A stretch of 64,000 nucleotides of DNA from Terrimicrobiaceae bacterium (GTDB taxonomy: Bacteria; Verrucomicrobiota; Verrucomicrobiia; Chthoniobacterales; Terrimicrobiaceae): NCBI GenBank assembly GCA_018402345.1, contig JAGYIV010000016.1, positions 186,001 through 250,000 on the forward strand, written 5' to 3'. Below the pieces are notes generated by a model. It ran no database searches. It was not told where the DNA came from and worked only from the letters and a program-made list of their open reading frames with translations. A program made the translations under genes and the position numbers. The first letter of the stretch is position 1. Each line of letters begins with the position of its first letter. Positions 1 through 64,000 of the stretch are shown piece by piece.

Positions 1-556
1 GCCCCTTTTCGGATTCCGGAAGAAAATCCGCTGCGCCGCCGCCGAGCAGGACATCGATCGTCTCGCTGGTGGAGAGTTCCAAGGCGATGTTGGGATAGTC
101 GAGCGCATCGCGGGTCGCGGCATAGAACGCTGCGGCGGTGGCATCCGTCAGCGAAGCGTTCGACACGATCCCCGTGGCGCGGCCTGCGCGGCGTGCGAGT
201 TCGAGCAACGTGGGAAGCCGCTGGTTGTCGAGTTCCACGCCGAGCAGTCCCTTGCTTCCTTTATGCCCGGTGGCGATTGCGCTCGCCGCCGCTGCGGCAT
301 CCGAGACCGCAAAGTTTCCCGCGTGAGTGGAGATCAACGCCACTCGCGGGAATCTCTCCAGCGCGAGCCTGTGGTCCGCGCCGCCGGAGTAGTTGCGCGC
401 GGGCGTGAGGACCGATGGTGTCAGGTTGTCGGCGAGAAAGAGAATGATGGCGAACGGACGCTGCACCACCCAGTTCACATAGAAAAAAGATCCGAGCGCC
501 AGAAACACCAGAAGACATCCGAGAGCGAGCAACCGGTTCCGAGTTTTTTTGTTCAT
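1..556 (-). CDS. Alkaline phosphatase family protein, N-terminal part, nucleophile Ser replaced
   Basis: The ATG lies at 556 and the frame runs off the left edge of the window, so only about 185 residues are visible. Residues about 8-28 form an N-terminal hydrophobic segment, so the protein is exported or membrane-anchored. The rest follows the PhoA family closely: a strand with the metal Asp (IILFLADNL), the motif VSDAAAAASAIATG, then GRATGIVSNASLTDATAAAF and a GGG turn. In active members the second motif reads VTDSAAxATALATG, where the Ser carries the phosphoryl group. Here that position is Ala (codon GCC), and the His usually found after the ATPAAF-like motif is also missing. Membership of the family is clear, but phosphatase activity is doubtful. 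The C-terminal metal ligands lie outside the window. Confidence 0.8.
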   Translation of the reverse strand, partial: MNKKTRNRLLALGCLLVFLALGSFFYVNWVVQRPFAIILFLADNLTPSVLTPARNYSGGADHRLALERFPRVALISTHAGNFAVSDAAAAASAIATGHKGSKGLLGVELDNQRLPTLLELARRAGRATGIVSNASLTDATAAAFYAATRDALDYPNIALELSTSETIDVLLGGGAADFLPESEKG

Positions 557-606
557 GAAAAACAATTGCGTCCGCCGAGGCTTGGCGGCAATATGAATCT
601 CCTGTT

Positions 607-680
607 TGCCCTGTGGTGTAATGGTAACACAGTGCCCTTTGGAGGCATTATTCATGGTTCGAGTCCATGCGGGGCAGCCA
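607..680 (+). tRNA. tRNA-Gln (anticodon UUG)
   Basis: A complete cloverleaf can be folded by eye. The acceptor stem TGCCCTG pairs with CGGGGCA. The D-arm starts at 616. The anticodon stem GTGCC/GGCAT holds the loop CTTTGGA, giving anticodon TTG (UUG, Gln). The T-arm is CATGG-TTCGAGT-CCATG, followed by discriminator G. The 3' CCA is encoded at 678-680. It stands alone, downstream of the divergent alkaline-phosphatase-like gene. Confidence 0.93.
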
Positions 681-759
681 CCTTATCTAATATCGAGTCG
701 GGTGGCTGAACGGGGTTGAAGTGGGAAAAATGGTCGTCGCTTTTTCCCGCGGCCCGAAG

Positions 760-1000
760 TCAACCAAGAACCTCCTGCCGCGCCGCCTCGATAACCTCGT
801 TGTTGGATTTGTTGATTCTCTTGAATGTCATCTCAGAGAGATCGGTTCTCAGGCTCGCGTGTTCCACGGTGATGGAAACCACATGCCCCTTCTCGTCAAA
901 ATCCAGGTAAACATCCTCGGACAATTCCCGCGTCTCCGCAGGCGTTCCCCCCGATCTCTAGCAAGGCGGTATCTGTATCCTTGAAGCATTTGATTTTCAT
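760..1000 (-). pseudogene. DUF2283 family protein, frameshifted
   Basis: From the ATG at 1000 the reading gives a DUF2283-like start (MKIKCFKDTDTALLEI) and then enters a run of six G on the minus strand (947-952). After the run the recognisable DUF2283 sequence (ETRELSEDVYLDFDEKGHV) continues in the next frame down to the stop at 760. Removing one G restores an unbroken protein of about 79 residues ending in EAARQEVLG. The break is therefore a +1 shift in a homopolymer, either a real mutation or a sequencing error. DUF2283 proteins are small, of unknown function, and often sit beside toxin-like partners. Confidence 0.7.
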
Positions 1001-1128
1001 CGTTGCTGCTCTTCGTAGTGGTGGTCGAAGAAGGCGTCGTGGACTGTCCGACTGTCAGGAAGAAGGGTAACCCGCTCAACCCGATGGCGCGTGTGCCGGA
1101 AGTAATAGGTTTGCGGAAAAAGTGGCAT
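997..1128 (-). CDS. Small ORF of unknown function overlapping the DUF2283 gene
   Basis: This 43-residue frame begins at the ATG at 1128 and is rich in His, Arg and Phe (FRHTRHRVERVTLLPDSR). Its stop overlaps the ATG of the DUF2283 frame as ATGA, an arrangement typical of translationally coupled pairs, which is the main reason to list it. The frame stays open upstream of the ATG for roughly 40 codons, so it may be the 3' remnant of a longer gene. I do not recognise the family. The 175 bases between it and sdhB show no gene I can support. Confidence 0.3.
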   Translation of the reverse strand: MPLFPQTYYFRHTRHRVERVTLLPDSRTVHDAFFDHHYEEQQR

Positions 1129-1304
1129 CGGATGGATTTTGCCGAGGGCAGCATCGAATGAACACCCCGTCCCCCGACAAAAAGAACATCGGTAACTGGG
1201 CTTCCTTTGCGTATGTGAAAACGGCTCGCAGCCACCACAGACTGGGCGGTTCGATCACCTCGAATGGCCGGGAGCAGTCCGACTTGTGTCAGAGCAGCTG
1301 TGGC

Positions 1305-2063
1305 TCAGACATTGAGGCCGATCATCTCCTTCACGGAGGCGGCGGTGAACTCGCGGTTCATGCGGCCGATGAACGAGGCGGGGACGCCTGCGGGGCATAC
1401 GGCTTCGCAGGCGTAGTAATTCGAACAATTGCCGAAGCCCTCTTCGTCCATTTGGCGGACCATGCCGAGGACGCGGCGGTTTTTCTCGGGTTTGCCTTGA
1501 GGGAGCAGGCCGAGGTGAGTGACCTTGGCGCTGACAAAGAGCATGGCGGAGCCGTTCGGGCACGCAGCGGCACAGGCACCGCATCCGATGCACGCGGCGG
1601 CATCCATCGCCTCGTCGGCGATGACCTTCGAGATCGGCACGGCATTGGCGTCTGGCGCGGATCCGCTGCGCTCGCTGATGTATCCTCCCGCCTGCATCAC
1701 GCGGTCAAAGGCCGTGCGGTTTGTCACGAGATCGCGGCGGACAGGAAACGCATCGGCGCGGAACGGCTCGATGGTGATCGTCTCGCCGTCCTGGAAATTC
1801 CGCATGTAAAGCTGGCAGGTGGTGCCGCGGCCCTTGCCGTGGGGGATGCCGTTGATGGTGAGCGAGCAATTTCCGCAAATCCCCTCGCGGCAGTCCGAGT
1901 CGAACTGGATGGGCTCGATATTTTTTCCCGTGAGCTGGGAGTTCACGATATCGAGCATCTCAAGAAACGAAGCCTCGGCCGGAATGTTCTCGGCGTCGTA
2001 TTCCTCGAGGTTGCCGGGGGCGTTGCAGGATTTCTGGCGCCAGACTTTGAGATGGAATTTCAT
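1305..2063 (-). CDS. sdhB: Succinate dehydrogenase/fumarate reductase iron-sulfur subunit
   Basis: SdhB passes electrons from the flavoprotein to the quinone site through three Fe-S clusters, on the cytoplasmic face of the membrane. The [2Fe-2S] ferredoxin domain has [12 protein letters not shown] at about residues 57-68. The C-terminal half carries [12 protein letters not shown], and then [12 protein letters not shown], for the [4Fe-4S] and [3Fe-4S] clusters. The frame extends further upstream, but the ATG at 2063 ([10 protein letters not shown]) is where family similarity begins and lies 8 bases after sdhA, so I chose it. This gives 252 residues. It is the last gene of sdhCAB. Confidence 0.95.
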
Positions 2064-2071
2064 AGTTCGGG

Positions 2072-3988
2072 TTATTTGTAGCTGCGTGTTGCCAGTTTGA
2101 CCTTCTCGTAAACGAGCGGTTCCTTGATAAGGGAGGGCATGTTGCCATCGCCTTCGTATTTCCATGCGGAGACGAAGGAGAAATTTTCGTCGTTGCGAAC
2201 CGCCTCGCCTTCGGGCGTTTGGTGTTCGACGCGGAAGTGGCCGCCGCACGATTCGTCGCGCACGAGGGCGTCGAGGCACATGAGTTCGCCGAACTCGAGG
2301 AAATCGGCCACGCGGCCGGCGCGTTCGAGTTCCATATTGATGCCGTCCCCGGTGCCGAGGAGGCGAAGGTCGGTCCAGAACTCCTCGCGAAGCGCCTGGA
2401 TTTTGCCGATCGCCTCCTTGAGGCCCTCCGCGCTACGGGCCATGCCGCAGTAGTCCCAGATGAGCAAGCCGAGGTTGCGATGAAAATAATCCACCGGCTT
2501 CGTGCCCTTGATGTCCATGAGCTTCTTCACGCGGGCCTTGGTGTCGCTGAGGGCCTGCTCGAATGCCGGATGGCTCTGGTCGACCTTTTTGCCGAATTGC
2601 GAGGTGAGATAGTTGCCGAGGGTGTAGGGAATCACGAAATACCCGTCAGCCAGGCCCTGCATGAGCGCGCTGGCTCCGAGGCGGTTTGCGCCGTGGTCGG
2701 AGAAATTCGCCTCGCCGAGGACATGGAGGCCCTGGATGTTGCTCTGCAGGTTGTAGTCCACCCAGAGGCCGCCCATGGTGTAGTGGACGGCTGGGTAGAT
2801 GCGCATCGGGCGTTCGTAGGCGTTTTCGCCGGTGATGTTCCGATACATCTCAAAGAGGTTGCCGTAGCGCTCCTCGATTGTTTTTTGTCCGAGGCGCTTG
2901 ATGGCGTCGCTGAAATCGAGATACACGCCGAGTCCGCCGGGGCCGACGCCGCGACCCTCGTCGCAGACCTCCTTCGCGGAGCGCGAGGAGATGTCGCGCG
3001 GGGCGAGGTTGCCGTAGCTGGGATATTTCCGCTCGAGGTAGTAATCGCGGTCCTCCTCGGGGATCGACGCCGGGTCCTTGCCGCTATCCTCCTTGCGCTT
3101 CGGCACCCAGATGCGGCCGTCGTTGCGGAGCGATTCGCTCATGAGCGTGAGCTTGCTCTGGTAGTCGCCGCTGACAGGAATGCAGGTCGGGTGGATCTGC
3201 GTGTAGCAGGGGTTGGCAAAAAGCGCGCCGCGCTTGTAGGCGCGGAAGGTCGCAGTCACGTTGCACCCGCGGGCGTTGGTCGAGAGATAAAAGACATTGC
3301 CGTAGCCGCCGGTGCAGAGAAGCACTGCATCACCGGCATGGGTGGTGATTTCTCCGGTGTTCAGGTCGCGGACCACGATGCCCTTCGCGTGCCCGTCCAC
3401 CACGACGAGATCGAGCATCTCGGTGCGCGGGAACATTTTCACCGCCCCGAGGGCGATCTGGTGGCTGAGGCCGGCATAGGCTCCGAGGAGAAGTTGCTGG
3501 CCTGTCTGGCCGCGGGCGTAAAACGTGCGGGAGACCTGCGCGCCGCCAAACGAGCGGTTGGCAAGGAGACCGCCGTATTCGCGGGCGAATGGCACACCCT
3601 GCGCGACGCATTGGTCGATGATGTCGGTGCTGACCTCGGCGAGGCGGTAGACATTCGCCTCGCGGGAGCGGAAGTCGCCGCCCTTGATTGTGTCGTAGAA
3701 GAGGCGAAACACGCTGTCACCGTCATTCTGGTAGTTCTTGGCGGCGTTGATGCCGCCCTGCGCGGCGATCGAGTGGGCGCGGCGGGGGCTGTCTTGGTAG
3801 CAGAAGCATTTCACGTTGTAGCCCTGCTCGGCGAGGGTAGCGGCGGCGGATGCCCCGGCGAGGCCGGATCCGACGATGATCAGATCGAACTTCCGCTTGT
3901 TGGCGGGGCTGACGAGCTTGGCGTTGTTTTTATAGTTCGTCCACTTCAGCTCGAGGGGACCGTCGGGAATGTTTGATTCGAGTGTCAT
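2072..3988 (-). CDS. sdhA: Succinate dehydrogenase/fumarate reductase flavoprotein subunit
   Basis: This is the catalytic subunit, oxidising succinate to fumarate (or the reverse) with covalently bound FAD. Visible signatures are the dinucleotide-binding start [20 protein letters not shown], the flavinylation region [14 protein letters not shown], and the substrate-site stretch [15 protein letters not shown]. The 638-residue length matches the long SdhA/FrdA type found in Bacteroidota, Chlamydiota and delta-proteobacteria, not the roughly 590-residue E. coli type. Its start overlaps the sdhC stop by 4 bases. The direction of the reaction in the cell cannot be told from sequence, but with complex I genes nearby an aerobic TCA role is plausible. 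Confidence 0.96.
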
Positions 3989-4722
3989 TGTGCAGCTCCT
4001 TTCCCAAGGCCGAACACGAATACCGCGATCGGGATGGATGTGTAACCAGCGAATAGCGCCCAGGCCAGCACGCGGGCCGCGAGTTCATAAGTGTGCCGGA
4101 TGTGGGAATTCGTGATGCCGAGCGTCTGGAAAAGGCTCGAGATGCCGTGGCTGAGGTGGAAGGTGAGGAGAAACAACCCGATCACATACCCAAGCACCAC
4201 CGGCGCGCTGCTGAATCCCTTCACCACCATCGCGTAGACATCGTGCACTTGGCGGCCATCGAGTTGGGTTTCCATGTTCTGGAAGGAGGGATCGACAACC
4301 CTCACGGTGAAGTGGGCGAGGTGGAAGATCACAAACGACAGCACGATCAACCCGCTCAAGCGCATCGTGCGCGCGAAAACGGTCGTCTTGATCGGGTCCG
4401 AGGCAATGTATTTTTGCGGCCGCGCTGCTTTGTTTTCCTTCCAAAGAAGCATCGTGAAGTAGATATGCAGCACCACTGTGGCAAGCAGTGCCAAGCGGAT
4501 GGCCCAGAGGATGGGGCCGAGGCTGTGGAGCTTCTCCGCGTAGAGGTTCATTGCATCCGGGCCGAGGTAGATGGTGAAGTTGCCCAGCAAGTGGCCGATA
4601 ACGAAAAGCACCAGCGCGATGCCTGTCAGGGACACGATGGTTTTTTTGCCGATGGATGAAAAGATCCAGAGTTGCGCAGGGCAAGGGCCGGTGCGGACTG
4701 AGGATGATGAAGAAGTAATCAT
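3985..4722 (-). CDS. sdhC: Succinate dehydrogenase cytochrome b subunit
   Basis: This is the single membrane anchor, which binds heme b and quinone. The 245-residue protein has about five hydrophobic helices, with candidate heme-ligand histidines in [26 protein letters not shown] and [10 protein letters not shown] single anchor with long SdhA and no sdhD is the type-B layout. It is the first gene of the operon, about 77 bases downstream of ridA on the same strand. That gap is AT-rich and could hold the promoter. The N-terminus ([13 protein letters not shown]) is non-conserved, so the exact start is less sure than the gene. Confidence 0.93.
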
Positions 4723-4799
4723 GGGAAGTGCGGCATTGTGTTAAACGCCCGACAAATGCCAGTCGAGGCAAAGAAATTGAAAAAAAGTCGACTGCCCCG

Positions 4800-5183
4800 T
4801 CACAGAGCGGCGACACATTCGATCTCGACATCGAACCCCAGCAACTGGGCGCCAATCGTCGCACGGGCGGGCTTGGACTCGCCGAAATACCGGGTGTAAA
4901 CGGCATTCATCTCTTGGAAGTTCTCCTTGGTGAGTTCGGCCAAATACACGCGTGAACTCACGACATGCGAAAAATCCGCCCCTGCCGCCGCGAGGACCTT
5001 CTTGACGTTTTCCAGCACCAGCTCGGTCTGCCGGGTGATCGACCCGCGCTCGATCTGGCCGGTGGAGGGATCCCAGGGGATCATGCCCGAGACAAAGACA
5101 AAATTCCCCTCTGCTGCCACGCCGAGGGAATAAGGACCAATAGCCGGCGGACCGCCGGGAACATCGCGCAATTCAGTTTTCAT
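4800..5183 (-). CDS. ridA: RidA family (reactive enamine/imine deaminase) protein
   Basis: RidA proteins hydrolyse reactive enamines and imines released by PLP enzymes such as threonine dehydratase, giving ketoacids and ammonia. The 127-residue protein has the family order: GPYSLGVAAEGNFVFVSGMIP, the trimer-interface middle section, then KPARATIGAQLLG with the substrate-binding Arg, and the C-terminal DVEIECVAAL with the conserved Glu. It starts at a clear ATG at 5183 and is transcribed towards sdhC. A regulatory link to that operon is not visible. Confidence 0.92.
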   Translation of the reverse strand: MKTELRDVPGGPPAIGPYSLGVAAEGNFVFVSGMIPWDPSTGQIERGSITRQTELVLENVKKVLAAAGADFSHVVSSRVYLAELTKENFQEMNAVYTRYFGESKPARATIGAQLLGFDVEIECVAAL

Positions 5184-5276
5184 CGAGACGGATGTGAACG
5201 CATCGCGGCCCGCGAAACAAGCGCGGAAAAGAATCCGGCATCGTCAACCCCAGCGAAATGGCGTTAGGTTCCAGCG

Positions 5277-5762
5277 ATGGACCCATGGCAAACGCAGCGC
5301 GAGTGGTTGGTCGCGCACGGCACAAGACTTCTCGAAACCCACCGCCTCCGCACAGGCAGGCACTTGATTGAACCCACTGGCGAGGCCCTGGCCGATGCGC
5401 TACGCCTGTTCCAAGCCCCGTTCGCCGTGGTCTCGGCGGCGGCGGATGACGACCAGACGTTGAATTACGGCAATGCCACCGCCCTGCGCCTTTGGGAAAT
5501 GGACTGGGCCACGCTCGTGAAGACGCCCTCCCGGCACACGGCGGAGCCTGTCCACCGCGACGAGCGCGCCGCCCTCCTGCGGCGGGTGCGCGAGTCGGGA
5601 TTTATCGACGATTACTCGGGCATCCGCATTTCAAGCCGCGGCAACCGGTTTCGAATTGCGCGCGCCACGGTGTGGAACCTGACCGACGAAACTGGCGCGC
5701 ATATCGGGCAGGCGGCGACATTTTCCTCTTGGGAACCTCTCACAGGGAAGGAGGCACGCTGA
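5277..5762 (+). CDS. MEKHLA domain-containing protein
   Basis: MEKHLA domains are PAS-like modules first named in plant HD-ZIP III transcription factors and common in bacteria as stand-alone proteins of unknown ligand. This 161-residue protein is essentially the domain alone. The diagnostic block is LVKTPSRHTAEPVHRDERAA, followed by SGFIDDYSGIRISSRGNRFR and the C-terminal GQAATFSSWEP. No output domain is present. The stop overlaps the next gene's ATG (TGATG at 5760-5764), so the two are probably co-translated. The role is unknown beyond likely small-ligand sensing. Confidence 0.88.
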   Translation: MDPWQTQREWLVAHGTRLLETHRLRTGRHLIEPTGEALADALRLFQAPFAVVSAAADDDQTLNYGNATALRLWEMDWATLVKTPSRHTAEPVHRDERAALLRRVRESGFIDDYSGIRISSRGNRFRIARATVWNLTDETGAHIGQAATFSSWEPLTGKEAR

Positions 5763-6925
5763 TGGGCGGCATCATCGTCAAACCCCGCTCGCGCATCCTC
5801 CACGGCCACGATTGGGTCTATGCCAGCGAGATCTTGAAAACTTTTGGCGCGCCGCAAGGCGGCGAGGTCGTGTCCATCAAGGACGGCAAGGACCACCTCC
5901 TTGGCGTGGGCATCTACAACCCGCGTTCGCAAATCACCGTGCGGCGCATCTCGAGGCACCGACAGGACCTCGATGCGGATTTTTTCAATCGACGCATCGC
6001 CCAAGCGCTTGAATACCGCCGCCACACAGGCTGCCGCATGGACCTCTGCCGGTTGCTCTGGAGCGAGAGCGACGGATTGCCGGGTGTCGTTGCTGACCGC
6101 TACGGGCCAGTGGTGGTGCTCCAGACACTCACGCTTGCGATGGATTCCCACCGTGAGACGATCGCCGCCTCTCTTGCCGAACTCACCGGCGCGGCTTGTG
6201 TGATCGAGCGGAACGACGCGCCTGTCAGAACCTCCGAGGGATTGGAAGCAAGGACATCCGTCCTCATCGGCACGAATCCAGGACCTCTCGAGATTGAAAC
6301 TGGTGGCGTGACATTTCTTGTCGATCCACTCGGAGGCCACAAAACCGGCCTGTATCTCGATCAACTCGCCTCCTACGCCGAGGTAGCCCCGCTGGCAAAA
6401 GGCCGCACGGTGCTTGATTGCTTCTCGAACCAAGGCGGCTTCGCTCTCGCCTGCGCCAAGGCCGGTGCCAGCGAGGTCACCGCTGTCGAGTCGGGCGCCG
6501 ACAGTATCGCCAGGCTCCGCGAGAACGCCCGCCGGAACGCGCTGAACATCACCGCCAGGCAGGCGGATGTGTTTGATTTCCTCAAGCGCCCCGACAAACC
6601 GGAATACGACCTCGTCATCCTCGACCCGCCGTCGTTCACCAAAGCCCGGGGACGCGCTACCGAAGCGCTTCGTGGCTACCGCGACCTCCACGCGAGGGCG
6701 GCAAGGCTTCTCTCGAAAAACGGCATCCTCGCCACCTTCTCCTGCTCGCACCACATCGCCGCGCACGAATTCGAATCCGCCATCGCCGAGGGTCTCCACG
6801 ACGCCCGCCGCAACATGCGCGTGCTTCGCCGCATCGGACAACCGCTCGACCATCCCGTCGTTTTGGGCCTTCCCGAGACCGAATACCTCAAAGGCATCGT
6901 CCTCGAAGCCATGCCCGGCCGGTAG
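5762..6925 (+). CDS. rlmI: PUA-domain class I rRNA (cytosine-C5) methyltransferase, RlmI type
   Basis: The 387-residue protein starts at the ATG at 5762, overlapping the MEKHLA stop. An N-terminal PUA-like domain (residues about 1-70, RSRILHGHDWVYASEI) is followed by a linker and a Rossmann methyltransferase domain. Seen motifs are VLDCFSNQGGFALACAKAGA (SAM binding), LVILDPPSFTK (motif IV) and ATFSCSHH (motif VI with the Cys expected of m5C enzymes). E. coli RlmI methylates 23S rRNA C1962. This is the same family, but the exact target is an inference and the symbol indicates the family only. Confidence 0.85.
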   Translation: MGGIIVKPRSRILHGHDWVYASEILKTFGAPQGGEVVSIKDGKDHLLGVGIYNPRSQITVRRISRHRQDLDADFFNRRIAQALEYRRHTGCRMDLCRLLWSESDGLPGVVADRYGPVVVLQTLTLAMDSHRETIAASLAELTGAACVIERNDAPVRTSEGLEARTSVLIGTNPGPLEIETGGVTFLVDPLGGHKTGLYLDQLASYAEVAPLAKGRTVLDCFSNQGGFALACAKAGASEVTAVESGADSIARLRENARRNALNITARQADVFDFLKRPDKPEYDLVILDPPSFTKARGRATEALRGYRDLHARAARLLSKNGILATFSCSHHIAAHEFESAIAEGLHDARRNMRVLRRIGQPLDHPVVLGLPETEYLKGIVLEAMPGR

Positions 6926-6998
6926 CAAATCCTATCATCCACTCAATCAGTGGCGTCATCTGTAGGAACGCAACCTTCTTTCCTCCAATGAAACGCAA

Positions 6999-7036
6999 CT
7001 TTTTTGGCCGATCGTCCATTTTTTTGCTGGTTGAGG
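6999..7036 (+). repeat. Dispersed GGCCGATCG palindrome with T-run, copy 1
   Basis: A palindrome-like core (TGGCCGATCGTCCA at 7005-7018) is flanked by T-runs and followed by TTGCTGGTT. The same arrangement, about 35 bases long and nearly identical, recurs at 25674-25712, where the core is a perfect 14-base palindrome. Read on the plus strand it resembles an intrinsic terminator: a stem with a GATC loop, then seven T. It lies 75 bases after the methyltransferase gene, so it could end that transcript, although this copy has one mismatch in its stem. Confidence 0.5.
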
Positions 7037-7083
7037 AGTTGGGTCGTCAATTCCTGTCGCGGAGCAGGAGGGACTCTGAATCT

Positions 7084-7182
7084 TGGGACGGCTCGGCGAG
7101 CCATCCCTACCTGGGAAAACGACGGTGGCGCGGGAGCGCCTATCGAAAATGGATGGTAGGGATGGATCGCCGAGCCGTCCCA
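7084..7182. repeat. 99-bp inverted-repeat element with internal hairpin (REP/MITE-like)
   Basis: Two 27-base arms (7084-7110 and 7156-7182) are inverted repeats matching at 26 of 27 positions and separated by 45 bases. Inside the loop, GGCGC-GGGA-GCGCC (7127-7140) forms a second perfect hairpin. On the plus strand the right arm is followed directly by TTTTT (7183-7187), so the element could also stop transcription from the methyltransferase side. A smaller hairpin, GCGGC-GAA-GCCGC, lies at 7188-7200, just before the convergent MFS gene's stop. No ORF is inside, so any mobility would need proteins supplied in trans. Confidence 0.75.
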
Positions 7183-7205
7183 TTTTTGCGGCGAAGCCGC
7201 CCCAT

Positions 7206-8396
7206 TCACTTTTTCCGGCTCAGCAACGCGACGAGCACAGCGAGGGCCAGTGCCGGAATCGCTGTGAAGGCAAAAATCCGCCCCAGCGCGAGGCCGGCGA
7301 GGTTTTCGAGGGGACCGACACCGAAGGCGGCGATGCCGTAGCCGAGTTGGTAGAAGGCGATTAACAGGCCGGCGACCGAGGCGGCGATGGTGGACATTTG
7401 TTTTTGTCCGAAGCTGATGATCAGCGGGAGCATCGCCGAGCAACCGAGGCCCGCGAGGGCGAAGACCGCAAGCCCGGGAAGGGCGGATTTTTCAGGCAGG
7501 AGGGGGATCAAGAAAAACGAGAGCGCGATGACCAGCGGTAAAAACCGGAAGGCCAGGCTCTCCGGCACCCAACGATCGATCGACGCGAAGAGTAGGCGTC
7601 CGCCGGTGACGGTTCCCCAGAAAATCGTGAGCGCGAGCGAGGCGGTGGTGGCGGGGTTGCCGAGCGTGTTCGACATGAGGATGGAGGCCCAGTTGCCATT
7701 CATCGTTTCGCAGATGCCGTAGAGGAACGCGGCGGCGGCGAAGGCGGGGAACACCGCAGGCAGTCCACCCGAGGATTTGGGATCGGCTTGCGGGCCGGCG
7801 GAAATAGCGAGCGGCAGGGCGAAAACCAGCAAGCCGCCGCAGAGAGCCGCGACGAGGACGGGCAGTCCCCACCAGAATCCGAGGCCGACAAACACGGCGA
7901 CGAAGGCTGGCGCGAGCGCAGTGCCGAGGCCGAGGAGGGTGTTGAGCGTGAGGAGGGCTCGGTCGGCGGTTTGCGGGAAAAACGCGGCGGCGCAGGTGTT
8001 GATGACGGGAACCGTGAGGCCGAACGCGAGGCCCATGAACGAGGTTGCGACCATGAGCACCGGGTAAGCGATCGATTGGTCGCCAGCAATGAACTGGCTC
8101 GCGATGAGCAGCGCCATCGAAACGAGGTTCGCTGCCAGTCCACAGAGGAAGACGGTTTTCGCGCCGAGGCGGCTGGCGAGTTTCGGGCCGGCGAGGGAAC
8201 TCGCAATCGCCAAAATCGCCTGCGGAATGAACAGCGCGCCGTATTGCGTGTTGGTGAGGCCGTAGTGGAGCGGGCTCGTGAAAATTGCCCCGGCGGCGGG
8301 GAAGGTAACGAGGGCGATGCCTTGCGCCACGCCCGTCCCGAAAACCGCTCCCACGGACGCGCGGGAGGGTTTTCCGTTTTGCGATGAGTCCGCCAT
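7206..8396 (-). CDS. MFS transporter
   Basis: The predicted 396-residue protein has about twelve hydrophobic segments and a short hydrophilic N-terminus, beginning at the ATG at 8396 (MADSSQNGKP). Its general shape, with repeated Gly-rich helices and RLGAKTVFLCG after helix 2, fits the major facilitator superfamily. Substrate cannot be read from the sequence. It lies 17 bases downstream of a GMC oxidoreductase, which is itself just after an SMP-30 lactonase. Transport of a sugar or sugar acid connected with those enzymes is a reasonable guess and no more. Confidence 0.85.
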   Translation of the reverse strand: MADSSQNGKPSRASVGAVFGTGVAQGIALVTFPAAGAIFTSPLHYGLTNTQYGALFIPQAILAIASSLAGPKLASRLGAKTVFLCGLAANLVSMALLIASQFIAGDQSIAYPVLMVATSFMGLAFGLTVPVINTCAAAFFPQTADRALLTLNTLLGLGTALAPAFVAVFVGLGFWWGLPVLVAALCGGLLVFALPLAISAGPQADPKSSGGLPAVFPAFAAAAFLYGICETMNGNWASILMSNTLGNPATTASLALTIFWGTVTGGRLLFASIDRWVPESLAFRFLPLVIALSFFLIPLLPEKSALPGLAVFALAGLGCSAMLPLIISFGQKQMSTIAASVAGLLIAFYQLGYGIAAFGVGPLENLAGLALGRIFAFTAIPALALAVLVALLSRKK

Positions 8397-8413
8397 GTCG
8401 GCCTGCGGAGTCT

Positions 8414-9964
8414 TTATTTGAGCCGCTCGAGGAGGTGGTCGCCGACGCGCAGGGCGTTTGCCATGGCGGTCAGTGCGGGGTTCACTGCGCCGATGCTCGG
8501 GAAGAACGAGGTATCCACGACGTAGAGGTTGTCGAGTTCGTGGGCCTTGCAATTTGTGTCGAGCACGGATGTCGCAGGGTCGCTGCCGAAGCGGCAGGTG
8601 CCGGACTGGTGGGCCACGCCGCCGATATCGATCTCGTTTTTCATGTAGAGATTCCTCGGGATGAGGTGCTCGTGCATGTCGAGGTGGTTGAGCATCGACT
8701 TGAGCTTCGCGTAGAGGCGATTTTTGGGCTCCTGGTTGTTCGGCGTGTAGCTGAGCGTGATTTGGCTGTCGCGGTTGATCATGACGCGGTTCTGGGGCGA
8801 GGGCAGGTCCTCGGTGGAGAGCCAGAAATCGACGGCGTGCTTCGCGACGAAATCGAGCGTGAACATGGGCGCGAGCCCGGCTTCGATCGGCTTCTCGCCT
8901 TTATACATCGGGCCTTGGGATTTTCCGACCATCTGGATGTTCCCCATCGGAAACTCGAAATCCTTCATGCCGAAATAAAAATCATTCAACCCAAGAGTCT
9001 TCTGGTATTTCGTCGGATTCGGCTCCTTGGAAATGGCGAGGACGGCCTGGCTGTTGTGATACATGTAGTTCCGGCCGACTTGGTCGGAGCCATTGGCGAG
9101 GCCGTTCGGGTGTTTGTCGTTGGCCGACATGAGGAGGAGTCGGGCGGAATTCGCGGCTCCGGCGGAAACGACGACGATGCTGGCGCGGAACGACTCGGTT
9201 TTTCCACCGCGATCCACGAGGACTTCGCTCACGGATTTTCCGGTGGGGTCGGTGACGAGCTTCAGAACCTGCGAATCAGTGAGGAGCGTGACATTCGGGT
9301 GTTCGAGCGCGGGGCGGACGCCGTGGATTTCGGCATCGGATTTCGCCTGCACGAGGCAGGGGAAGCCGTCGCAATCCTCGCAGCGCACGCAGCGGCTATA
9401 GGGCATGTTCGCCTCGTTGAGCATGATGCCGCAGGGCGAGTGGAACGGATGGTAGCCGGCGCGCTTGAGGTCGTCGGCGAGTTTTTGGATGCGTGGCTCG
9501 TGGGAGACAGCGGGGTGCGGGTAGGGTGCGGAACAGGGTGGTTCGGTGGGGTCCTCGCCGCGAGCGCCGTGGACCTGATACATCTGCTCGGCCTTCGTGT
9601 AGTAGGGCTCGAAATCATCGTAACCGAGCGGCCAGGCGGGTGAGATACCGTCGTGGTGTTTCAGGACGCCGAAGTCCTCTTTGCGGAGGCGATACAAAGC
9701 CGCGCCGTAGAGTTTCGTGGCACCGCCGACGAAGTAGTGGACGCCGGGCTGGAATTCCTTGCCGTGCTTGTCGCGCCAGGTGTCTTTCGAAGTGTAGCGA
9801 TTCGCGATGAAAACCTCCGAGGCCGACCAGTTTTCGGGTTCGCGCGGGAGCCAGCCGCCGCGTTCGAGGATGAGGATGCGTTTGCCGGAGGGAGCAAGGT
9901 GGCGGGCGAGCGTGCCGCCGCCGGCACCGCTGCCGATAATGATGATGTCGTAGTCGTTTGGCAT
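8414..9964 (-). CDS. GMC family FAD-dependent oxidoreductase
   Basis: GMC enzymes oxidise alcohol groups of sugars, choline or similar substrates using FAD. The 516-residue protein opens with DIIIIGSGAGGGTLARHLAP and ILERGG (FAD binding). It continues with GGATKLYGAALYRLRKEDF, and has a Cys-rich insert CVRCEDCDGFPC seen in sugar-oxidising members. It ends with the catalytic region HQSGTCRFG and GAVNPALTAMANALRV, holding the His and Asn of the family. No signal peptide is visible. It lies 10 bases after the lactonase gene and 17 before the MFS gene, so the three form one transcription unit. Confidence 0.92.
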   Translation of the reverse strand: MPNDYDIIIIGSGAGGGTLARHLAPSGKRILILERGGWLPREPENWSASEVFIANRYTSKDTWRDKHGKEFQPGVHYFVGGATKLYGAALYRLRKEDFGVLKHHDGISPAWPLGYDDFEPYYTKAEQMYQVHGARGEDPTEPPCSAPYPHPAVSHEPRIQKLADDLKRAGYHPFHSPCGIMLNEANMPYSRCVRCEDCDGFPCLVQAKSDAEIHGVRPALEHPNVTLLTDSQVLKLVTDPTGKSVSEVLVDRGGKTESFRASIVVVSAGAANSARLLLMSANDKHPNGLANGSDQVGRNYMYHNSQAVLAISKEPNPTKYQKTLGLNDFYFGMKDFEFPMGNIQMVGKSQGPMYKGEKPIEAGLAPMFTLDFVAKHAVDFWLSTEDLPSPQNRVMINRDSQITLSYTPNNQEPKNRLYAKLKSMLNHLDMHEHLIPRNLYMKNEIDIGGVAHQSGTCRFGSDPATSVLDTNCKAHELDNLYVVDTSFFPSIGAVNPALTAMANALRVGDHLLERLK

Positions 9965-9974
9965 GGGATTTGGG

Positions 9975-11090
9975 TTAGCGGTCGATTTGCGGCACGGGTT
10001 TTGCGCCTTTGGTGTTGAGCTGGATCGCCCAGACCGAGTCGGACGAACAGATGAAGAGGATGTTGTTGTCGCGTCCCCCGAAGGTGAGGTTCGCGGTTTG
10101 TTTGGGGAGTTGGATTTTGCCGATCATTTTGCCCTTCGGGTTGAATACATGGATGCCGTCGAGCGCGCCGGAATAGACATTGCCCCGCTCGTCGAGCCGC
10201 ATTCCATCGGGAAAGCCGGGGTAGACATTTGCAAAGACGCGCTGGTTGGAAATGGTCTTGCCGTCCGGCGCGACATCGAACGCATAGATCGTGTGCGGCT
10301 TGTTGTAGTAATAGGTGCGCGGGGCTTGGATCGCGCCACTGTCGATGATGTAGAGGATTTTCTCATCGGGCGAAAAGGCGATGCCGTTAGGCATTTGGAG
10401 GTCGCCGGTGACGACGGTGAGTTTTTTCGTGGCGGGGTCGTAGCGGTAGACATTGTTCGGCAGTTCGGCTTCCTGAGGGAATTGGAGCGAGCCGTAGCTG
10501 GGGTCGGTGAACCACACGGAGCCGTCGGATTTCACCACGAGGTCATTCGGAGAATTCAGCGGCTTGCCGTCGTAGGAGCCCGCGAGCGTCTCCACGCGGC
10601 CGTCGTGGTGGGTGATGGAAACCCGGCGGCCGGTGGTCTCGGCAGTGAGCAGGCGCGCCTCGAGATCGGCGGTCTGGCCGTCGGCGATGCTCGACGGATG
10701 ACGGAAAATGACAGGCTCGCTCCAGGAGGCGGGCGTGATGGTGTTGTAGGGCGAGAGGCCGTGCCAGCGGATGAGGTTGATGTTGTCGTTGATCTGGTCG
10801 GTGAAGACGAGGTAGCCCTCCGGCGAGTTTTTCACCTGCAGGTAAACCGGCCCCTCAGTGAAGCCGAAGCCCTTCGCGAGGTGGATGAGTTTCGGCTCTT
10901 TGCCGAGGATCTCGGCGAACTCGTCGTCGTAGACCTGGAGCGGCAGTTGGGGGTTTTGCGCCTCGGGATAGGGCGGATTTTTTTCGTAGGCGAGGTTGCC
11001 GATTTCGACCTTCTGGGCGGAGGCATTGGTGGCGAATGCGACCGCCGCAACGAGACTCAGTGCGAGGGATTTGATTCTGGGAAGCGACAT
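9975..11090 (-). CDS. Exported SMP-30/gluconolactonase-like beta-propeller
   Basis: This family hydrolyses sugar lactones with a bound divalent metal. The 371-residue protein has a signal peptide (MSLPRIKSLALSLVAAVAFA, cleavage probably after NASA). Propeller signatures are visible: FTEGPVYLQ with the metal Glu, NSPNDLVVKSDGSVWFTDPS, MPNGIAFSPDEKILYIIDSG and PDGMRLDERGNVY. It is the first gene of the lactonase-GMC-MFS unit. The order suggests oxidation of a sugar to a lactone and opening of the lactone, but the lactonase is exported and the oxidoreductase appears cytoplasmic, which does not fit a simple chain. Confidence 0.88.
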   Translation of the reverse strand: MSLPRIKSLALSLVAAVAFATNASAQKVEIGNLAYEKNPPYPEAQNPQLPLQVYDDEFAEILGKEPKLIHLAKGFGFTEGPVYLQVKNSPEGYLVFTDQINDNINLIRWHGLSPYNTITPASWSEPVIFRHPSSIADGQTADLEARLLTAETTGRRVSITHHDGRVETLAGSYDGKPLNSPNDLVVKSDGSVWFTDPSYGSLQFPQEAELPNNVYRYDPATKKLTVVTGDLQMPNGIAFSPDEKILYIIDSGAIQAPRTYYYNKPHTIYAFDVAPDGKTISNQRVFANVYPGFPDGMRLDERGNVYSGALDGIHVFNPKGKMIGKIQLPKQTANLTFGGRDNNILFICSSDSVWAIQLNTKGAKPVPQIDR

Positions 11091-11195
11091 GCGGAGGGAA
11101 GGCTTGTGGGCGCTCCAAGCAATGTCAATGTCCGGAATGTGATTTGTGGCGTTGTTTCAGCGATCGAGCTGCGCCGCGCCGCGGGCTTGGGGTGA

Positions 11196-11645
<450 letters not shown>

Positions 11646-11662
11646 AGGTTGGCTTGGGGTCG

Positions 11663-12133
11663 TTATAAAGAGCCTAACGCCTCCACGGCGTAAAGAGGAA
11701 GGGATAGCAGTTCGAAATGAACCTCGGCGGTGTCCGCTCCGTTGCGGGCCTTGAAGGTGAGGGGCAACCGGCTCGGCTTGTTGAGGTCGAAGCGCAGCGC
11801 GGTGGCGGATTTTTTTTCGAGGCAGAATTGGTGGAGGGATTTGAGCGAACCAGCCGCGCCTGCCTTGACTTCGACGGGTAAGATTTTTTCCCCTGCCGCC
11901 ACGACATAATCGCCCTCGGCGTTTTCCGTCACGACCCGGCGTGCGAGCAATCCGTCGATCTCGTGAACGATCCGCATCACATCCAGACTCCGAAAAACGG
12001 AATCCAAGGTGGCATGCCGTTCCAAATTCACCTCCAAAAGATCCAGCCCCGCCGCCTTGGCAAACACTCGCACCAAAGTGCCTCGCGCCTCGCGGGGCGA
12101 TTGGAAAACCCCGCGGCCGAGGGATTCCTGCAA
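11663..12133 (-). pseudogene. AAA ATPase/DUF4143 protein with large internal deletion
   Basis: Intact members of this family have about 400 residues: a P-loop ATPase followed by a DUF4143 nuclease-like domain. Here an N-terminal piece (TLVRVFAKAAGLDLLEVNLE, then FRSLDVMRIVHEIDGLLARR) joins directly to the extreme C-terminal piece (YVVAAGEKILPVEVKAGAAG, then SLKSLHQF). The Walker B region and most of DUF4143 are missing, and where the Walker A loop should be the sequence reads SPREARGTLVR, with the GKT/S core gone. The open frame of 156 codons is therefore a deletion derivative. It has no strong start signal and is probably inactive. Confidence 0.75.
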
Positions 12134-12262
12134 ATCAGGAATCCGAGCTCACTCTCGGCTTTCAGCAACGAACAGGTGCTGCACGGCTGGAAGGCAAATA
12201 CCAAACTCAGACATCCTGCCTCGCCGGGAAATCGAATGAGCCCGCCCAACTCGGAAAGTGCA

Positions 12263-12340
12263 GCATTCGAAATTTCGACCACAGCCCGCGAGGCCACACA
12301 AACCGCCATCGAAACTCGTTCCGAGTTCCGCTACAGATTC
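12263..12340. repeat. 78-base direct repeat, copy A
   Basis: It begins GCATTCGAAATTTCGACC and ends with the hairpin AACTCG-TTC-CGAGTT followed by CCGC. Most positions match copy B at 12630-12708, with scattered substitutions in the middle. Confidence 0.75.
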
Positions 12341-12629
12341 GACGCGTCTGTGTCGCAGCAGACCCAAGCCAGACGCCCGAGGCCGGTCATCCCCAACTTG
12401 CCAATGGCGCGGCAGCGCCCTGGTCTCGGGGAGCGCGCCCGCCCGCTCGCCCGTGGAGTCCTGCATTTTCTACTCCACTGGGCTCGGGTGCACCAGCGCG
12501 CGCCCCCGCGGGCTGAGTTGAAAAGAATGCGGCCGCAGGCCGGTGGGTGTTTCGACAAGTCGGGCGCGAGGCGCACCCGACAGCGCCCGAGGGCGGGCAC
12601 GATCCCCGGGACTATGCACAGAAAGCGCG

Positions 12630-12708
12630 GCATTCAAAATTTCGACCACATCTCGCGAGACCCCACCAAACCGCCCTCGAAACTCGTTCCGAGTTCCGCG
12701 ACAAAATC
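12630..12708. repeat. 78-base direct repeat, copy B
   Basis: It begins GCATTCAAAATTTCGACC and shares the same terminal AACTCG-TTC-CGAGTT hairpin as copy A, in the same orientation, about 290 bases further on. Confidence 0.75.
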
Positions 12709-12870
12709 AGCTCGTCTTCCTCCCCATCGCTCTCGGTTCGCTGTGGATCTTCGAATGGCCGTGGCTTTGTGGGCAAAATGGGGATCAGGCGGTTTCCCTG
12801 CGATGCGCAAGGCGATGGGGAGAGGTCAGGATGTCTGAAACTGATTGCTTTTGAACTTCTGGAATGTAGC

Positions 12871-12930
12871 GCGGGCGTCTCGCCTGCGATCGTAAGTCGT
12901 TCGATGTCAGGTGGGACATCTGACCTACAT
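12871..12930. repeat. Two REP-like hairpins
   Basis: GCGGGCG-TCT-CGCCTGC (12871-12887, one mismatch) is followed by ATGTCAG...CTGAC-CT-ACAT (12904-12930, two-base bulge). Paired GC-rich hairpins of this kind are typical of interspersed palindromic repeats. They lie just downstream of the Fic gene stop and might also protect or end its transcript. Confidence 0.5.
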
Positions 12931-12954
12931 AAAGAACCATCGAAAAACCACGAC

Positions 12955-14166
12955 CTACGAGAGATTGGCACTGCGCCAGGCTTGGGCGATCGCATCCATT
13001 TTCAATTGCGTGGATTCATCGACAGGAATGACGTCTGCAACCGGGGTTGGCTGAGCAGTGATGGCCAAGTGATATCGCGTGCCCTTCAGGCGACCGGTGC
13101 GGATGAGCGCTCCCATTTCCACGAGATCCTGCAAGTCGCGCGTCGCCGTGGCGCGCGAAGCTCCCGTGATTGCGAGGTAGTTCTCGGCGCTTAAACCTCC
13201 CTGGAATCCAACCGGCCCTTCCCGCGCCATGCGCAGGATCACCTTTTCCTGCCGCTCATTCCATTTTCCGCGCAGGCGGTCGATCAACCTTGTTTTATCG
13301 ATGAGAAACTCTACCCATCGCTGGGATTCCGCCTGCGATTCCAAGACGGTTTCGGCGAAATAAACCAACCACTCCGTGATCTCGTTGCGCTTGTTGTTGC
13401 GCTCCAGCATTTCATAGTAGGCCTTCCGGTTGCGGTGGATCGCCGCCGAGAGCGCGATCAACGCTGGCTTGCCCAGGCCCTCGGCCAGGGATTTTTCCGA
13501 CAACGCCCGTCCGATGCGACCGTTCCCGTCCTCGAAAGGGTGGATGCTTACGAAATACAAATGGCAAATCCCGGCACGAGTCAGCATCGGCAGGCGAGCC
13601 GAGCCCGCTGGCCCCGTGTTGCGATACCACTCGAGAAACCGCTGCATCTCGTTCGGAGCCGCTGAGGCGGGCGGTGCCTCGAAATGCACTTTCGGTTCGA
13701 GCAGCGGTCCCGAGACCACCTGCATCGGATCGCCGCCTTCACGATAAACGCCGCCGATCAAATCGCGTCGACCGTTCATCAGCAACGCGTGCCAGTGCAA
13801 AAGCCTCGCCTCGTCCAATGGCACTTGGGACTCCCGGTAAAGTTCCACCATCAATTCCGAAATCCCCTGCTCCGCCCGAGGAACCCGGCGGTGGTCCGTC
13901 GCCAATCCGAATTGCCGCCGGATCGACGACTGCACGCTCTCGCGATTCAGGATTTCCCCCTCGATCTCCGAAGTCTTCAGCGCCTCCTCGCTCATCAACT
14001 CCGCCACCAGCAAATCCTTGCCATCCTTTTCCAGATGTTTCACCGCCCCCCAATAGACCCCCGATTCCTGCAAAAACCTCTCCTCCAGCGCAGTCAAACT
14101 CCCCGCATCAAAACGAAAATCCGGCCAATCGTCCTTCTGCCAATTCCAAAGTTTCAATCGCGCCAT
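12955..14166 (-). CDS. Fic family protein (DUF4172-Fic-winged helix)
   Basis: Fic enzymes usually transfer AMP to Ser, Thr or Tyr of target proteins. The 403-residue protein has an N-terminal region with the WNWQKDDWPDF signature of DUF4172, then an inhibitory-helix motif (TSEIEGEILN) at about residue 65, where the Glu blocks ATP in the resting state. The catalytic loop HPFEDGNGRIGR follows at about residue 212. The C-terminal third looks like a winged-helix DNA-binding domain (LAITGASRATATRDLQDLVE). Such proteins may autoregulate by AMPylation. It starts with an ATG at 14166, with AT-rich DNA upstream. Confidence 0.93.
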   Translation of the reverse strand: MARLKLWNWQKDDWPDFRFDAGSLTALEERFLQESGVYWGAVKHLEKDGKDLLVAELMSEEALKTSEIEGEILNRESVQSSIRRQFGLATDHRRVPRAEQGISELMVELYRESQVPLDEARLLHWHALLMNGRRDLIGGVYREGGDPMQVVSGPLLEPKVHFEAPPASAAPNEMQRFLEWYRNTGPAGSARLPMLTRAGICHLYFVSIHPFEDGNGRIGRALSEKSLAEGLGKPALIALSAAIHRNRKAYYEMLERNNKRNEITEWLVYFAETVLESQAESQRWVEFLIDKTRLIDRLRGKWNERQEKVILRMAREGPVGFQGGLSAENYLAITGASRATATRDLQDLVEMGALIRTGRLKGTRYHLAITAQPTPVADVIPVDESTQLKMDAIAQAWRSANLS

Positions 14167-14384
14167 GAGTTATATAATCGCAATATATAACTCACAATAT
14201 TATAAAAACCGAGCTATATTTTGAAAGGTTTGAATCAATTTTAGATTGTTTTGGGAGTGGGCGGATTACTCGATGAAAGTTCAAAAATATGTGAATGTGT
14301 GGGACTGGACCTTTTTTCTTTTTTGACCCTTTTTTGTGATCAGCGGGCAGGTAGGTATCGATAGGCGGTTTTAAGTATCTTTCC

Positions 14385-14669
14385 TCAGGGAGTCGCCTTT
14401 TCTACTATTTCAAAAAAGCTTAGCGAGTAAACAACCCCACCGGATTCTTCGAGAGTCACTGCTGCCCAACTTGAAGCAAGTTCGATTTTTGCCAGGGTGT
14501 AGATGTTGCCAACGACAAGATTCTTTTCGGCATCCTCGATTATATTTGTGAACCAGAAAACGCGAGTGCCCTTGTAGCGGAGTTTCGATCCAGGCCTGGG
14601 CCATTTGCCATTCAGAAGTTGGCCGTTATAGCGTTGGTCGTATTCTGACTGCGGTTTATCAAGAATCAT
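14385..14669 (-). CDS. Hypothetical protein
   Basis: This is a 94-residue frame starting at ATG 14669, with no signal peptide or membrane segment. It contains alternating charged and aromatic residues (RYKGTRVFWFTNI, NIYTLAKIELASSW) suggestive of a small beta-rich fold. I do not recognise a family. Its base composition is AT-rich like the neighbouring toxin-antitoxin genes, and it is transcribed in the same direction as the VapBC pair 44 bases upstream. It might belong to that cluster by position only. Confidence 0.55.
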   Translation of the reverse strand: MILDKPQSEYDQRYNGQLLNGKWPRPGSKLRYKGTRVFWFTNIIEDAEKNLVVGNIYTLAKIELASSWAAVTLEESGGVVYSLSFFEIVEKATP

Positions 14670-14713
14670 AGTTGATTAGTGCTTTTTGGAGATAAAGATA
14701 TCATCGCTGGGCT

Positions 14714-15112
14714 TTATTTTCGTAGTATTTTCAGCCCACAAACTTCTTCGATATACTTAAAGTCCCGATCTTTATGATGAACTTGGCAGTCGTTTTCAAT
14801 CGCACATGCAGCGATCAAGCAGTCAACCGAGCTACGAATAGTGTATCCCTGTTTTCTGCAATCTCGATAGATTTTGGCAGCCAACCTGTAGGATGATCTC
14901 TGGGGAAAAAGTTCGATAAACGGCTCGAAATGCTCCTCAATTGCTTTTGCATCCGTCTCGTCCGAGCATCCTTGCATGAGCTCTTGTAGAATTTGCCCGG
15001 TGTAGGAGATAGTCTCTTTCTCCTCCAAAAGAGAAACCACGATGCCAACCTCTGAGGTGGTTCGACCGGCCAAGAAATCGATCCAAACCCCTGTATCAAC
15101 CAAAACCATCAA
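14714..15112 (-). CDS. vapC: VapC-type PIN-domain ribonuclease toxin
   Basis: PIN-domain toxins cleave specific RNAs, often initiator tRNA or rRNA, using Mg2+ held by acidic residues. The 132-residue protein has VLVDTGVWIDFL with the first Asp, QILQELMQG with the Glu, and SSVDCLIAACAIEN and HKDRDF with the later acids, so the active site is complete. Its start overlaps the stop of the antitoxin by 4 bases (ATGA-type coupling), the normal antitoxin-toxin order. Confidence 0.92.
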   Translation of the reverse strand: MMVLVDTGVWIDFLAGRTTSEVGIVVSLLEEKETISYTGQILQELMQGCSDETDAKAIEEHFEPFIELFPQRSSYRLAAKIYRDCRKQGYTIRSSVDCLIAACAIENDCQVHHKDRDFKYIEEVCGLKILRK

Positions 15113-15306
15113 ATTCGGCTTTCGCGCATGAGTTCAAGGTCGCCTTGCCATTGAATCTTGCCCCGCAATTCGAGGATTTTCTTCTGATCGTTTTTTCGGA
15201 TGAACTCACGCAACGCCATGTTCACAAGCTCCTTTTTGGTGCGGAGGCCGGAAATAAGGAGTCCACGGGCAACAAGCCCCTCGTCAAGATCGATATTCGT
15301 GCGCAT
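15109..15306 (-). CDS. vapB: VapB-type antitoxin
   Basis: The 65-residue protein starts at ATG 15306. It has a ribbon-helix-helix-like N-terminus (MRTNIDLDEGLV, then GLRTKKELVNMALREFI) typical of VapB antitoxins, which bind their own operator and the toxin through the C-terminal tail (WQGDLELMRESRI). The frame stays open upstream, but the region before 15306 carries no family similarity, and family members start with MRTNI-like sequences. It lies directly upstream of and overlaps vapC. Confidence 0.9.
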   Translation of the reverse strand: MRTNIDLDEGLVARGLLISGLRTKKELVNMALREFIRKNDQKKILELRGKIQWQGDLELMRESRI

Positions 15307-15367
15307 ATACACATATAAACAAAAAAGGGGTGTATATGCAAATATTATTTCTTCCTGCCGCCCAACG

Positions 15368-15649
15368 TCAAAGCTGAGGCTCGCGCGGTAGAGCGTTGCC
15401 TTGAGCGCTTTGTTCGCATTTTTTGTAAAGGGATTCTGGTGCAATATCAAATCCGCATTTCCATGCCAGCGTCGGCCAGGAATCCAAGAAAAATTTTGAA
15501 AACTCCGTAGGATCTTTTAGGGGATCAGCTATGGGATGGCTGTGGATTGTCTCTTTCAGATCCACATTTCCGCACAAGCCATCATTGAATCGAAGAAAAA
15601 CACTATGATCTCTTAAATACTTTGCTTCCTGAATGTAAATACAATTCAT
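15368..15649 (-). CDS. DUF2442 domain protein
   Basis: The 93-residue protein contains the DUF2442 pattern: a strand with FLRFNDGLCGNVDLKETI, a middle FSKFFLDSWPTLAWKCGFDIAPESLY, and a variable tail. DUF2442 genes are often found directly downstream of DUF4160 genes, as here with 5 bases between. Such pairs resemble toxin-antitoxin modules in size and arrangement, but a biochemical role is not established to my knowledge. The DUF4160 partner is frameshifted in this window. Confidence 0.85.
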   Translation of the reverse strand: MNCIYIQEAKYLRDHSVFLRFNDGLCGNVDLKETIHSHPIADPLKDPTEFSKFFLDSWPTLAWKCGFDIAPESLYKKCEQSAQGNALPREPQL

Positions 15650-15654
15650 AGTTT

Positions 15655-15904
15655 CTATACCAAGGGTTCAATCTTGTGAAAATCTTTGGAATTCCAAATG
15701 CCCAACAACTCGTCCTTGTGCAGTTCAGCCCATTCCACAACAAGCCCGCGAACTTTTGCTGGGAGTGATCCAACGATAATATTTAGTGTTCGGATGTCAA
15801 CAGATGCGCTATACTCATTATAACGAACATGAAAAATGCGGCGGATCATGTTCGTCAAAATACATTGTTATCACAATTCCTAAAAATCTGCTAATTTCTG
15901 GCAT
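15655..15904 (-). pseudogene. DUF4160 family protein, frameshifted
   Basis: From ATG 15904 the sequence reads MPEISRFLGIVITMYFDEHD and then PPHF, exactly as expected for a DUF4160 N-terminus. At a run of five T on the minus strand (15832-15836) the frame is lost. The rest (HVRYNEYSASVDIRTLNIIV to the stop at 15655) continues in another frame. Four T instead of five would give one unbroken protein of about 82 residues. A shorter 67-codon frame starting at 15858 remains open but would lack the conserved N-terminal HxPPHxHV block. A real mutation and a read error are both possible. Confidence 0.75.
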
Positions 15905-15914
15905 ATTAGTTTCT

Positions 15915-16145
15915 TTATTTTTTTGCAGAAGCCAATCGCTCCGCAATCCAGATTTTAATCAATGATTGTCGTGGAACACCAAGACGGTCCGCTTCGAAAT
16001 CCAAGCGGGAAATCATCCACGATGGAAAATCGACATTAACCCGCTTGGCTTGGTGCCCAGGCCGAACGGCCTTGGCCAAATCCAGATAAGGAAGAATATC
16101 TTCTTCTCCTTTGTCAAAAATCTCGTCCAGTTGTTCAGCTGTCAT
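15915..16145 (-). CDS. brnA: BrnA/CopG-like antitoxin
   Basis: The 76-residue protein has an acidic N-terminal half (EIFDKGEEDILPYLDLAKAV) and a C-terminal ribbon-helix-helix segment (RVNVDFPSWMISRLDFEADR, then GVPRQSLIKIWIAERL). That combination fits antitoxins that pair with BrnT toxins, although the DNA-binding part is closer to general CopG proteins than to classical BrnA. Its start lies 11 bases inside the end of brnT, giving the toxin-first order known for brnTA. Confidence 0.78.
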   Translation of the reverse strand: MTAEQLDEIFDKGEEDILPYLDLAKAVRPGHQAKRVNVDFPSWMISRLDFEADRLGVPRQSLIKIWIAERLASAKK

Positions 16146-16398
16146 AATATATTTGTTCTTCGTTCTCTCGGGCTCGCCTCACGGAAATAATCCGAATTGC
16201 AGCTTCGCGCATCGTGTAGAAGGCAACCCATATCTTTTCATCGTTTTTCGCAATCAGTGCATGGCGCTCCTCGGTGTCGCTCCGTGCCGGAAACTTGACC
16301 CGATCCTCATCCAGCCAAAGCACTTGGGCTTCATCAAAATCAATGCCGTGCTTCTCCTTGTTGGTGTGACTCTTGACTGGATCATACTCGAACTCCAT
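16135..16398 (-). CDS. brnT: BrnT family toxin
   Basis: BrnT proteins have a RelE-like fold and act as ribonucleases that slow translation. Starting at ATG 16398, the 87-residue protein begins MEFEYDPVKSHTNKEKHGID and ends AIRIISVRRARENEEQIYYD, which are the two most conserved family blocks. The frame is open upstream but without similarity, so the internal ATG is preferred. It overlaps the following antitoxin gene by 11 bases. Confidence 0.88.
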   Translation of the reverse strand: MEFEYDPVKSHTNKEKHGIDFDEAQVLWLDEDRVKFPARSDTEERHALIAKNDEKIWVAFYTMREAAIRIISVRRARENEEQIYYDS

Positions 16399-16463
16399 GC
16401 GGTATGGAAAATATACCGGAAAGCCCGGCGCCGCAAGGGATATTTTTTTTCGAACGTTCGTCG

Positions 16464-16844
16464 TCAGCAGTCGAGTCCTTGACTCGATTTGCTGGACGAC
16501 ATGGTTCGATCTTCCCCTTTCGCTTTGATGAATGCGGCAATGCAACATGCTAACACAGCCAAGGACACCGCAATTCCGAGAAACAAACCGGACTCGATCG
16601 TCCTGACTGCGGCTTTCACGACGCTCCCCGCGTCGTTTAGAGAGTTCCACAGCTTGTCAACATGGTCCCGTAACTCCTCCGGGTCATTTGACTTCATTGC
16701 CGCAGAGTGCCACTCAACAGCTTTGTCGCTGTAGGGCGTCGGATAATCAATGGATCTCGCTATTGACCCCAGATAGAGGCAGAAAGCCAAAACGATCGCA
16801 GCCGAGATCATTGGGACTACGAGGAGTTTTCTAACCGGATTCAT
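16464..16844 (-). CDS. Small membrane protein of unknown function
   Basis: The 126-residue protein begins with a hydrophobic segment (residues about 8-28, LVVPMISAAIVLAFCLYLGS), then has a loop of about 55 residues with charged helices, and a second hydrophobic segment (LFLGIAVSLAVLACCIAAF). The C-terminal tail is Ser- and Lys-rich. I see no family match. It lies at the edge of the AT-rich accessory island, with about 130 gene-free bases before the efflux operon. Confidence 0.55.
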   Translation of the reverse strand: MNPVRKLLVVPMISAAIVLAFCLYLGSIARSIDYPTPYSDKAVEWHSAAMKSNDPEELRDHVDKLWNSLNDAGSVVKAAVRTIESGLFLGIAVSLAVLACCIAAFIKAKGEDRTMSSSKSSQGLDC

Positions 16845-16977
16845 TTTGGTCGGATCGAACGTTGTTTAGTTACACAAATTTCAGTTTTATCAGTCAAAAC
16901 AAGAAAAAAGAGGGCATTTCAATCGAATACTACCCGATTCGTTGGAATCCCTGGTTTGATGGAAAATCCGCTGAAAC

Positions 16978-19900
16978 TCACTCTTGGCGGGCAAGGTGAT
17001 TCTCCGCGGCGCGGCGGCTGAATTTCCAGAAGACGAGGGGGCGGACGGTGAGGTCGAGGAGGGTGCTGCTGAAGAGGCCGAAGAAGATGACGACGGCGAC
17101 GGGGTGGAGGATTTCTCGGCCGGGTTGGCCGGCGCCGAGGAGAAGGGGGATAAGCGCAAAACCGGCGGTGAGGGCGGTCATGAGGACGGGAATGATGCGT
17201 TCTTGCGTGCCGCGGAGGATCATTTTTTGATCAAAGGTCTCGCCCTCTTCGCGCATGAGATGGAGGTAGTGGGAGACCATCATGATGCCGTTTCGCGCGG
17301 CGATTCCGGTGAGGGCGATGAAGCCAACCATGGAGGCGATGGAGACGGTGCGGTCGGAGAAAAACCAGAGGCCGATCACGGCGCCGATGAAGGCGAGGGG
17401 GATGTTTAGCATGACTTGGAGGGCGAGCGAGACGCTTTGGAACTGGAGATAGAGGACGAGGAACATCGCAGCGAAACTGGCGGCGCCGAGGAGGAGGATG
17501 AGTCGGGAGGCGGTGGCCTGACTCTCAAACTGGCCGCCGTAGGTGAGGAAGTAGCCGGTGGGCAACTCGACTTCGGCGGAGATTTTTTGGCGGGCCTCCT
17601 CGACGGCACTCACGAGGTCGCGTCCGGCGACATTTGCGGAAACATAGATGCGGCGCTGGCCGTTCTCGCGGTTCACCATGTTTGGGCCCATGGCTTCTTC
17701 GACATCGGCGACGAGGCCGAGCGGAACGAGTTGGCCATTCAGGGTGTCGATCGGGATTTTGCGGATGGAATCGATGTCGGTGCGGGCGGAGTCGGGGAGG
17801 CGGAGGGTGACATCGTAGGAACGCTGGCCTTCGAGGACTTTGGTGACCGAGCTGCCCCGCAGGGCGAGTTCGGCGTAGCTGGCGACCTCGCCGGGGCGTA
17901 GGCCGAAGAGGGCGGCTTTCTCGCGGTTGATGCGGACATGGACTTGCGGGATGAGCGTTTGGCGTTCGGCCTGAACATCGATGAAGCCGGGAATGGCGGC
18001 GACGATGTCGCGGATTTGGGCGGCTTTTTCGCGGAGGGTGTCGAGGTCGTCGCCGAAAATCTTGATCGCGACTTGGGCCTGCACACCCGAGAGGAGGTGG
18101 TCGATGCGGTGGGAGATGGGTTGGCCCACGCTGGTAAAAACACCGGGGATTTCGGCGAGCTTGGAGCGGATCTCGGCGAGGATTTCAGCGCGGGGGCGTT
18201 GGGAGGAGGAGAGTTCGAATTCGATCTCGGCGGAGTTCACCTCCTGCACATGCTCGTCGCCTTCGGCGCGGCCGGTGCGGCGGCCGATGGTGCGGACCTC
18301 GGGGACTTCGCGGAGAAGGCGCTCGGCGACCTGGCCGATGCGCGAGCTTTCCTCCAGCGAGGTGCCGGGGGCGGTGAGGACGAAGACGGTGGCGCTGCCT
18401 TCGTTGAATGGCGGGAGGAATTCGCGGCCGAGGAAGGGAACGAGCGCGAGGGCGCCGAAAAAGGCGGCCAGCACGAGAGCGAAGATGGTTTTCGGAATGC
18501 GGAAGCCGACGGCGAGGACGCGGGCGACAAGCCCTTTGAAAAAGCGCACGACCGCGCCGTCCTTGGGATGCGCCATGCGTTTCATTCCCGGCAGGAGGTA
18601 GGAGCAGAGCGCCGGAGTGACGGTCACGGCTACGAGCAGGCTGGCGGCGATCGAGACAATGTAGGCGAGACCGAGCGGGGCGAAGATCCGACCTTCGATA
18701 CCGCCGAGGGCGAAGAGGGGAATAAAAACCAAAATGACGATGAGGGTGGCAAAGACGATGGAATTTCGGACCTCGCGGCAGGCCGCGAGCACGACCCCGG
18801 CGACGGGTTTGGGATTCGGCGAGAGGCGGTTTTCGCGCAGGCGGCGGAAGACATTTTCCACATCCACGATGGCGTCATCCACCAACTCGCCAATCGCAAC
18901 GGCGAGGCCACCGAGGGTCATGGTGTTGATGCCGAGGCCAAACCATTTGAAAACGATAAAGGAAATAAGCAACGAGAGGGGAATCGCGGTGAGGGTGATG
19001 AAGGTCGTTCGGAAATTCAGCAGGAAGAGAAAAAGAACAATCGCAACCATGATGCTGCCGTCGCGGAGGGCGTCTTCGACGTTAGTGATGGCGCGCTCGA
19101 TGAAATTCGACTGGCGGAAAATGTCATCGTGGATGGTGACTCCCTCGGGAAGGGAGGAGCGGAGGGTTTCGAGTTCCTTCTCAATCAGGCGGGTGAGTTT
19201 GACGGTGTCGGCGCCGGGCTGTTTGGCGACGGCGAGCATGACGCCTGGTTGGCCGTTGATGCCTGCTTCGCCGCGTTTGACGAGGGGGCCGGCTTCGCGG
19301 ATCTCGGCGATGTCGCGGAGGAGGATGTTCGCGCCTCCGGGGGTGGCTTTGACTACTGTCGAACCGAGGTCCGAGGGGCTTTCGACGCGGGCGAGGTTGC
19401 GGATGAGTTTTTCCTCGTAGGGTTCGAGGAGGAATCCGCCCGAGGAATTCACATTGGTTTCGCCGAGGGCGGTGCGGACCTCATGGAGCGAGATGCCGTA
19501 GCCAATGAGTTTCGCGGGATCGACAAGGACTTGGTATTCCTTGAGGTCGCCGCCTTGAATGGTGACTTGGGACACGCCGGGGATGGCGAGCAGGCGGCGC
19601 TTGAGGTCCCACTCGGCAAGGCCTCGGAGTTCCATGGGACCGACCTGCGGGTTGTCGCTGGTGAGGCCGATCGCCATGACCTGGCCCATGATCGAGGAGA
19701 TGGGGCCGAGGAACGGGCGGATGCCGTCGGGCAGCGTTTCGCCCACGCCTTGGATTCGCTCGGCCACGATTTGGCGGGCGAGGTAGATGTCCGTGCTCCA
19801 ATCGAACTCCACGAAGATGAGCGAGAGGCCGATGCCCGAGAGCGAGCGCACGCGCTCGACATGGGTGGCCCCGTTGACGGCGGTTTCCAGCGGGAGCGTG

Positions 19901-20094
19901 ACGAGTGTTTCCACCTCCTCCGGCGCGAGTCCGGGGGCTTCGGTGAAGATGGTGACGGTTGGTCGGTTGAGGTCGGGAAAGACATCCACCGGCAGGCTGC
20001 GAAGAATCCAGAGGCCGTAGGCCGTGACGAGCGCGGCGAGGGCTACGACGAGCAGGCGGTTGCGGATGGAAAAGGCGATGATGCGGTCGAACAT
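16978..20094 (-). CDS. Heavy-metal-type RND efflux pump (CusA/CzcA family)
   Basis: This is the inner-membrane proton-driven pump of a tripartite metal exporter. The 1038-residue protein has the RND layout: helix 1 (IIAFSIRNRLLVVALAALVT), a large periplasmic loop, a helix block around residues 340-540, a second loop, and a final helix block. Helix 4 reads GELVDDAIVDVENVFRRL. The proton-relay Asp and Glu are present, but this is neither the DFGxxxDGA pattern of CzcA nor the VDAAIVMIENAHK pattern of CusA, so the metal cannot be assigned. It is the last gene of a minus-strand operon with its adaptor and outer-membrane genes. Confidence 0.92.
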   Translation of the reverse strand: MFDRIIAFSIRNRLLVVALAALVTAYGLWILRSLPVDVFPDLNRPTVTIFTEAPGLAPEEVETLVTLPLETAVNGATHVERVRSLSGIGLSLIFVEFDWSTDIYLARQIVAERIQGVGETLPDGIRPFLGPISSIMGQVMAIGLTSDNPQVGPMELRGLAEWDLKRRLLAIPGVSQVTIQGGDLKEYQVLVDPAKLIGYGISLHEVRTALGETNVNSSGGFLLEPYEEKLIRNLARVESPSDLGSTVVKATPGGANILLRDIAEIREAGPLVKRGEAGINGQPGVMLAVAKQPGADTVKLTRLIEKELETLRSSLPEGVTIHDDIFRQSNFIERAITNVEDALRDGSIMVAIVLFLFLLNFRTTFITLTAIPLSLLISFIVFKWFGLGINTMTLGGLAVAIGELVDDAIVDVENVFRRLRENRLSPNPKPVAGVVLAACREVRNSIVFATLIVILVFIPLFALGGIEGRIFAPLGLAYIVSIAASLLVAVTVTPALCSYLLPGMKRMAHPKDGAVVRFFKGLVARVLAVGFRIPKTIFALVLAAFFGALALVPFLGREFLPPFNEGSATVFVLTAPGTSLEESSRIGQVAERLLREVPEVRTIGRRTGRAEGDEHVQEVNSAEIEFELSSSQRPRAEILAEIRSKLAEIPGVFTSVGQPISHRIDHLLSGVQAQVAIKIFGDDLDTLREKAAQIRDIVAAIPGFIDVQAERQTLIPQVHVRINREKAALFGLRPGEVASYAELALRGSSVTKVLEGQRSYDVTLRLPDSARTDIDSIRKIPIDTLNGQLVPLGLVADVEEAMGPNMVNRENGQRRIYVSANVAGRDLVSAVEEARQKISAEVELPTGYFLTYGGQFESQATASRLILLLGAASFAAMFLVLYLQFQSVSLALQVMLNIPLAFIGAVIGLWFFSDRTVSIASMVGFIALTGIAARNGIMMVSHYLHLMREEGETFDQKMILRGTQERIIPVLMTALTAGFALIPLLLGAGQPGREILHPVAVVIFFGLFSSTLLDLTVRPLVFWKFSRRAAENHLARQE

Positions 20095-20099
20095 GGGCG

Positions 20100-21050
20100 T
20101 CAGTGGCTGTGACCGTGGTCATCCTCGCCGGCGGATTCGGCGCCGAGGTATTGGAGTTGGTAGTTGCCGACGGTAACAACTTGTTCATCGGGCAGGATGC
20201 CTTCGAGGATTTCCACGAGGTGGCCCGAGCGGACGCCGGTGACGACGTCACGTTTTTCGAATTCGCCGTCCTCATTTTCCACAAAGACGAAGAGTTTTCC
20301 GAGCGAGCCGAGGATGGCGCGGCGGGGAACAGCAATGGCGGGTTGGGGTTCGCCGAGGGCGATACGGAGGAGTCCTCGGTAATTTGGACGCAGGCGGTGA
20401 TCGGGATTCGGGATGGCCGCGTAGAGGTGAAAACCGGGTTCCTCGGCGGCGTGGCCGGTATCGAGGCGCTGGAGGACGCCGTGGAATTCCTCGCCGGGGA
20501 AGACATCGAGCGTGAGCGCGGCGGGTGCGCCAATTTGGATTTTGTTGAGTTCGGGAGATTGGAAGATGAGGCCCTGCGCGAGGAGTTCGGTGTCATCGCC
20601 CACTTCGACAAGTGAGGTTTCCGGCGTGAACGCAAGGCCCGGCATGGCGTTTTGGCGGATGACATGGCCCGAGACCGGCGAGGCGAGGGTTTGGGCGGGG
20701 CTGCCGATAGCAAGCGGGGCGACGCGCACGACGGGGTCGCCGGCTTGGATGTGTTGGCCGAGTTTCACGAGAACCTCGAGCACGCGGCCTGCGAAGGGTG
20801 CGCTGACCGAGCCGTGTTTTTCGGGAGGCACGACGAGGATCGCGGGAATTTCGACCGAGGGGGCGAGATCGAGGATGGCGGCGGGAGTGGTTTCGAGGCC
20901 GAGGTTTTTGCGTTGGGCGTCGGAGAGGGCGACGGGGCCGGTGTGTGCGGTGGTGCCCATTTCGGGGCCGTGGTGGTGGTCATGGCCTGGGCCTGCGAGG
21001 AGAGATGACCACGGGATTAAGACGGCAAGAAGGAAGGAGAGGCGTTTCAT
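20100..21050 (-). CDS. Efflux RND periplasmic adaptor subunit (CusB/CzcB-like)
   Basis: This membrane-fusion protein links the pump to the outer-membrane channel. From ATG 21050 it has 316 residues, with a signal peptide (MKRLSFLLAVLIPWSSLLAG) followed by a His-rich stretch (HDHHHGPEMGTTAH). The HlyD-type barrel-sandwich halves (APFAGRVLEVLVKLGQHIQ and LASPVSGHVIRQ) flank a very short hairpin. The protein ends with another His-rich tail (EDDHGHSH). The frame continues upstream of 21050, but that part overlaps the channel gene and has no adaptor character. The start overlaps the channel gene stop by 4 bases. Confidence 0.9.
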   Translation of the reverse strand: MKRLSFLLAVLIPWSSLLAGPGHDHHHGPEMGTTAHTGPVALSDAQRKNLGLETTPAAILDLAPSVEIPAILVVPPEKHGSVSAPFAGRVLEVLVKLGQHIQAGDPVVRVAPLAIGSPAQTLASPVSGHVIRQNAMPGLAFTPETSLVEVGDDTELLAQGLIFQSPELNKIQIGAPAALTLDVFPGEEFHGVLQRLDTGHAAEEPGFHLYAAIPNPDHRLRPNYRGLLRIALGEPQPAIAVPRRAILGSLGKLFVFVENEDGEFEKRDVVTGVRSGHLVEILEGILPDEQVVTVGNYQLQYLGAESAGEDDHGHSH

Positions 21051-22327
21051 TGGTTTTTTTCTTGGCTGGCGGCGAGGTATTCGCGGCGGATGGCGGGGTG
21101 GTTGCCGGTGGTGGATTCTAGGTCGGAGAGGGCGAGGGCGAGTTGGGCCTCGAGGGTGATGCGCTCGAGACGGAGTTGGGCGAGTTTTTCGCGGACAGTG
21201 AAGAGGTCGCGCATGTCCACGCGGCCGGTTTCGAAGGCGGTGGTAAGCTCTTCGAGCGATTGGGTAACGGGTTCGAGTGTTTTCGAGTCGAAGGCGGCGA
21301 GGCGGGATTCGAGGAGGGCGACGCGGCGCAGGGCGGAGGCGAGGGCGTTTTCGAGGTCGAGTTTCGCGGCGCGGAGGCGGGCTTGGGTTTCGTTGCGCTG
21401 GGCAGTGCGTTCTTCGACGAGCCCTTTCTTTTGGTCCCAAACCGGGAGCGGGATGGAGACGGCGAGGCCGAGGAACTGGTCGGTGCCGAGGCCCTCTGGT
21501 TCGTCGGTGTTTTGATCGTAGGTGTATTGGATACCGAGGCGGATGCCTTCCCAGGCCTCGGCGCGGGCGAGTGCTATTTCGATGCCGGCCTTTTCCTCCT
21601 CGAGGGAGAGGAGATCGACGTCGGGGCGGTGGATCGTTTTAGGTGGTTTCGCGGCGCGGAGTTTTTTAACGGCTTCTGCAAGGGAATCGGAGATGGCGAG
21701 CGGGTCGTTCGCGCCGAGGCCGAGGAGGGTTTTGAGTTGGATGAGGGCGAGATTTTCCGCGAGGCGGGCCGAGTCGAGTTCGTTGGCGATGCGGCGTTGT
21801 TCCACGAGCGCGAGGCTTTTTTCCGCGAGTGTTCCCTGACCGGCGGCGAGGCGTTGATCGGCGAGGGCAGAGGTTTTGTCGGCCTCGGCGAGGAGTTTCT
21901 GGAGGGCCTGGATGCGGGCTTTGGCCTCGAGGATTTGGATGGAGGTGGTGCGCACCTCGGCGATGAGGAGGCGTTCGCGATTGCGGATTTCGCGGAGGGC
22001 GCGAAAGACATCGACGCGGGCAGCTTCGCGGGCGAGCGAGAGCCGGGCGGTGACTGGAAATGTCTGGGCGAGGCCGACGGTGAAGGCGCCAGCGCCTTCG
22101 TTGCGGAAGACGACATCGCTGAGGCCGGAGAGTTCGAGTTCGGGATTCGGCCATTTACCGGCCTGGGCGAGGCGGCCTTTGGCTTTCCAAACGGCGTAAC
22201 GCGCGGCTTGGAGGTCGCGATTGTTGGCAAGGGAGGTTTGAACAACGGATTCGAGGCCGATGCTGGACGCGCCCGCTGAGTGCAAGGCGGCCAACAGCGT
22301 GAAGAGGGTGAAAATTTTAAGAAGCAT
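21047..22327 (-). CDS. TolC family outer-membrane efflux protein (CusC/CzcC-like)
   Basis: The 426-residue protein forms the outer-membrane exit duct. It has a signal peptide (LFTLLAALHSAGAS) and two repeats of the TolC helical type. The first opens with SLANNRDLQAARYAVWKAKG and KWPNPELELSG. Long coiled helices follow, rich in Ala, Glu and Leu, and the typical second-half GLAVSIPLPVWDQKKG. It is the second gene of the operon, about 90 bases downstream of the small His-rich gene, and overlaps the adaptor gene by 4 bases. Confidence 0.9.
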   Translation of the reverse strand: MLLKIFTLFTLLAALHSAGASSIGLESVVQTSLANNRDLQAARYAVWKAKGRLAQAGKWPNPELELSGLSDVVFRNEGAGAFTVGLAQTFPVTARLSLAREAARVDVFRALREIRNRERLLIAEVRTTSIQILEAKARIQALQKLLAEADKTSALADQRLAAGQGTLAEKSLALVEQRRIANELDSARLAENLALIQLKTLLGLGANDPLAISDSLAEAVKKLRAAKPPKTIHRPDVDLLSLEEEKAGIEIALARAEAWEGIRLGIQYTYDQNTDEPEGLGTDQFLGLAVSIPLPVWDQKKGLVEERTAQRNETQARLRAAKLDLENALASALRRVALLESRLAAFDSKTLEPVTQSLEELTTAFETGRVDMRDLFTVREKLAQLRLERITLEAQLALALSDLESTTGNHPAIRREYLAASQEKNQ

Positions 22328-22419
22328 GGGTATCGAGACCGGTGGATACGCACCGGAACGCGGAAGGGGTTGAGTTTGCCTGACGAGGTCGTGGCTTGGC
22401 GGGTGACCCGAACGGGTGG

Positions 22420-22752
22420 TCAGGATATCCTCGGCGGGAGATCGATGGGCGGCCTGGGGGAAGTCGGCGGGATGGTGATCAATTCCTGAGATGGGATGTC
22501 GATGGGCTGCGGGAGGAAGGGAAGTGCTGATTGTAAAATTGCTGGGCTGTGGTCATGGGGTTGGCAGCCATGATGTTGGTGGCCGGTATCGGATGGTGCA
22601 TCCTGGTCAGAAGAAGCTTGGCCGTGATCGCAGGCTGAGATGCATTGTTCAAACGCCGAACGTTCCAAGTGCTCGAAGGCATGAAGCAGACCTGAGAGAA
22701 AAAGAAGCACGAGGCCGATGGACAGAAGCCTTTTTGTGAGAAATGCAGCCAC
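22420..22752 (-). CDS. Small His-rich exported protein heading the efflux operon
   Basis: The 110-residue protein has a cleavable-looking signal (LSIGLVLLFLSGLLHAFEHL), then a His- and Cys-containing middle (GHQHHGCQPHDHS) and a Pro-rich tail. No domain is recognised. Its position, directly upstream and on the same strand as the three metal-efflux genes, and its clustered metal-binding residues suggest a periplasmic metal-binding helper or sensor. That role is inferred from context and composition only. The start at ATG 22752 directly precedes the hydrophobic segment. Confidence 0.65.
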   Translation of the reverse strand: MAAFLTKRLLSIGLVLLFLSGLLHAFEHLERSAFEQCISACDHGQASSDQDAPSDTGHQHHGCQPHDHSPAILQSALPFLPQPIDIPSQELITIPPTSPRPPIDLPPRIS

Positions 22753-22843
22753 TGCGATGTATTAACAGGGCGTCTGTGGGTGCCTGTCAATAGCCGACGC
22801 GGTAGGTGAAGTGCGGATGCCAAGGCAGTGCGGCCGAGGCAGG

Positions 22844-23230
22844 TCAATCCAGCCTCGGGATGCTGGGTATGCGGTCGAAGTGCGCGTCGCGCGAATAAAG
22901 GACGAGCGAATGCTCTATGGCGAGGGCAGCGATCCAGAGGTCGTTCGTCGGAATCGGTGTGCCGGCTTTTTTCAAGCGGGCGTAGAGCGCAGCATAGTGG
23001 TGGGGCGTTGTGTCGCTGCTGTGGGCGACACGCACGCCGGGTTGCTGGAGGAGTTCTCCGAGGATGCGGACTTGGGCGTCCCCGCGTTTGATCGATTGGG
23101 CGCCAACGCGGATTTCCGCCAGCACGATGAAGGGCACAACAAGCAACGCCGCCTGCTCAAAGGCGTCGACGACAGCCGGTTCTCCCGCGCAGAAATCGAT
23201 GAAACGGTTCGAGTCGATCAGGATTCTCAC
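22844..23230 (-). CDS. vapC: VapC-type PIN-domain toxin (second VapBC pair)
   Basis: Starting from GTG 23230, the 128-residue protein opens RILIDSNRFIDFCAG with the first catalytic Asp. It has the Glu in IVLAEIRVGA, and TNDLWIAALAIEH and SRDAHFDRIP with the remaining acids. The GTG overlaps the antitoxin stop (GTGA at 23227-23230), which decides the start. The longer open frame upstream of it is just antisense of nothing recognisable and overlaps the whole antitoxin gene. This is a type II toxin ribonuclease by family. Confidence 0.9.
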   Translation of the reverse strand: MRILIDSNRFIDFCAGEPAVVDAFEQAALLVVPFIVLAEIRVGAQSIKRGDAQVRILGELLQQPGVRVAHSSDTTPHHYAALYARLKKAGTPIPTNDLWIAALAIEHSLVLYSRDAHFDRIPSIPRLD

Positions 23231-23493
23231 TTCCAGTCCTCGGGATTGATCTTGTCCTGCTCCTCGAGGGCAGCGCGCCATGCCGCCGTGGAGGCTTTCG
23301 GAGTGGGGTTGACCATCTGGCGAAGAGTGCGGTAGCGCACCGGCACCCGGCCGCTCCCTAAGCCTCGCTCCAATGCATGAAGGGTAGCCTGGTTCAGGCT
23401 CACTCCCTCGAGGGCCGCGCTCTCGCGCAACAGTCCGTCGACCTCCTCTGGAACATCGCGAACCGTGTATTGAACTGTGGATTTCTTTTTCAT
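23227..23493 (-). CDS. vapB: Antitoxin of the second VapBC pair
   Basis: The 88-residue protein starts at ATG 23493 (MKKKSTVQYTVRDVPEEVDG) and contains a ribbon-helix-helix-like segment (LLRESAALEGVSLNQATLHA) in its N-terminal half. A charged tail ends EEQDKINPEDWK and would cover the toxin active site. The overlap with the toxin and the order antitoxin-toxin support the pairing. About 110 gene-free bases separate it from the divergent glycosidase gene and probably hold both promoters. Confidence 0.85.
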   Translation of the reverse strand: MKKKSTVQYTVRDVPEEVDGLLRESAALEGVSLNQATLHALERGLGSGRVPVRYRTLRQMVNPTPKASTAAWRAALEEQDKINPEDWK

Positions 23494-23602
23494 GCCTGCA
23501 CAAAATCATGCAAGTGCAGGCATGTCAAATGAGGATTTTGGAAAAGGGCTTTGGGCTTGAGCGCGCTTTTCCCCAGTATAAAACTGCACGTAAAAACGAA
23601 CT

Positions 23603-25033
23603 ATGGCTATTGGAGGAAAAAATCGGCATCAGCACGATGCAGTCACTGGCAATACGGCTTTGAGTGCTATTCAAACAATAACTAAGAACAGTGGGCTGGC
23701 GTTTCCGAAAAACTTCATCTGGGGCGTGGCTACGGCGGCACCGCAGATCGAGGGGGCGTCCTGCGTGCATGGAAAAGGCGAGTCCATTTGGGACCGATTT
23801 GCCCAAACACCCGGCAAGGTGCGCAACGGCGACACGCTTGACATAGCCTGCGACCATTACCGCCGATACCGGTCAGATTTCCGCCTCATCCACTCGCTGG
23901 GAGTTCGCAATTACCGCATGTCGATCGCATGGCCCCGCATTTTTCCCGAGGGGGAGGGGACGCCCAACGCGAAGGGTTTGGATTTCTACAAACGGCAACT
24001 CGACGCGCTCGGCGAACTCGGCATCACACCCTGGGTGACGATGTTCCATTGGGATCTCCCGCAGGCCCTCGAAACGCGGTTCGGCGGATGGAGGGATCGC
24101 CGCGTTGTGGACGCGTTCGCGCTGTATGCGGAGACGATCGTAAAGGTTTTTGGGGATCGGGTGAGGCATTGGATCACTCTCAACGAGATTTTGTGTTTCA
24201 CACGTCTCGGCTACGGCACTGGTCAGAAAGCACCGGGCCTTAAGTTGCCCGAGAAGGAGGTTCTCAAGACTTACCACAACGCATTGCTCTGCCATGGGCA
24301 CGGGGTGCGGGCGGTGCGGGAGCACGGAGCCAGAGGGGCGAAGGTGGGACTCACGGACAATTGCGGAATCAGCATTCCAGTCACGGAAACGCCCGAGGAC
24401 ATCGAGGCCGCTCGGGTGGAATTCCAGCGCGACAATTGGCTCACCCTCGATGCGGTTTATCGTGGCGGCTACAATGAGCGGATGCTCCGCGAGGCGGGAG
24501 ATGACGCTCCGAAGCCGCTGAAGGGCGACTTCGATTTGATTTCGCTACCGACCGATTTTCTGGGGTTGAACATCTACACCGGAAAATTCGTGCGGGCTGG
24601 TCGCCGCGGAAAGCCCGAGGTGGTTCCCTTCCCGGAGAACTATCCGACTGCCGATACGGCCTGGTTAAAAATCCTGCCGCAGTCGATGTATTGGGGGCCG
24701 CGTTTTGCCAGCGAGCTTTATGGGGTGAAGGAAATCCATATCACCGAGAATGGATGCGGCTACAACGACAAGCCCGCGCCGGACGGGTCGATCAGCGATC
24801 TGCATCGTCGAGACCTCGTGCGCAACTACTTGGGGGAACTGCTTCGCGGTATCCGCGACGGGAATCCAGTGAAAGGATATTTCCTGTGGTCGCTCATCGA
24901 CAACTTCGAGTGGGAGGACGGTTACGACATGCGCTTCGGCATTGTGCACTGCGACTTCAAAACCCAGAGGCGCACCCCGAAGCTCAGTGCGAAGTGGTAT
25001 TCGCGCGTCGTCTCGGAAAACCGCCTCGTTTGA
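23603..25033 (+). CDS. Glycoside hydrolase family 1 beta-glycosidase
   Basis: GH1 enzymes cleave beta-glucosides and related sugars by a retaining mechanism with two Glu residues. The 476-residue protein has FIWGVATAAPQIEGA near the N-terminus, the acid/base Glu in HWITLNEILCF, and the nucleophile in IHITENGCGYND. The C-terminal GYFLWSLIDNFEWEDGY is also present. The acid/base motif reads NEI where nearly all members have NEP. The first 30 residues are not conserved and there is no signal peptide, so the enzyme acts in the cytoplasm. No clear Shine-Dalgarno sequence precedes the ATG. Confidence 0.93.
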   Translation: MAIGGKNRHQHDAVTGNTALSAIQTITKNSGLAFPKNFIWGVATAAPQIEGASCVHGKGESIWDRFAQTPGKVRNGDTLDIACDHYRRYRSDFRLIHSLGVRNYRMSIAWPRIFPEGEGTPNAKGLDFYKRQLDALGELGITPWVTMFHWDLPQALETRFGGWRDRRVVDAFALYAETIVKVFGDRVRHWITLNEILCFTRLGYGTGQKAPGLKLPEKEVLKTYHNALLCHGHGVRAVREHGARGAKVGLTDNCGISIPVTETPEDIEAARVEFQRDNWLTLDAVYRGGYNERMLREAGDDAPKPLKGDFDLISLPTDFLGLNIYTGKFVRAGRRGKPEVVPFPENYPTADTAWLKILPQSMYWGPRFASELYGVKEIHITENGCGYNDKPAPDGSISDLHRRDLVRNYLGELLRGIRDGNPVKGYFLWSLIDNFEWEDGYDMRFGIVHCDFKTQRRTPKLSAKWYSRVVSENRLV

Positions 25034-25125
25034 GCACATGCCCTGCCAGCTTTATCGAAAAGGCAGTTTGGATGGCTTAGAGCGTGTGCATGATCGACCG
25101 AAGCCAATGACACCAATGCTCGCGG

Positions 25126-25599
25126 TCAACCAGCCAGCATCGGTCGAACAACAAAGTAAACGATCGCCAGCGCCAGCACGATCACCAAGCCACCCATAAA
25201 CAAAACGGTCCGCCCGTCGTAGGGCACCGTTGTCGAGCTTGAAATTTTACGCTCGGTGGAAGCGAATCTCCAAGTCGCGACGACCAGCGCCACCAATCCC
25301 GCGAGCACCATGGCCAGCCCCGCCTCGCGCCCCCCGTGGGATATCTCCACCGGCGACTTCCCGCCGAACGATTCTGAAACCGTTTGCAAAAACAGGCTGA
25401 ACCTCTCCAAAACAAACCCGAACGCGATGATCGAAATGCCGGTTCTCAGCCAAGCCAGATAGGTCCGCTCGTTTGCCGCATGGTCGCTGAATTGGGGAAT
25501 CACAGATACAACCTGGCAAAACTGCGGCGCGCCCGCGAGCCTCAAATCCAGCCGGCTTCTTGCTTGTTGAACCCCGCACGGCCCCGAGGTGGACTCCAA
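25126..25599 (-). CDS. DUF202 family membrane protein (YidH-like)
   Basis: DUF202 proteins are small inner-membrane proteins of unknown function. The family signature DHAANERTYLAWLRTGISII starts at about residue 40. It is followed by three hydrophobic helices (including MVLAGLVALVVATWRFASTE and FMGGLVIVLALAIVYFVV). The ATG at 25599 gives 157 residues. The first 35 or so are not conserved, so an internal start nearer the DUF202 core is possible. It converges on the GH1 gene. Confidence 0.82.
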   Translation of the reverse strand: MESTSGPCGVQQARSRLDLRLAGAPQFCQVVSVIPQFSDHAANERTYLAWLRTGISIIAFGFVLERFSLFLQTVSESFGGKSPVEISHGGREAGLAMVLAGLVALVVATWRFASTERKISSSTTVPYDGRTVLFMGGLVIVLALAIVYFVVRPMLAG

Positions 25600-26017
25600 A
25601 GATCAACTTTTTCGACTTTTGCACATTGACAGGCATATACCCCCCCAAATGGCTCACCACCCCAGCCAATCCCATAAACTTTTTGGCCGATCGGCCATTT
25701 TTTTGCCGGTTTTGTGCTGTAACCGACTCTTATTTTGAAGCTCGGGACTTGTGTTCCGTTAATCAGCTCTTCGGTTCTGGGAGTGACTCATGCTGTCCTG
25801 TCGATCGATCATGGGTTCGAAGAATGGGAAAGGCGAAATCCTCAACCCCAAATTGACAGGGGTCGATTTTTTCAACCGGCTTATTTGGTGAAACTGTTCA
25901 CTGAAGAAATACTACGCGCTGATCTATTCAGATTGGTTTTGTGGATAAAAAATGCGCGATTGTGGATTGCCGCAGGCTGCTGACACTCGGATAAGTAAGT
26001 AAACCCCGAACTTCCCC
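25600..26017. other. Gene-free stretch upstream of the PEP-CTERM gene
   Basis: This is AT-richer DNA than its surroundings. It contains the second copy of the GGCCGATCG palindrome at 25674-25712. A plus-strand frame at 25735-25983 has no family character. The last in-frame stop before the beta-strand-repeat gene lies about 10 bases upstream of its ATG, so no hidden signal peptide is encoded here in that frame. Confidence 0.5.
25674..25712 (+). repeat. Dispersed GGCCGATCGGCC palindrome with T-run, copy 2
   Basis: TGGCCGATCGGCCA (25684-25697) is a perfect 14-base palindrome followed by seven T and GCCGGTT. As a hairpin it gives a 5-bp stem with loop GATC and a T-tail, the form of an intrinsic terminator on the plus strand. 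Yet no plus-strand gene ends close by: the nearest upstream one stops 640 bases earlier. It matches the element at 6999-7036 over about 35 bases. Confidence 0.55.
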
Positions 26018-27706
26018 ATGGTTCCCACCACGGTCAATGCCGGCACCTTGGCTTTGGGGGCTTCCGATGTGATTGCGAACTCCTCCGATGTGGTCGTTGG
26101 AGCCGGGGCTGTTTTTTCCATGGGCGGGTTCAACGACACGATAGGCAAGCTTACAGGCGCCGGGTCGGTCATGCTCGGGAGCGGCACCCTCACCACAACC
26201 TACGGGTCTGGCGGGGGAACCTTTTCGGGGGTCATTTCTGGAGATGGGTCTTTCACCCTTGCCGGGGCTGCCGACTACAATGCCTACCTGACCCTCAGCG
26301 GATCAAACACCTACACGGGAGCAACCAATGTCAATGGAGCGACGCTTATTCTCGGCGCTAACAATGTGCTGAGCAGTTCCAGCACCTTGAATATCGCAGG
26401 CGGACGCTTCAGCGCCTCCAATCGCAACCAGACGCTCCACTCGGTGACAATGACGAGCGGCGTCATCGAGCGCAATGGAGGTGCACTGACCTTCAACAAT
26501 GCCTCCAGCCTCACGGGCGGAAATGTGAATATCGGAAACAACGGCGGGTCGATCGTTACGGGTGGCACAACCACGCTCGGGGATGTCACATTCACCTACA
26601 ACGCCTCCCTGGCGGGATTCAACGCACTGGTCCTTGGGGGTGATGTGGCGGTTGGCAACGGCAGCACGGCGAACATGGCCATCGGCTCGGCCGGCGGGCT
26701 CGGCTACATCAAACTCGGCGACGCCAACCGTGTTTTCGATGTCGGAGCGGATGCCCAATTCAACATCAACTGGGTTGTCACCAGCAACACCCCCTCCGCC
26801 GGGGCTCTCACCAAAAACGGTGCCGGCACGTTGACCCTGAATGCAGGTAATCCCTACACCGGCGGCACAACGATCAACGCCGGCACGTTGGTTCTGGGCC
26901 ATGCTACAAACACGCTGGCCGACATTGGAGCGGTGACGATCAACGGCGGCACGCTCTCGATCGGCTCCAACAGCGACACGGTCGGCATCCTCACCCTCTC
27001 CGGGGGAGCGATAAACGGAACAAGCGGCACGTTGTCAGCCTCCTCCTACCAACTCCAGAGCGGCACGGTCTCAGCCAAACTGGGAGGCTCGGCTTCGATC
27101 AACAAAACGACTGCTGGAACTGTCGCCCTCAATGCCGCCAACACATTCACCGGAGACACAGTGATCAATGGGGGAACGCTCGAAGCCAACGTCAGCAGCG
27201 CCCTCGGCGCCACGGGAAACATCACCGTGCATTTTGGCGGGTCGCTTCTGATTCAAGCGGACGATGCGATCGGCGACTCATCGAACCTGACGCTTGCCGG
27301 CGGCACGCTCGAGTTTGGTGGTGACGTGAGCGAGACGATTGGAGCCCTCACGCTCTCGGCCAATTCGACGATCGACATGGGCGGGGGCGATATTTCCCTG
27401 ATTTTCTCGGAGTTGGTCGCTGGCCTGACCAACACCACCCGCTTGAATGTCTACAACTACACGCTGTATTCCGACCATATCTACTTCACGGGCAACGCAC
27501 ACCTGTCTGACAGCCTCCAATACATCAGCTTTTACAGCGGATTCGGCACTGGGTTTATCGGCAACAGCTTTATCGAGGGGTTCAGCAGCCCCTACCAGGT
27601 GCGCCCCGTTCCCGAGCCCGAAACATGGTTCGCCGCCGGACTGCTCTTGGCGTTTGGCGCGTTGCATCTCTTGAAGAAAAAACGGCAGGCTGATTCTTAC
27701 AAATGA
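26018..27706 (+). CDS. Autotransporter-type beta-strand-repeat protein with PEP-CTERM anchor, 5'-truncated
   Basis: The 562-residue protein is a series of Gly/Thr/Ser-rich repeats of the 'autotransporter-associated beta strand' kind (for example GSNTYTGATNVNGATLILGA and GGTTINAGTLVLGHA), which form a surface beta-helix. It ends with a PEP-CTERM sorting signal: VPEPETW, a hydrophobic helix (FAAGLLLAFGALHLL) and basic KKKR. Export needs an N-terminal signal, but translation starts in the middle of a repeat (MVPTTVNAGTLALGASDVI) and an in-frame TAA lies about 10 bases upstream. The gene is therefore probably truncated or split by rearrangement. Its stop overlaps the next ATG. Confidence 0.8.
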   Translation: MVPTTVNAGTLALGASDVIANSSDVVVGAGAVFSMGGFNDTIGKLTGAGSVMLGSGTLTTTYGSGGGTFSGVISGDGSFTLAGAADYNAYLTLSGSNTYTGATNVNGATLILGANNVLSSSSTLNIAGGRFSASNRNQTLHSVTMTSGVIERNGGALTFNNASSLTGGNVNIGNNGGSIVTGGTTTLGDVTFTYNASLAGFNALVLGGDVAVGNGSTANMAIGSAGGLGYIKLGDANRVFDVGADAQFNINWVVTSNTPSAGALTKNGAGTLTLNAGNPYTGGTTINAGTLVLGHATNTLADIGAVTINGGTLSIGSNSDTVGILTLSGGAINGTSGTLSASSYQLQSGTVSAKLGGSASINKTTAGTVALNAANTFTGDTVINGGTLEANVSSALGATGNITVHFGGSLLIQADDAIGDSSNLTLAGGTLEFGGDVSETIGALTLSANSTIDMGGGDISLIFSELVAGLTNTTRLNVYNYTLYSDHIYFTGNAHLSDSLQYISFYSGFGTGFIGNSFIEGFSSPYQVRPVPEPETWFAAGLLLAFGALHLLKKKRQADSYK

Positions 27707-29031
27707 ATACATTGATTGAAGTCCCCTTTGACGAGGCATTCGATGTCGTGGTCGTCGGGGGCGGTCCCTCGGGGTGTGCTGCGGCTGCGGCGGCGGCCCG
27801 GGAGGGAGCGTCAACGCTGTTGATCGAGGCGGGGGGTTGCCTTGGCGGGTCCGGAACAAGCGCCCTCGTGCCAGCGTGGTGCCCCTTCTCCGACAAGGAG
27901 AAGATCATCTATCGTGGGTTGGCGGAAACGGTGCTTGAGCGCACCAAGGAAGGCATGGCGCATGTCGCTCCGGACGCCCTCGATTGGGTGCCGATCGATC
28001 CAGAGCGGCTGAAGCGCGTTTACGACGACCTCGTGGGAGGGTTTGGAGTGAAGGTTCTCTTCCACACGATGCTTTCGGCTGTTCGCACCGACGGCAACGG
28101 CCGTGTGGAGCATCTCATCACAACAAACAAGGCAGGCCTCCGCGCGTGGAAGGCAAAGGTCTTCATCGATTGCTCCGGCGACGCGGATCTGGTCGCCTGG
28201 GCCGGCGGGCGTTTTCACAAGGGAGATGCCGAAGGGAAGGGGTTGATGCCCGCCACGCATTGCTTTGTTCTTTCGAATGTCGACGAGGAGGCATACCTGG
28301 CGAGCCCGCCACTCCACCTGCCGGTTCCCGAGAATCCGATCTTCAAAATCCTTGAATCCGGAAAGTTCCCGCTGCTTGTCGATGCCCACTGTTGCCAGAA
28401 CCTCATCGGCCCCGGCACGGTGGGGTTCAACGCGGGCCACATTTTCGATGTCGACAACACGGATCCCGAAAGCACATCGAAAGCTCTCGTCCACGGCCGC
28501 CGCATCGCCGCGCAATTTTGCGACGCCCTGCGTGAGTTCCATCCTGCCTTCCGCAACGCTTTTCTTGTCGCCACCGCCCCACAGGTCGGCATCCGCGAGA
28601 CCCGCAGGATTGTCGGCGATTACACGCTCACCCTTGACGACTATCTCCAGCGGCGCTCCTTTCCCGACGAAATTTGCAGGAACTCCTACTACATCGATAT
28701 TCACTGGGCACGTGAGGAGGCTGCCAAAAATCTCGCCCAATGGGAGAAATGGGAGAAGGGCAGCATGCGCTACGGTCCCGGGGAATCCCACGGATTGCCA
28801 TACCGCTGCCTGATCCCTGCCGACCTCTCGAATGTCCTTGTCGCTGGACGATCCGTTTCCTGCGAAAAAACCGTCCAAGGCAGTATTCGCGTCATGCCGG
28901 TCTGCCTTGCGATGGGCGAGGCGGCAGGGGTGGCTGGGGCGATGGCTGCCGCCTCGGGCGCGGAGCCTCGCGGAATCGCTTCGGATGCCCTCCGCATGCG
29001 TCTCCGTTCCCATGGCGCCTATTTGCCTTGA
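27703..29031 (+). CDS. FAD-dependent oxidoreductase (FAD_oxidored family)
   Basis: The 442-residue protein starts with a dinucleotide-binding motif (FDVVVVGGGPSGCAAAAAAA) and LIEAGGCLGGSGTSAL. It has an internal IDCSGDADLVAWAG block and ends with the second FAD contact LVAGRSVSCEKTVQGSIRVM. This is the pattern of the FAD_oxidored (PF12831) group, common in Verrucomicrobiota and Planctomycetota near carbohydrate-active genes; reactions are mostly unknown. The ATG overlaps the stop of the beta-strand-repeat gene (ATGA). No signal peptide is visible, so it is likely cytoplasmic. Confidence 0.88.
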   Translation: MNTLIEVPFDEAFDVVVVGGGPSGCAAAAAAAREGASTLLIEAGGCLGGSGTSALVPAWCPFSDKEKIIYRGLAETVLERTKEGMAHVAPDALDWVPIDPERLKRVYDDLVGGFGVKVLFHTMLSAVRTDGNGRVEHLITTNKAGLRAWKAKVFIDCSGDADLVAWAGGRFHKGDAEGKGLMPATHCFVLSNVDEEAYLASPPLHLPVPENPIFKILESGKFPLLVDAHCCQNLIGPGTVGFNAGHIFDVDNTDPESTSKALVHGRRIAAQFCDALREFHPAFRNAFLVATAPQVGIRETRRIVGDYTLTLDDYLQRRSFPDEICRNSYYIDIHWAREEAAKNLAQWEKWEKGSMRYGPGESHGLPYRCLIPADLSNVLVAGRSVSCEKTVQGSIRVMPVCLAMGEAAGVAGAMAAASGAEPRGIASDALRMRLRSHGAYLP

Positions 29032-29163
29032 TTTCCAAGGTCACGATCGAGGAGGGAACACCCGAGGAATACTCGAAATCTGGCGGCCCGCCATATTGAC
29101 GGGACGCCGGGGCCGCACCCTGCCGGCGATGCACAGGTAGTCTCTGGCGAGGAGGCGCAGGGT

Positions 29164-30363
29164 TTATTTGTTGAGGTGTTGAGAGGCTCCCTGGGCGGCG
29201 CGTGTGGCTGTGGAGAAGCAGGCTTGGAGCAGGAAGCCTCCGGTCGGGGCTTCCCAGTCGATCATCTCGCCGGCCACGAAGAGTCCTGGGATTTTTTTGA
29301 GCATGAGGTCGTCGGTGAGTTCGTCCCAGCGGACGCCTCCGGCGGAGGAGATGGCCTCGTCGATCGGGCGGGGGCCTTTGAGGGGGATCGTGCAATTCTT
29401 GGCCTCGTGTGCGAGGGAGGCGGCATCGGGCCATTCTCGTCGGGCCAGGAGTGCGTGGGCGGCATCGCCGAGTTTCCAGCGTTGGCGCGCCTCTGCGGCG
29501 AAGTTCCTGCGTGCGGATTCCATTTTTGCCACGAGTTGCTCGATGGAATGCGCGGGTTTGAGATCGATCGAAATCATTGGCTCCGGCATCGCGCGCAGGG
29601 TGGATCCGAGGGCGTAGAGGGGGCCGCCCTCGAGTCCGTGGTGTGTGAGAATGAGTTCGCCGGAGGCGGTGACGGTGCCGGCGGTGACGCGGATGTTTTT
29701 CAGTGGCTTGCCTTCTGCCTCCTCGAGGACCTTGGCTGGCCAGTCGTGCTCCCAGCCGCAATTCGCCGGGACGAGTGGGGAGGTTGAAATGCCGAGGCTG
29801 TCGAACAGTGACCCCCAGCGTCCGTCGGATCCTGTCTGCGGCCACGAGGCGCCTCCGAGGGCGAGAATCACGGCATCCGCTTCTGTTTCGCCGCCGTTTT
29901 CAAAGGCCAATCGAAAAGGATGGCCGGGGATGAGGTCCACAAGCCGGTGTTGCATTTGAAACTCCACCCCCGATTGCCTCAGCCTGGACACCCAGTGGCG
30001 AAGAAGGGACGCGGCGTTGAGGTCCTTCAGATAGACGCGGCCGCTTTTCGTCTCGAAGGTGTCGCAGCCTAGGGCTGCCGCCCAGTCGCGGAGGTCTTGC
30101 GCGCCGAATTCCTCGAGGAGCGCTTTCCAAAAGGATGGTGTTTTGCCCGAGTAGCGCGTGGTGAATTTTCCCTCCGGTTCGGTGTTGGTGAGGTTCAATC
30201 CGCCCTTGCCTGCAACAAGGAGTTTGCGACCAACCGAGCGCTTGGCGTCGTGGAGTGTGACACGGAGGCCCAATGCCGCACAGACCTCCGCCGCGCGCAG
30301 GCCCGCCGGGCCGCCGCCGATGATTGAGATGTTTCCGCGCGTTGGATTCACGCCTTTGGTCAT
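29164..30363 (-). CDS. BaiN/HI0933-type flavoprotein (NAD(P)/FAD-dependent oxidoreductase)
   Basis: From ATG 30363 the protein has about 399 residues. It shows ISIIGGGPAGLRAAEVCAAL, then KLLVAGKGGLNLTN, a hallmark of the HI0933-like family, then ALGGASWPQTGSDG, and a C-terminal PGLFVAGEMIDWEAPTGGFL. The lack of the usual insert fits the TIGR03862 subgroup. Function is unsettled: BaiN itself was reported in bile-acid dehydroxylation, but most members are uncharacterised. An upstream start at 30432 is possible, though the extra residues are not conserved. Confidence 0.88.
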   Translation of the reverse strand: MTKGVNPTRGNISIIGGGPAGLRAAEVCAALGLRVTLHDAKRSVGRKLLVAGKGGLNLTNTEPEGKFTTRYSGKTPSFWKALLEEFGAQDLRDWAAALGCDTFETKSGRVYLKDLNAASLLRHWVSRLRQSGVEFQMQHRLVDLIPGHPFRLAFENGGETEADAVILALGGASWPQTGSDGRWGSLFDSLGISTSPLVPANCGWEHDWPAKVLEEAEGKPLKNIRVTAGTVTASGELILTHHGLEGGPLYALGSTLRAMPEPMISIDLKPAHSIEQLVAKMESARRNFAAEARQRWKLGDAAHALLARREWPDAASLAHEAKNCTIPLKGPRPIDEAISSAGGVRWDELTDDLMLKKIPGLFVAGEMIDWEAPTGGFLLQACFSTATRAAQGASQHLNK

Positions 30364-30478
30364 GCCTTCAACCCAGCCTCGGTTTGGGGAGGTTCGGGCA
30401 CAATCATCAAATGCAGGTGCTTGTGAGGTCAAAAAAGTCTTCCTTGGCCGGAGGGCATGGCGTTAGGTGGCGGCTGTG

Positions 30479-31870
30479 ATGATGTGTCTTCGCCGTGTTC
30501 TTTTGTTGCTTCCGCTGGTTGTTCTGGGGGCGTGTTCGAGTTGGAATCCGCTTGGGCGCGACACGACGGGGCCGATGCCGCGTCCGCCGAGGCCGTTGCC
30601 AGATCCCCCGGCGAAGTTCGCGTGGGGAATTTCAACCGCGAGCTATCAATACGAGAACCCCGATGTGACCAAGGGGGATCCGGATTATTTCACGACCGAC
30701 TGGGACGCGTTGGTGGCGAAGGGGGCAGCGCCCGAGAAGGGGAACGCGCTGTATTCGTGGACCAAGTTCGACAAGGATGTGGCTGCGTTGAGGAAGATCG
30801 GGGTCACGCACTACAGGTTCAGTATCGAGTGGGCGCGGATCGAGCCGCGGCCCGGTGAATTCAACGAGGAGGCGATCGCGGGCTATGTGGCGATGGCGCG
30901 CAAACTGAAGCAGGCTGGCATCGAACCGGTCGTGTGCCTGTGGCATTTCACGTTTCCGGGATGGCTCTACGATCCGAAGAAACCGAAGCAATCGAACTGG
31001 CTGCACCCCGAGGTCCGCGAGCGGTGGCTGGTGTATTTGGACAAGGTGCTGCCGAGGTTGGCTCCTTATACAAATTATTTCGCGCCGCAGAACGAGCCGA
31101 ACGGGCAGATCACGACAGCCTACATCGCTGGCCAGTGGCCTCCTGCCATGACGCTGGCGCTTGGCACCTACTGGAAGGCGATCGATGCCAGCACCGGCAT
31201 GTTCCGCGATGCGGCCGCGCGCATCAAAAAGGTGAAACCTTCGGCGAAAGTCGTGTCCGTCGAGGCCCTGCCGTGGTGGGAGCGCTCTCCGTTGGATCCG
31301 GGCGGGTTGTTCTACAATACGATGATTCATGGAAACATCGACCACCTCGATCGGGTTTGGGATGTCTGCGATATTCTGGGCATCAACTATTACTACTCGC
31401 AAAAAGCCAGTCCCACCTCGTTCCTCGCGGAGGCCTTCCGTCGCGGGCACAACTACACGATGATGGGCTGGCGGATCGATCCCGAGGGCCTCACCAAGGA
31501 AATCCGTCGTGTCGGGGACCGCTACGGCAAGCCGATGATGATCACGGAAAACGGCATCGCGACCGAGGACGATCCCAAGCGTGTGTGGTATATGCGGAAC
31601 CACATCGCCGCAGTCGGGCGCGCGATTCGCGAGGGCTATGATGTGCGCGGATATTTCAGTTGGTCGCTGGCCGACAACTACGAGTGGCACTATGGATACA
31701 AGGCCCTCTTCGGCCTCGCGCGCATGAACCCGGAGACCTACGAGCGTGTCCTGAAGCCCTCCGCGTTGGCGTTCCGCAAAATTATCCGCTCGAGAAAAAC
31801 AGTGGGCGACGTGTCCAAAATCCCGGCTGATCCGGGGTTCGTTGCGGCAAAGCCCACGCCGGCTCCATGA
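30479..31870 (+). CDS. GH1-like glycosidase with lipoprotein signal
   Basis: The protein begins with a lipoprotein signal (CLRRVLLLLPLVVLGACSSW, lipobox LGAC), so it should sit in a membrane facing the periplasm or outside. The GH1 core follows: FAWGISTASYQYEN, HYRFSIEWARIEP, the acid/base Glu in APQNEPNG, and the nucleophile in MMITENGIAT. YFSWSLADNYEWHYGY closes the core, giving about 463 residues in all. I prefer ATG 30479, preceded by AGGTGG at 30465-30470, over the GTG at 30467. It overlaps coaD by 4 bases, an unusual partner. Confidence 0.88.
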   Translation: MMCLRRVLLLLPLVVLGACSSWNPLGRDTTGPMPRPPRPLPDPPAKFAWGISTASYQYENPDVTKGDPDYFTTDWDALVAKGAAPEKGNALYSWTKFDKDVAALRKIGVTHYRFSIEWARIEPRPGEFNEEAIAGYVAMARKLKQAGIEPVVCLWHFTFPGWLYDPKKPKQSNWLHPEVRERWLVYLDKVLPRLAPYTNYFAPQNEPNGQITTAYIAGQWPPAMTLALGTYWKAIDASTGMFRDAAARIKKVKPSAKVVSVEALPWWERSPLDPGGLFYNTMIHGNIDHLDRVWDVCDILGINYYYSQKASPTSFLAEAFRRGHNYTMMGWRIDPEGLTKEIRRVGDRYGKPMMITENGIATEDDPKRVWYMRNHIAAVGRAIREGYDVRGYFSWSLADNYEWHYGYKALFGLARMNPETYERVLKPSALAFRKIIRSRKTVGDVSKIPADPGFVAAKPTPAP

Positions 31871-32361
31871 GTGCAGGAAGAGCCATTTATCCCGGCACGT
31901 TCGACCCGGTGCATCTCGGGCATGTGGATGTGATCCGGCGGTCCGCGCAGATTTTTCAATCCGTGATCGTGGCGGTGGCTGCGAACAAGCCCAAGGGACC
32001 ACTCTTCAGTGTCGAGAGGCGCATGGAGATGGTGCGGGAGAGTCTCGGTGGCGATCCCTCGATCGAGGTGCTTCCGCTTGAGGGATTGCTGGTGGATTTC
32101 GCGCGGAGGCACGGAGTGTTCACAGTGATCCGTGGATTGCGCGCGGTGTCGGATTTTGAATTCGAGTTTCAGATGGCGCTTATGAACCGCAAGCTCGAGC
32201 CGCGGTTGGAGACCGTCTACCTCACTCCCAAGGAGGACTACAGCTACCTGAGTTCGCGCATCGTGAAGGAGGTCGCGTTGCTCGGCGGAGATATTTCGGC
32301 GTTTGTTCCCGAGTCGGTCCACAAAGGCTTCCAAGGGCAGGATGGTTGGGGACAGGCTTGA
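31867..32361 (+). CDS. coaD: Phosphopantetheine adenylyltransferase
   Basis: CoaD makes dephospho-CoA from 4'-phosphopantetheine and ATP, the fourth step of CoA synthesis. The 164-residue protein has the nucleotidyltransferase start IYPGTFDPVHLGHVDVIRRS with the HxGH motif. It also has VIRGLRAVSDFEFEFQMALM and YLSSRIVKEVALLGGD, both typical of bacterial CoaD. The ATG overlaps the glycosidase stop (ATGA), so the two are co-translated. The complex I genes follow after 150 bases. Confidence 0.96.
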   Translation: MSAGRAIYPGTFDPVHLGHVDVIRRSAQIFQSVIVAVAANKPKGPLFSVERRMEMVRESLGGDPSIEVLPLEGLLVDFARRHGVFTVIRGLRAVSDFEFEFQMALMNRKLEPRLETVYLTPKEDYSYLSSRIVKEVALLGGDISAFVPESVHKGFQGQDGWGQA

Positions 32362-32472
32362 CGCGGCGTTTTGTTAGCGGTGCGGGTTTTATGGCGGGGT
32401 TGTCTGGACAGCCGCATCGTGCCGGCATTCGCCGCATGCCGGCGGCGGGGGGCAAAAAACTTGAGTCAATCG

Positions 32473-32501
32473 TTGCCACGTCCGGCGAAGCTTGTTAGAA
32501 C
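32473..32501 (+). promoter_or_regulatory. Possible sigma-70-type promoter before nuoI
   Basis: TTGCCA (32473-32478) and TAGAAC (32496-32501) are separated by 17 bases, a fair match to -35 and -10 boxes. It would put the transcript start only a few bases before the nuoI ATG at 32513, leaving almost no leader, and no Shine-Dalgarno sequence is visible there. It is a pattern match only. Confidence 0.28.
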
Positions 32502-32512
32502 GCCCGCCACTT

Positions 32513-33043
32513 ATGGCTTATACCGTCAAGCGTCCGCGCCTCACATTGGCCGAGAAACTTTACCTGCCTTCGATCATCGCGGGATTGGCGATCACATTGC
32601 GCCACATCGTCCGGGTTGTCTCGGGGCAAACAAAAGTGACGATGCAGTATCCCGAGCAGAAGTGGGACGCGCAGATGCCCGCATGGTATCGCGGGGCGCC
32701 GACATTGGTGAGCGACGAGCACGGGCGTGACCGCTGCGTGGCTTGTCAACTTTGCGAATTCATCTGCCCGCCGCGCGCGATCACGATCCACCCCGAGGAA
32801 ATCCCAGCCGCCGACAAGTGGGGCAAGGTCGAGAAGCAGCCCAAGAGTTTCGATATCGACATGATTCGTTGCATTTACTGCGGTCTCTGCGAGGAGGTCT
32901 GCCCAGAGCAGGCGATCTACCTGCGCAAGGACTACTCGATCACCGGACTCTCCCGCGAGGAGATGGTCCACGACATCAACAAGCTTCGTGAGCTTGGCGG
33001 CGAGATGACCGGACTCGTAAACAAGTGGAACGAAAAAAAGTAG
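32513..33043 (+). CDS. nuoI: NADH-quinone oxidoreductase subunit I
   Basis: NuoI carries two [4Fe-4S] clusters (N6a and N6b) between the peripheral arm and the quinone site of complex I. The 176-residue protein has both cluster motifs: CVACQLCEFICP and CIYCGLCEEVCP. I chose ATG 32513 (MAYTVKRPRLTLAEK), where family similarity begins, over an upstream in-frame start at 32492. It is the first of six consecutive complex I genes; nuoH and the peripheral-arm genes are not next to it. Confidence 0.95.
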   Translation: MAYTVKRPRLTLAEKLYLPSIIAGLAITLRHIVRVVSGQTKVTMQYPEQKWDAQMPAWYRGAPTLVSDEHGRDRCVACQLCEFICPPRAITIHPEEIPAADKWGKVEKQPKSFDIDMIRCIYCGLCEEVCPEQAIYLRKDYSITGLSREEMVHDINKLRELGGEMTGLVNKWNEKK

Positions 33044-33087
33044 AATCTGTCGCCGCTCGCTGTTAGAAACCCCGCCCGTCTTACCTG

Positions 33088-33591
33088 ATGCAACTTGCCC
33101 TTTTTTGGATTTTTTCCCTGCTGATGCTCCTCTTTGCGGCAGGGGTCGTTCTGTTGAGAAACCCGGTGTCCTCGGCCATGAGTCTGGTGATGTCCTTCGT
33201 CGCGCTGGCCGCGGTGTTTGTGACTCTGGACGCCTATTTCATCGCTGTCGTGCAGGTGCTCGTCTACGCTGGGGCCGTCATGGTGCTGTTTCTCTTCATC
33301 ATCATGCTTCTCGACCTGCGCGAGGAAAAAAGCCGCCGCGTGCGGTTGTCGGCATGGGTCGGAGGGGGCTTGGTGGTTGGTGGGTTTGTCTCCGCACTGG
33401 TGCAGGTCGTCTCCTCGCTGCCCGGGGCGGACTCAACGAAGCCTGCGGTGTCGAATCCCGAGGCCAATGATGTCGCGCTGGTCGGATTCGCGCTTTTCCG
33501 CGATTTCAATTTTCCCTTTCAAATCATCGGTGTCCTTCTTCTCGTCGCCACGGTTGGCGTCGTGCTCCTGAGCAGAAAGGAGCTGAAGTGA
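33088..33591 (+). CDS. nuoJ: NADH-quinone oxidoreductase subunit J
   Basis: The 167-residue protein has five hydrophobic helices, with the characteristic second-third helix stretch NPVSSAMSLVMSFVALAAVF and VQVLVYAGAVMVLFLFIIML. NuoJ is part of the membrane arm near the quinone chamber and helps couple quinone reduction to proton movement. It starts 44 bases after nuoI, the largest gap inside this cluster. Confidence 0.94.
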   Translation: MQLALFWIFSLLMLLFAAGVVLLRNPVSSAMSLVMSFVALAAVFVTLDAYFIAVVQVLVYAGAVMVLFLFIIMLLDLREEKSRRVRLSAWVGGGLVVGGFVSALVQVVSSLPGADSTKPAVSNPEANDVALVGFALFRDFNFPFQIIGVLLLVATVGVVLLSRKELK

Positions 33592-33627
33592 GCCGCGGCA
33601 CGTCCGGGCCGATCTTCTGAACTACCC

Positions 33628-33948
33628 ATGCCCACACTTGCGCATTACTTGATTGTCAGCGGCCTGTTGTTTTCCATCGGCCTCGCCGGGGTGCTCCTGC
33701 GGCGGAACATTCTGATTATTTTCATGGGTCTCGAACTCATGTTGAACGCCGCGAACCTCTCGCTGGTGGCGTTCTCGCGGTTCAACCTGCTCTCCGACGG
33801 CATGCCGAACTACAACGGACAGGTGCTGGTGTTTTTCATCATCACCGTGGCGGCGGCAGAGGTGGCTGTCGGCTTGGCCATCATCGTCGCGCTCTTCCGG
33901 GCGAAACAAACAACCCACGTCGAGGACCTGACCACTCTGAAGTTTTAG
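33628..33948 (+). CDS. nuoK: NADH-quinone oxidoreductase subunit K
   Basis: The 106-residue protein has three helices and carries the family's buried Glu residues in [20 protein letters not shown] and in [17 protein letters not shown]. NuoK is related to MrpC antiporter subunits. The gene ends one base before the ATG of nuoL. Confidence 0.95.
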
Positions 33949-35757
33949 ATGAGCATGCAAACCGCTCCTTGGATCATTCTTTTCACGCCCCTTGTGGCAG
34001 CCGCCCTTATCATGTTGGTCGGGCGCTTTTCCAAAACCCTGAGCGCCTCGCTGGCGATTCTCGCCGCACTGACCTGTTGCGTGCTGAGTTGGAATCTCTT
34101 TCTTTCCGGCGGCGAGGTGCAAACATTTTCCCATACGTGGCTGAGCTTCGGTCCCGATCTGACCATCCCGATCAGCTTCACGCTGGACCACCTGGCCAAG
34201 GTCATGCTGCTGGTGGTCTGCACCATTTCGCCCCTGGTCTTCATCTATTCGCTCGGTTACATGCGCGACGAGGAGGGGTATTCCCGCTTCTTCGCCGGAT
34301 TGTCGCTCTTCCTTTTCTCGATGCTTGGCATCGTGCTGGCAGACAATTTCGTGATGATGTTCATTTTTTGGGAACTGGTGGGCGTGAGTTCCTATATCCT
34401 GATCGGACACTACTATTCCAAGGACTCGGCGGCGGATGCCGGGAAGCAGGCATTCATCGTGAACCGCATCGGGGATTTCGGGTTCATGCTCGGCATTTTG
34501 TTGCTGTGGTTCGCAACCGGCACGGTGGTCTTCAGCGACATCGTGGCGGCGATTCCGCAACTCGGCACGTTGCCCTTGTATCTGACCATCGCCTGTGTGC
34601 TGGTTTTTCTCGGCACGGTTGGCAAGTCGGCCCAGATGCCGCTGCATGTGTGGCTCCCGAATTCGATGGAGGGACCGACTCCTGTCTCCTCGCTCCTTCA
34701 CGCCGCGACGATGGTTGCCGCTGGCGTTTACATGCTGGCCCGCATTTTCCCGATCCTCGAGGTCGTGCCGGCCGCGCGGGAGATTATTGCGTGGGTGGGT
34801 GGAATCACGTGTTTCGCCGCCGCGCTCATGGCCACCCAGCAGTCGGACATCAAGCGCATCCTGGCCTACTCCACCATTTCCCAGCTTGGCTACATGGTGC
34901 TGGGGATCGGCGTCGCGCCGACATCGGATGTCGCGATGTTCCACTTATTCACCCACGCATGCTTCAAGTGCCTCCTGTTCCTCGCGGCGGGTTCGGTGAT
35001 GATCGCCATGCACCACGGCGTCGACATGTGGGAGATGGGCGGCCTTCGCAAGAGGCTTCCGGTGACAATGATCTGCTTTATCGCCGGCATGCTTGCCCTC
35101 GCGGGGTGTCCCTACACCAGCGGCTACTTCAGCAAAGACCTCATCATCGAGTGGGCCGTGGTGAAAATCCCGTTCCTCGGCTGGCTCTCCGCCGCCGCAG
35201 CGGGTCTCACTGCCTTCTATATCTTCCGCGAATTTTACGTCGTCTTCTTTGGCAAGGAGCGCAGCAGCCATGCCGAGCATGCCAAGGAGCAACCGATCAC
35301 CATGCTGGTGCCGATGCTTGTTCTCGCGTTCTTCGCGATCTTTGCGGGGTGGCCGTTCATCCAAGACCACTTCTTCACCCTTGAGCGGCCCGACCAAGTG
35401 CCGAACACCCTGCATCCGTTCCTTTACGGCATGTTCTTCGGCGGAGCGGGCCTGGCCACCCTCCTCTACATCAAGGCCGCGAAGGATCCTGTGAACATTC
35501 CGCTCTTCGCCAACCGCCTCTATATCGATGCCGTCTACGATTGGTTTGTGAAAAACATTCAAGGTGGCGGCGCGGCGGTTCTCTCCTGGGCCGACCGTTG
35601 GGTTGTGGACATGTTGGTTGTCCAAGTGCCCAGCAAGCTCACTTGGGCCTGTGGCTTTGCCCTTAGGTTCCTCCAGTTCGGCAATATCCAAGCCTACGCG
35701 TTTTTCTTCGGAGCTGGCGTCGTTGGCCTTATCTACATCTTACTTTCGACAAAATGA
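33949..35757 (+). CDS. nuoL: NADH-quinone oxidoreductase subunit L
   Basis: This is the distal antiporter-like proton-pumping subunit. The 602-residue protein shows the conserved core WELVGVSSYILIGHYY, then GKSAQMPLHVWLPNSMEGPT with the key Lys, AGVYMLARIFPI, and a C-terminal extension expected to form the long lateral helix. Its stop overlaps nuoM by 4 bases. Confidence 0.96.
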   Translation: MSMQTAPWIILFTPLVAAALIMLVGRFSKTLSASLAILAALTCCVLSWNLFLSGGEVQTFSHTWLSFGPDLTIPISFTLDHLAKVMLLVVCTISPLVFIYSLGYMRDEEGYSRFFAGLSLFLFSMLGIVLADNFVMMFIFWELVGVSSYILIGHYYSKDSAADAGKQAFIVNRIGDFGFMLGILLLWFATGTVVFSDIVAAIPQLGTLPLYLTIACVLVFLGTVGKSAQMPLHVWLPNSMEGPTPVSSLLHAATMVAAGVYMLARIFPILEVVPAAREIIAWVGGITCFAAALMATQQSDIKRILAYSTISQLGYMVLGIGVAPTSDVAMFHLFTHACFKCLLFLAAGSVMIAMHHGVDMWEMGGLRKRLPVTMICFIAGMLALAGCPYTSGYFSKDLIIEWAVVKIPFLGWLSAAAAGLTAFYIFREFYVVFFGKERSSHAEHAKEQPITMLVPMLVLAFFAIFAGWPFIQDHFFTLERPDQVPNTLHPFLYGMFFGGAGLATLLYIKAAKDPVNIPLFANRLYIDAVYDWFVKNIQGGGAAVLSWADRWVVDMLVVQVPSKLTWACGFALRFLQFGNIQAYAFFFGAGVVGLIYILLSTK

Positions 35758-37244
35758 GTCCGCTGTTGTTTCTCATCCTTGTGCCTATTCTCTCGGCCGC
35801 GCTGGTCATGGCCGGAGCCAATCCTCGGTTTACCGCCCTCCTTGGTGCGGCGGTGAACGTCCTGCTCTTCGGCGCGCTGGCGTTTTTCTTCAATCCGCTC
35901 CAAGAAGGGTTTCAATTCGTCTCCAGCTTCCCGGTCGTGCCGGATCTCGGGATCGGATTCACGCTCGGGGCGGACGGCCTGAGCATGGTAATGCTCTTCC
36001 TATCGGTGGTGGTCACGCTGGCCGCCATCGCGGTTGCCCGCACGCCGGTAGATGGTGCCCGGTGGTTCTACGCGAGTCTGCTGTTTATCTCCGCGGGTGT
36101 GGTCGGAGCCTTTGCTTCGGTGGATGTGTTTTTCTTCTACATGTTCCACGAACTCGCGCTGATCCCGACCTTTTTGCTGATCGGCATCTGGGGGTCCGGT
36201 GACAAGCAAGCCGCTGCGTGGAAGGCGACGGTGTATCTGGCCACGGGCAGCTTCGTGTTGTTGCTCGGTTTGATCGGCCTGTATCTGATCCAACCGGTAG
36301 ATGCGCGTTCCTTCGATCTGCGACAAATCGTCGCCCATGCCGATGCGGGGCTGATCTATGATTCGCCGGTTGTCTATCTGCTGTTGCTTGTCGGATTCGG
36401 GATACTGGTTTCTTTGTTTCCTTTTCACACCTGGGCGCCGCAAGCGTATGCTTCCGCGCCCGCTCCGGCAGCGATGTTGCATGCCGGGGTGTTGAAGAAA
36501 TTTGGACTTTACGGACTGATCCGCATTGCCGCACCGGTCTTGCCAGAGTCTGTGCAGGCCTTTCTACCGCTTTTGTTGGTGTTATTGATCGGGAATATCA
36601 TCTATGTCGGATACGTCACGATCGCCCAGCGCAAGCTCGACTGGATGCTCGGTTACTCGAGCGTCATGCACATGGGCTACATTTTTCTTGGGTTCGCGGC
36701 GCTGAATGAAATCAGCCTCACTGGGGCCTCGGTCATGTTATTGAGTCACGGGTTGACGGTTGCTGTTCTCTTCGCCCTCTGTGGTGAGATTCGCGAGCGC
36801 ACCGGCACGCTGGATTTCTCGGAGCTGGGCGGACTCGCCCGCACCGCACCGCGATTGGGCCTTGCCTTCGGATTCGCCGCGATGGCTTCGGTCGGCCTGC
36901 CCGGTTTTGTGGGATTCGCCGCCGAGCTTATGGTCTTTTTCGGATCCTTTGCTGGTGCACCGCCCGCGATGGGAATTTTTGACGGCAAGGAAGTCTTCTC
37001 CTTCAATTTCCTCCAGATCGGCACGATTTGCGCCGTGTGGGGGATTGTGATTTCCGCCATCTACATGCTGCGCGGCTATCGCCTCATCTTCATGGGACCG
37101 GTGCAGGAACGCTGGTCCTCGATTGGCGACATCGGCGGCATTTCCCAAGCCGCCGTGGTGCTCCTCATCGGCATCATGCTCCTTTTCGGCTTCTTCCCGC
37201 AAACCCTTGTGAACCTAGTCACTCCCGCTTTGATCTTGCCATGA
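35754..37244 (+). CDS. nuoM: NADH-quinone oxidoreductase subunit M
   Basis: The 496-residue protein is the middle antiporter-like subunit of the membrane arm. Visible are FYMFHELALIPTFLLIGIWG with the coupling Glu, VSLFPFHTWAPQAYASAPAP, and HAGVLKKFGLYGLIRIAAPV with the key Lys. It overlaps nuoL upstream and nuoN downstream (ATGA), so translation of L-M-N is coupled. Confidence 0.96.
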   Translation: MSPLLFLILVPILSAALVMAGANPRFTALLGAAVNVLLFGALAFFFNPLQEGFQFVSSFPVVPDLGIGFTLGADGLSMVMLFLSVVVTLAAIAVARTPVDGARWFYASLLFISAGVVGAFASVDVFFFYMFHELALIPTFLLIGIWGSGDKQAAAWKATVYLATGSFVLLLGLIGLYLIQPVDARSFDLRQIVAHADAGLIYDSPVVYLLLLVGFGILVSLFPFHTWAPQAYASAPAPAAMLHAGVLKKFGLYGLIRIAAPVLPESVQAFLPLLLVLLIGNIIYVGYVTIAQRKLDWMLGYSSVMHMGYIFLGFAALNEISLTGASVMLLSHGLTVAVLFALCGEIRERTGTLDFSELGGLARTAPRLGLAFGFAAMASVGLPGFVGFAAELMVFFGSFAGAPPAMGIFDGKEVFSFNFLQIGTICAVWGIVISAIYMLRGYRLIFMGPVQERWSSIGDIGGISQAAVVLLIGIMLLFGFFPQTLVNLVTPALILP

Positions 37245-38686
37245 TTCAGCCCATCGCCTTGGAAATCATCGTTGTCTGTTTGGGCATCCTTCTGCTCATG
37301 GTGGAGGCGTTTTCCTCCAAAACGTCGAAGACCCCTCTCGCTTACGCCGCGATTCTGGGCCTCTCGGTGGTGTTCGTGCTCACATTTTTTGTGCAGCCTT
37401 CCGCGGCCGGTCTCCAAGAGTCGGGCTTTTATGTGCTCGATCCGCTGGCCCTCTTCTTCAAACGCTTCGCACTTGTCGCTACGATCGTGACGCTTGTTCT
37501 GGCGTTGGATTACCTGCCGATCGTGCAGCGGCTTGTGCCCGGCGAACGGCCGGGAGCGGGATCCGGCGAGTTTTTCATCCTTCCGGTCTTCACGTGCGCG
37601 GGCCTTATGTGGATGGCTTCCGCTGCGGATTTCATTGTGATTTTCTGCGCGCTCGAGTTGGTGACGATCTCGCTCTACGTGCAGGTCGCCTACCTGCGCC
37701 GTAGCATCGCGAGTCTCGAGGCGGGAACGAAATTTCTCATCCTCGGAGCTCTCTCCACGGGATTCTTTGTTTATGGCATCACCTGGATCTTTGGCACGGT
37801 CGGCCAGACCGGGTTGGAGGCGATCCGGCAGGCGCTGCCGGGCGTTCCCGAGGCTGCACAGCCCGCAATGATTTTCGGTGTTGCCCTCGTGCTTGTGGCC
37901 ATCGGGTTTAAGATCGCGGCTGCCCCATTCCAATTTTGGGTCCCCGATGTCTATCAAGGCGCGCCGACTCCTGTCACCGCCTACCTGGCTGTGGCTTCTA
38001 AGGCAGCCGGGTTCGTGATCCTCATCCGCGTTCTCGAGCCGTTCTTTACCGTCATCGCCTTTCAGGAAAAGCTCTTTCTGGCGTTGGTGTTGCTTGCGGG
38101 ATTGACGCTTCTTTTCGGAAACCTTGCCGCGATTCCGCAAACCAACTTCAAGCGGCTCATGGGTTACTCCAGTGTCGCTCATGCGGGCTATCTGCTAGTC
38201 GGGTTGGCGGCAATCGGAGATGCCTTTGCCGGGCGCGCGGTGGTTTTCTATCTCTGCGGATACCTTCTGATGACCTTCCTTGCGTTCCTGATTCTTGTGC
38301 CCGTGTCCAAAGCCTCCGGCGGGGATGATATCGCCAACTTCAACGGGCTCGCCCGCCGCTCGCCGGCACTCGCCCTTGCCATGCTTATCGCCGCGGCCTC
38401 CCTGGCAGGGGTGCCCTTCACGGTGGGATTTTTCGGAAAGTTTTTCATCTTTGAGGCAGCCATGAAGCAGGAACTCTTCGGTTTGGTCCTACTTGGCGTC
38501 GTCACGGTTGCCTGTGGTTTCTACTATTACTTCAAGGTGATTCGCGCGATGTATTGGCAACCTGCCTCCGAGGATGCCGCGCCAGTGCAGGTCTCCGTGC
38601 TCTCGAGGTTGGCCATCGCCATCTGCGCTGTCCTGATCCTCGTCCTCGGGTTCTATCCGCAACTGCTGATCCAAATCCTTCCCTGA
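37241..38686 (+). CDS. nuoN: NADH-quinone oxidoreductase subunit N
   Basis: From ATG 37241, which overlaps the nuoM stop, the protein has 481 residues. It is the antiporter-like subunit nearest the quinone module. Conserved stretches include FIVIFCALELVTISLYVQVA, KIAAAPFQFWVPDVYQGAPT and NFKRLMGYSSVAHAGYLLVG. The frame extends further upstream inside nuoM, but that part is antifamilial. It ends the complex I block; a NUDIX gene with a strong Shine-Dalgarno sequence follows. Confidence 0.95.
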   Translation: MIQPIALEIIVVCLGILLLMVEAFSSKTSKTPLAYAAILGLSVVFVLTFFVQPSAAGLQESGFYVLDPLALFFKRFALVATIVTLVLALDYLPIVQRLVPGERPGAGSGEFFILPVFTCAGLMWMASAADFIVIFCALELVTISLYVQVAYLRRSIASLEAGTKFLILGALSTGFFVYGITWIFGTVGQTGLEAIRQALPGVPEAAQPAMIFGVALVLVAIGFKIAAAPFQFWVPDVYQGAPTPVTAYLAVASKAAGFVILIRVLEPFFTVIAFQEKLFLALVLLAGLTLLFGNLAAIPQTNFKRLMGYSSVAHAGYLLVGLAAIGDAFAGRAVVFYLCGYLLMTFLAFLILVPVSKASGGDDIANFNGLARRSPALALAMLIAAASLAGVPFTVGFFGKFFIFEAAMKQELFGLVLLGVVTVACGFYYYFKVIRAMYWQPASEDAAPVQVSVLSRLAIAICAVLILVLGFYPQLLIQILP

Positions 38687-38702
38687 GGAGGAGACGAGTG
38701 CC

Positions 38703-39200
38703 ATGGACGAGTTCTGGCTCCAATGGCAACCCCGCGAGCGGGCCACGCTTTGCTTTATTATCAAGGACGGTGAAATCCTTCTCATTCGTAAAAAGAGAGG
38801 CTTGGGAGCGGGAAAGATCAACGCCCCGGGCGGGAGGATCGAACCCGGGGAACTGCCGCTCGACTGCGCCATCCGCGAAACGCGCGAGGAGGTGGGCATC
38901 ATTCCCCACGGCGTCGAATCGAAAGGGGTGTTGCATTTTCAATTCAAAGACGGCTACAGCCTACACTGCACCGTCTTCACGGCATCGGGCTTCAGCGGCG
39001 ACCTGATTGAGACAGACGAGGCCCTGCCAATCTGGACCCGGCTTGAGTCAATCCCCTACGACGAAATGTGGGCCGATGACACACATTGGCTCCCCGGGAT
39101 GATCGCTGGCGGGGTATTTCGCGGATACTTCCATTTCGACGGCGAGGAAATGCTGTCGAAAGAATTGATATGGGATAGCCCATCCACAGTTGCCTGTTGA
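38703..39200 (+). CDS. NUDIX hydrolase, MTH1-like
   Basis: The 165-residue protein contains a full Nudix box (GGRIEPGELPLDCAIRETRE then EVGI). It resembles human MTH1 and related oxidised-nucleotide hydrolases in its order KKRGLGAGKINAPGGRIEPG and LHFQFKDGYSLHCTVF. Removal of 8-oxo-dGTP or similar damaged nucleotides is the likely role, by family. GAGGAGGAG at 38686-38694, 8 bases before the ATG, is an unusually good ribosome-binding site. It follows nuoN by 16 bases and is probably co-transcribed. Confidence 0.9.
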   Translation: MDEFWLQWQPRERATLCFIIKDGEILLIRKKRGLGAGKINAPGGRIEPGELPLDCAIRETREEVGIIPHGVESKGVLHFQFKDGYSLHCTVFTASGFSGDLIETDEALPIWTRLESIPYDEMWADDTHWLPGMIAGGVFRGYFHFDGEEMLSKELIWDSPSTVAC

Positions 39201-39373
39201 TTGATGCGAGGGTGTTCTTGGAAGTCGAGAGAGTGGGCGCGGGGGCCCTTCCATTCCTGTGATGTGCCTGAGCGTCACGATCAAGGCAACGAGGTCCTGT
39301 CCGCCCGGTGGCGGCATGCGTTGACTTCGGGGGCAAGCTCTCTTACATAAGCCCACCGTTATTTCTCTCCAGA

Positions 39374-41068
39374 GTGGCACACCAAGACGACAACATCGCT
39401 GAAATCTTAAGGGACCTTGGATTGTTGACCCGCGGGCAGATCGAGGCCGCGAGGGCATCAGCCGACGAGGAGGGGTTGCTGGCGGAGTTGGTGAAGCAGG
39501 GGGTCGTGTCCGAGGAGGACATCGTTCGCGCACTCGCTTCGCAGAACAGCATGGAATTTGTGGATCTCGGGGACACTCATGTCGAAAAAAGCGTGATCGA
39601 CTTGATCGAGGCCGACGATGCGCGGCGCTACCACGCGCTGCCGCTTGCGGTGAGGGACGGGGTTCTTGTGGTGGCGTTGGACGATCCCATGGCGATGCAG
39701 CGAATGGACGACCTCACGTTCAAACTGAAGAGGGAGATCGAGTTCGTCTGTTCCACCCCTGAGGCGATCCGCAAGCTGATCATCAAACACTACGGGAGCG
39801 CCGACGACGCCTCCTCGGAGTTGCTGAAAACGATGTCCAGCGGGCCGTCATTTGGCGGCGACGAGGATGATGCCGACGAGGAGGGGGACGAAGGGGACGC
39901 GCCGATCATCAAGCTGGTGTCGATGCTTTTGCTCGAGGCCCACACGAACCGTGCGAGCGATATTCATATCGAGCCGCTTGAATCAAAATTGAGGGTCCGG
40001 TTCCGGATCGACGGTGTGCTTCAGGAAATGCAATCGCCGCCGAGGCGTCTCCACGGGGCAATCATCAGTCGCCTCAAGATCATGTCGCGGTCGATGAGCA
40101 TTGCCGAAAAGCGCTTGCCGCAGGATGGCCGCATTCAAATCCGGGTTGGTGACAAGGGGATTGATTTGCGTGTGTCAACGATCCCGACGGTGCGTGGGGA
40201 GAGTGTCGTCATGCGTATTCTTGACAAGACGTCGTTGATGCTTGGGCTGCCGGATTTGGGATTTCTTTCCGACGACCAGGCGAAGTTCGAGCAATGCATC
40301 AACCTGCCCGACGGAATCATTCTGGTCACCGGCCCCACCGGATCAGGAAAGACGACCACGCTCTATGGCAGCTTGAATTATATGAACAAGCCCGACCGGA
40401 AGCTGATCACGGTCGAGGATCCCGTTGAATACCAGATGAACGGGATCAACCAGGTGCCGGTGAACACCTCAATCGGCATGACATTTCCCGCCGCGCTGCG
40501 CTCAATCCTCCGCCAGGCACCGAACATCATCATGATCGGCGAGATTCGCGATCACGAGACCGCGAGTATCGCGGTGAACGCCTCGTTGACCGGCCACTTG
40601 GTGCTCTCCACGCTTCACACGAACGACGCCCCGAGCGCGATCGCGCGTCTGGTGGATATCGGCGTGAAGCCGTTTCTCGTGTCGAGTTCCGTGCGCGCGG
40701 TTGTCGCTCAGCGGTTGGTGAGGCGATTGTGTCCGAAGTGCAAGATTCCGTCCGAGTTGACCGAATACGAGATGCACGCCCTGCAGATCGATGCGGCGCA
40801 GATCGGCGAGGCCCATGTGATGAGGCCGCACGGGTGCGAAGCCTGCCGGGGCAAGGGATACAAGGGGCGAATGGGAATTTTTGAAATGTTCATCGTCGAC
40901 GACGAGGTGCGCCATATGATCAACAACAACGAATCGACCATCGCCCTGCGCCAGCGAGCCCGCGAACTTGGAATGCGGACCCTCCGCGAGGACGGGGTGC
41001 GCAAAGTTCTGGCCGGAATGACCACCGCCGAGGAGGTCATCAGCACCACGATGTCCGATCTCGACTGA
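39374..41068 (+). CDS. GspE/PilB family secretion/pilus ATPase (first of two)
   Basis: These hexameric ATPases drive assembly of type IV pili or type II secretion pseudopili. An N-terminal GspE domain (DDNIAEILRDLGLLTRGQIE) is followed by the ATPase domain with Walker A GPTGSGKTTTLYGSLN, Asp-box-like LITVEDPVEYQ and HTNDAPSAIARL. A CPKCKIP...CEACRGKGYKGR zinc site is also present. I take the GTG at 39374 as start, since similarity begins there; another GTG at 39308 would add 22 non-conserved residues. No pilC, pilT or pilin gene is adjacent. A second copy follows after 6 bases. Confidence 0.9.
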   Translation: MAHQDDNIAEILRDLGLLTRGQIEAARASADEEGLLAELVKQGVVSEEDIVRALASQNSMEFVDLGDTHVEKSVIDLIEADDARRYHALPLAVRDGVLVVALDDPMAMQRMDDLTFKLKREIEFVCSTPEAIRKLIIKHYGSADDASSELLKTMSSGPSFGGDEDDADEEGDEGDAPIIKLVSMLLLEAHTNRASDIHIEPLESKLRVRFRIDGVLQEMQSPPRRLHGAIISRLKIMSRSMSIAEKRLPQDGRIQIRVGDKGIDLRVSTIPTVRGESVVMRILDKTSLMLGLPDLGFLSDDQAKFEQCINLPDGIILVTGPTGSGKTTTLYGSLNYMNKPDRKLITVEDPVEYQMNGINQVPVNTSIGMTFPAALRSILRQAPNIIMIGEIRDHETASIAVNASLTGHLVLSTLHTNDAPSAIARLVDIGVKPFLVSSSVRAVVAQRLVRRLCPKCKIPSELTEYEMHALQIDAAQIGEAHVMRPHGCEACRGKGYKGRMGIFEMFIVDDEVRHMINNNESTIALRQRARELGMRTLREDGVRKVLAGMTTAEEVISTTMSDLD

Positions 41069-41074
41069 CACGCC

Positions 41075-42763
41075 ATGGATTCACGACACGTCATCGAAGT
41101 TTTCCGCGAGAGGGGGTTGCTCGACGAGGGACAGGCTGCGGAGTTTCTGGAATTCGCCGCCGCCCACAATCAACCGATCGAGAAGACGCTTATCGATTCC
41201 GGGCTTGTGGACGAGGGAGGGTTCACGCAGGTGCTCGGGGAATCGCTCGGGATGGAGGTTTGCGACCTGTCGGCGTTCGAGCCCGACACCGGCATTCTCG
41301 CGTTGATTCCCTCTGGATTGGCGCGCTTGCACGGGGCGTTTCCGGTGGCGGCGTCCGGCAACACGATTTTCATCGCGCTGATTGATCCCTTCAACAGTCG
41401 CGCCTTGGAGGACATGCGCTTCGCGCTCGGGAGGGAGATGGTCCAGGTGCTCGCGTTTCCGGCCCATGTGCGGGAGTTGATCCACAAGCACTACGGCTCC
41501 GGCGACGCGGATATCGATGAAATCCTGGGGCAGCTCGGTGGGGATATCACCGTCGAGGAGCGCGAGGAGGAGGCGTTCAACCTGCAGGCTGTCACCGCCG
41601 AGGCCAACGCCGCGCCGATCGTCAAATATGTCGACCTGATCCTCGACAAGGCGATCGCCGCGAGGGCGAGCGATATTCATTTCGAGCCCTTCGAGAACGA
41701 GTTCAAAATCCGCTACCGTGTGGACGGAGCGCTGTATGAAATGGATCCGCCGCCATACCGGTTGGCGCTGCCTGTGATCTCTCGTGTGAAGGTGATGTCG
41801 AACCTGAACATCGCCGAGCGGAGGTTGCCGCAGGACGGGCGCATCCAGCGCATGATCAACGGCAAGCAGGTCGACCTCCGTGTATCGACACTGCCAACGG
41901 CATTCGGCGAGAGCGTGGTGTTGCGCGTGCTCGACCGGTCGAATGTGAATCTCGAATTGGAGACGCTCGGCATGCCTGCGGAGATCATGGACTACATCCT
42001 ACAGGTGATCGAGAAGCCCAACGGCATTTTCATTGTCACCGGGCCGACGGGATCGGGAAAAACAACCACGCTTTACTCCTGCCTGCGGAAGATCAACACG
42101 ATCGACTCCAAGTTGCTCACCGCCGAGGATCCCGTGGAATACGAGATCGACGGCATCATCCAGGTGCCGATCAACGACTCGATCGGCCTCAGTTTTTCGA
42201 GGGTGTTGCGCGCGTTCCTGCGGCAGGATCCCGACCGTATCCTGGTCGGCGAGACCCGCGACACAGAGACCGCTCAGATCGCGATCCAGGCGTCCCTTAC
42301 CGGGCACCTAGTGTTCACGACGCTGCATACGAACGACTCGACCGGCGCGGTGACGCGTCTCATTGACATGGGCATCGAGCCGTTTTTGATCTCCGCCTCG
42401 CTCGAGGCCGTGCTGGCGCAGCGGCTGATCCGGAAAATCTGCGAGAATTGCAAAACCGCCTATGAGCCCAGCGAGAAGGTGCTCGCCTCGCTGGGGTTGA
42501 GCATTCATGACATCGGCGACAAGAATTTCTACTACGGGAAGGGGTGCGAGGTGTGCAACCAGACCGGCTACAAGGGGCGGAAGGGCATTTACGAGCTGTT
42601 GAAAATCTCGGATCCGATCCGGGAAATGATCAATGACCGCGCTCCCGGAGTCTTGGTGCGGCAGAAGGCGATCGAGTTGGGAATGACGACTCTTCGCGAG
42701 GACGGATTGCGCTCGATCTACGACGGGCTCACGACGATCGAGGAGGTCGTGAAATACACGTAG
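41075..42763 (+). CDS. GspE/PilB family secretion/pilus ATPase (second of two)
   Basis: The 562-residue protein has the same layout as its upstream neighbour: GspE N-domain (EVFRERGLLDEGQAAEFLEF), Walker A GPTGSGKTTTLYSCLRK, LLTAEDPVEYEIDGI, FTTLHTNDSTGAVTRL, and zinc site CENCKTAYEP...CEVCNQTGYKGRKG. The two proteins differ clearly along their length, so the duplication is old. The gene is separated from the first ATPase gene by 6 bases and converges on murA with a 5-base gap, too small for a terminator between them. Confidence 0.92.
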   Translation: MDSRHVIEVFRERGLLDEGQAAEFLEFAAAHNQPIEKTLIDSGLVDEGGFTQVLGESLGMEVCDLSAFEPDTGILALIPSGLARLHGAFPVAASGNTIFIALIDPFNSRALEDMRFALGREMVQVLAFPAHVRELIHKHYGSGDADIDEILGQLGGDITVEEREEEAFNLQAVTAEANAAPIVKYVDLILDKAIAARASDIHFEPFENEFKIRYRVDGALYEMDPPPYRLALPVISRVKVMSNLNIAERRLPQDGRIQRMINGKQVDLRVSTLPTAFGESVVLRVLDRSNVNLELETLGMPAEIMDYILQVIEKPNGIFIVTGPTGSGKTTTLYSCLRKINTIDSKLLTAEDPVEYEIDGIIQVPINDSIGLSFSRVLRAFLRQDPDRILVGETRDTETAQIAIQASLTGHLVFTTLHTNDSTGAVTRLIDMGIEPFLISASLEAVLAQRLIRKICENCKTAYEPSEKVLASLGLSIHDIGDKNFYYGKGCEVCNQTGYKGRKGIYELLKISDPIREMINDRAPGVLVRQKAIELGMTTLREDGLRSIYDGLTTIEEVVKYT

Positions 42764-42768
42764 CAGAT

Positions 42769-44028
42769 TCAGGCCTTCACGCGCTCGATGTGGGCGCCGA
42801 GTTCGTTGAGTTTTTCGTCGATCGATTCGTAGCCTCGGTCGATGTGGTAGACGCGGTTGACCTCGGTGGTGCCGTCCGCCTGCAGGCCCGCCAGCACGAG
42901 TGCGGCCGAGGCGCGCAGGTCGCTTGCCATGACCGGCGCTCCGCTGAGTTGGGGGACGCCCTTGATGACTGCGGTCGAGCCTTGGAGGTCGATATTCGCA
43001 CCCATGCGCTTGAGTTCCGCGATGTGCATGAAGCGCTGGGGGAAGACATTTTCAGTGATCACGCTGATGCCCCCGGTGATTGCCAGCAGGGCGCACATCT
43101 GGGCCTGCATGTCGGTCGGGAAGCCGGGGTAGGGAACGGTGTCGAGTTTCAGTGCCGAGCGTTTGGCCCCCGGGCGGATGGTGATCTGGTTTCCGGCGAG
43201 TCGGATGTCGAAGCCCGCCTCGGCGAGGGGTTCGGTGACGGCGGAGAGGTGTGCCGGGTTGACGCGGGAGACGGTGACTTCGTCTCCCGAGATGGCTCCT
43301 GCCACGAGAAATGTGCCCGCTTCGATGCGATCGGGGATGACCTCGTGTTTCGCGCCGTGGAGTTCCTTAACGCCCTCGATCGAGATTTTGCGCGTGCCGG
43401 CACCCTCGATCTTTGCGCCCATGGCGATGAGGAAATTGGCGAGGTCGACGACTTCGGGTTCCTCGGCGGCGCCGTCGATCACGGTGGTCCCTTCGGCGAG
43501 GACGGCAGCCATCATGACATTTCCGGTGCCGAGGACGGTCGAACCGAATTTGCTGCGCATGGAAACCTTGGCGCCTCTGAGGTTCGGAGCCAGGATTTTG
43601 ACATTGCCCCCCGAGACGCGGACAGCCGCTCCGAGGGCCTCGAAGCCGCGGAGGTGGAGGTCGATTGGGCGGTCGCCGATGACGCACCCGCCTGGAAGTG
43701 AAACGGTCGCCTCGTGCTCGCGGCCGAGGAGCGGGCCGAGAATGCAGACCGAGGCCCGCATTTTGCGGACGATCTCATAGGGCGCCTCGGTTTTGATTTT
43801 TTCCGCCTTGATCTGCACCACCCCGCTGGCGCGTTCCACCTCGCAGCCCAGTTCCGAAAGGATCGTGAGCATGTAGTGGATGTCGCTGAGGTCGGGAACG
43901 CGGGAGATGGTGCAGGGTTCCTTGGTGAGGAGGGTGGCGGCGAGGATGGGGAGGGCGGAGTTTTTCGACCCGCTGATCTTGACCGATCCGCTCAGGCGGT
44001 GTCCTCCGTGAACCAATATTTTATCCAT
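42769..44028 (-). CDS. murA: UDP-N-acetylglucosamine 1-carboxyvinyltransferase
   Basis: MurA catalyses the first committed step of peptidoglycan synthesis, adding enolpyruvate from PEP to UDP-GlcNAc, and is the fosfomycin target. From ATG 44028 the protein has 419 residues. Seen are KISGSKNSALPILAATLL with the catalytic Lys, and VSLPGGCVIGDRPIDLHLRG with the reactive Cys, predicting fosfomycin-sensitive chemistry. The YPGFPTDMQAQMCALLAITG loop is also present. An upstream in-frame start lies inside prmC and adds non-conserved residues. It overlaps the prmC end by 8 bases. Confidence 0.96.
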   Translation of the reverse strand: MDKILVHGGHRLSGSVKISGSKNSALPILAATLLTKEPCTISRVPDLSDIHYMLTILSELGCEVERASGVVQIKAEKIKTEAPYEIVRKMRASVCILGPLLGREHEATVSLPGGCVIGDRPIDLHLRGFEALGAAVRVSGGNVKILAPNLRGAKVSMRSKFGSTVLGTGNVMMAAVLAEGTTVIDGAAEEPEVVDLANFLIAMGAKIEGAGTRKISIEGVKELHGAKHEVIPDRIEAGTFLVAGAISGDEVTVSRVNPAHLSAVTEPLAEAGFDIRLAGNQITIRPGAKRSALKLDTVPYPGFPTDMQAQMCALLAITGGISVITENVFPQRFMHIAELKRMGANIDLQGSTAVIKGVPQLSGAPVMASDLRASAALVLAGLQADGTTEVNRVYHIDRGYESIDEKLNELGAHIERVKA

Positions 44029-44857
44029 GTCTTGCGGTAACGAATCGTTGGACGCCTTGATAATCGGGGTGCGCGGCAATGTCCCGATAATTGTGGACTG
44101 CGAGGATCGCGCATACCTTTTCGGACTGGTCGTGGCCGATTTCGAGGGCGATTAGTCCCATGGGGGCGAGGTGTTGTCGTGCCGCCGGAACAAGGCGTTC
44201 GATGAGGTCCAGTCCCTCCGCGCCGCCATCCAGCGCCCTTCGTGGATCGTGTTGAACCTCGCGGGAGAGGGAAGGGATTTCGGAGGCGGGAATATAGGGA
44301 AGGTTCGCAACGATGGCATCGAACGGCCCCTTGACCGCCTCCAACAGGTCTGATTGGACGAGGGCCAGGCGGTTCCCCAGCGAGTGGCGTGCGGTATTTT
44401 CGGCGGCGAGTGCGAGGGCGTCCGGAGAAATGTCGGAGGCGTGGACGGTGGCCTCGGGGAGGGCAATGGCGAGGGATGCGGCGATGATGCCGCTGCCGGT
44501 GCCCACATCGAGAATTGAGTTGGCTGCCGGTGCTTCCTTGAGGACGAGTTCGACGAGTTGTTCTGTTTCCGGCCTCGGGATGAGGGCGCGGGCATCGCAG
44601 TGGAACGTGCGGCCGCAAAACTCCACCGTTCCGAGAATGTGCTGTAGCGGTTCTCCCTCGCCGCGGCGCTTGGCGAGGTCGCGGAGGGGGGCGCGCTCCC
44701 TTTCCCCAAGAGGCCTGTCGAATTCGAGATACAGGTCGATGCGTTTCTCCTTGCCGAGGACGTGGGCGAGGAGGTGCTCGGCATTGAGACGGGGGTTCTC
44801 GACGCCGTGTTTGGCGAGATACCCGGCGGCGGCTTTGAGGACTTCCAGAGCGGTCAT
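44021..44857 (-). CDS. prmC: Peptide chain release factor N5-glutamine methyltransferase
   Basis: PrmC methylates the Gln of the GGQ motif in release factors RF1 and RF2. The 278-residue protein has the helical N-domain (PRLNAEHLLAHVLGKEKRID), the linker PLQHILGTVEFCGRTF, SAM motif ILDVGTGSGIIAASLAIALP, and the catalytic NLPYIP (the NPPY box with Leu in second place). It is upstream of murA and overlaps it, an order that differs from the common prfA-prmC pairing; prfA is not in this window. Confidence 0.93.
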   Translation of the reverse strand: MTALEVLKAAAGYLAKHGVENPRLNAEHLLAHVLGKEKRIDLYLEFDRPLGERERAPLRDLAKRRGEGEPLQHILGTVEFCGRTFHCDARALIPRPETEQLVELVLKEAPAANSILDVGTGSGIIAASLAIALPEATVHASDISPDALALAAENTARHSLGNRLALVQSDLLEAVKGPFDAIVANLPYIPASEIPSLSREVQHDPRRALDGGAEGLDLIERLVPAARQHLAPMGLIALEIGHDQSEKVCAILAVHNYRDIAAHPDYQGVQRFVTARHG

Positions 44858-44912
44858 GCGGGCGGGAATGCAGCCTTGGGTGTGGTTGAATTTGGGAGGG
44901 GAGTGTGGGGCA

Positions 44913-46013
44913 TCAGTATCCGGTTTTTTCGAGTAGGCGTTCGATATTCACGTTGGTTGCAACAAGGTCCTGGATGTTGCGGATTTTTGCCGCGTCGCCG
45001 GGTTCAATCTTGATAGTGAGCGAGTGGATGCGGCGCGCGATCGTGTGGGAGTCGCTTGGAGAGACGATCACCGGGAGGGTGGATTGGCGCAGCATGTCGA
45101 GCAACGAGGGGTGGGGGTGTAGGTCGTCGGAGAGGATGAGGCCCGCCAGTCGGCCTCCGCAGGGGGTGGAGGCCTCGTCGATGGCGGCGAGGATGATGTC
45201 CTCCCGGTCGCCCGGTGTGATGAGCAGGGTGCCGGGGGTGAGTTTGCGGAACACGTTTCCGGAGCCCGGCGCGCCGATCATGTGCTCGAAGGCAAGATTC
45301 CTGCCGAGGTCGGGGTTGGCAACAAACGATCCGCGGATTTTTCTTCCGATTTGATCGAGGGACGGGACGGCGAGGGATTTTTGGAGGGGCATGACGCCGA
45401 GGAGTTCGATGCCAAGCCGCTCGAAGCCGCGCATCGCCACGGCGGCGATGGTGTCGATTTTCTCCTCCAGCACCTTGTTCATGACCACACCGACGACCTC
45501 CACGCCCTCGCGGTCGAAAAGTGCCTTGTTCAGGGCCACCTCATCGATCGGCCTGCCGATGCCGCCCGGGGCGAGCAGCACAACCTTGCTATGGAGGAGG
45601 CGGGCCACAGTGGCATTCGACAGGTCGAACACCGATCCCACGCCGGCGTGGCCCGAGCCTTCGATGATTGTGAATTCCTTTTCCCACGACGCGCGGTCGA
45701 ACGAGTTCTGGATGCGCCTGACGAGGGTGTCGTGGTTCGCTTCCCGGATGTAGCGGCGGGTGAAATCAGGTTCCACCGCGATCGGGCTCATGTGCTCGAT
45801 CGGGACGCGTGTGTCGAAGGTCGATTGGATCAGAATGCTGTCGTCGTCGATCCTGTGGCCGTCGACCTCTGTGAAGCGCTGGCCCACGGGCTTGATGTAG
45901 CCGATTTGCGCGAACCGTTTCTGGAGGGCCTTGTAGAGGCCAAGGGATACGGTGGTCTTGCCGGTGTCCTGTTCGGTCGCGGCGATGAAGATGCGGGGAG
46001 TGACCGTGTTCAA
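44913..46013 (-). CDS. BioD-like P-loop + DRTGG protein (separate N-terminal part of Pta)
   Basis: The 366-residue protein starts at a TTG (46013), four bases after the stop of the phosphotransacetylase gene. An AAA_26/BioD-like domain begins IFIAATEQDTGKTTVSLGLY (P-loop) and covers about the first 220 residues. A DRTGG domain (LTPGTLLITPGDREDIILAA) follows. This is the architecture of the regulatory N-terminal half of E. coli-type Pta, which there is one chain with the catalytic half. The long open frame upstream of the TTG is antisense-like overlap of the pta gene and is not part of the protein. Confidence 0.85.
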   Translation of the reverse strand: MNTVTPRIFIAATEQDTGKTTVSLGLYKALQKRFAQIGYIKPVGQRFTEVDGHRIDDDSILIQSTFDTRVPIEHMSPIAVEPDFTRRYIREANHDTLVRRIQNSFDRASWEKEFTIIEGSGHAGVGSVFDLSNATVARLLHSKVVLLAPGGIGRPIDEVALNKALFDREGVEVVGVVMNKVLEEKIDTIAAVAMRGFERLGIELLGVMPLQKSLAVPSLDQIGRKIRGSFVANPDLGRNLAFEHMIGAPGSGNVFRKLTPGTLLITPGDREDIILAAIDEASTPCGGRLAGLILSDDLHPHPSLLDMLRQSTLPVIVSPSDSHTIARRIHSLTIKIEPGDAAKIRNIQDLVATNVNIERLLEKTGY

Positions 46014-46017
46014 TGGA

Positions 46018-47064
46018 TCACTCCGAATGGTCCTGGTCCGGCGGATGGAGTTTCCGGTATTCGATGGCCTGGAGTCCCACGAGCGCGGCGATGGCGACAA
46101 TGTCGTCAACCGTGCAGCCGCGGGAGATATCGGCGGCCGGGCGGGTGAATCCCATGAGAATCTGGCCGTAGGTTTTCGCTCCCGCGAGGAGGTGGACGAG
46201 TTTGACGGCGATGTTCCCGCTGTTGAGGTCGGGGAACACGAGCACGTTTGCCTTTCCGCCGACGTGCGATGTTTCGAGTTTGAGCTGGGCGATAGCCGGG
46301 TCCAGGGCGGCGTCCGCCTGCATTTCGCCCTCGATGGTGATTTCCGCGTTCGTTTTTTGGGCGATGTGGCGTGCGAGTTCCACGGCGCCGGCGACTTTCT
46401 CTGTGGATGGGGTGCGGGCGCTGCCCTTAGTGGAAAAGCTGAGCATCGCGATGCGGGGGCGTTTTCCGAAGACCTGTCTGGCGAAGAGTCCGGTCTGGAC
46501 GGCGATGGTGGCGAGCTGCTGCATCGTGGGATCGGGCACGATGCCGGTGTCTGCGAAGAAGAGCACGCCGTCGTCCCCGAATTGTTTGGATTGGAGTTCG
46601 ACAAGGGTGCAGGCGGAAATCACATCCGCAAACGGGAGCGGCTTGACCAGGTGGAGCATGGGCCGGAGGAGCGAACCGCCGGAGGTATTGATGCCGCCAG
46701 CCATGGCGTCGGCGAGGCCGTATTGGATCATCATGGCCCCGAAGTAGGGCGGGCGGGTCATGACCTCGGTGCTGTTTTTGAGGCCAGCGTGCCGGTAGCG
46801 TTCGATTCGCTCGAGGCGTTTGCAGAAGACCGGTAACTCCGATGAGGTGGCGGGGTTGACGATCGCAACGTGGTCCAGATCGATGTCGTGGGTGGCCGCG
46901 ATGTGTTCGATGATGTTGCGGCGGCCGAGCAGGATGGGAATCCCCAGATCCCTCTGGTAAAACCTTTCCGCCGCCCGTATCACAATATCCGTCTCTCCGT
47001 CCGGAAAGACGACTCGCTTCGGATGCCTCCGAAGTTTTTCATAAACAGTTTCAATGAACCCCAT
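46018..47064 (-). CDS. pta: Phosphate acetyltransferase, catalytic part
   Basis: Pta interconverts acetyl-CoA and acetyl phosphate. The 348-residue protein is the PTA_PTB catalytic domain alone, starting MGFIETVYEKLRRHPKRVVF. Conserved blocks include GGINTSGGSLLRPMLHLVKP, FFADTGIVPDPTMQQLATIA, and KANVLVFPDLNSGNIAVKLV near the C-terminus. It is followed immediately by the BioD-like/DRTGG gene, so the two chains together equal a long-form Pta. The start region overlaps the divergent folP start by 11 bases. No ackA is adjacent. Confidence 0.93.
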   Translation of the reverse strand: MGFIETVYEKLRRHPKRVVFPDGETDIVIRAAERFYQRDLGIPILLGRRNIIEHIAATHDIDLDHVAIVNPATSSELPVFCKRLERIERYRHAGLKNSTEVMTRPPYFGAMMIQYGLADAMAGGINTSGGSLLRPMLHLVKPLPFADVISACTLVELQSKQFGDDGVLFFADTGIVPDPTMQQLATIAVQTGLFARQVFGKRPRIAMLSFSTKGSARTPSTEKVAGAVELARHIAQKTNAEITIEGEMQADAALDPAIAQLKLETSHVGGKANVLVFPDLNSGNIAVKLVHLLAGAKTYGQILMGFTRPAADISRGCTVDDIVAIAALVGLQAIEYRKLHPPDQDHSE

Positions 47065-47995
47065 ACCCTCTGAAATCGCGATTACGTTGGAGAATAACGT
47101 CCCCCGAGACAAGGACAAGATCGTGTCGGTCGCGAGGCGGTTGCTGGCGAGGGGGCGCGAAGTCGGGATCGGGGAGCGTCCGTTGGTGATGGGGATTTTG
47201 AATATCAACGACGATTCGTTTTCCGGCGACGGGAGGGTGGATGTCGAGTGGGCTCTGCGGCGCGCGGTGGAGATGGTCGGCGAGGGGGCGGACATCATCG
47301 ATGTCGGAGGCGAGAGCGCGCGGACGAATCGCGGACCCGTGGCCGAGGAGGAGGAGATCGCGAGGACGAGACCGTTCCTCGAGAAATTCGGGGAGGCGAT
47401 GCGTGGAGCTGTTCCGCGCGACCGCGACCAGGTGTTTCCTCCTCTGGTATCGCTGAATACGTGGAGGCATGGGGTGGTGAGAGGGTGCCTGGATGCGGGG
47501 TTTGACATCCTGAACGACATGGGTGCGCTGCCCGACGACAAGAACGCCCGGCTTTGCGCCGAGATCGGCGCGGCGCTGCTGATCATGCATTCCAAGGGTG
47601 AGCCGAAAGTGCCCCACCGCCATGTGATCTACCGAGACCTCATGGAGGAAATGGAGGCGTTCTTTGTCGAAAAGACCGCGCTGGCGCAGGGAGCCGGTAT
47701 CGCCGCCGAGTCGCTCATTCTCGACCCCGGGATCGATTTTGCCAAGCAGGTCGAGGACAACCTGCTGTTGCTGCGGCAGCTCGGGCGGATCTCGGCGCTG
47801 GGGTATCCGGTGTTGCTTCCCGTCTCGCGCAAGAGTGTGATCGGCCGTGTGCTCGGATTGCCGAACGCCGCCGCTCGCGATGCCGGAACGGTGGCCTGCA
47901 TGGTTGCAGGGTGCCTGCGCGGGGCGTCGATTTTCCGGGTGCACAATGTCGATGCTGCTTGGATGACCTTGCGATCAATGGAGGCGCTGGGGTGA
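47054..47995 (+). CDS. folP: Dihydropteroate synthase
   Basis: FolP joins p-aminobenzoate to dihydropterin pyrophosphate in folate synthesis. The 313-residue protein has LVMGILNINDDSFSGDG, ADIIDVGGESAR, FDILNDMGALPDD, LILDPGIDFAKQVEDN, LLPVSRKSVIG and FRVHNVDAA, in family order. One pterin-contact motif normally read as SxDT is SLNT here (Asp to Asn). The first 40 residues are longer than usual, so translation may begin downstream of 47054, which would also remove the overlap with the divergent pta start. Confidence 0.9.
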   Translation: MNPIPSEIAITLENNVPRDKDKIVSVARRLLARGREVGIGERPLVMGILNINDDSFSGDGRVDVEWALRRAVEMVGEGADIIDVGGESARTNRGPVAEEEEIARTRPFLEKFGEAMRGAVPRDRDQVFPPLVSLNTWRHGVVRGCLDAGFDILNDMGALPDDKNARLCAEIGAALLIMHSKGEPKVPHRHVIYRDLMEEMEAFFVEKTALAQGAGIAAESLILDPGIDFAKQVEDNLLLLRQLGRISALGYPVLLPVSRKSVIGRVLGLPNAAARDAGTVACMVAGCLRGASIFRVHNVDAAWMTLRSMEALG

Positions 47996-48459
47996 GAAAA
48001 CTGCTTTGTGTTGTCCTGCGGGTGGTGCTTGGCGGTCTGTTTGTGTATGCGGGGCTGGTCAAGGCGAGCGACAGCCAGCAATTCGCGCTGGCTCTGGTTC
48101 CGTTCACCTTTTTGCCGGCGGGATCGGCGGGATTTCTTGCGGTGGGGCTCGCGTGGACCGAGTTGACGGCCGGCGTGTTGATCCTGCTTCCGCGGGTTTA
48201 CCCGATCGGAGCAGTTGTGATCGGCGGTTTGTGTCTGCTGTTCATCGGAGTGCTGTGCTGGGCGTTGTGGAACGGGATTGTGGTATCCTGTTCGTGCTTC
48301 GGAGACGAGGGAACGCCTTCCGAGCAGGCGATGGTTTTGGCTGTTGTGCGGGATGCGTTCCTGTTGGCCGGAGCTGTGGCGGTGGTTAGGTTCCGTGAGA
48401 GCGGGGTGGGTGCTTCACCCCTTGCGCGGTTGGTGTCGGATGGTAGGTTCGAGCAGTGA
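47992..48459 (+). CDS. MauE/DoxX-like membrane protein
   Basis: From GTG 47992, overlapping the folP stop, the protein has 155 residues and four hydrophobic helices: LLCVVLRVVLGGLFVYAGLV, FLAVGLAWTELTAGVLILL, GAVVIGGLCLLFIGVLCWAL and a last one near residue 125. This is the DoxX/MauE (DoxX-like terminal oxidase subunit/methylamine-utilisation) shape. A CSCFG motif after helix 3 is typical of MauE-type members thought to act in thiol-disulfide matters. Function is not established. The next gene starts with a GTG overlapping its stop. Confidence 0.8.
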   Translation: MRKLLCVVLRVVLGGLFVYAGLVKASDSQQFALALVPFTFLPAGSAGFLAVGLAWTELTAGVLILLPRVYPIGAVVIGGLCLLFIGVLCWALWNGIVVSCSCFGDEGTPSEQAMVLAVVRDAFLLAGAVAVVRFRESGVGASPLARLVSDGRFEQ

Positions 48460-48920
48460 ACAAGAGCGTGGTTCCAGTCCAGATCAAGGCCCTCATTCCC
48501 ACCGGTGCTGGGACGGCGGTGTTTTTGGGCAACGAGGAGAAACTTTTCACAATTTACATCGACCATGCGATCGGATCCGCGATCGGCATTTATCTGAATT
48601 CGGTCGAGAAAGAGCGTCCCTTGACCCACGACCTGATGGTCAGCGCTCTCACTGCGCTCGGAGCGAAGGTCGAGCGGATTGTGATCAACGATTTCAAGAA
48701 TGGCGTCTATTTCGGCCGGTTGATCATCACTGCCGAGAACGAGCTGCAGCAGCGCAAGATCATCGAGATCGACGCGCGCTCCAGCGACTGCATGGCGCTG
48801 GCCGCATTGCAAAAGGCCCCGATCTACGTGAGTGGCGTGGTGTGGGACGAGGTCGAGGACACGTCTCCCCTTTTGGAGAGGCTCGGCAAGGCCGAGGAGA
48901 CAGGCGAACCCGAGGAGTGA
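48456..48920 (+). CDS. Bifunctional nuclease family (DUF151) protein
   Basis: DUF151 proteins include a plant bifunctional nuclease active on RNA and DNA; bacterial members are uncharacterised. The 154-residue protein has the core EEKLFTIYIDHAIGSAIGIY, then RPLTHDLMVSALTALGAKVE, YFGRLIITAENE, and the near-terminal DARSSDCMALAALQKAPIYV, the most conserved family block. It starts at GTG 48456 overlapping the previous stop, making folP-mauE-DUF151 a coupled unit. It converges on aroK with a 6-base gap. Confidence 0.88.
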   Translation: MNKSVVPVQIKALIPTGAGTAVFLGNEEKLFTIYIDHAIGSAIGIYLNSVEKERPLTHDLMVSALTALGAKVERIVINDFKNGVYFGRLIITAENELQQRKIIEIDARSSDCMALAALQKAPIYVSGVVWDEVEDTSPLLERLGKAEETGEPEE

Positions 48921-48926
48921 ATCGTG

Positions 48927-49454
48927 TTAGCCCCGCCGCGAGCGGAAGCGCATGACCTCCTCGAGAACCTTTCGTGCGACATCGTCCTGTTCGGTGCGGG
49001 ACGAGTCGAAGCGCACATCGGCGAGGGATTCGTAAATATGGCGGCGGGAGGAGAGCAGGGAGTCGAAAGTCTCCCTGGGATTCGGAGTGTTGAGTAGGGG
49101 GCGCCGGCCGGTGCGGGTGGCGCGCTCGAAGAGGGTGTCCGGGTCGGCGTCCAGCCAGACAACGATCCCAATTTTTTTGAGGGCCGCGCGGTTGGGTTCG
49201 CGCAGGATCGCGCCACCGCCGCTGGAGAGGACAATGCCTGCGACGCCGACCAGATCTTCCACCACCTGTTGTTCGAGGTCACGGAACCCGTCTTCACCGA
49301 GTTGGGAAAATATTTCGGGGATCGAGAGATTGCGTGCCTCCACGATCGCGTCGTCGGTGTCGAGAAAGCGGTGGCCGGTGAGAGCAGCGAGCCTGCGGCC
49401 TACGGTCGACTTGCCGCAGCCCATGAATCCAATCAAAACAAAATTCGGCAACAT
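48927..49454 (-). CDS. aroK: Shikimate kinase
   Basis: AroK phosphorylates shikimate using ATP, the fifth step of the chorismate pathway. From ATG 49454 the protein has 175 residues. Seen are the P-loop FMGCGKSTVGRRLAALTGH, DTDDAIVEA with the shikimate-binding Asp, LSSGGGAI and a lid region with RRPLLNTPNP. The open frame upstream of 49454 has no family similarity. It is a single gene transcribed away from infC. Confidence 0.94.
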   Translation of the reverse strand: MLPNFVLIGFMGCGKSTVGRRLAALTGHRFLDTDDAIVEARNLSIPEIFSQLGEDGFRDLEQQVVEDLVGVAGIVLSSGGGAILREPNRAALKKIGIVVWLDADPDTLFERATRTGRRPLLNTPNPRETFDSLLSSRRHIYESLADVRFDSSRTEQDDVARKVLEEVMRFRSRRG

Positions 49455-49750
49455 GAGGGCGAGTGTTTCATATCGGGCAACAGGCGGAAACCCAATTCCC
49501 CCCTGGCGTTCAACGGGCCTGTTGCGATCAAAACGCGAGAATCGCCTTGCAGTGGAGCGGGATTTGCTCTCTAACAAACGCATTCCACGATGACCAGCAG
49601 TGTGTCCCGTTTCCATATGATTTTTGAATCGTCCGCATGCGGAGCTTGAGAGCATTCGTTCCAAGTCCCCAGGGACAGGTTGTCAGCACCCCGGACCGTG
49701 CTTCGCAATGCATGGTCCAGTAAACAATCCCTCACAGAGGAGTCAGAGCT
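49455..49750. other. Intergenic/leader region between aroK and infC
   Basis: These 296 bases hold the divergent start regions of aroK and infC. A perfect 12-base palindrome, TCCGCATGCGGA, lies at 49632-49643. I find no gene. The last in-frame stop before infC is TAA at 49721-49723. A long untranslated leader for infC is possible, and I cannot assign a -35/-10 pair with confidence. Confidence 0.45.
49736..49742 (+). promoter_or_regulatory. Shine-Dalgarno sequence that selects the AUU start of infC
   Basis: AGAGGAG lies 8 bases upstream of ATT 49751, at ideal spacing. No ATG, GTG or TTG exists in this frame between the upstream TAA and 49799. Confidence 0.65.
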
Positions 49751-50347
49751 ATTAATATCCGAGACATACGCATCAATGAACGGATCCGCGCCCGGGAGGT
49801 GCGCGTGATCCTTGCAGCAACGAACGAGCAATTGGGAATCATGAGGCTGGACGAGGCGATCCGCCGCGCCCGTTCCTACGGGTTGGACCTGGTGGAGATC
49901 GCCCCGCAGGCGAAGCCGCCGGTGTGCCGAATCATCGATTTCGGGAAGTTCCGCTACGACCTCGCGAAGCACGAGAAGGAGAAGCGCCACTCGGTGAGCA
50001 AGGTGAAGGAGATCAAATTCCGTGTGAAGATCGCCGAGCACGACTACCTCACGAAAATCCGGCATGCGGAGGATTTCCTGGACAAGGGGAACAAGGTGAA
50101 AGTGAACCTGCAATTCCGCGGCCGCGAGATGGCACACAAGGATCTCGGGATGCTTGTTGTGCAGCGGGTGCGCGAAGATTTGTCCGGCATGGCGCATGTG
50201 GATATGGAGCCCAAGCTGGTCGGCCGTGCCATTGGCATGACACTCAGTCCGCTGCCCGCGAACAAGCGCCACCGCAAGTTCTCCAAGCACGGGGAGATTC
50301 TCGAACCCGAGCCTGAGGACCACCACGAGGAAGATGACGCCGAGTGA
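49751..50347 (+). CDS. infC: Translation initiation factor IF-3, AUU start
   Basis: IF-3 binds the 30S subunit and rejects wrong start codons. Read from ATT 49751 the protein has 198 residues: it opens MNIRDIRINERIRAREVRVI, the conserved IF-3 N-terminus. It continues with SYGLDLVEIAPQAKPPVCRI, KVKEIKFRVKIAEHDYLTKI and the C-domain VNLQFRGREMAHKDLG. Starting instead at the first standard codon (GTG 49799) would remove 16 strongly conserved residues. An AUU start is known for infC in E. coli, where it lets IF-3 limit its own synthesis. The C-terminal tail is acidic. No rpmI-rplT follow; a HAD gene overlaps the end by 14 bases. Confidence 0.9.
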   Translation: MNIRDIRINERIRAREVRVILAATNEQLGIMRLDEAIRRARSYGLDLVEIAPQAKPPVCRIIDFGKFRYDLAKHEKEKRHSVSKVKEIKFRVKIAEHDYLTKIRHAEDFLDKGNKVKVNLQFRGREMAHKDLGMLVVQRVREDLSGMAHVDMEPKLVGRAIGMTLSPLPANKRHRKFSKHGEILEPEPEDHHEEDDAE

Positions 50348-51026
50348 CCGTCGACTGCTGCTGTTCGACATCGACGGCACGTTGATCACCTCTGGAGGGG
50401 CGGGCGAGCAGGCGTTGAAAGACGCCATGGGAGCGCGTTTCGGGGTGGTCGAGGATCTGAAGGGTGTGTCGTTGGCGGGTTCGACGGACGCGAATATCGC
50501 GATGCAGTTGCTCTGCCGTCACGGCCTCGAGGCCAGTCCTGAAAACATCGCGGCCCTGCTTGACGAGTATTTGTCGCATTTGCCCGTCAGAATGGGGCAG
50601 CGCAACGGATTTTTGATGCCCGGAATTTTGCCGTTGCTCGAGGAGTTGCACTGGCGGCCGGACGCGGTGCTGGCGTTGCTCACGGGGAATGTCGAGCGTG
50701 GAGCCAAGATCAAGCTCACGCATTACGGGGTGTGGCATTTCTTCGAGTTCGGGGCGTATGCGGATGACCATCATGATCGGAACGAGTTGGGGAAATTCGC
50801 TCGGGCGCGTGCGTTGGAGCGTCACGGCGAGGAGTTCGACCCCGTGAGAATCTATGTGATCGGCGACACGCCGAGGGACATCGAGTGCGGTCGGGCGATC
50901 GGAGCCCGGACCGTTGCGATCGCCACCGGGCAGTTCGGATCGGAGGAATTGGCAGCGCACCGGCCGGATTTTTTATTTGAGGACCTTTCTGACACTGTTG
51001 CAGTGGTCAAGGCCTTGATGGAGTAG
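50334..51026 (+). CDS. HAD superfamily hydrolase (phosphoglycolate phosphatase-like)
   Basis: The 230-residue protein has the four HAD motifs: LLLFDIDGTLIT (catalytic Asp pair), ALLTGNVERGAKIKL (Thr), a Lys in the following helix, and YVIGDTPRDIECGRAIGART (Mg2+ acids). A helical cap lies between motifs 1 and 2, as in phosphoglycolate phosphatases and related enzymes; the substrate is not determined by sequence. It overlaps infC by 14 bases, an unusual downstream partner, and converges on the DUF4410 gene with a 7-base gap. Confidence 0.88.
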   Translation: MTPSDRRLLLFDIDGTLITSGGAGEQALKDAMGARFGVVEDLKGVSLAGSTDANIAMQLLCRHGLEASPENIAALLDEYLSHLPVRMGQRNGFLMPGILPLLEELHWRPDAVLALLTGNVERGAKIKLTHYGVWHFFEFGAYADDHHDRNELGKFARARALERHGEEFDPVRIYVIGDTPRDIECGRAIGARTVAIATGQFGSEELAAHRPDFLFEDLSDTVAVVKALME

Positions 51027-51033
51027 GGGGGGC

Positions 51034-51768
51034 TTAGTTCGGGATGTAGGGAACCTCCCCGAGGCGTTTAGGCACGAGGCGCTTTTTGTTTTTCAGGACT
51101 CCTTTTTTGTGGAGGTGCTCTGAAATGGTGGCGGTGATTTCGCGCGAGGTGCGTGTGGCATCGAACGAGACGCCGCTACGCGCGCCGTCGAGGACATTGA
51201 AAAGCGATGTGAGAGCCATGGGGCCGGTGAAGGGAGCCATAGCCACGCCGCCGATGCCTTGTGAAATATTCGAGCCGCCTGTGGTTTCGAAGCGGAGCAC
51301 GGGGGTGGAGGATTCGCCCGAGAGATCGTAAACGGAAACGAGGGTTTCCATTTTGCTGGCACCCGCCCCGAGTCCGACGGTGCTGCGCAGGAGGCGGCTG
51401 CCCTGTTGAACTGTGAGGAATTTGCCCGAGACGAGCAGAAAGTCGCCCCGAGGCAGCGCATCGGTGCTCGTCAGGATGCGGGCAGGGGCGATGTGTTTGC
51501 CAAGGCGCTCGGCGAGTTCCGAGCTGAGGTAGGATTGAAGGTCGGTTTTGAACTGCTTCAGTTCCTCTCCTTCGCGGTCCACACGGAGGGCTTCATCCGG
51601 CAGAAGGAACGGGACGATAAGAATCTCTTTCGGAGGATTGAGCGGGGATATGGTGTTAAACCGCCGGAGGTTGTCCACGCTGACCGATGCGCACGAGGTT
51701 GCCAGCAGGGCGAGGCATAGGCAGACAGGTTTGTATGCCCCTGACACAAGGCGGGAGAGGGAAGGCAT
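51034..51768 (-). CDS. DUF4410-like lipoprotein
   Basis: The 244-residue protein begins with a lipoprotein signal (PVCLCLALLATSCASVSVDN, Cys in ATSCAS). The rest resembles DUF4410 proteins: EILIVPFLLPDEAL, a charged helix YLSSELAERLGKHI, then GDFLLVSGKFLTVQQGSRLL and a Gly-rich strand pair. These are outer-membrane-associated lipoproteins of unknown function, about this size. It is the last gene of the long minus-strand run, 11 bases after the polyprenyl synthase gene. Confidence 0.7.
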   Translation of the reverse strand: MPSLSRLVSGAYKPVCLCLALLATSCASVSVDNLRRFNTISPLNPPKEILIVPFLLPDEALRVDREGEELKQFKTDLQSYLSSELAERLGKHIAPARILTSTDALPRGDFLLVSGKFLTVQQGSRLLRSTVGLGAGASKMETLVSVYDLSGESSTPVLRFETTGGSNISQGIGGVAMAPFTGPMALTSLFNVLDGARSGVSFDATRTSREITATISEHLHKKGVLKNKKRLVPKRLGEVPYIPN

Positions 51769-51779
51769 GAACAGACTCG

Positions 51780-52793
51780 TCAGAGAGAATGGAGAAGATG
51801 CGAGAGGTGCAGTGGAATCGAGCGCAGGCCGTGGGCGTATCTGTTTTCCTGGATGCCGGAGCAGGATTCCAGCGCCTCGGAGGAGAGGCGGAGGGCGATG
51901 GATTTCGCGGAATCGATGGCGCCGGATTCCTGGAGGAGGAGCTTGAGGCGGGCCGGATCGCCCGGGGTTTCCTCAAGGAGCAGTTCGCGAAGCGCGGTCG
52001 TATCCTTGCCCGAGTGGAGCATGAGGAGCACGGGGAGGGTGAATTTCCCCTTTTCTAGGTCGGTGCCAAGCGTCTTGCCGCTGTCTTCTTCCGAGCCGGC
52101 GAGGTCGAGGATGTCGTCGTAAATCTGGTAGGCGACGCCGACCTTTGTTCCGAAGGCCTTGAGCGAGCCTATCACGGCCGGGCTTGCTTCGCTGATGAAC
52201 GCAGCGAGTTCGCATGCCGCTCGGAAGAGGGCGGCGGTCTTCATCTCGATGATGCGGTAGTAGTCGGCGGTGGTGAGTTTCAGGTCGAAGCGGCGCTGGG
52301 TTTGGATGATTTCGCCAGAGCAGACCTCCGCGGCGGCATCGGCGATGCGGCGGGAGATTTCGCTGTTGCTGAAGTTGGTCGAGAGTTTGAGGGCGTGTGC
52401 AAAAAGGACATCGCCAAGCAGGACGCTGATCGAGTTGCCCCACTTCGCGTTGGCGGAGGGTTGGTCGCGGCGGAGTTCCGCGCCGTCGATGATGTCGTCG
52501 TGGACGAGTGTGGCGATATGGATGAGTTCTAGGATGACCGCGAGATCGACGTGGCCCGGGGTGATTTTCCCGGTGGCTCCGGCGGCGAGGAGCGCGAGGG
52601 CCGGGCGGAGGCGTTTTCCGCCAGCGCCACAGATGTAGGAGACATAGCCCTCGACCGCGGGGTCGAACGCCTTGGCTTGGGCGCGGATGCGTTCCTCGAC
52701 CGTGTAGAGGTGCGGGTTGATCAGTTCAAAGGCTTCTTGAAACGTCAGGGCATCGTTGACCTCGGGGATGGCTTGTCTGGTTGGCGTGGACAT
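51780..52793 (-). CDS. Trans-polyprenyl diphosphate synthase (IspB-like)
   Basis: This enzyme builds long isoprenoid chains for quinone side chains by adding isopentenyl diphosphate units. The 337-residue protein has the first Asp-rich motif LVHDDIIDGAELRRDQP and the second YQIYDDILDLAG, both complete, plus GGKRLRPALALLAAG near the N-terminus. The residue just before the first motif is not bulky, which usually goes with long products, but chain length cannot be fixed. It sits 9 bases after an SDR gene. Confidence 0.92.
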   Translation of the reverse strand: MSTPTRQAIPEVNDALTFQEAFELINPHLYTVEERIRAQAKAFDPAVEGYVSYICGAGGKRLRPALALLAAGATGKITPGHVDLAVILELIHIATLVHDDIIDGAELRRDQPSANAKWGNSISVLLGDVLFAHALKLSTNFSNSEISRRIADAAAEVCSGEIIQTQRRFDLKLTTADYYRIIEMKTAALFRAACELAAFISEASPAVIGSLKAFGTKVGVAYQIYDDILDLAGSEEDSGKTLGTDLEKGKFTLPVLLMLHSGKDTTALRELLLEETPGDPARLKLLLQESGAIDSAKSIALRLSSEALESCSGIQENRYAHGLRSIPLHLSHLLHSL

Positions 52794-52802
52794 CGGTGAA
52801 AA

Positions 52803-53615
52803 CTAAATGGAATCGGATTTTGCGGCGAGAATCCTGCGGAGGACGAAAAACGGCAGGGCGAGAGCGACGGCTGTGGCGAGGGCGAGGAGGGGATTGGGAA
52901 CAACGCGACGGCGGTCTTGTGCCACGGCGAGGAGGCCCGCCTTAACGGCTTCGGCGGCCGAGACGGTGAATGCAGGGGGTGGTCGGAAGTGGTGTTCCTT
53001 GTCCTCTGCTCCGGCGCGCGAGGCTGTTTCGAAAAACTCGGTGGGCACCGGGCCCGGGCAGAGTGCGGTGACGGTGATGCCTCTTGGGCGGAGTTCGATA
53101 CCGAGGGCTTCTGAGAAGCTGGTGACGTAGGCTTTGGTGGCCGCGTAGACAGCCATGTGGGGGATGGGAAAAAAGCCCGCCACGCTGCTGACATTGAGGA
53201 TGGCAGCGCGGCCATTCACGAGCATGCGGTCGACGAGCGCGTGGGTGAGGTGTGTCAGGGCGTGGATGTTTACATCGAGCATCGCTTGGATGCGGTTCCA
53301 GTCGCCCGAGGCGAACTCGCCGTGGTCGCCGAGGCCCGCGTTGTTCACGAGAAAGTCGACGTGGATTTGTTCCGAAGCGAGCCAATCGACAAGGGCCGAA
53401 CGGCGGTCGTGGCAGGCGAGGTCGGTGGCGAAGACCCTTATATCGAGGGGTGGGTGGAGATGACGAAGGGTCGAGGCGAGTTCCTCCAGGCGGTCGTTGC
53501 GGCGCGCGACAAGGACAATGCGGGAGGCGTGCGGGGCGAGTTGGCGCGCGAATTCGCTGCCGAGGCCCGAGGAGGCCCCTGTGACAAGTGCTGTGCAACC
53601 TTCAAAAAATCTCAT
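52803..53615 (-). CDS. Short-chain dehydrogenase/reductase with C-terminal membrane segment
   Basis: The 270-residue protein is a classical SDR: cofactor motif VTGASSGLGSEFARQL followed by VARRN (an Arg there favours NADPH), then NNAGLGDHG. The catalytic Ser, Tyr and Lys lie in NVSSVAGFF and AVYAATKAYV. The last 30 residues form a hydrophobic helix (PLLALATAVALALPFFVLRR), so the enzyme may be membrane-attached, as in lipid- or polyprenol-acting members. It is located between the transglutaminases and the polyprenyl synthase; the substrate is unknown. Confidence 0.88.
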   Translation of the reverse strand: MRFFEGCTALVTGASSGLGSEFARQLAPHASRIVLVARRNDRLEELASTLRHLHPPLDIRVFATDLACHDRRSALVDWLASEQIHVDFLVNNAGLGDHGEFASGDWNRIQAMLDVNIHALTHLTHALVDRMLVNGRAAILNVSSVAGFFPIPHMAVYAATKAYVTSFSEALGIELRPRGITVTALCPGPVPTEFFETASRAGAEDKEHHFRPPPAFTVSAAEAVKAGLLAVAQDRRRVVPNPLLALATAVALALPFFVLRRILAAKSDSI

Positions 53616-53664
53616 CGGGATTCATTTCTTATACGGCTCCGGTGGCCGACGGGTTTCCGGAGTC

Positions 53665-54513
53665 TCAGTCGACTTTTTCCACGCTCACCACGGACTTCAT
53701 GCGGCTTTGAACCTGCGCGTTCGAGTAGTAGGCACCGGAGACGGGAGCGACGTCCGAGTGGCGGCGGCCGACGGCGGTGGCGACAAAGTGGTGGTCGGTC
53801 AGCACGCCGTTGGTGGGATCCATGCCGAACCAGCCGGCGCCAGGGAGGCAGGCCTCGACCCAGAGGTGCATGGAGCTGACGGAGCGTTTGTCGGCATCGG
53901 ATTTGTCTCCCTCCCAGACGAAACCGCTAGCCAGGCGGGCGGCGACCCCGTTTTGGCGGAGCGCCTCGGTGAGCAGCGCCGCCATGTCGCGGCAGGATCC
54001 GGCAGACTTGTCGAGCGTCTCGCGGGGGGTGAGGGGTTGGCCCTCGTGGCGGAGTTCGTAGGCGATGTTTTCGTGGATCCAGTGGTTGAAGTTCACGAGT
54101 GTCTCCACGGTTGGGCGCGATGCTGCCGGAGCAAGGGGTTGGGGCAGATCGGACCAGTCGACCGGCGCAAGGTAGGGGGCGAGCAATTCCGACTCCTCGG
54201 CGCGGTATTGCGGGGGGATGTTCAGGCAGTTGGAGTCCAACAGGAAGTGGAAGGGATTTTTCTCCCGCACGTCGATGGTCATTTCGAGGTGGAAGGGAAG
54301 CGTCGCCGAGGCGTCGGGGTAGAAGCAGTAGGCGATGATGTTGTCGAACAGGTCCTGGCGGTATTGGATATCGGCTCCCAGGGCCGTGGAAAACGAGACG
54401 CTTTCGACTTTCGCGAACAGATCGGTGCGCGGGAACACCCTGACGTGGTGCGGAGAGAAGGAAACGGATTCCGCGTAGTTGTAGGTGGTGGACTTGGTGA
54501 TTTTCAGTTTCAT
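53665..54513 (-). CDS. Transglutaminase-like protein 2 of the ATP-grasp/alpha-E module
   Basis: The 282-residue protein has a beta-rich N-terminal transglutaminase-associated domain (YNYAESVSFSPHHVRVFPRT) and a papain-like core with a complete triad: Cys in SAGSCRDMAALLTEALRQNG, His in SSMHLWVEACLPGAGW, and Asp in GMDPTNG. It lacks a signal peptide. In the context of a neighbouring ATP-grasp/alpha-E protein, such enzymes are predicted to transfer or cleave small peptide tags. Its ATG overlaps the stop of the other transglutaminase gene by 4 bases. Confidence 0.9.
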   Translation of the reverse strand: MKLKITKSTTYNYAESVSFSPHHVRVFPRTDLFAKVESVSFSTALGADIQYRQDLFDNIIAYCFYPDASATLPFHLEMTIDVREKNPFHFLLDSNCLNIPPQYRAEESELLAPYLAPVDWSDLPQPLAPAASRPTVETLVNFNHWIHENIAYELRHEGQPLTPRETLDKSAGSCRDMAALLTEALRQNGVAARLASGFVWEGDKSDADKRSVSSMHLWVEACLPGAGWFGMDPTNGVLTDHHFVATAVGRRHSDVAPVSGAYYSNAQVQSRMKSVVSVEKVD

Positions 54514-55394
54514 GGCTTTTTCTGGATGCGGCGCATGGTCACATGGGCTTTCATGATTTGCGAGGCTGAACCTTTGAACGTGCCGCGCACGGGGGCCGCG
54601 TCAAGGGAGTCTCGACCCACCGAGACAGCGATATGCTGCTCCCCGCACCACTGGTTGTTGGTGGGGTCGAGGGCAACCCAATCCATGCCGGGGACGAGGG
54701 CCTCGATCCAGGCGTGGGTGGAGAGAGCGCCGACGAGTCTGCGCGAGGGTGTGTGTTCCTTTTCAAGTGGTTCGGATTCGATATAGCCGCAGACATAGCG
54801 GCAGGGGAGTCCCGCGGAGCGGAGCACGGAGAGCATGATGTGGGCGAAGTCCTGGCATACGCCCTCGCGGGTTTTCCACACGGTGGCCAGCGGGGTTTCG
54901 TTGTCCGTGGCGCCCGAGCGGTATTTGAACTCGCTGTGGATGCGGCTGTTCAAGCGTTCCAGGCAATCGCCGAGGGGATCGTTTTCGCGCACGAGGCTTT
55001 GGGCCCATGCGTCGGCGGCACCGCCCAGCGGAACGGACTGTGTGGGCTGGATATAATCGAATACGGTTGTGCGCGCCGAGCGGAGAATCTGTCTGGCCTC
55101 GGCCACGGTGAGGGCCAACGCACCCGCAGGAAGCGGCGCCCGCGATGTGCGCACGGTGAGATGGTTTGAAACCCGCATGTGCTGGTGGCGGAGAGTCATG
55201 GAATACACGGTGGTCATGTTGCCGAAGTAGTCGACGTAGTCCGAAACGGCGGCCGCCGGCGGGGTGAACTCGATGCGGTGGATCAGGATTTCTTGGCCCG
55301 GGCGCGTGGGCGGTGTGAGTCGGACCTCCAGATAGGCTTCCATGGCGGGATCCGAATACCTGTAGCTGGTGATGTGGGAGACCTCGAAAAGCAT
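54510..55394 (-). CDS. Transglutaminase-like protein 1 of the ATP-grasp/alpha-E module
   Basis: From ATG 55394 the protein has 294 residues. It has the bacterial transglutaminase N-domain (MLFEVSHITSYRYSDPAMEA) and the catalytic core with Cys in REGVCQDFAHIMLSVLRSAG, His in STHAWIEALVPGMDW and Asp in ALDPTNN. It belongs to the same family as its downstream neighbour, but the sequences differ clearly, so they are not a recent duplication. The upstream frame extension lacks similarity. It begins 2 bases after the ATP-grasp/alpha-E gene, so the two are co-translated. Confidence 0.92.
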   Translation of the reverse strand: MLFEVSHITSYRYSDPAMEAYLEVRLTPPTRPGQEILIHRIEFTPPAAAVSDYVDYFGNMTTVYSMTLRHQHMRVSNHLTVRTSRAPLPAGALALTVAEARQILRSARTTVFDYIQPTQSVPLGGAADAWAQSLVRENDPLGDCLERLNSRIHSEFKYRSGATDNETPLATVWKTREGVCQDFAHIMLSVLRSAGLPCRYVCGYIESEPLEKEHTPSRRLVGALSTHAWIEALVPGMDWVALDPTNNQWCGEQHIAVSVGRDSLDAAPVRGTFKGSASQIMKAHVTMRRIQKKP

Positions 55395-55396
55395 GG

Positions 55397-57916
55397 TCAG
55401 TTCGGGAAGAGTGGCCGGGTTTCGTGGTGCATCAACACTTGATGGTTCAGAAAACTGTCGCAAATCACCGTGTGGAGGGCCAGCAAGCGGTCGAGAAGGT
55501 GCTCGGAATGGATTTGGAGGTCTGATTTTCCGGAGGAGGCTGCCGTGCTTTCGCGCAGGAGGTGGCTCCAATCAGTGGAAAGAATCGCCTGGATCAGGTG
55601 CTCCATCTCCGCAAGGGCGCGCTCGGTGGGGGGGGAGAGGCTGTTTTCGTTCTCGCGGACGAGTGCGGCGCAGCCATTGAGGCAATGGAGCACCGAGCGG
55701 GGAGCGACCGGGTTTTTCCACAAGAGGTCGAGCATGGGCTCGGGTTCGATGCGCATCTGGTAAACGCGGCGGTAGACATCCCTGCAATTCAGAAGGCGGA
55801 GAAACGCCGAGAGTCTTATCTCGAGGGCGTGGGTCGGGCGGTTTTGTGCGTTGGATTGGAGGAGTGTGCTGGTGATCGAGGAGGCGGCGTTCGCAGTGAT
55901 CGCTCCCCGCTCGATGAATTGTCCGATCCTGCAGAAGTTCCATCCGTCGTCCGAGAGCATGCTGCGTTCGGCGGTGCCGAAGAATTGCGGGATCATCTCG
56001 CGAGCGAGGCGGCAGAGCGAGCGGCTGGAGGCCGCGAGGACATCCGCCGGCGCGGAGGGATCGAATTTCGCCTCTTCGAATTGTTCGCGCAGGTTGCTGA
56101 GCACGCCCCAGGCATCGATGCTTAAGGTTTCGACGACGGACTCGGCATTGCCCACGGCGCGGAGGATCGTGCTCACGACGGAGCCCGGTTCGGCGGTGTC
56201 GAGGGTGAGGCGGTGGCGGCCCTCAGGGCTCGAAATGGTGCGGCGCGAGGAGACGGCGGCGCTTTCCAGCATGGGGAGGATTTTGTTCCAGACCGGGCGG
56301 TAGTTCATGCGTTCGGTCGGGTTGAGTTCCTCGAGTTCGAGGGATTCGATGACGCCGACCATGCCCGCGAGATCGTAGGCGCGCTCGAGGTAGCGTCCGA
56401 TCCAGTAGAATGCCTCGGCGACGCGGCTGGTGACGCCGTGGGAGGGGATTTGAAATTCCGTTTGGGGTGTGGCGTCCCATTCCTCGGCTTGTTCGTGGAG
56501 GTCGACCTGAACCCAGGTGTCCTTGCCCCCGCCCCCGAGTTCCGAGGCGGTGAATCCGGATTCCGCGGTGGCGACGCGGGTGAGCGCGCCCGGGCAGATC
56601 GAGACGCTGTCGGCGTCGTTGCGGATTGCGAAGAGGATGTGGTCCTGGTGGCGTCTGTGGCGTTCGCCTTTTTGGAACGAGACGGTTGTGGCGTCGCAGT
56701 ATCGGGGCTGGGCGACGTATTGCGCGGGGTTTTCGAGGATGGTCGAGCGTGCTGCCGCGAGCGATTCTTCGCAGGGGGTCGATCTGTCGCCACCGGAGAG
56801 GATGCGTTCGCCGTAGAGGGGGCGGATGGTGAAGTCGGAGAGGTTCGCCAGCACGTGTTCGCGTTGATCGATGTCGCCCAGCCAGAAGGTCTCGAGTGTG
56901 GGAAGAAGGGGATTTTGGCCGAGGTAGTAGCGGATAATGCGGGAGGCGTGGGGAAGGAGGGCGCGGTCGTCGGAGAGTTGGGCACCGATGGCATTGACGA
57001 CCGACACGTTTTTTTTGCGGATGCAGTGGACGAGTCCCGGAACGCCCAGAACCGAATCGCGCTGGAAGACGAGGGGGTCGAGCCACTGGTCCGAGACGCG
57101 CGAGTAGATGACATCGACCTTGTTGAGGCCGCGGACGGTTTTGAGGTAGACCTCATCGTTCATGACCAGGAGGTCGCCGCCTTGGACGAGGGGGATGCCC
57201 ATTCTTCGGCTCAGGAAGCCGTGTTCGGAGTAGGCTGGGCTGAGGGGGCCGGGGGTGAGGAGCACGACGAGGGGGTCGTTTTCGGAGGAGTGGTTCCTGA
57301 GCATTTCCAAGATGTCCGTCGGAACATCCGAGATCGAGTGGATGCCCGTTTCTTGGAAGGACTGGGGGATGACGCGCGTCAGGACGCGGCGGTTTTGGAT
57401 CATGTAAGACATGCCCGAGGCATGGCTCATGTAGTGGTGCTTGACGGCGAGGGTGCCGTCGGGCAAGCGGCATGCGGCGACGCCGCTGAGGTGGAGGAAC
57501 GAGCCGCCCGGCAGAGGAAGTCCGTGGGCCGGGCGTTGGAAAAAGCGGCTTCCGAGCACGGTGGCGACGGGAATGACTCCGTCGCGGAGAATTTGTTTTT
57601 CGGAGTAGATGTCGCGAAGGAGAAGTTCGAACGCGTGGATGCGTTGGCGGATGCCCTCCGCGAGGGGATTCCAGTCACCCGGGGTGAAAATTTGGGGGAG
57701 GAGGTCGCAGAACCATGGGCGTTTTCCCCATGGGCGGTCTCGGTCGACGTCGAAGGAGACACCCATTTCCCGCATGGCGGCCTCGAGTTGGTGGTTGATC
57801 GACTGGAGTTGGGCGCGGGTGGATTCGCGGAGGCGCTCGAAGAGGTTGCGGTAGACCTCGCGGGGTTCGCCACCGGGGGTGAGGACTTCATCGAAGGCGG
57901 TTGGCGGGTGCTTCAT
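55397..57916 (-). CDS. Circularly permuted ATP-grasp / alpha-E fusion protein
   Basis: The 839-residue protein starts at ATG 57916, overlapping the ribF stop (ATGA). Residues about 1-480 are a circularly permuted ATP-grasp ligase domain (DVDRDRPWGKRPWFCDLLPQ near the start, DVIYSRVSDQWLDPL and QPRYCDATTVSFQKGERHRR further on). Residues about 497-839 are the all-helical alpha-E domain, which opens SRVAEAFYWIGRYLERAYDL. In many bacteria these are two genes; here they are one chain. ATP-grasp ligases of this type are predicted to make amide bonds, perhaps building short peptides, with transglutaminases as partners. No substrate is known from the sequence. Confidence 0.92.
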   Translation of the reverse strand: MKHPPTAFDEVLTPGGEPREVYRNLFERLRESTRAQLQSINHQLEAAMREMGVSFDVDRDRPWGKRPWFCDLLPQIFTPGDWNPLAEGIRQRIHAFELLLRDIYSEKQILRDGVIPVATVLGSRFFQRPAHGLPLPGGSFLHLSGVAACRLPDGTLAVKHHYMSHASGMSYMIQNRRVLTRVIPQSFQETGIHSISDVPTDILEMLRNHSSENDPLVVLLTPGPLSPAYSEHGFLSRRMGIPLVQGGDLLVMNDEVYLKTVRGLNKVDVIYSRVSDQWLDPLVFQRDSVLGVPGLVHCIRKKNVSVVNAIGAQLSDDRALLPHASRIIRYYLGQNPLLPTLETFWLGDIDQREHVLANLSDFTIRPLYGERILSGGDRSTPCEESLAAARSTILENPAQYVAQPRYCDATTVSFQKGERHRRHQDHILFAIRNDADSVSICPGALTRVATAESGFTASELGGGGKDTWVQVDLHEQAEEWDATPQTEFQIPSHGVTSRVAEAFYWIGRYLERAYDLAGMVGVIESLELEELNPTERMNYRPVWNKILPMLESAAVSSRRTISSPEGRHRLTLDTAEPGSVVSTILRAVGNAESVVETLSIDAWGVLSNLREQFEEAKFDPSAPADVLAASSRSLCRLAREMIPQFFGTAERSMLSDDGWNFCRIGQFIERGAITANAASSITSTLLQSNAQNRPTHALEIRLSAFLRLLNCRDVYRRVYQMRIEPEPMLDLLWKNPVAPRSVLHCLNGCAALVRENENSLSPPTERALAEMEHLIQAILSTDWSHLLRESTAASSGKSDLQIHSEHLLDRLLALHTVICDSFLNHQVLMHHETRPLFPN

Positions 57917-58857
57917 CGGTTGCGCGACTGCCCTTCGAGCCAGTGCCGTGCCTCGCCGCAATCGAGCGCGATCTGTGCCTTGAGGTCCCCGATTCCATCG
58001 AAGCGGCGCTCCGCGCGCAAGCGGTGGAGAAAGGAAATGTCGAGTTCCGCCCCGTAGAGGTCGCCCTCGAAGTCGAACAGGTGAGCCTCCAGCACGCGGG
58101 TGGAGGCGGAAGCGAGGGTCGGGCGCACGCCAATGTTCGCGACGCCGTAAACGAGGCTGGATCCATGGCGCGCCTCAATGGCGTAGACGCCGTTCGCCGG
58201 GTATTGGCGTTCGTCGGTGGCGATATTGGCTGTCGGAAAGCCGATGGAGGAGCCAAGTTTTTGGCCACTGATGACGGTGCCCGAGACGAGGAATGGTCGT
58301 CCCAGGTAGCGGTTGGCGGTTTCCATGTCGCCTTCGGAGAGTGCTTGCCGGATGAGTGTGCTGCTGACGGTGCGGTTGTCGATGCGGACGGCGGGAACCT
58401 CGCTGGTGAAAAAGCCCGCTTTCATTCCCAGGGTGCGAAGGAGGTCCGGATCGCCCTTGCGGTTTTTGCCGAAGAGCCAGCCCTCGCCGATGCAAATGCC
58501 AACGAGGTTGGCGGAAGCGTCGCAGAGGGCGGCGATGAAGTCCTCCGGTTCGACATGGGCGAAGGCGCGATCGAAGGTGACGACCAGCGCGTGGCGGATG
58601 CCGGTTTCGGCGATGAGGCGGAGCTTGAGGTCCTGCGGGGTGAGAAGGGGGACGGGGTTCTCCGGGCGGAGGACGGTCGCGGGATGGGGGTCGAAGGTGA
58701 GCACCACGGGTTCGGCATCGAGTCGCCGCGAAGTTTCGATCGCGGCATCGAGCACTGCGCGGTGGCCGAGATGGACGCCATCGAACACGCCCGCCGCGAG
58801 CACGAAGGGCGATGGAATCCGCGCCAGTTCGCCGATGGAGCGGAGGATATCCATCAC
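57913..58857 (-). CDS. ribF: Bifunctional riboflavin kinase / FAD synthetase
   Basis: RibF makes FMN and then FAD from riboflavin. The 314-residue protein has an N-terminal nucleotidyltransferase domain (GVFDGVHLGHRAVLDAA with the HxGH motif, VVTFDRAFAHVEPEDFI, ICIGEGWLFGKNRKGD). The C-terminal riboflavin kinase domain reads GQKLGSSIGFPTANI, with PTAN binding ATP/Mg. It overlaps truB upstream by 4 bases and the ATP-grasp gene downstream by 4. Confidence 0.96.
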   Translation of the reverse strand: MMDILRSIGELARIPSPFVLAAGVFDGVHLGHRAVLDAAIETSRRLDAEPVVLTFDPHPATVLRPENPVPLLTPQDLKLRLIAETGIRHALVVTFDRAFAHVEPEDFIAALCDASANLVGICIGEGWLFGKNRKGDPDLLRTLGMKAGFFTSEVPAVRIDNRTVSSTLIRQALSEGDMETANRYLGRPFLVSGTVISGQKLGSSIGFPTANIATDERQYPANGVYAIEARHGSSLVYGVANIGVRPTLASASTRVLEAHLFDFEGDLYGAELDISFLHRLRAERRFDGIGDLKAQIALDCGEARHWLEGQSRNR

Positions 58858-59576
58858 GCGCCGCGCATTCTGGAAACTGTCGGCAGGCTGAGCACCCTCT
58901 CCGCGATCACGGAGGCTGGGCCTGCCTTGAGCTCCTTGATGGTGATGGCTCCCTCGACGGGGAATTTTCCGGATTTGGTGCGGCGGAGTGTCTTCAAGTG
59001 GGCGCCGCAGCCGAGTTCCAACCCGATGTCGTGGGCGTAGGTGCGCACGTAGAATCCCTTGCTGCAGACCACGCGGAAATCGATTTCATGGGGCTTGATG
59101 TCGAGAATCTCGTGGGCGTAGACATGAACGAAGCGAGGTTCGCGTTCCACGGTCTTTCCTTGGCGGGCGAGTTTATAGAGTGGCACGCCCTCCTTTTTGA
59201 TCGCGCTGACCATGGGCGGGGTCTGGTAAAAATCGCCGTGGAATTTGGAGAAGGCCGCCTCGATTTGTTCGCGGGTGAACTCCGGAACGGGGCGGGTCTC
59301 GGTGATCTCGCCGTCCGAATCCTGGCTTGAGGTGATCTCCCCGAGGCGGAGGGTGCCGGTGTATTCCTTGTCCTCGCTCATGAGGAGGTCCTGAATTTTC
59401 GTGCCTCGACCGATTGTGATGATGAGAAGGCCGGTGGCGAGGGGGTCCAGGGTGCCGCAGTGACCGACTTTTTTGGTGTCTAGGGCGCGGCGGGTGATCG
59501 CAACGACATCGTGGGATGTCATCTCTGGGGCCTTGTCTACGAGGAGGACGCCGTCAATTCCTGTTGTGGATTTCAT
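58854..59576 (-). CDS. truB: tRNA pseudouridine-55 synthase
   Basis: TruB converts U55 of the tRNA T-loop to pseudouridine. The 240-residue protein has LLVDKAPEMTSHDVVAITRR, GHCGTLDPLATGLLIITIGR with the catalytic Asp, and GFYVRTYAHDIGLELGCGAH. It ends soon after the catalytic core, so the C-terminal PUA-like domain of longer TruB proteins is absent. It overlaps nrnA upstream by 23 bases and ribF downstream by 4. Confidence 0.95.
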   Translation of the reverse strand: MKSTTGIDGVLLVDKAPEMTSHDVVAITRRALDTKKVGHCGTLDPLATGLLIITIGRGTKIQDLLMSEDKEYTGTLRLGEITSSQDSDGEITETRPVPEFTREQIEAAFSKFHGDFYQTPPMVSAIKKEGVPLYKLARQGKTVEREPRFVHVYAHEILDIKPHEIDFRVVCSKGFYVRTYAHDIGLELGCGAHLKTLRRTKSGKFPVEGAITIKELKAGPASVIAERVLSLPTVSRMRGA

Positions 59577-60528
59577 GGTCGAGAGCTTTGAGAAAGTCGC
59601 GTTTCACTTGGTCGAGGGTGCCCGGGATGCGCGCGCCGGATGCCATTTTGTGGCCCCCGCCACGGAATTCGCGGCAGACCTTGCAGACATCGACCTCTGG
59701 GATTTTCGAGCGGGCGCTGACGCGGATGTTTCCGTCCTCGAGTTCCTCGAAGAAGACAGCGGCTTCCACGCCCTCGACGGCGCGGAGGTGGTCGATGATG
59801 CCCTCATTGTCCTCCGGGAGAACGCGGAGTTCGCGGGCCACGGCAAGGGGGAGTGCAAAGGAGGCGATGCGGTCACCGCTGTGGAACTCGGCTGTGTTGA
59901 GCGCGTGGCGAAGGAGTTCGAAGCGGCGGCGGGGGTGGCAGTCATACATGTCCCGGGAGAGGGCGGCGACATCGACACCGCGGGAGATGAGGTGCGAGGC
60001 GGCGGCGAAGGTGCGCTCGTTCGTGCCCTCGTATTGGAATGATCCGGTATCGGTCGAGATGGCGGCGAAGAGGTTCGAGGCCATGTCGCGGGAGATCGGG
60101 GCGCCGATGTGTTGGAAAAACTCCACGAGGATTTGTCCGGTCGCCGGTGCTGAGGGATCGACATGATTGAGGGAGCCGTATTGCTCGTTGCTGACGTGGT
60201 GGTCGATATTGAGGAGCGGGATGTCTTTCGGGATCGCCTTGAGGACGGTGCCGAGGCGATTTTTCACGGAGGTATCGAGGGCGACAAACGCATCGCAGGC
60301 GATTGGTGTCTCCGGGGGCATGGCCACGAGTTCGTGGCGTGGAAGGTAGCGGAATTTCGAGGTTGCGCCCTCTTCGTTCAGGGCGATAACTTTTTTCCCT
60401 GTCGATTCGAGCCAGAGCGCGAAGGCGATGGTCGAACCGAGGGCATCGGCGTCGGGGCGGAGGTGGCTTGCGACGCCCACGGTGCGGGCGTCGCGGAGGG
60501 CGTCGGCGATGGAATTGAAGTCATTCAT
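59554..60528 (-). CDS. nrnA: DHH family phosphoesterase, NrnA-like
   Basis: NrnA degrades very short oligonucleotides and pAp. The 324-residue protein has the DHH domain (VASHLRPDADALGSTIAFAL, ALDTSVKNRLG, LLNIDHHVSNEQYGSL) and a DHHA1 domain with FRGGGHKMASGARIPG at about residue 296. The metal-binding acids and histidines are all present. It is embedded in the rbfA-truB run, a common bacterial arrangement, and overlaps both neighbours. Confidence 0.92.
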   Translation of the reverse strand: MNDFNSIADALRDARTVGVASHLRPDADALGSTIAFALWLESTGKKVIALNEEGATSKFRYLPRHELVAMPPETPIACDAFVALDTSVKNRLGTVLKAIPKDIPLLNIDHHVSNEQYGSLNHVDPSAPATGQILVEFFQHIGAPISRDMASNLFAAISTDTGSFQYEGTNERTFAAASHLISRGVDVAALSRDMYDCHPRRRFELLRHALNTAEFHSGDRIASFALPLAVARELRVLPEDNEGIIDHLRAVEGVEAAVFFEELEDGNIRVSARSKIPEVDVCKVCREFRGGGHKMASGARIPGTLDQVKRDFLKALDHEIHNRN

Positions 60529-60883
60529 TGGGTTCGGGATTTTCGTCGACCAGGCCTAGTTCGTCCATGAGATGGATGATGCGGGATCCGCGCTCGATCG
60601 ACCCGTCGAGGTGGAAATGGAGATGCGGGGTTTGTTTCATTTTGATGCGCTTGTTGAGTTCGGACTGGATGCGCACGCGGGCGTCCTCGAGTCCTTGCAT
60701 GGTCTTGCGCCGGGCCTGGGCGTTGCCCAGGGCGGAGATGTAAACGTGGGCCTGCTTGAGGTCCGGTGTGATATCCACCGAGGCGACGGTGATGAGAGCG
60801 TCGCGGATATCGATTTCGCGTGGAATGATGACGCCGAGTTCGCGTTTCAAAACTTCGCACACCCGGGCGAGGCGGTTGATCAT
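60521..60883 (-). CDS. rbfA: 30S ribosome-binding factor
   Basis: RbfA assists late maturation of the 30S subunit and 16S rRNA 5'-end processing, particularly in the cold. The 120-residue protein shows RLARVCEVLKRELGVIIPRE, a type-II KH fold with ITVASVDITPDLKQAHVYIS, and KQTPHLHFHLDGSIERGSRI near the C-terminus. It starts at ATG 60883, 39 bases after infB, and overlaps nrnA by 8 bases. Confidence 0.94.
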   Translation of the reverse strand: MINRLARVCEVLKRELGVIIPREIDIRDALITVASVDITPDLKQAHVYISALGNAQARRKTMQGLEDARVRIQSELNKRIKMKQTPHLHFHLDGSIERGSRIIHLMDELGLVDENPEPNE

Positions 60884-60922
60884 GGCTTTGAGTGGGTTCG
60901 CGGGGTTGGACCGCGGGGTTTA

Positions 60923-63043
60923 TCAGAGCTTCTGGGGGATTTTCTCGAGTGTGTAGCACTCGATGACATCCTCCGGCATGTATTCGCTGAAGTCGCCCAG
61001 TTTGATGCCGCACTCCAACCCGGCGCGGACCTCCTTGACGTCGTCAGCGAAGCGTTTGAGCGTGGCGAGGCCGCCGTCGTAGATCGGTTGGCGGCGGCGC
61101 AGAACGCGGGCGCGGGCGGTGCGGGCGATCCGGCCATCGGTGACGAGGCAGCCCGCGACCTTGCCGCGGCTGAGGTCGAAAACCTGCTTGACCTCGGCAT
61201 GGCCGATGATGGCCTCGCGGAGTTCGGGAGCCAGCATGCCGCTCATGGCATCGCGGACCTGGTCGATGAGTTCGTAAATGATGCTGTAGAGCTTGATCTG
61301 AACGCCCTCACGCTTTGCGGTGGTGGCGGCGGTGTTTTCGGTTTTCGTGTTGAAGCCGATGACGATGGCATTTGACGCGCTGGCGAGGAGGACGTCCGAC
61401 TCGGTGATCGGGCCTGCGGCGGTGTGGATGAGGTCGAGGGAGATTTTCTTTTGCGGGATGTCCTTGAGCGAGGCGGCAACTGCTTCGAGCGATCCTTGGA
61501 CATCGCACTTGAGGATGGCCTTGAGGGTCGGTTTTTGGTCCTCTGCCAGGCTGGCGAAGAGATTTTCAAGGGTGGCGCGCTGTGGGGCGGCGAGTTTGGT
61601 GCTGCGGAGGTCCGTCAGGCGTTCCTCGCTGAGGATGCGAGCGGATTTTTCGGAGTCCATGACCACGAGTTCGTCACCCGCGTTGGGGAGGCCGCTGAGG
61701 CCGAGGATCTTGACCGGGGTCGAGGGTGGGGCCTCCTTCAGGGGTTTTCCGAGGTCGTTGATGAGTTGCTTCACCTTACCCCAGTGGTTGCCGCAGATGA
61801 AGACATCTCCCTGACGGAGTGTGCCCATGCGAACGATAACGGTGGCAGTGGGGCCACGGCCCTGCTCGACCTGGGCCTCGATGACGGTGCACCTGGCATC
61901 GACAGTCGGGCTGGCGCCGAGTTCGAGCAATTCGGCCTCGAGAAGCATGAGGTCGAGAAGATCGTTGATGCCGGTGCCCTTGGTGGCGCTGACGCCGACG
62001 CAGATGGTGCTGCCGCCCCAGTCCTCGGGGGTGAGATCCTGTTCCTGGAGTTGTTGTTTCACGCGGTCGGGGTTCGCCGAAGGAAGGTCGATCTTGTTGA
62101 TGGCGACGACGATTTTGACGTTGGCCGCCTTGGCGTGGGAGATGGCCTCGAGGGTTTGGGGCATGAGCCCGTCATCCGCCGCAACGACGATGACGGCGAT
62201 GTCTGTGACATTCGCTCCGCGTGCGCGCATGGCGGTGAATGCCGCATGGCCCGGGGTGTCGAGGAAGGTGATTTTCTGGCCGCTGCGCTCGACGCTGTAG
62301 GCGCCGATGTGCTGGGTGATGCCGCCCGCTTCGCCTGCGGCGACGCGTGTTTTGCGAATGGCGTCGAGGAGCGAGGTCTTGCCGTGGTCGACGTGTCCCA
62401 TGAACGTAATGATCGGGGCGCGTGTGACGACTTCGTCTGCCTTGGGGGGCTCGGGTTCCTTCGGGGCCTCGATTTTCTGCTCGACCTTGTGGTGTCCCTT
62501 CGAGGTGTCCTTCTTTTCGCGTTCGAAGACAAAGCCGTGGAGTTCGCACACCTTGGCGGCGATGTCCGGCTCGATCGTCTGGTTCAGATTCGCGAAGATC
62601 GAGAGGGACATGAGGTCCTTGATGAGCTGGAAAGGCTTTAGATCGAGCTGTTCGGCGAGGGTTTTGACGATGATCGGAGGTTTGAGACTGATGACTTTTT
62701 TTCCATCCGTTTCGACAACCGGTTCTTCCACGGCCTCTGGGGCAGGTGCGGGCTCCGGTTCCGGTTCGGGCTCGGGAGCGGCGACTGGTTCCGGGGTGGG
62801 CGGTTTCGGTGCGCCGAGCGGGCGGATCAGTGGCTTGAGCGGGGTTCCGGACGTGGAGGTTTTTTTGACCTTTTTGGACGGTTCGAGGAGATCGACAGTC
62901 GGGCCTTGGACTTTTGGTTTTGGGGGTTCCTTGGCAGGGGAGGATTCCGTCGAATCAGCGGCGGGGCGGGTGGAACGCGACCCAGCCCGCCGGGCGGTGG
63001 CGGGTTTTTTGTCGGTGGATTTTTTTTGGAGTTTCTCTGCCAT
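60923..63043 (-). CDS. infB: Translation initiation factor IF-2
   Basis: IF-2 is the GTPase that brings fMet-tRNA to the 30S subunit. Starting at ATG 63043 ([14 protein letters not shown]; a TTG two codons earlier is possible), it has 706 residues. After a basic, Pro-rich tail with a Glu-Pro run (PEPEPEPEP) comes an IF2-N domain ([20 protein letters not shown]). The G domain follows with [16 protein letters not shown] (G1), [10 protein letters not shown] (G3) and AINKIDLP (G4), then domains II-IV ending in [20 protein letters not shown]. It lies 40 bases after nusA, with no ylxR gene between. Confidence 0.97.
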
Positions 63044-63083
63044 AGTCAAATTGTGTGCCCGGGGGAGCGTTCATGGGTTTCCG

Positions 63084-64000
63084 TCAGGCGGCGGGTGTGC
63101 CGTTCAATGCCTGAGCCGCCTCGAGGATTCTCTTGCCGGTTTCGATGTCGGATCCGAGGGCCTCAGCGATATCTTCGGGGCCGGCCAGCACGATGACCTC
63201 GATGGAGTTCATGCCCCCAGCGGCGAGTTTTTGGGCCTGTTCCTCGCTGATGCCGAGATCGCCGGCGATCGAGTGGGCGGCCTCCTCGGTCTTTGTCTGG
63301 AGTGCCCGCTCTTCGCGCTTGTCCTCTTGGATATCGACGTCCCATCCGCACATTTTGGAAGTGAGGCGGGCGTTTTGGCCCTTGCGGCCGATGGCGATGG
63401 AGAGATCCTCCTTGTCCACGAGGACGTGGATGGTTTTGGAGGCTGCGTCGGCGGTAATGGAGCGGATTTTGGCGGGTTTGAGGGCCGCCACGACAAAGTT
63501 CGCGGGATCGGGGTCCCAACGGATGATATCTACTTTTTCGTTGTTGAGTTCGCGGACGATGTTTTTGACACGAGCACCGCGCATGCCGACGCAGGCGCCG
63601 ACGGGATCGACTTTCGGATCCTCGCTGTGAACGGCCACCTTAGTGCGGAAGCCGGCTTCGCGGGCGATGACCTTGAGTTCCACAGTGCGGTCGGCGATTT
63701 CGCTGACCTCGAGTTCGAAGAGGCGGCGGACGAAGTTCGGGTGGCTGCGGGAGAGGATGATTTCCGGGCCGCGGCTGCCGGATTCGACGGCGACGACGTA
63801 GGCGCGGACGCGGTCGCCGATGTTGTAGTCCTCTGTCATGACGCGCTCGCGGGATGGCATAACGCCCTCGAACTTGCCGAGGTCGATAATGACGTCTGAT
63901 CGATCGAACCGGCGGACGGTGCCGGTGACGATCTCACCGGCGCGGTCCTTGAATTCGGCGTAGATCATCTCGCGTTCGATCTGGCGGAGGCGTTGGTTGA
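63084..64000 (-). CDS. nusA: Transcription termination/antitermination factor NusA, C-terminal part
   Basis: NusA binds RNA polymerase and modulates pausing and termination. The frame is open to the right edge, so the N-terminus is missing; an apparent ATG at 63968 is internal, because the residues before it (QRLRQIERE) match NusA. Visible are the S1 domain (GEIVTGTVRRFDRSDVIIDL), then KH1 and KH2 (VGACVGMRGARVKNIVREL and DLSIAIGRKGQNARLTSKMC). A short helix-hairpin-helix tail follows (ISEEQAQKLAAGGMNSIEVI). It is the first visible gene of the nusA-infB run. Confidence 0.96.
   Translation of the reverse strand, partial: NQRLRQIEREMIYAEFKDRAGEIVTGTVRRFDRSDVIIDLGKFEGVMPSRERVMTEDYNIGDRVRAYVVAVESGSRGPEIILSRSHPNFVRRLFELEVSEIADRTVELKVIAREAGFRTKVAVHSEDPKVDPVGACVGMRGARVKNIVRELNNEKVDIIRWDPDPANFVVAALKPAKIRSITADAASKTIHVLVDKEDLSIAIGRKGQNARLTSKMCGWDVDIQEDKREERALQTKTEEAAHSIAGDLGISEEQAQKLAAGGMNSIEVIVLAGPEDIAEALGSDIETGKRILEAAQALNGTPAA

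Follow-up and report, generated by a model that had tools for sequence, protein, structure and literature searches.

A predicted pseudo-ligase fused to an alpha-E domain, with two transglutaminase-like enzymes, in a Terrimicrobiaceae bacterium: candidate ATP-independent half of a peptide-modification system with two loci

INTRODUCTION

The alpha-E, circularly permuted ATP-grasp (CP-ATP-grasp) and transglutaminase (TGase) families are widespread, and a peptide synthesis or modification system composed of alpha-E, CP-ATP-grasp, transglutaminase and Anbu proteins has been predicted, as summarized in later papers (Iyer et al. 2009, cited in PMC5666114 and PMC6376114). In a 64,000-nucleotide stretch of a Terrimicrobiaceae genome (the window), an initial annotation pointed out a protein (FUS) in which ligase and alpha-E domains are fused, followed by two transglutaminases (TG1 and TG2), and proposed that this set makes and attaches small peptides. 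This raises the question of whether the fused ligase can be the catalyst of such a system or whether the ATP-dependent step is carried out elsewhere in the genome.

RESULTS

Organization of the locus

The three genes and their coordinates, the 2-base gap between FUS and TG1 and the 4-base overlap between TG1 and TG2 were all confirmed on the window sequence (Table 1). The ATG of FUS overlaps the stop codon of ribF by 4 bases, and the FUS-TG1-TG2 set is therefore the tail of a nusA-infB-rbfA-nrnA-truB-ribF run. The coupling of the set to ribF, as the last part of a run that includes nusA and infB, suggests constitutive expression. The order ribF-FUS-(TG1)-TG2-SDR was present in every locus of the genus that was inspected. 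The nearest named relatives are from Verrucomicrobiota, with 65-69% identity in Spartobacteria and other metagenome-assembled genomes (MAGs) and about 50% in Chthoniobacter. The arrangement is not due to chance, since relatives in other parts of the order and class carry FUS-TG1-TG2 with the same domains and gene order.

Table 1. Features of the FUS-TG1-TG2 locus, in window coordinates
Feature	Coordinates	Strand	Basis
FUS, CP-ATP-grasp/alpha-E fusion, 839 aa, predicted pseudo-ligase	55397..57916	-	Pfam; 3n6x fold Z 44.9, residues 5-471
Degenerate circularly permuted ATP-grasp domain, residues 74-449	56570..57697	-	Pfam CP_ATPgrasp_2; catalytic residues lost
A147, place of first acidic metal residue (D158 in stand-alone ligase)	57476..57478	-	Alignment
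H160-H161-Y162, place of E-x-N metal motif (E171/N173 in stand-alone ligase)	57431..57439	-	Alignment
R365, place of ATP lysine (K378 in stand-alone ligase)	56822..56824	-	Alignment
Residues 369-374, expected site of ESGGYG glycine loop, loop absent	56795..56812	-	Alignment
Alpha-E domain, residues 496-822, all-helical model, mean pLDDT 90.9	55451..56431	-	Pfam, model
Alpha-E motif 1, RYLER (R508-R512)	56381..56395	-	Alignment
Alpha-E motif 2, ER (E669-R670)	55907..55912	-	Alignment
TG1, transglutaminase-like enzyme, 294 aa	54510..55394	-	Pfam, tree, triad
TG1 catalytic C180	54855..54857	-	Alignment
TG1 catalytic H227	54714..54716	-	Alignment
TG1 catalytic D243	54666..54668	-	Alignment
TG2, transglutaminase-like enzyme, 282 aa, groups with TGase half of TGase-DUF2126 proteins	53665..54513	-	Pfam, tree
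TG2 catalytic C174	53992..53994	-	Alignment
TG2 catalytic H216	53866..53868	-	Alignment
TG2 catalytic D232	53818..53820	-	Alignment
ATGA overlap, ribF stop/FUS start	57913..57916	-	
ATGA overlap, TG1 stop/TG2 start	54510..54513	-	
ribF, upstream neighbor, kept across genus	57913..58857	-	
Short-chain dehydrogenase (SDR), downstream neighbor by position, kept across genus	52803..53615	-	

The ligase half of the fusion

Pfam recognized CP_ATPgrasp_2 (E=6e-111) and CP_ATPgrasp_1 (E=5e-92), both within residues 74-449, and Alpha-E (E=1e-47) in residues 496-822, which bears out the description of an 839-residue ligase/alpha-E fusion; NCBIfam gave no match for the fusion, TG1 or TG2. The model of the ligase half (mean pLDDT 84.5, pTM 0.83) matched 3n6x, a stand-alone ligase from Methylobacillus flagellatus, with a Z score of 44.9 over 443 residues (rmsd 2.8), and glutathione and glutathionylspermidine synthetases with Z scores of about 20-25. 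The circularly permuted ATP-grasp fold is thus predicted to be kept. A Pfam family match far above the cut-off and a fold shared with 3n6x and glutathione synthetases would also fit an active peptide ligase, with the cassette alone making, attaching and removing a peptide tag.

The residues at the catalytic positions do not agree with such an activity. In an alignment with about 70 stand-alone relatives, the motifs D-x12-E-x-N, VVK, (E)SGGYGM and GRHxDLRP are near-invariant in the stand-alone ligases, with the Glu in 70/72, the Asn in 69/72, the Lys in 72/72 and the loop glycines in 69/72 (the set of 72 was counted before removal of two misfiled fusions). We take E-x-N to be the metal motif and the lysine and glycine loop to be equivalent to those of eukaryotic glutathione synthetase and other circularly permuted ATP-grasp enzymes. 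Glutathione synthetases retain both elements, as does 3n6x in the alignment, whereas the window protein has neither. Its residues at the ligase catalytic positions are A147, H160, Y162, R365, G369, R371, I372, S374 and I427; in the alignment, none of the three D-x12-E-x-N metal-ligand positions is kept, and the ATP lysine and the ESGGYGM loop are both absent. A check of the ATP-binding residues had been proposed with the initial annotation, and their loss was evident already at the sequence level. With A147, H160, Y162, R365 and the missing glycine loop in place of near-invariant residues, and with DUF2126 absent (see below), an active fused ligase is very unlikely, and the claim that the set alone makes a peptide is not upheld.

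The same trend extends to the whole class of fused proteins. The full catalytic set was found in none of 66 fused paralogues from Verrucomicrobiota, Planctomycetota and Pseudomonadota; none has the Asn or the full loop, and some clades retain the Glu and/or the Lys. The lost positions scatter across the class with no new consensus. In the tree, a 99% branch separates the stand-alone ligases, together with two intact recent fusions, from the degenerate fusions.

The window fusion nevertheless agrees with 74 of the 119 ligase-invariant columns. Since several residues of the active-site region persist (R273, D280, Q403, R422, H423, D425, R447, K465 and D466), residual ATP binding or an altered chemistry may still be present. 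The latter would imply a nucleotide or other ligand, a different metal site and a different reaction. Polar residues near the old site (R447, K465, D466 and D280) are conserved and a few positions (K259, L264 and P293) are fixed differently from the ligases, as a changed chemistry would predict, but the scatter of the old metal and loop positions, with no new consensus, argues against it, and we regard this explanation as unlikely.

In a close pair of relatives (L041/L081), dN/dS was about 0.08 for the ligase half (dN 0.044, dS 0.543) and about 0.06 for the alpha-E domain (dN 0.044, dS 0.742). Because the ATP site is lost, yet dN/dS is low and the fold is predicted with confidence, the fused protein appears to be a maintained pseudoenzyme, a pseudo-ligase under purifying selection without the metal-ligand positions, ATP lysine and glycine loop, and not a decaying gene. 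Our literature search found no paper that calls the fused protein inactive; a prior mention in Iyer et al. 2009 is possible.

The alpha-E domain

The fused alpha-E domain keeps its ER motifs (R508-E511-R512 and E669-R670). An Asp and an Arg that are fixed in stand-alone alpha-E proteins are A672 and N676 here, and both are replaced across the fused class. Predicted alone, the domain is all-helical, and Foldseek matched this model to no PDB entry at E<=0.001. Helical membrane proteins were considered as kin and rejected, as the VIA-align Z score of about 10 is within the range for unrelated helical models; no fold kin are therefore claimed.

A stand-alone ligase at a second locus

The same genome harbors a stand-alone ligase of 489 residues with the full motif (G000:C2). 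An alpha-E gene is adjacent to it, with no TGase gene beside it. Of the 387 phylum genomes surveyed, a stand-alone ligase is present in 101 and a fusion in at least 64, and all 64 of the latter also have the ligase. Bact_transglu_N proteins occur in all 101 ligase genomes, and only 4 genomes have one without the ligase. These are raw genome counts that ignore kinship, and the number of fusions, tallied by hand, is a lower bound. Fusions are thus common in the phylum, contrary to the initial view of this one as unusual.

Two proteins (L106 and L134), from Mycobacterium bohemicum and a Granulosicoccaceae MAG, are fused yet keep all catalytic residues. Both nest among the stand-alone ligases, which indicates later, independent fusions. 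That an intact ligase has been joined to alpha-E twice independently suggests that the stand-alone ligase and alpha-E work as a complex.

Two transglutaminase subfamilies

TG1 and TG2 each consist of Bact_transglu_N and Transglut_core domains (Pfam). Their catalytic triads, C180/H227/D243 and C174/H216/D232, are intact, as had been proposed, and the triad is conserved in essentially all of the 117 aligned relatives. The active-site Cys lies in GVCQDFAH in TG1 and in GSCRD in TG2. The two groups are separated by a 100% branch (SH-aLRT support from a quick search), and TG2 and its kin lie on the same side of the tree as the TGase half of 1120-residue TGase-DUF2126 proteins. A third TGase in the genome was set aside; it has a weak Transglut_core match, no Bact_transglu_N domain and, as read from the sequence, a sugar-nucleotide gene beside it.

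Two Bact_transglu_N proteins are present in 15 of the 16 genus genomes, including three in which TG1 is unlinked from the cassette; the remaining genome, which is 86% complete, has a single one. With two well-supported subfamilies retained in this manner, distinct roles for TG1 and TG2 are plausible, and this much of the earlier proposal of two separate steps can be kept.

TG1 and TG2 might instead be plain peptidases or amidases of a system that scavenges peptide nitrogen, with the fusion only positioning the substrate. Relatives elsewhere give some reason to consider this. In Burkholderia, a DUF404/407-DUF403-TGase cluster is NtrC-dependent (PMC5491218), and in Pseudomonas putida, proteasome-like and CP-ATP-grasp genes are expressed at higher levels on nitrate than on ammonium (PMC8050072), which suggests a nitrogen link for these relatives; in marine metagenomes, relatives are associated with urea genes (PMC3597751). 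A DUF403 match in a paper on HEPN proteins was discarded as a prefix match to DUF4037. However, the ribF coupling suggests constitutive expression at our locus, and a constant ATP-using ligase companion would be odd in a purely degradative system. We therefore find nitrogen scavenging rather improbable as the function of this cassette.

Absence of DUF2126

No gene for DUF2126, a putative amidoligase, was found in the genome with PF09899 or with a profile built from 12 relatives. A DUF2126 gene adjoins TG2 in 17 loci with the FUS-TG1-TG2 set (Pfam was run on four of the 17), and one locus (L054) contains ligase, alpha-E, fusion, TG1, TG2 and DUF2126 in a single run. Within the genus, DUF2126 is present in 2 of 16 genomes, on a different contig from the fusion, and was not found in the other 14. 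It is present in many members of the family and order, and at family level, each of the four loci inspected has FUS-TG1-TG2 next to it. Since the gene is carried by many members of the family and order and by only two genus genomes, on another contig, the cassette of this genus has most likely lost it. No paper with both DUF2126 and transglutaminase was found in our literature search.

The absence of DUF2126 from 14 genomes and the unlinked TG1 in three could indicate that the whole cassette is decaying after DUF2126 loss and on its way out of the lineage. In Chthoniobacter flavus, no TGase gene lies beside the fusion and the alpha-E end is disrupted. In the genus, however, the fusion, ligase and alpha-E are retained in all 16 genomes, the fusion lies in the same place wherever inspected, and the fusion, TG1 and TG2 all have a dN/dS near 0.1. 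Decay is accordingly the explanation to which we give least credence.

DISCUSSION

Our results suggest that the ATP-dependent step lies outside this locus. On balance, and with confidence a little better than even, we favor a peptide-modification system split between two loci, of which the cassette supplies the part that does not use ATP: a non-catalytic adaptor and two cysteine transferases or hydrolases would act on what the distant ligase makes. The stand-alone ligase would make an amide-linked product with ATP. The fusion would imitate the ligase/alpha-E complex in one polypeptide but no longer catalyze; it would bind either this product or the active ligase, and deliver what it binds to TG1 and TG2. 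Through cysteine-acyl intermediates, these two would pass the peptide on to an acceptor, release it by cleavage, or perform one step each, and in this genus the system would run mostly without DUF2126. A more specific proposal is that peptide tagging is run by the pseudoenzyme, with the dead ligase-alpha-E protein as an obligatory adaptor and the two cysteine transferases respectively attaching and removing the tag, again mostly without DUF2126 in the genus; this is possible, but we hold it only tentatively.

In the Yersinia Anbu operon, the ATP-grasp protein releases phosphate from ATP in vitro, and pull-downs with the operon proteins gave no specific interactions (PMC6376114). The phosphate release fits the reading we favor; the pull-down result speaks against it, as does the retention of Glu and/or Lys in other fused clades. 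The constant pairing of fusion and ligase could partly stem from shared ancestry and not function.

As far as the predicted Anbu peptide system is described in the papers that cite it, the window set shares its domain families, gene clustering and predicted peptide role, so the kinship claimed by the initial annotation stands. It differs in its ligase, which is without the catalytic residues and forms one chain with alpha-E, and in having two TGases. No PF00227 match for an Anbu or other proteasome-type gene was found in the genome (96.5% complete). The cassette is related to, and would work like, the predicted alpha-E/CP-ATP-grasp/TGase systems, with two of their defining features, catalytic ligase residues and Anbu, not found.

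The immediate relatives are the FUS-TG1-TG2-DUF2126 cassettes of Verrucomicrobiota (e.g., L042, L047, L053/L101 from Cerasicoccus arenae, and L082), which have the same gene order; there, DUF2126 follows TG2, whereas the window genome and most of the genus lack it. Burkholderiales and Planctomycetes have a cassette of a TGase-DUF2126 protein, a fused CP-ATP-grasp/alpha-E protein and TG1 (L121, L122, L132, L135 and L142). As in the window, this fusion lacks the same catalytic residues and TG1 is present, and the window's TG2 clusters with the transglutaminase portion of the 1120-residue protein; in these organisms, however, the TG2-like domain is joined to the DUF2126 putative amidoligase, which the window genome lacks. 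By analogy only, the Rlo system of Pseudomonas aeruginosa likewise combines an ATP-grasp protein and a transglutaminase-like protein of which one partner is inactive, but in that system it is the transglutaminase, a membrane protein, that is inactive, and a retropepsin also belongs to it (PMC12239564).

The interest of this locus lies in its pseudo-ligase and its loss of DUF2126; the fusion as such and the layout with two TGases are common. Proteins annotated as "circularly permuted ATP-grasp" are a mixture of probably active and probably dead members. If the fused protein is indeed a pseudo-ligase that is conserved and has a constant full-motif partner, the stand-alone gene is the one to assay and the fusion is to be treated as an adaptor. 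Species such as this one would possess a reduced system, with no Anbu found, no DUF2126 and exactly two such TGases.

Fusion, stand-alone ligase and DUF2126 loci

In a Chthoniobacter MAG, the gene for the CP-ATP-grasp/alpha-E fusion is separated from that for the first transglutaminase-like protein (TG1) by a gene whose 906-residue product, judged by sequence, is probably M1-aminopeptidase-like. In Chthoniobacter flavus Ellin428 (L087), the reading frame of the fusion is disrupted close to the alpha-E end, and no transglutaminase gene was found within 6 kb of it. At the second locus of the window genome, the stand-alone CP-ATP-grasp ligase and alpha-E genes adjoin a squalene/phytoene-synthase-like gene, with no transglutaminase gene beside them. 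Two members of the genus (G455 and G485) carry a gene for the putative amidoligase DUF2126 (L169 and L170), with neither the fusion nor a transglutaminase alongside. In the divergent fused proteins of family f10, not even the KD-pair lysine is retained, and their genes lack an adjoining transglutaminase gene. Within the window, a DUF4410-domain protein is encoded downstream of a polyprenyl synthetase gene.

Loci and coordinates of the features described
Feature	Locus	Coordinates
Putative M1-aminopeptidase-like gene	L086	8669-11389
Stand-alone ligase and alpha-E	L007	G000:C2:965138-967545
Family f10 fused proteins	L049, L050, L052, L055, L057, L064, L073, L074	
DUF4410-domain protein	Window	51034-51768

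CP-ATP-grasp and alpha-E genes are also borne on a Klebsiella pneumoniae plasmid (NZ_CP084831.1), and NZ_CP079635.1 is a further match.
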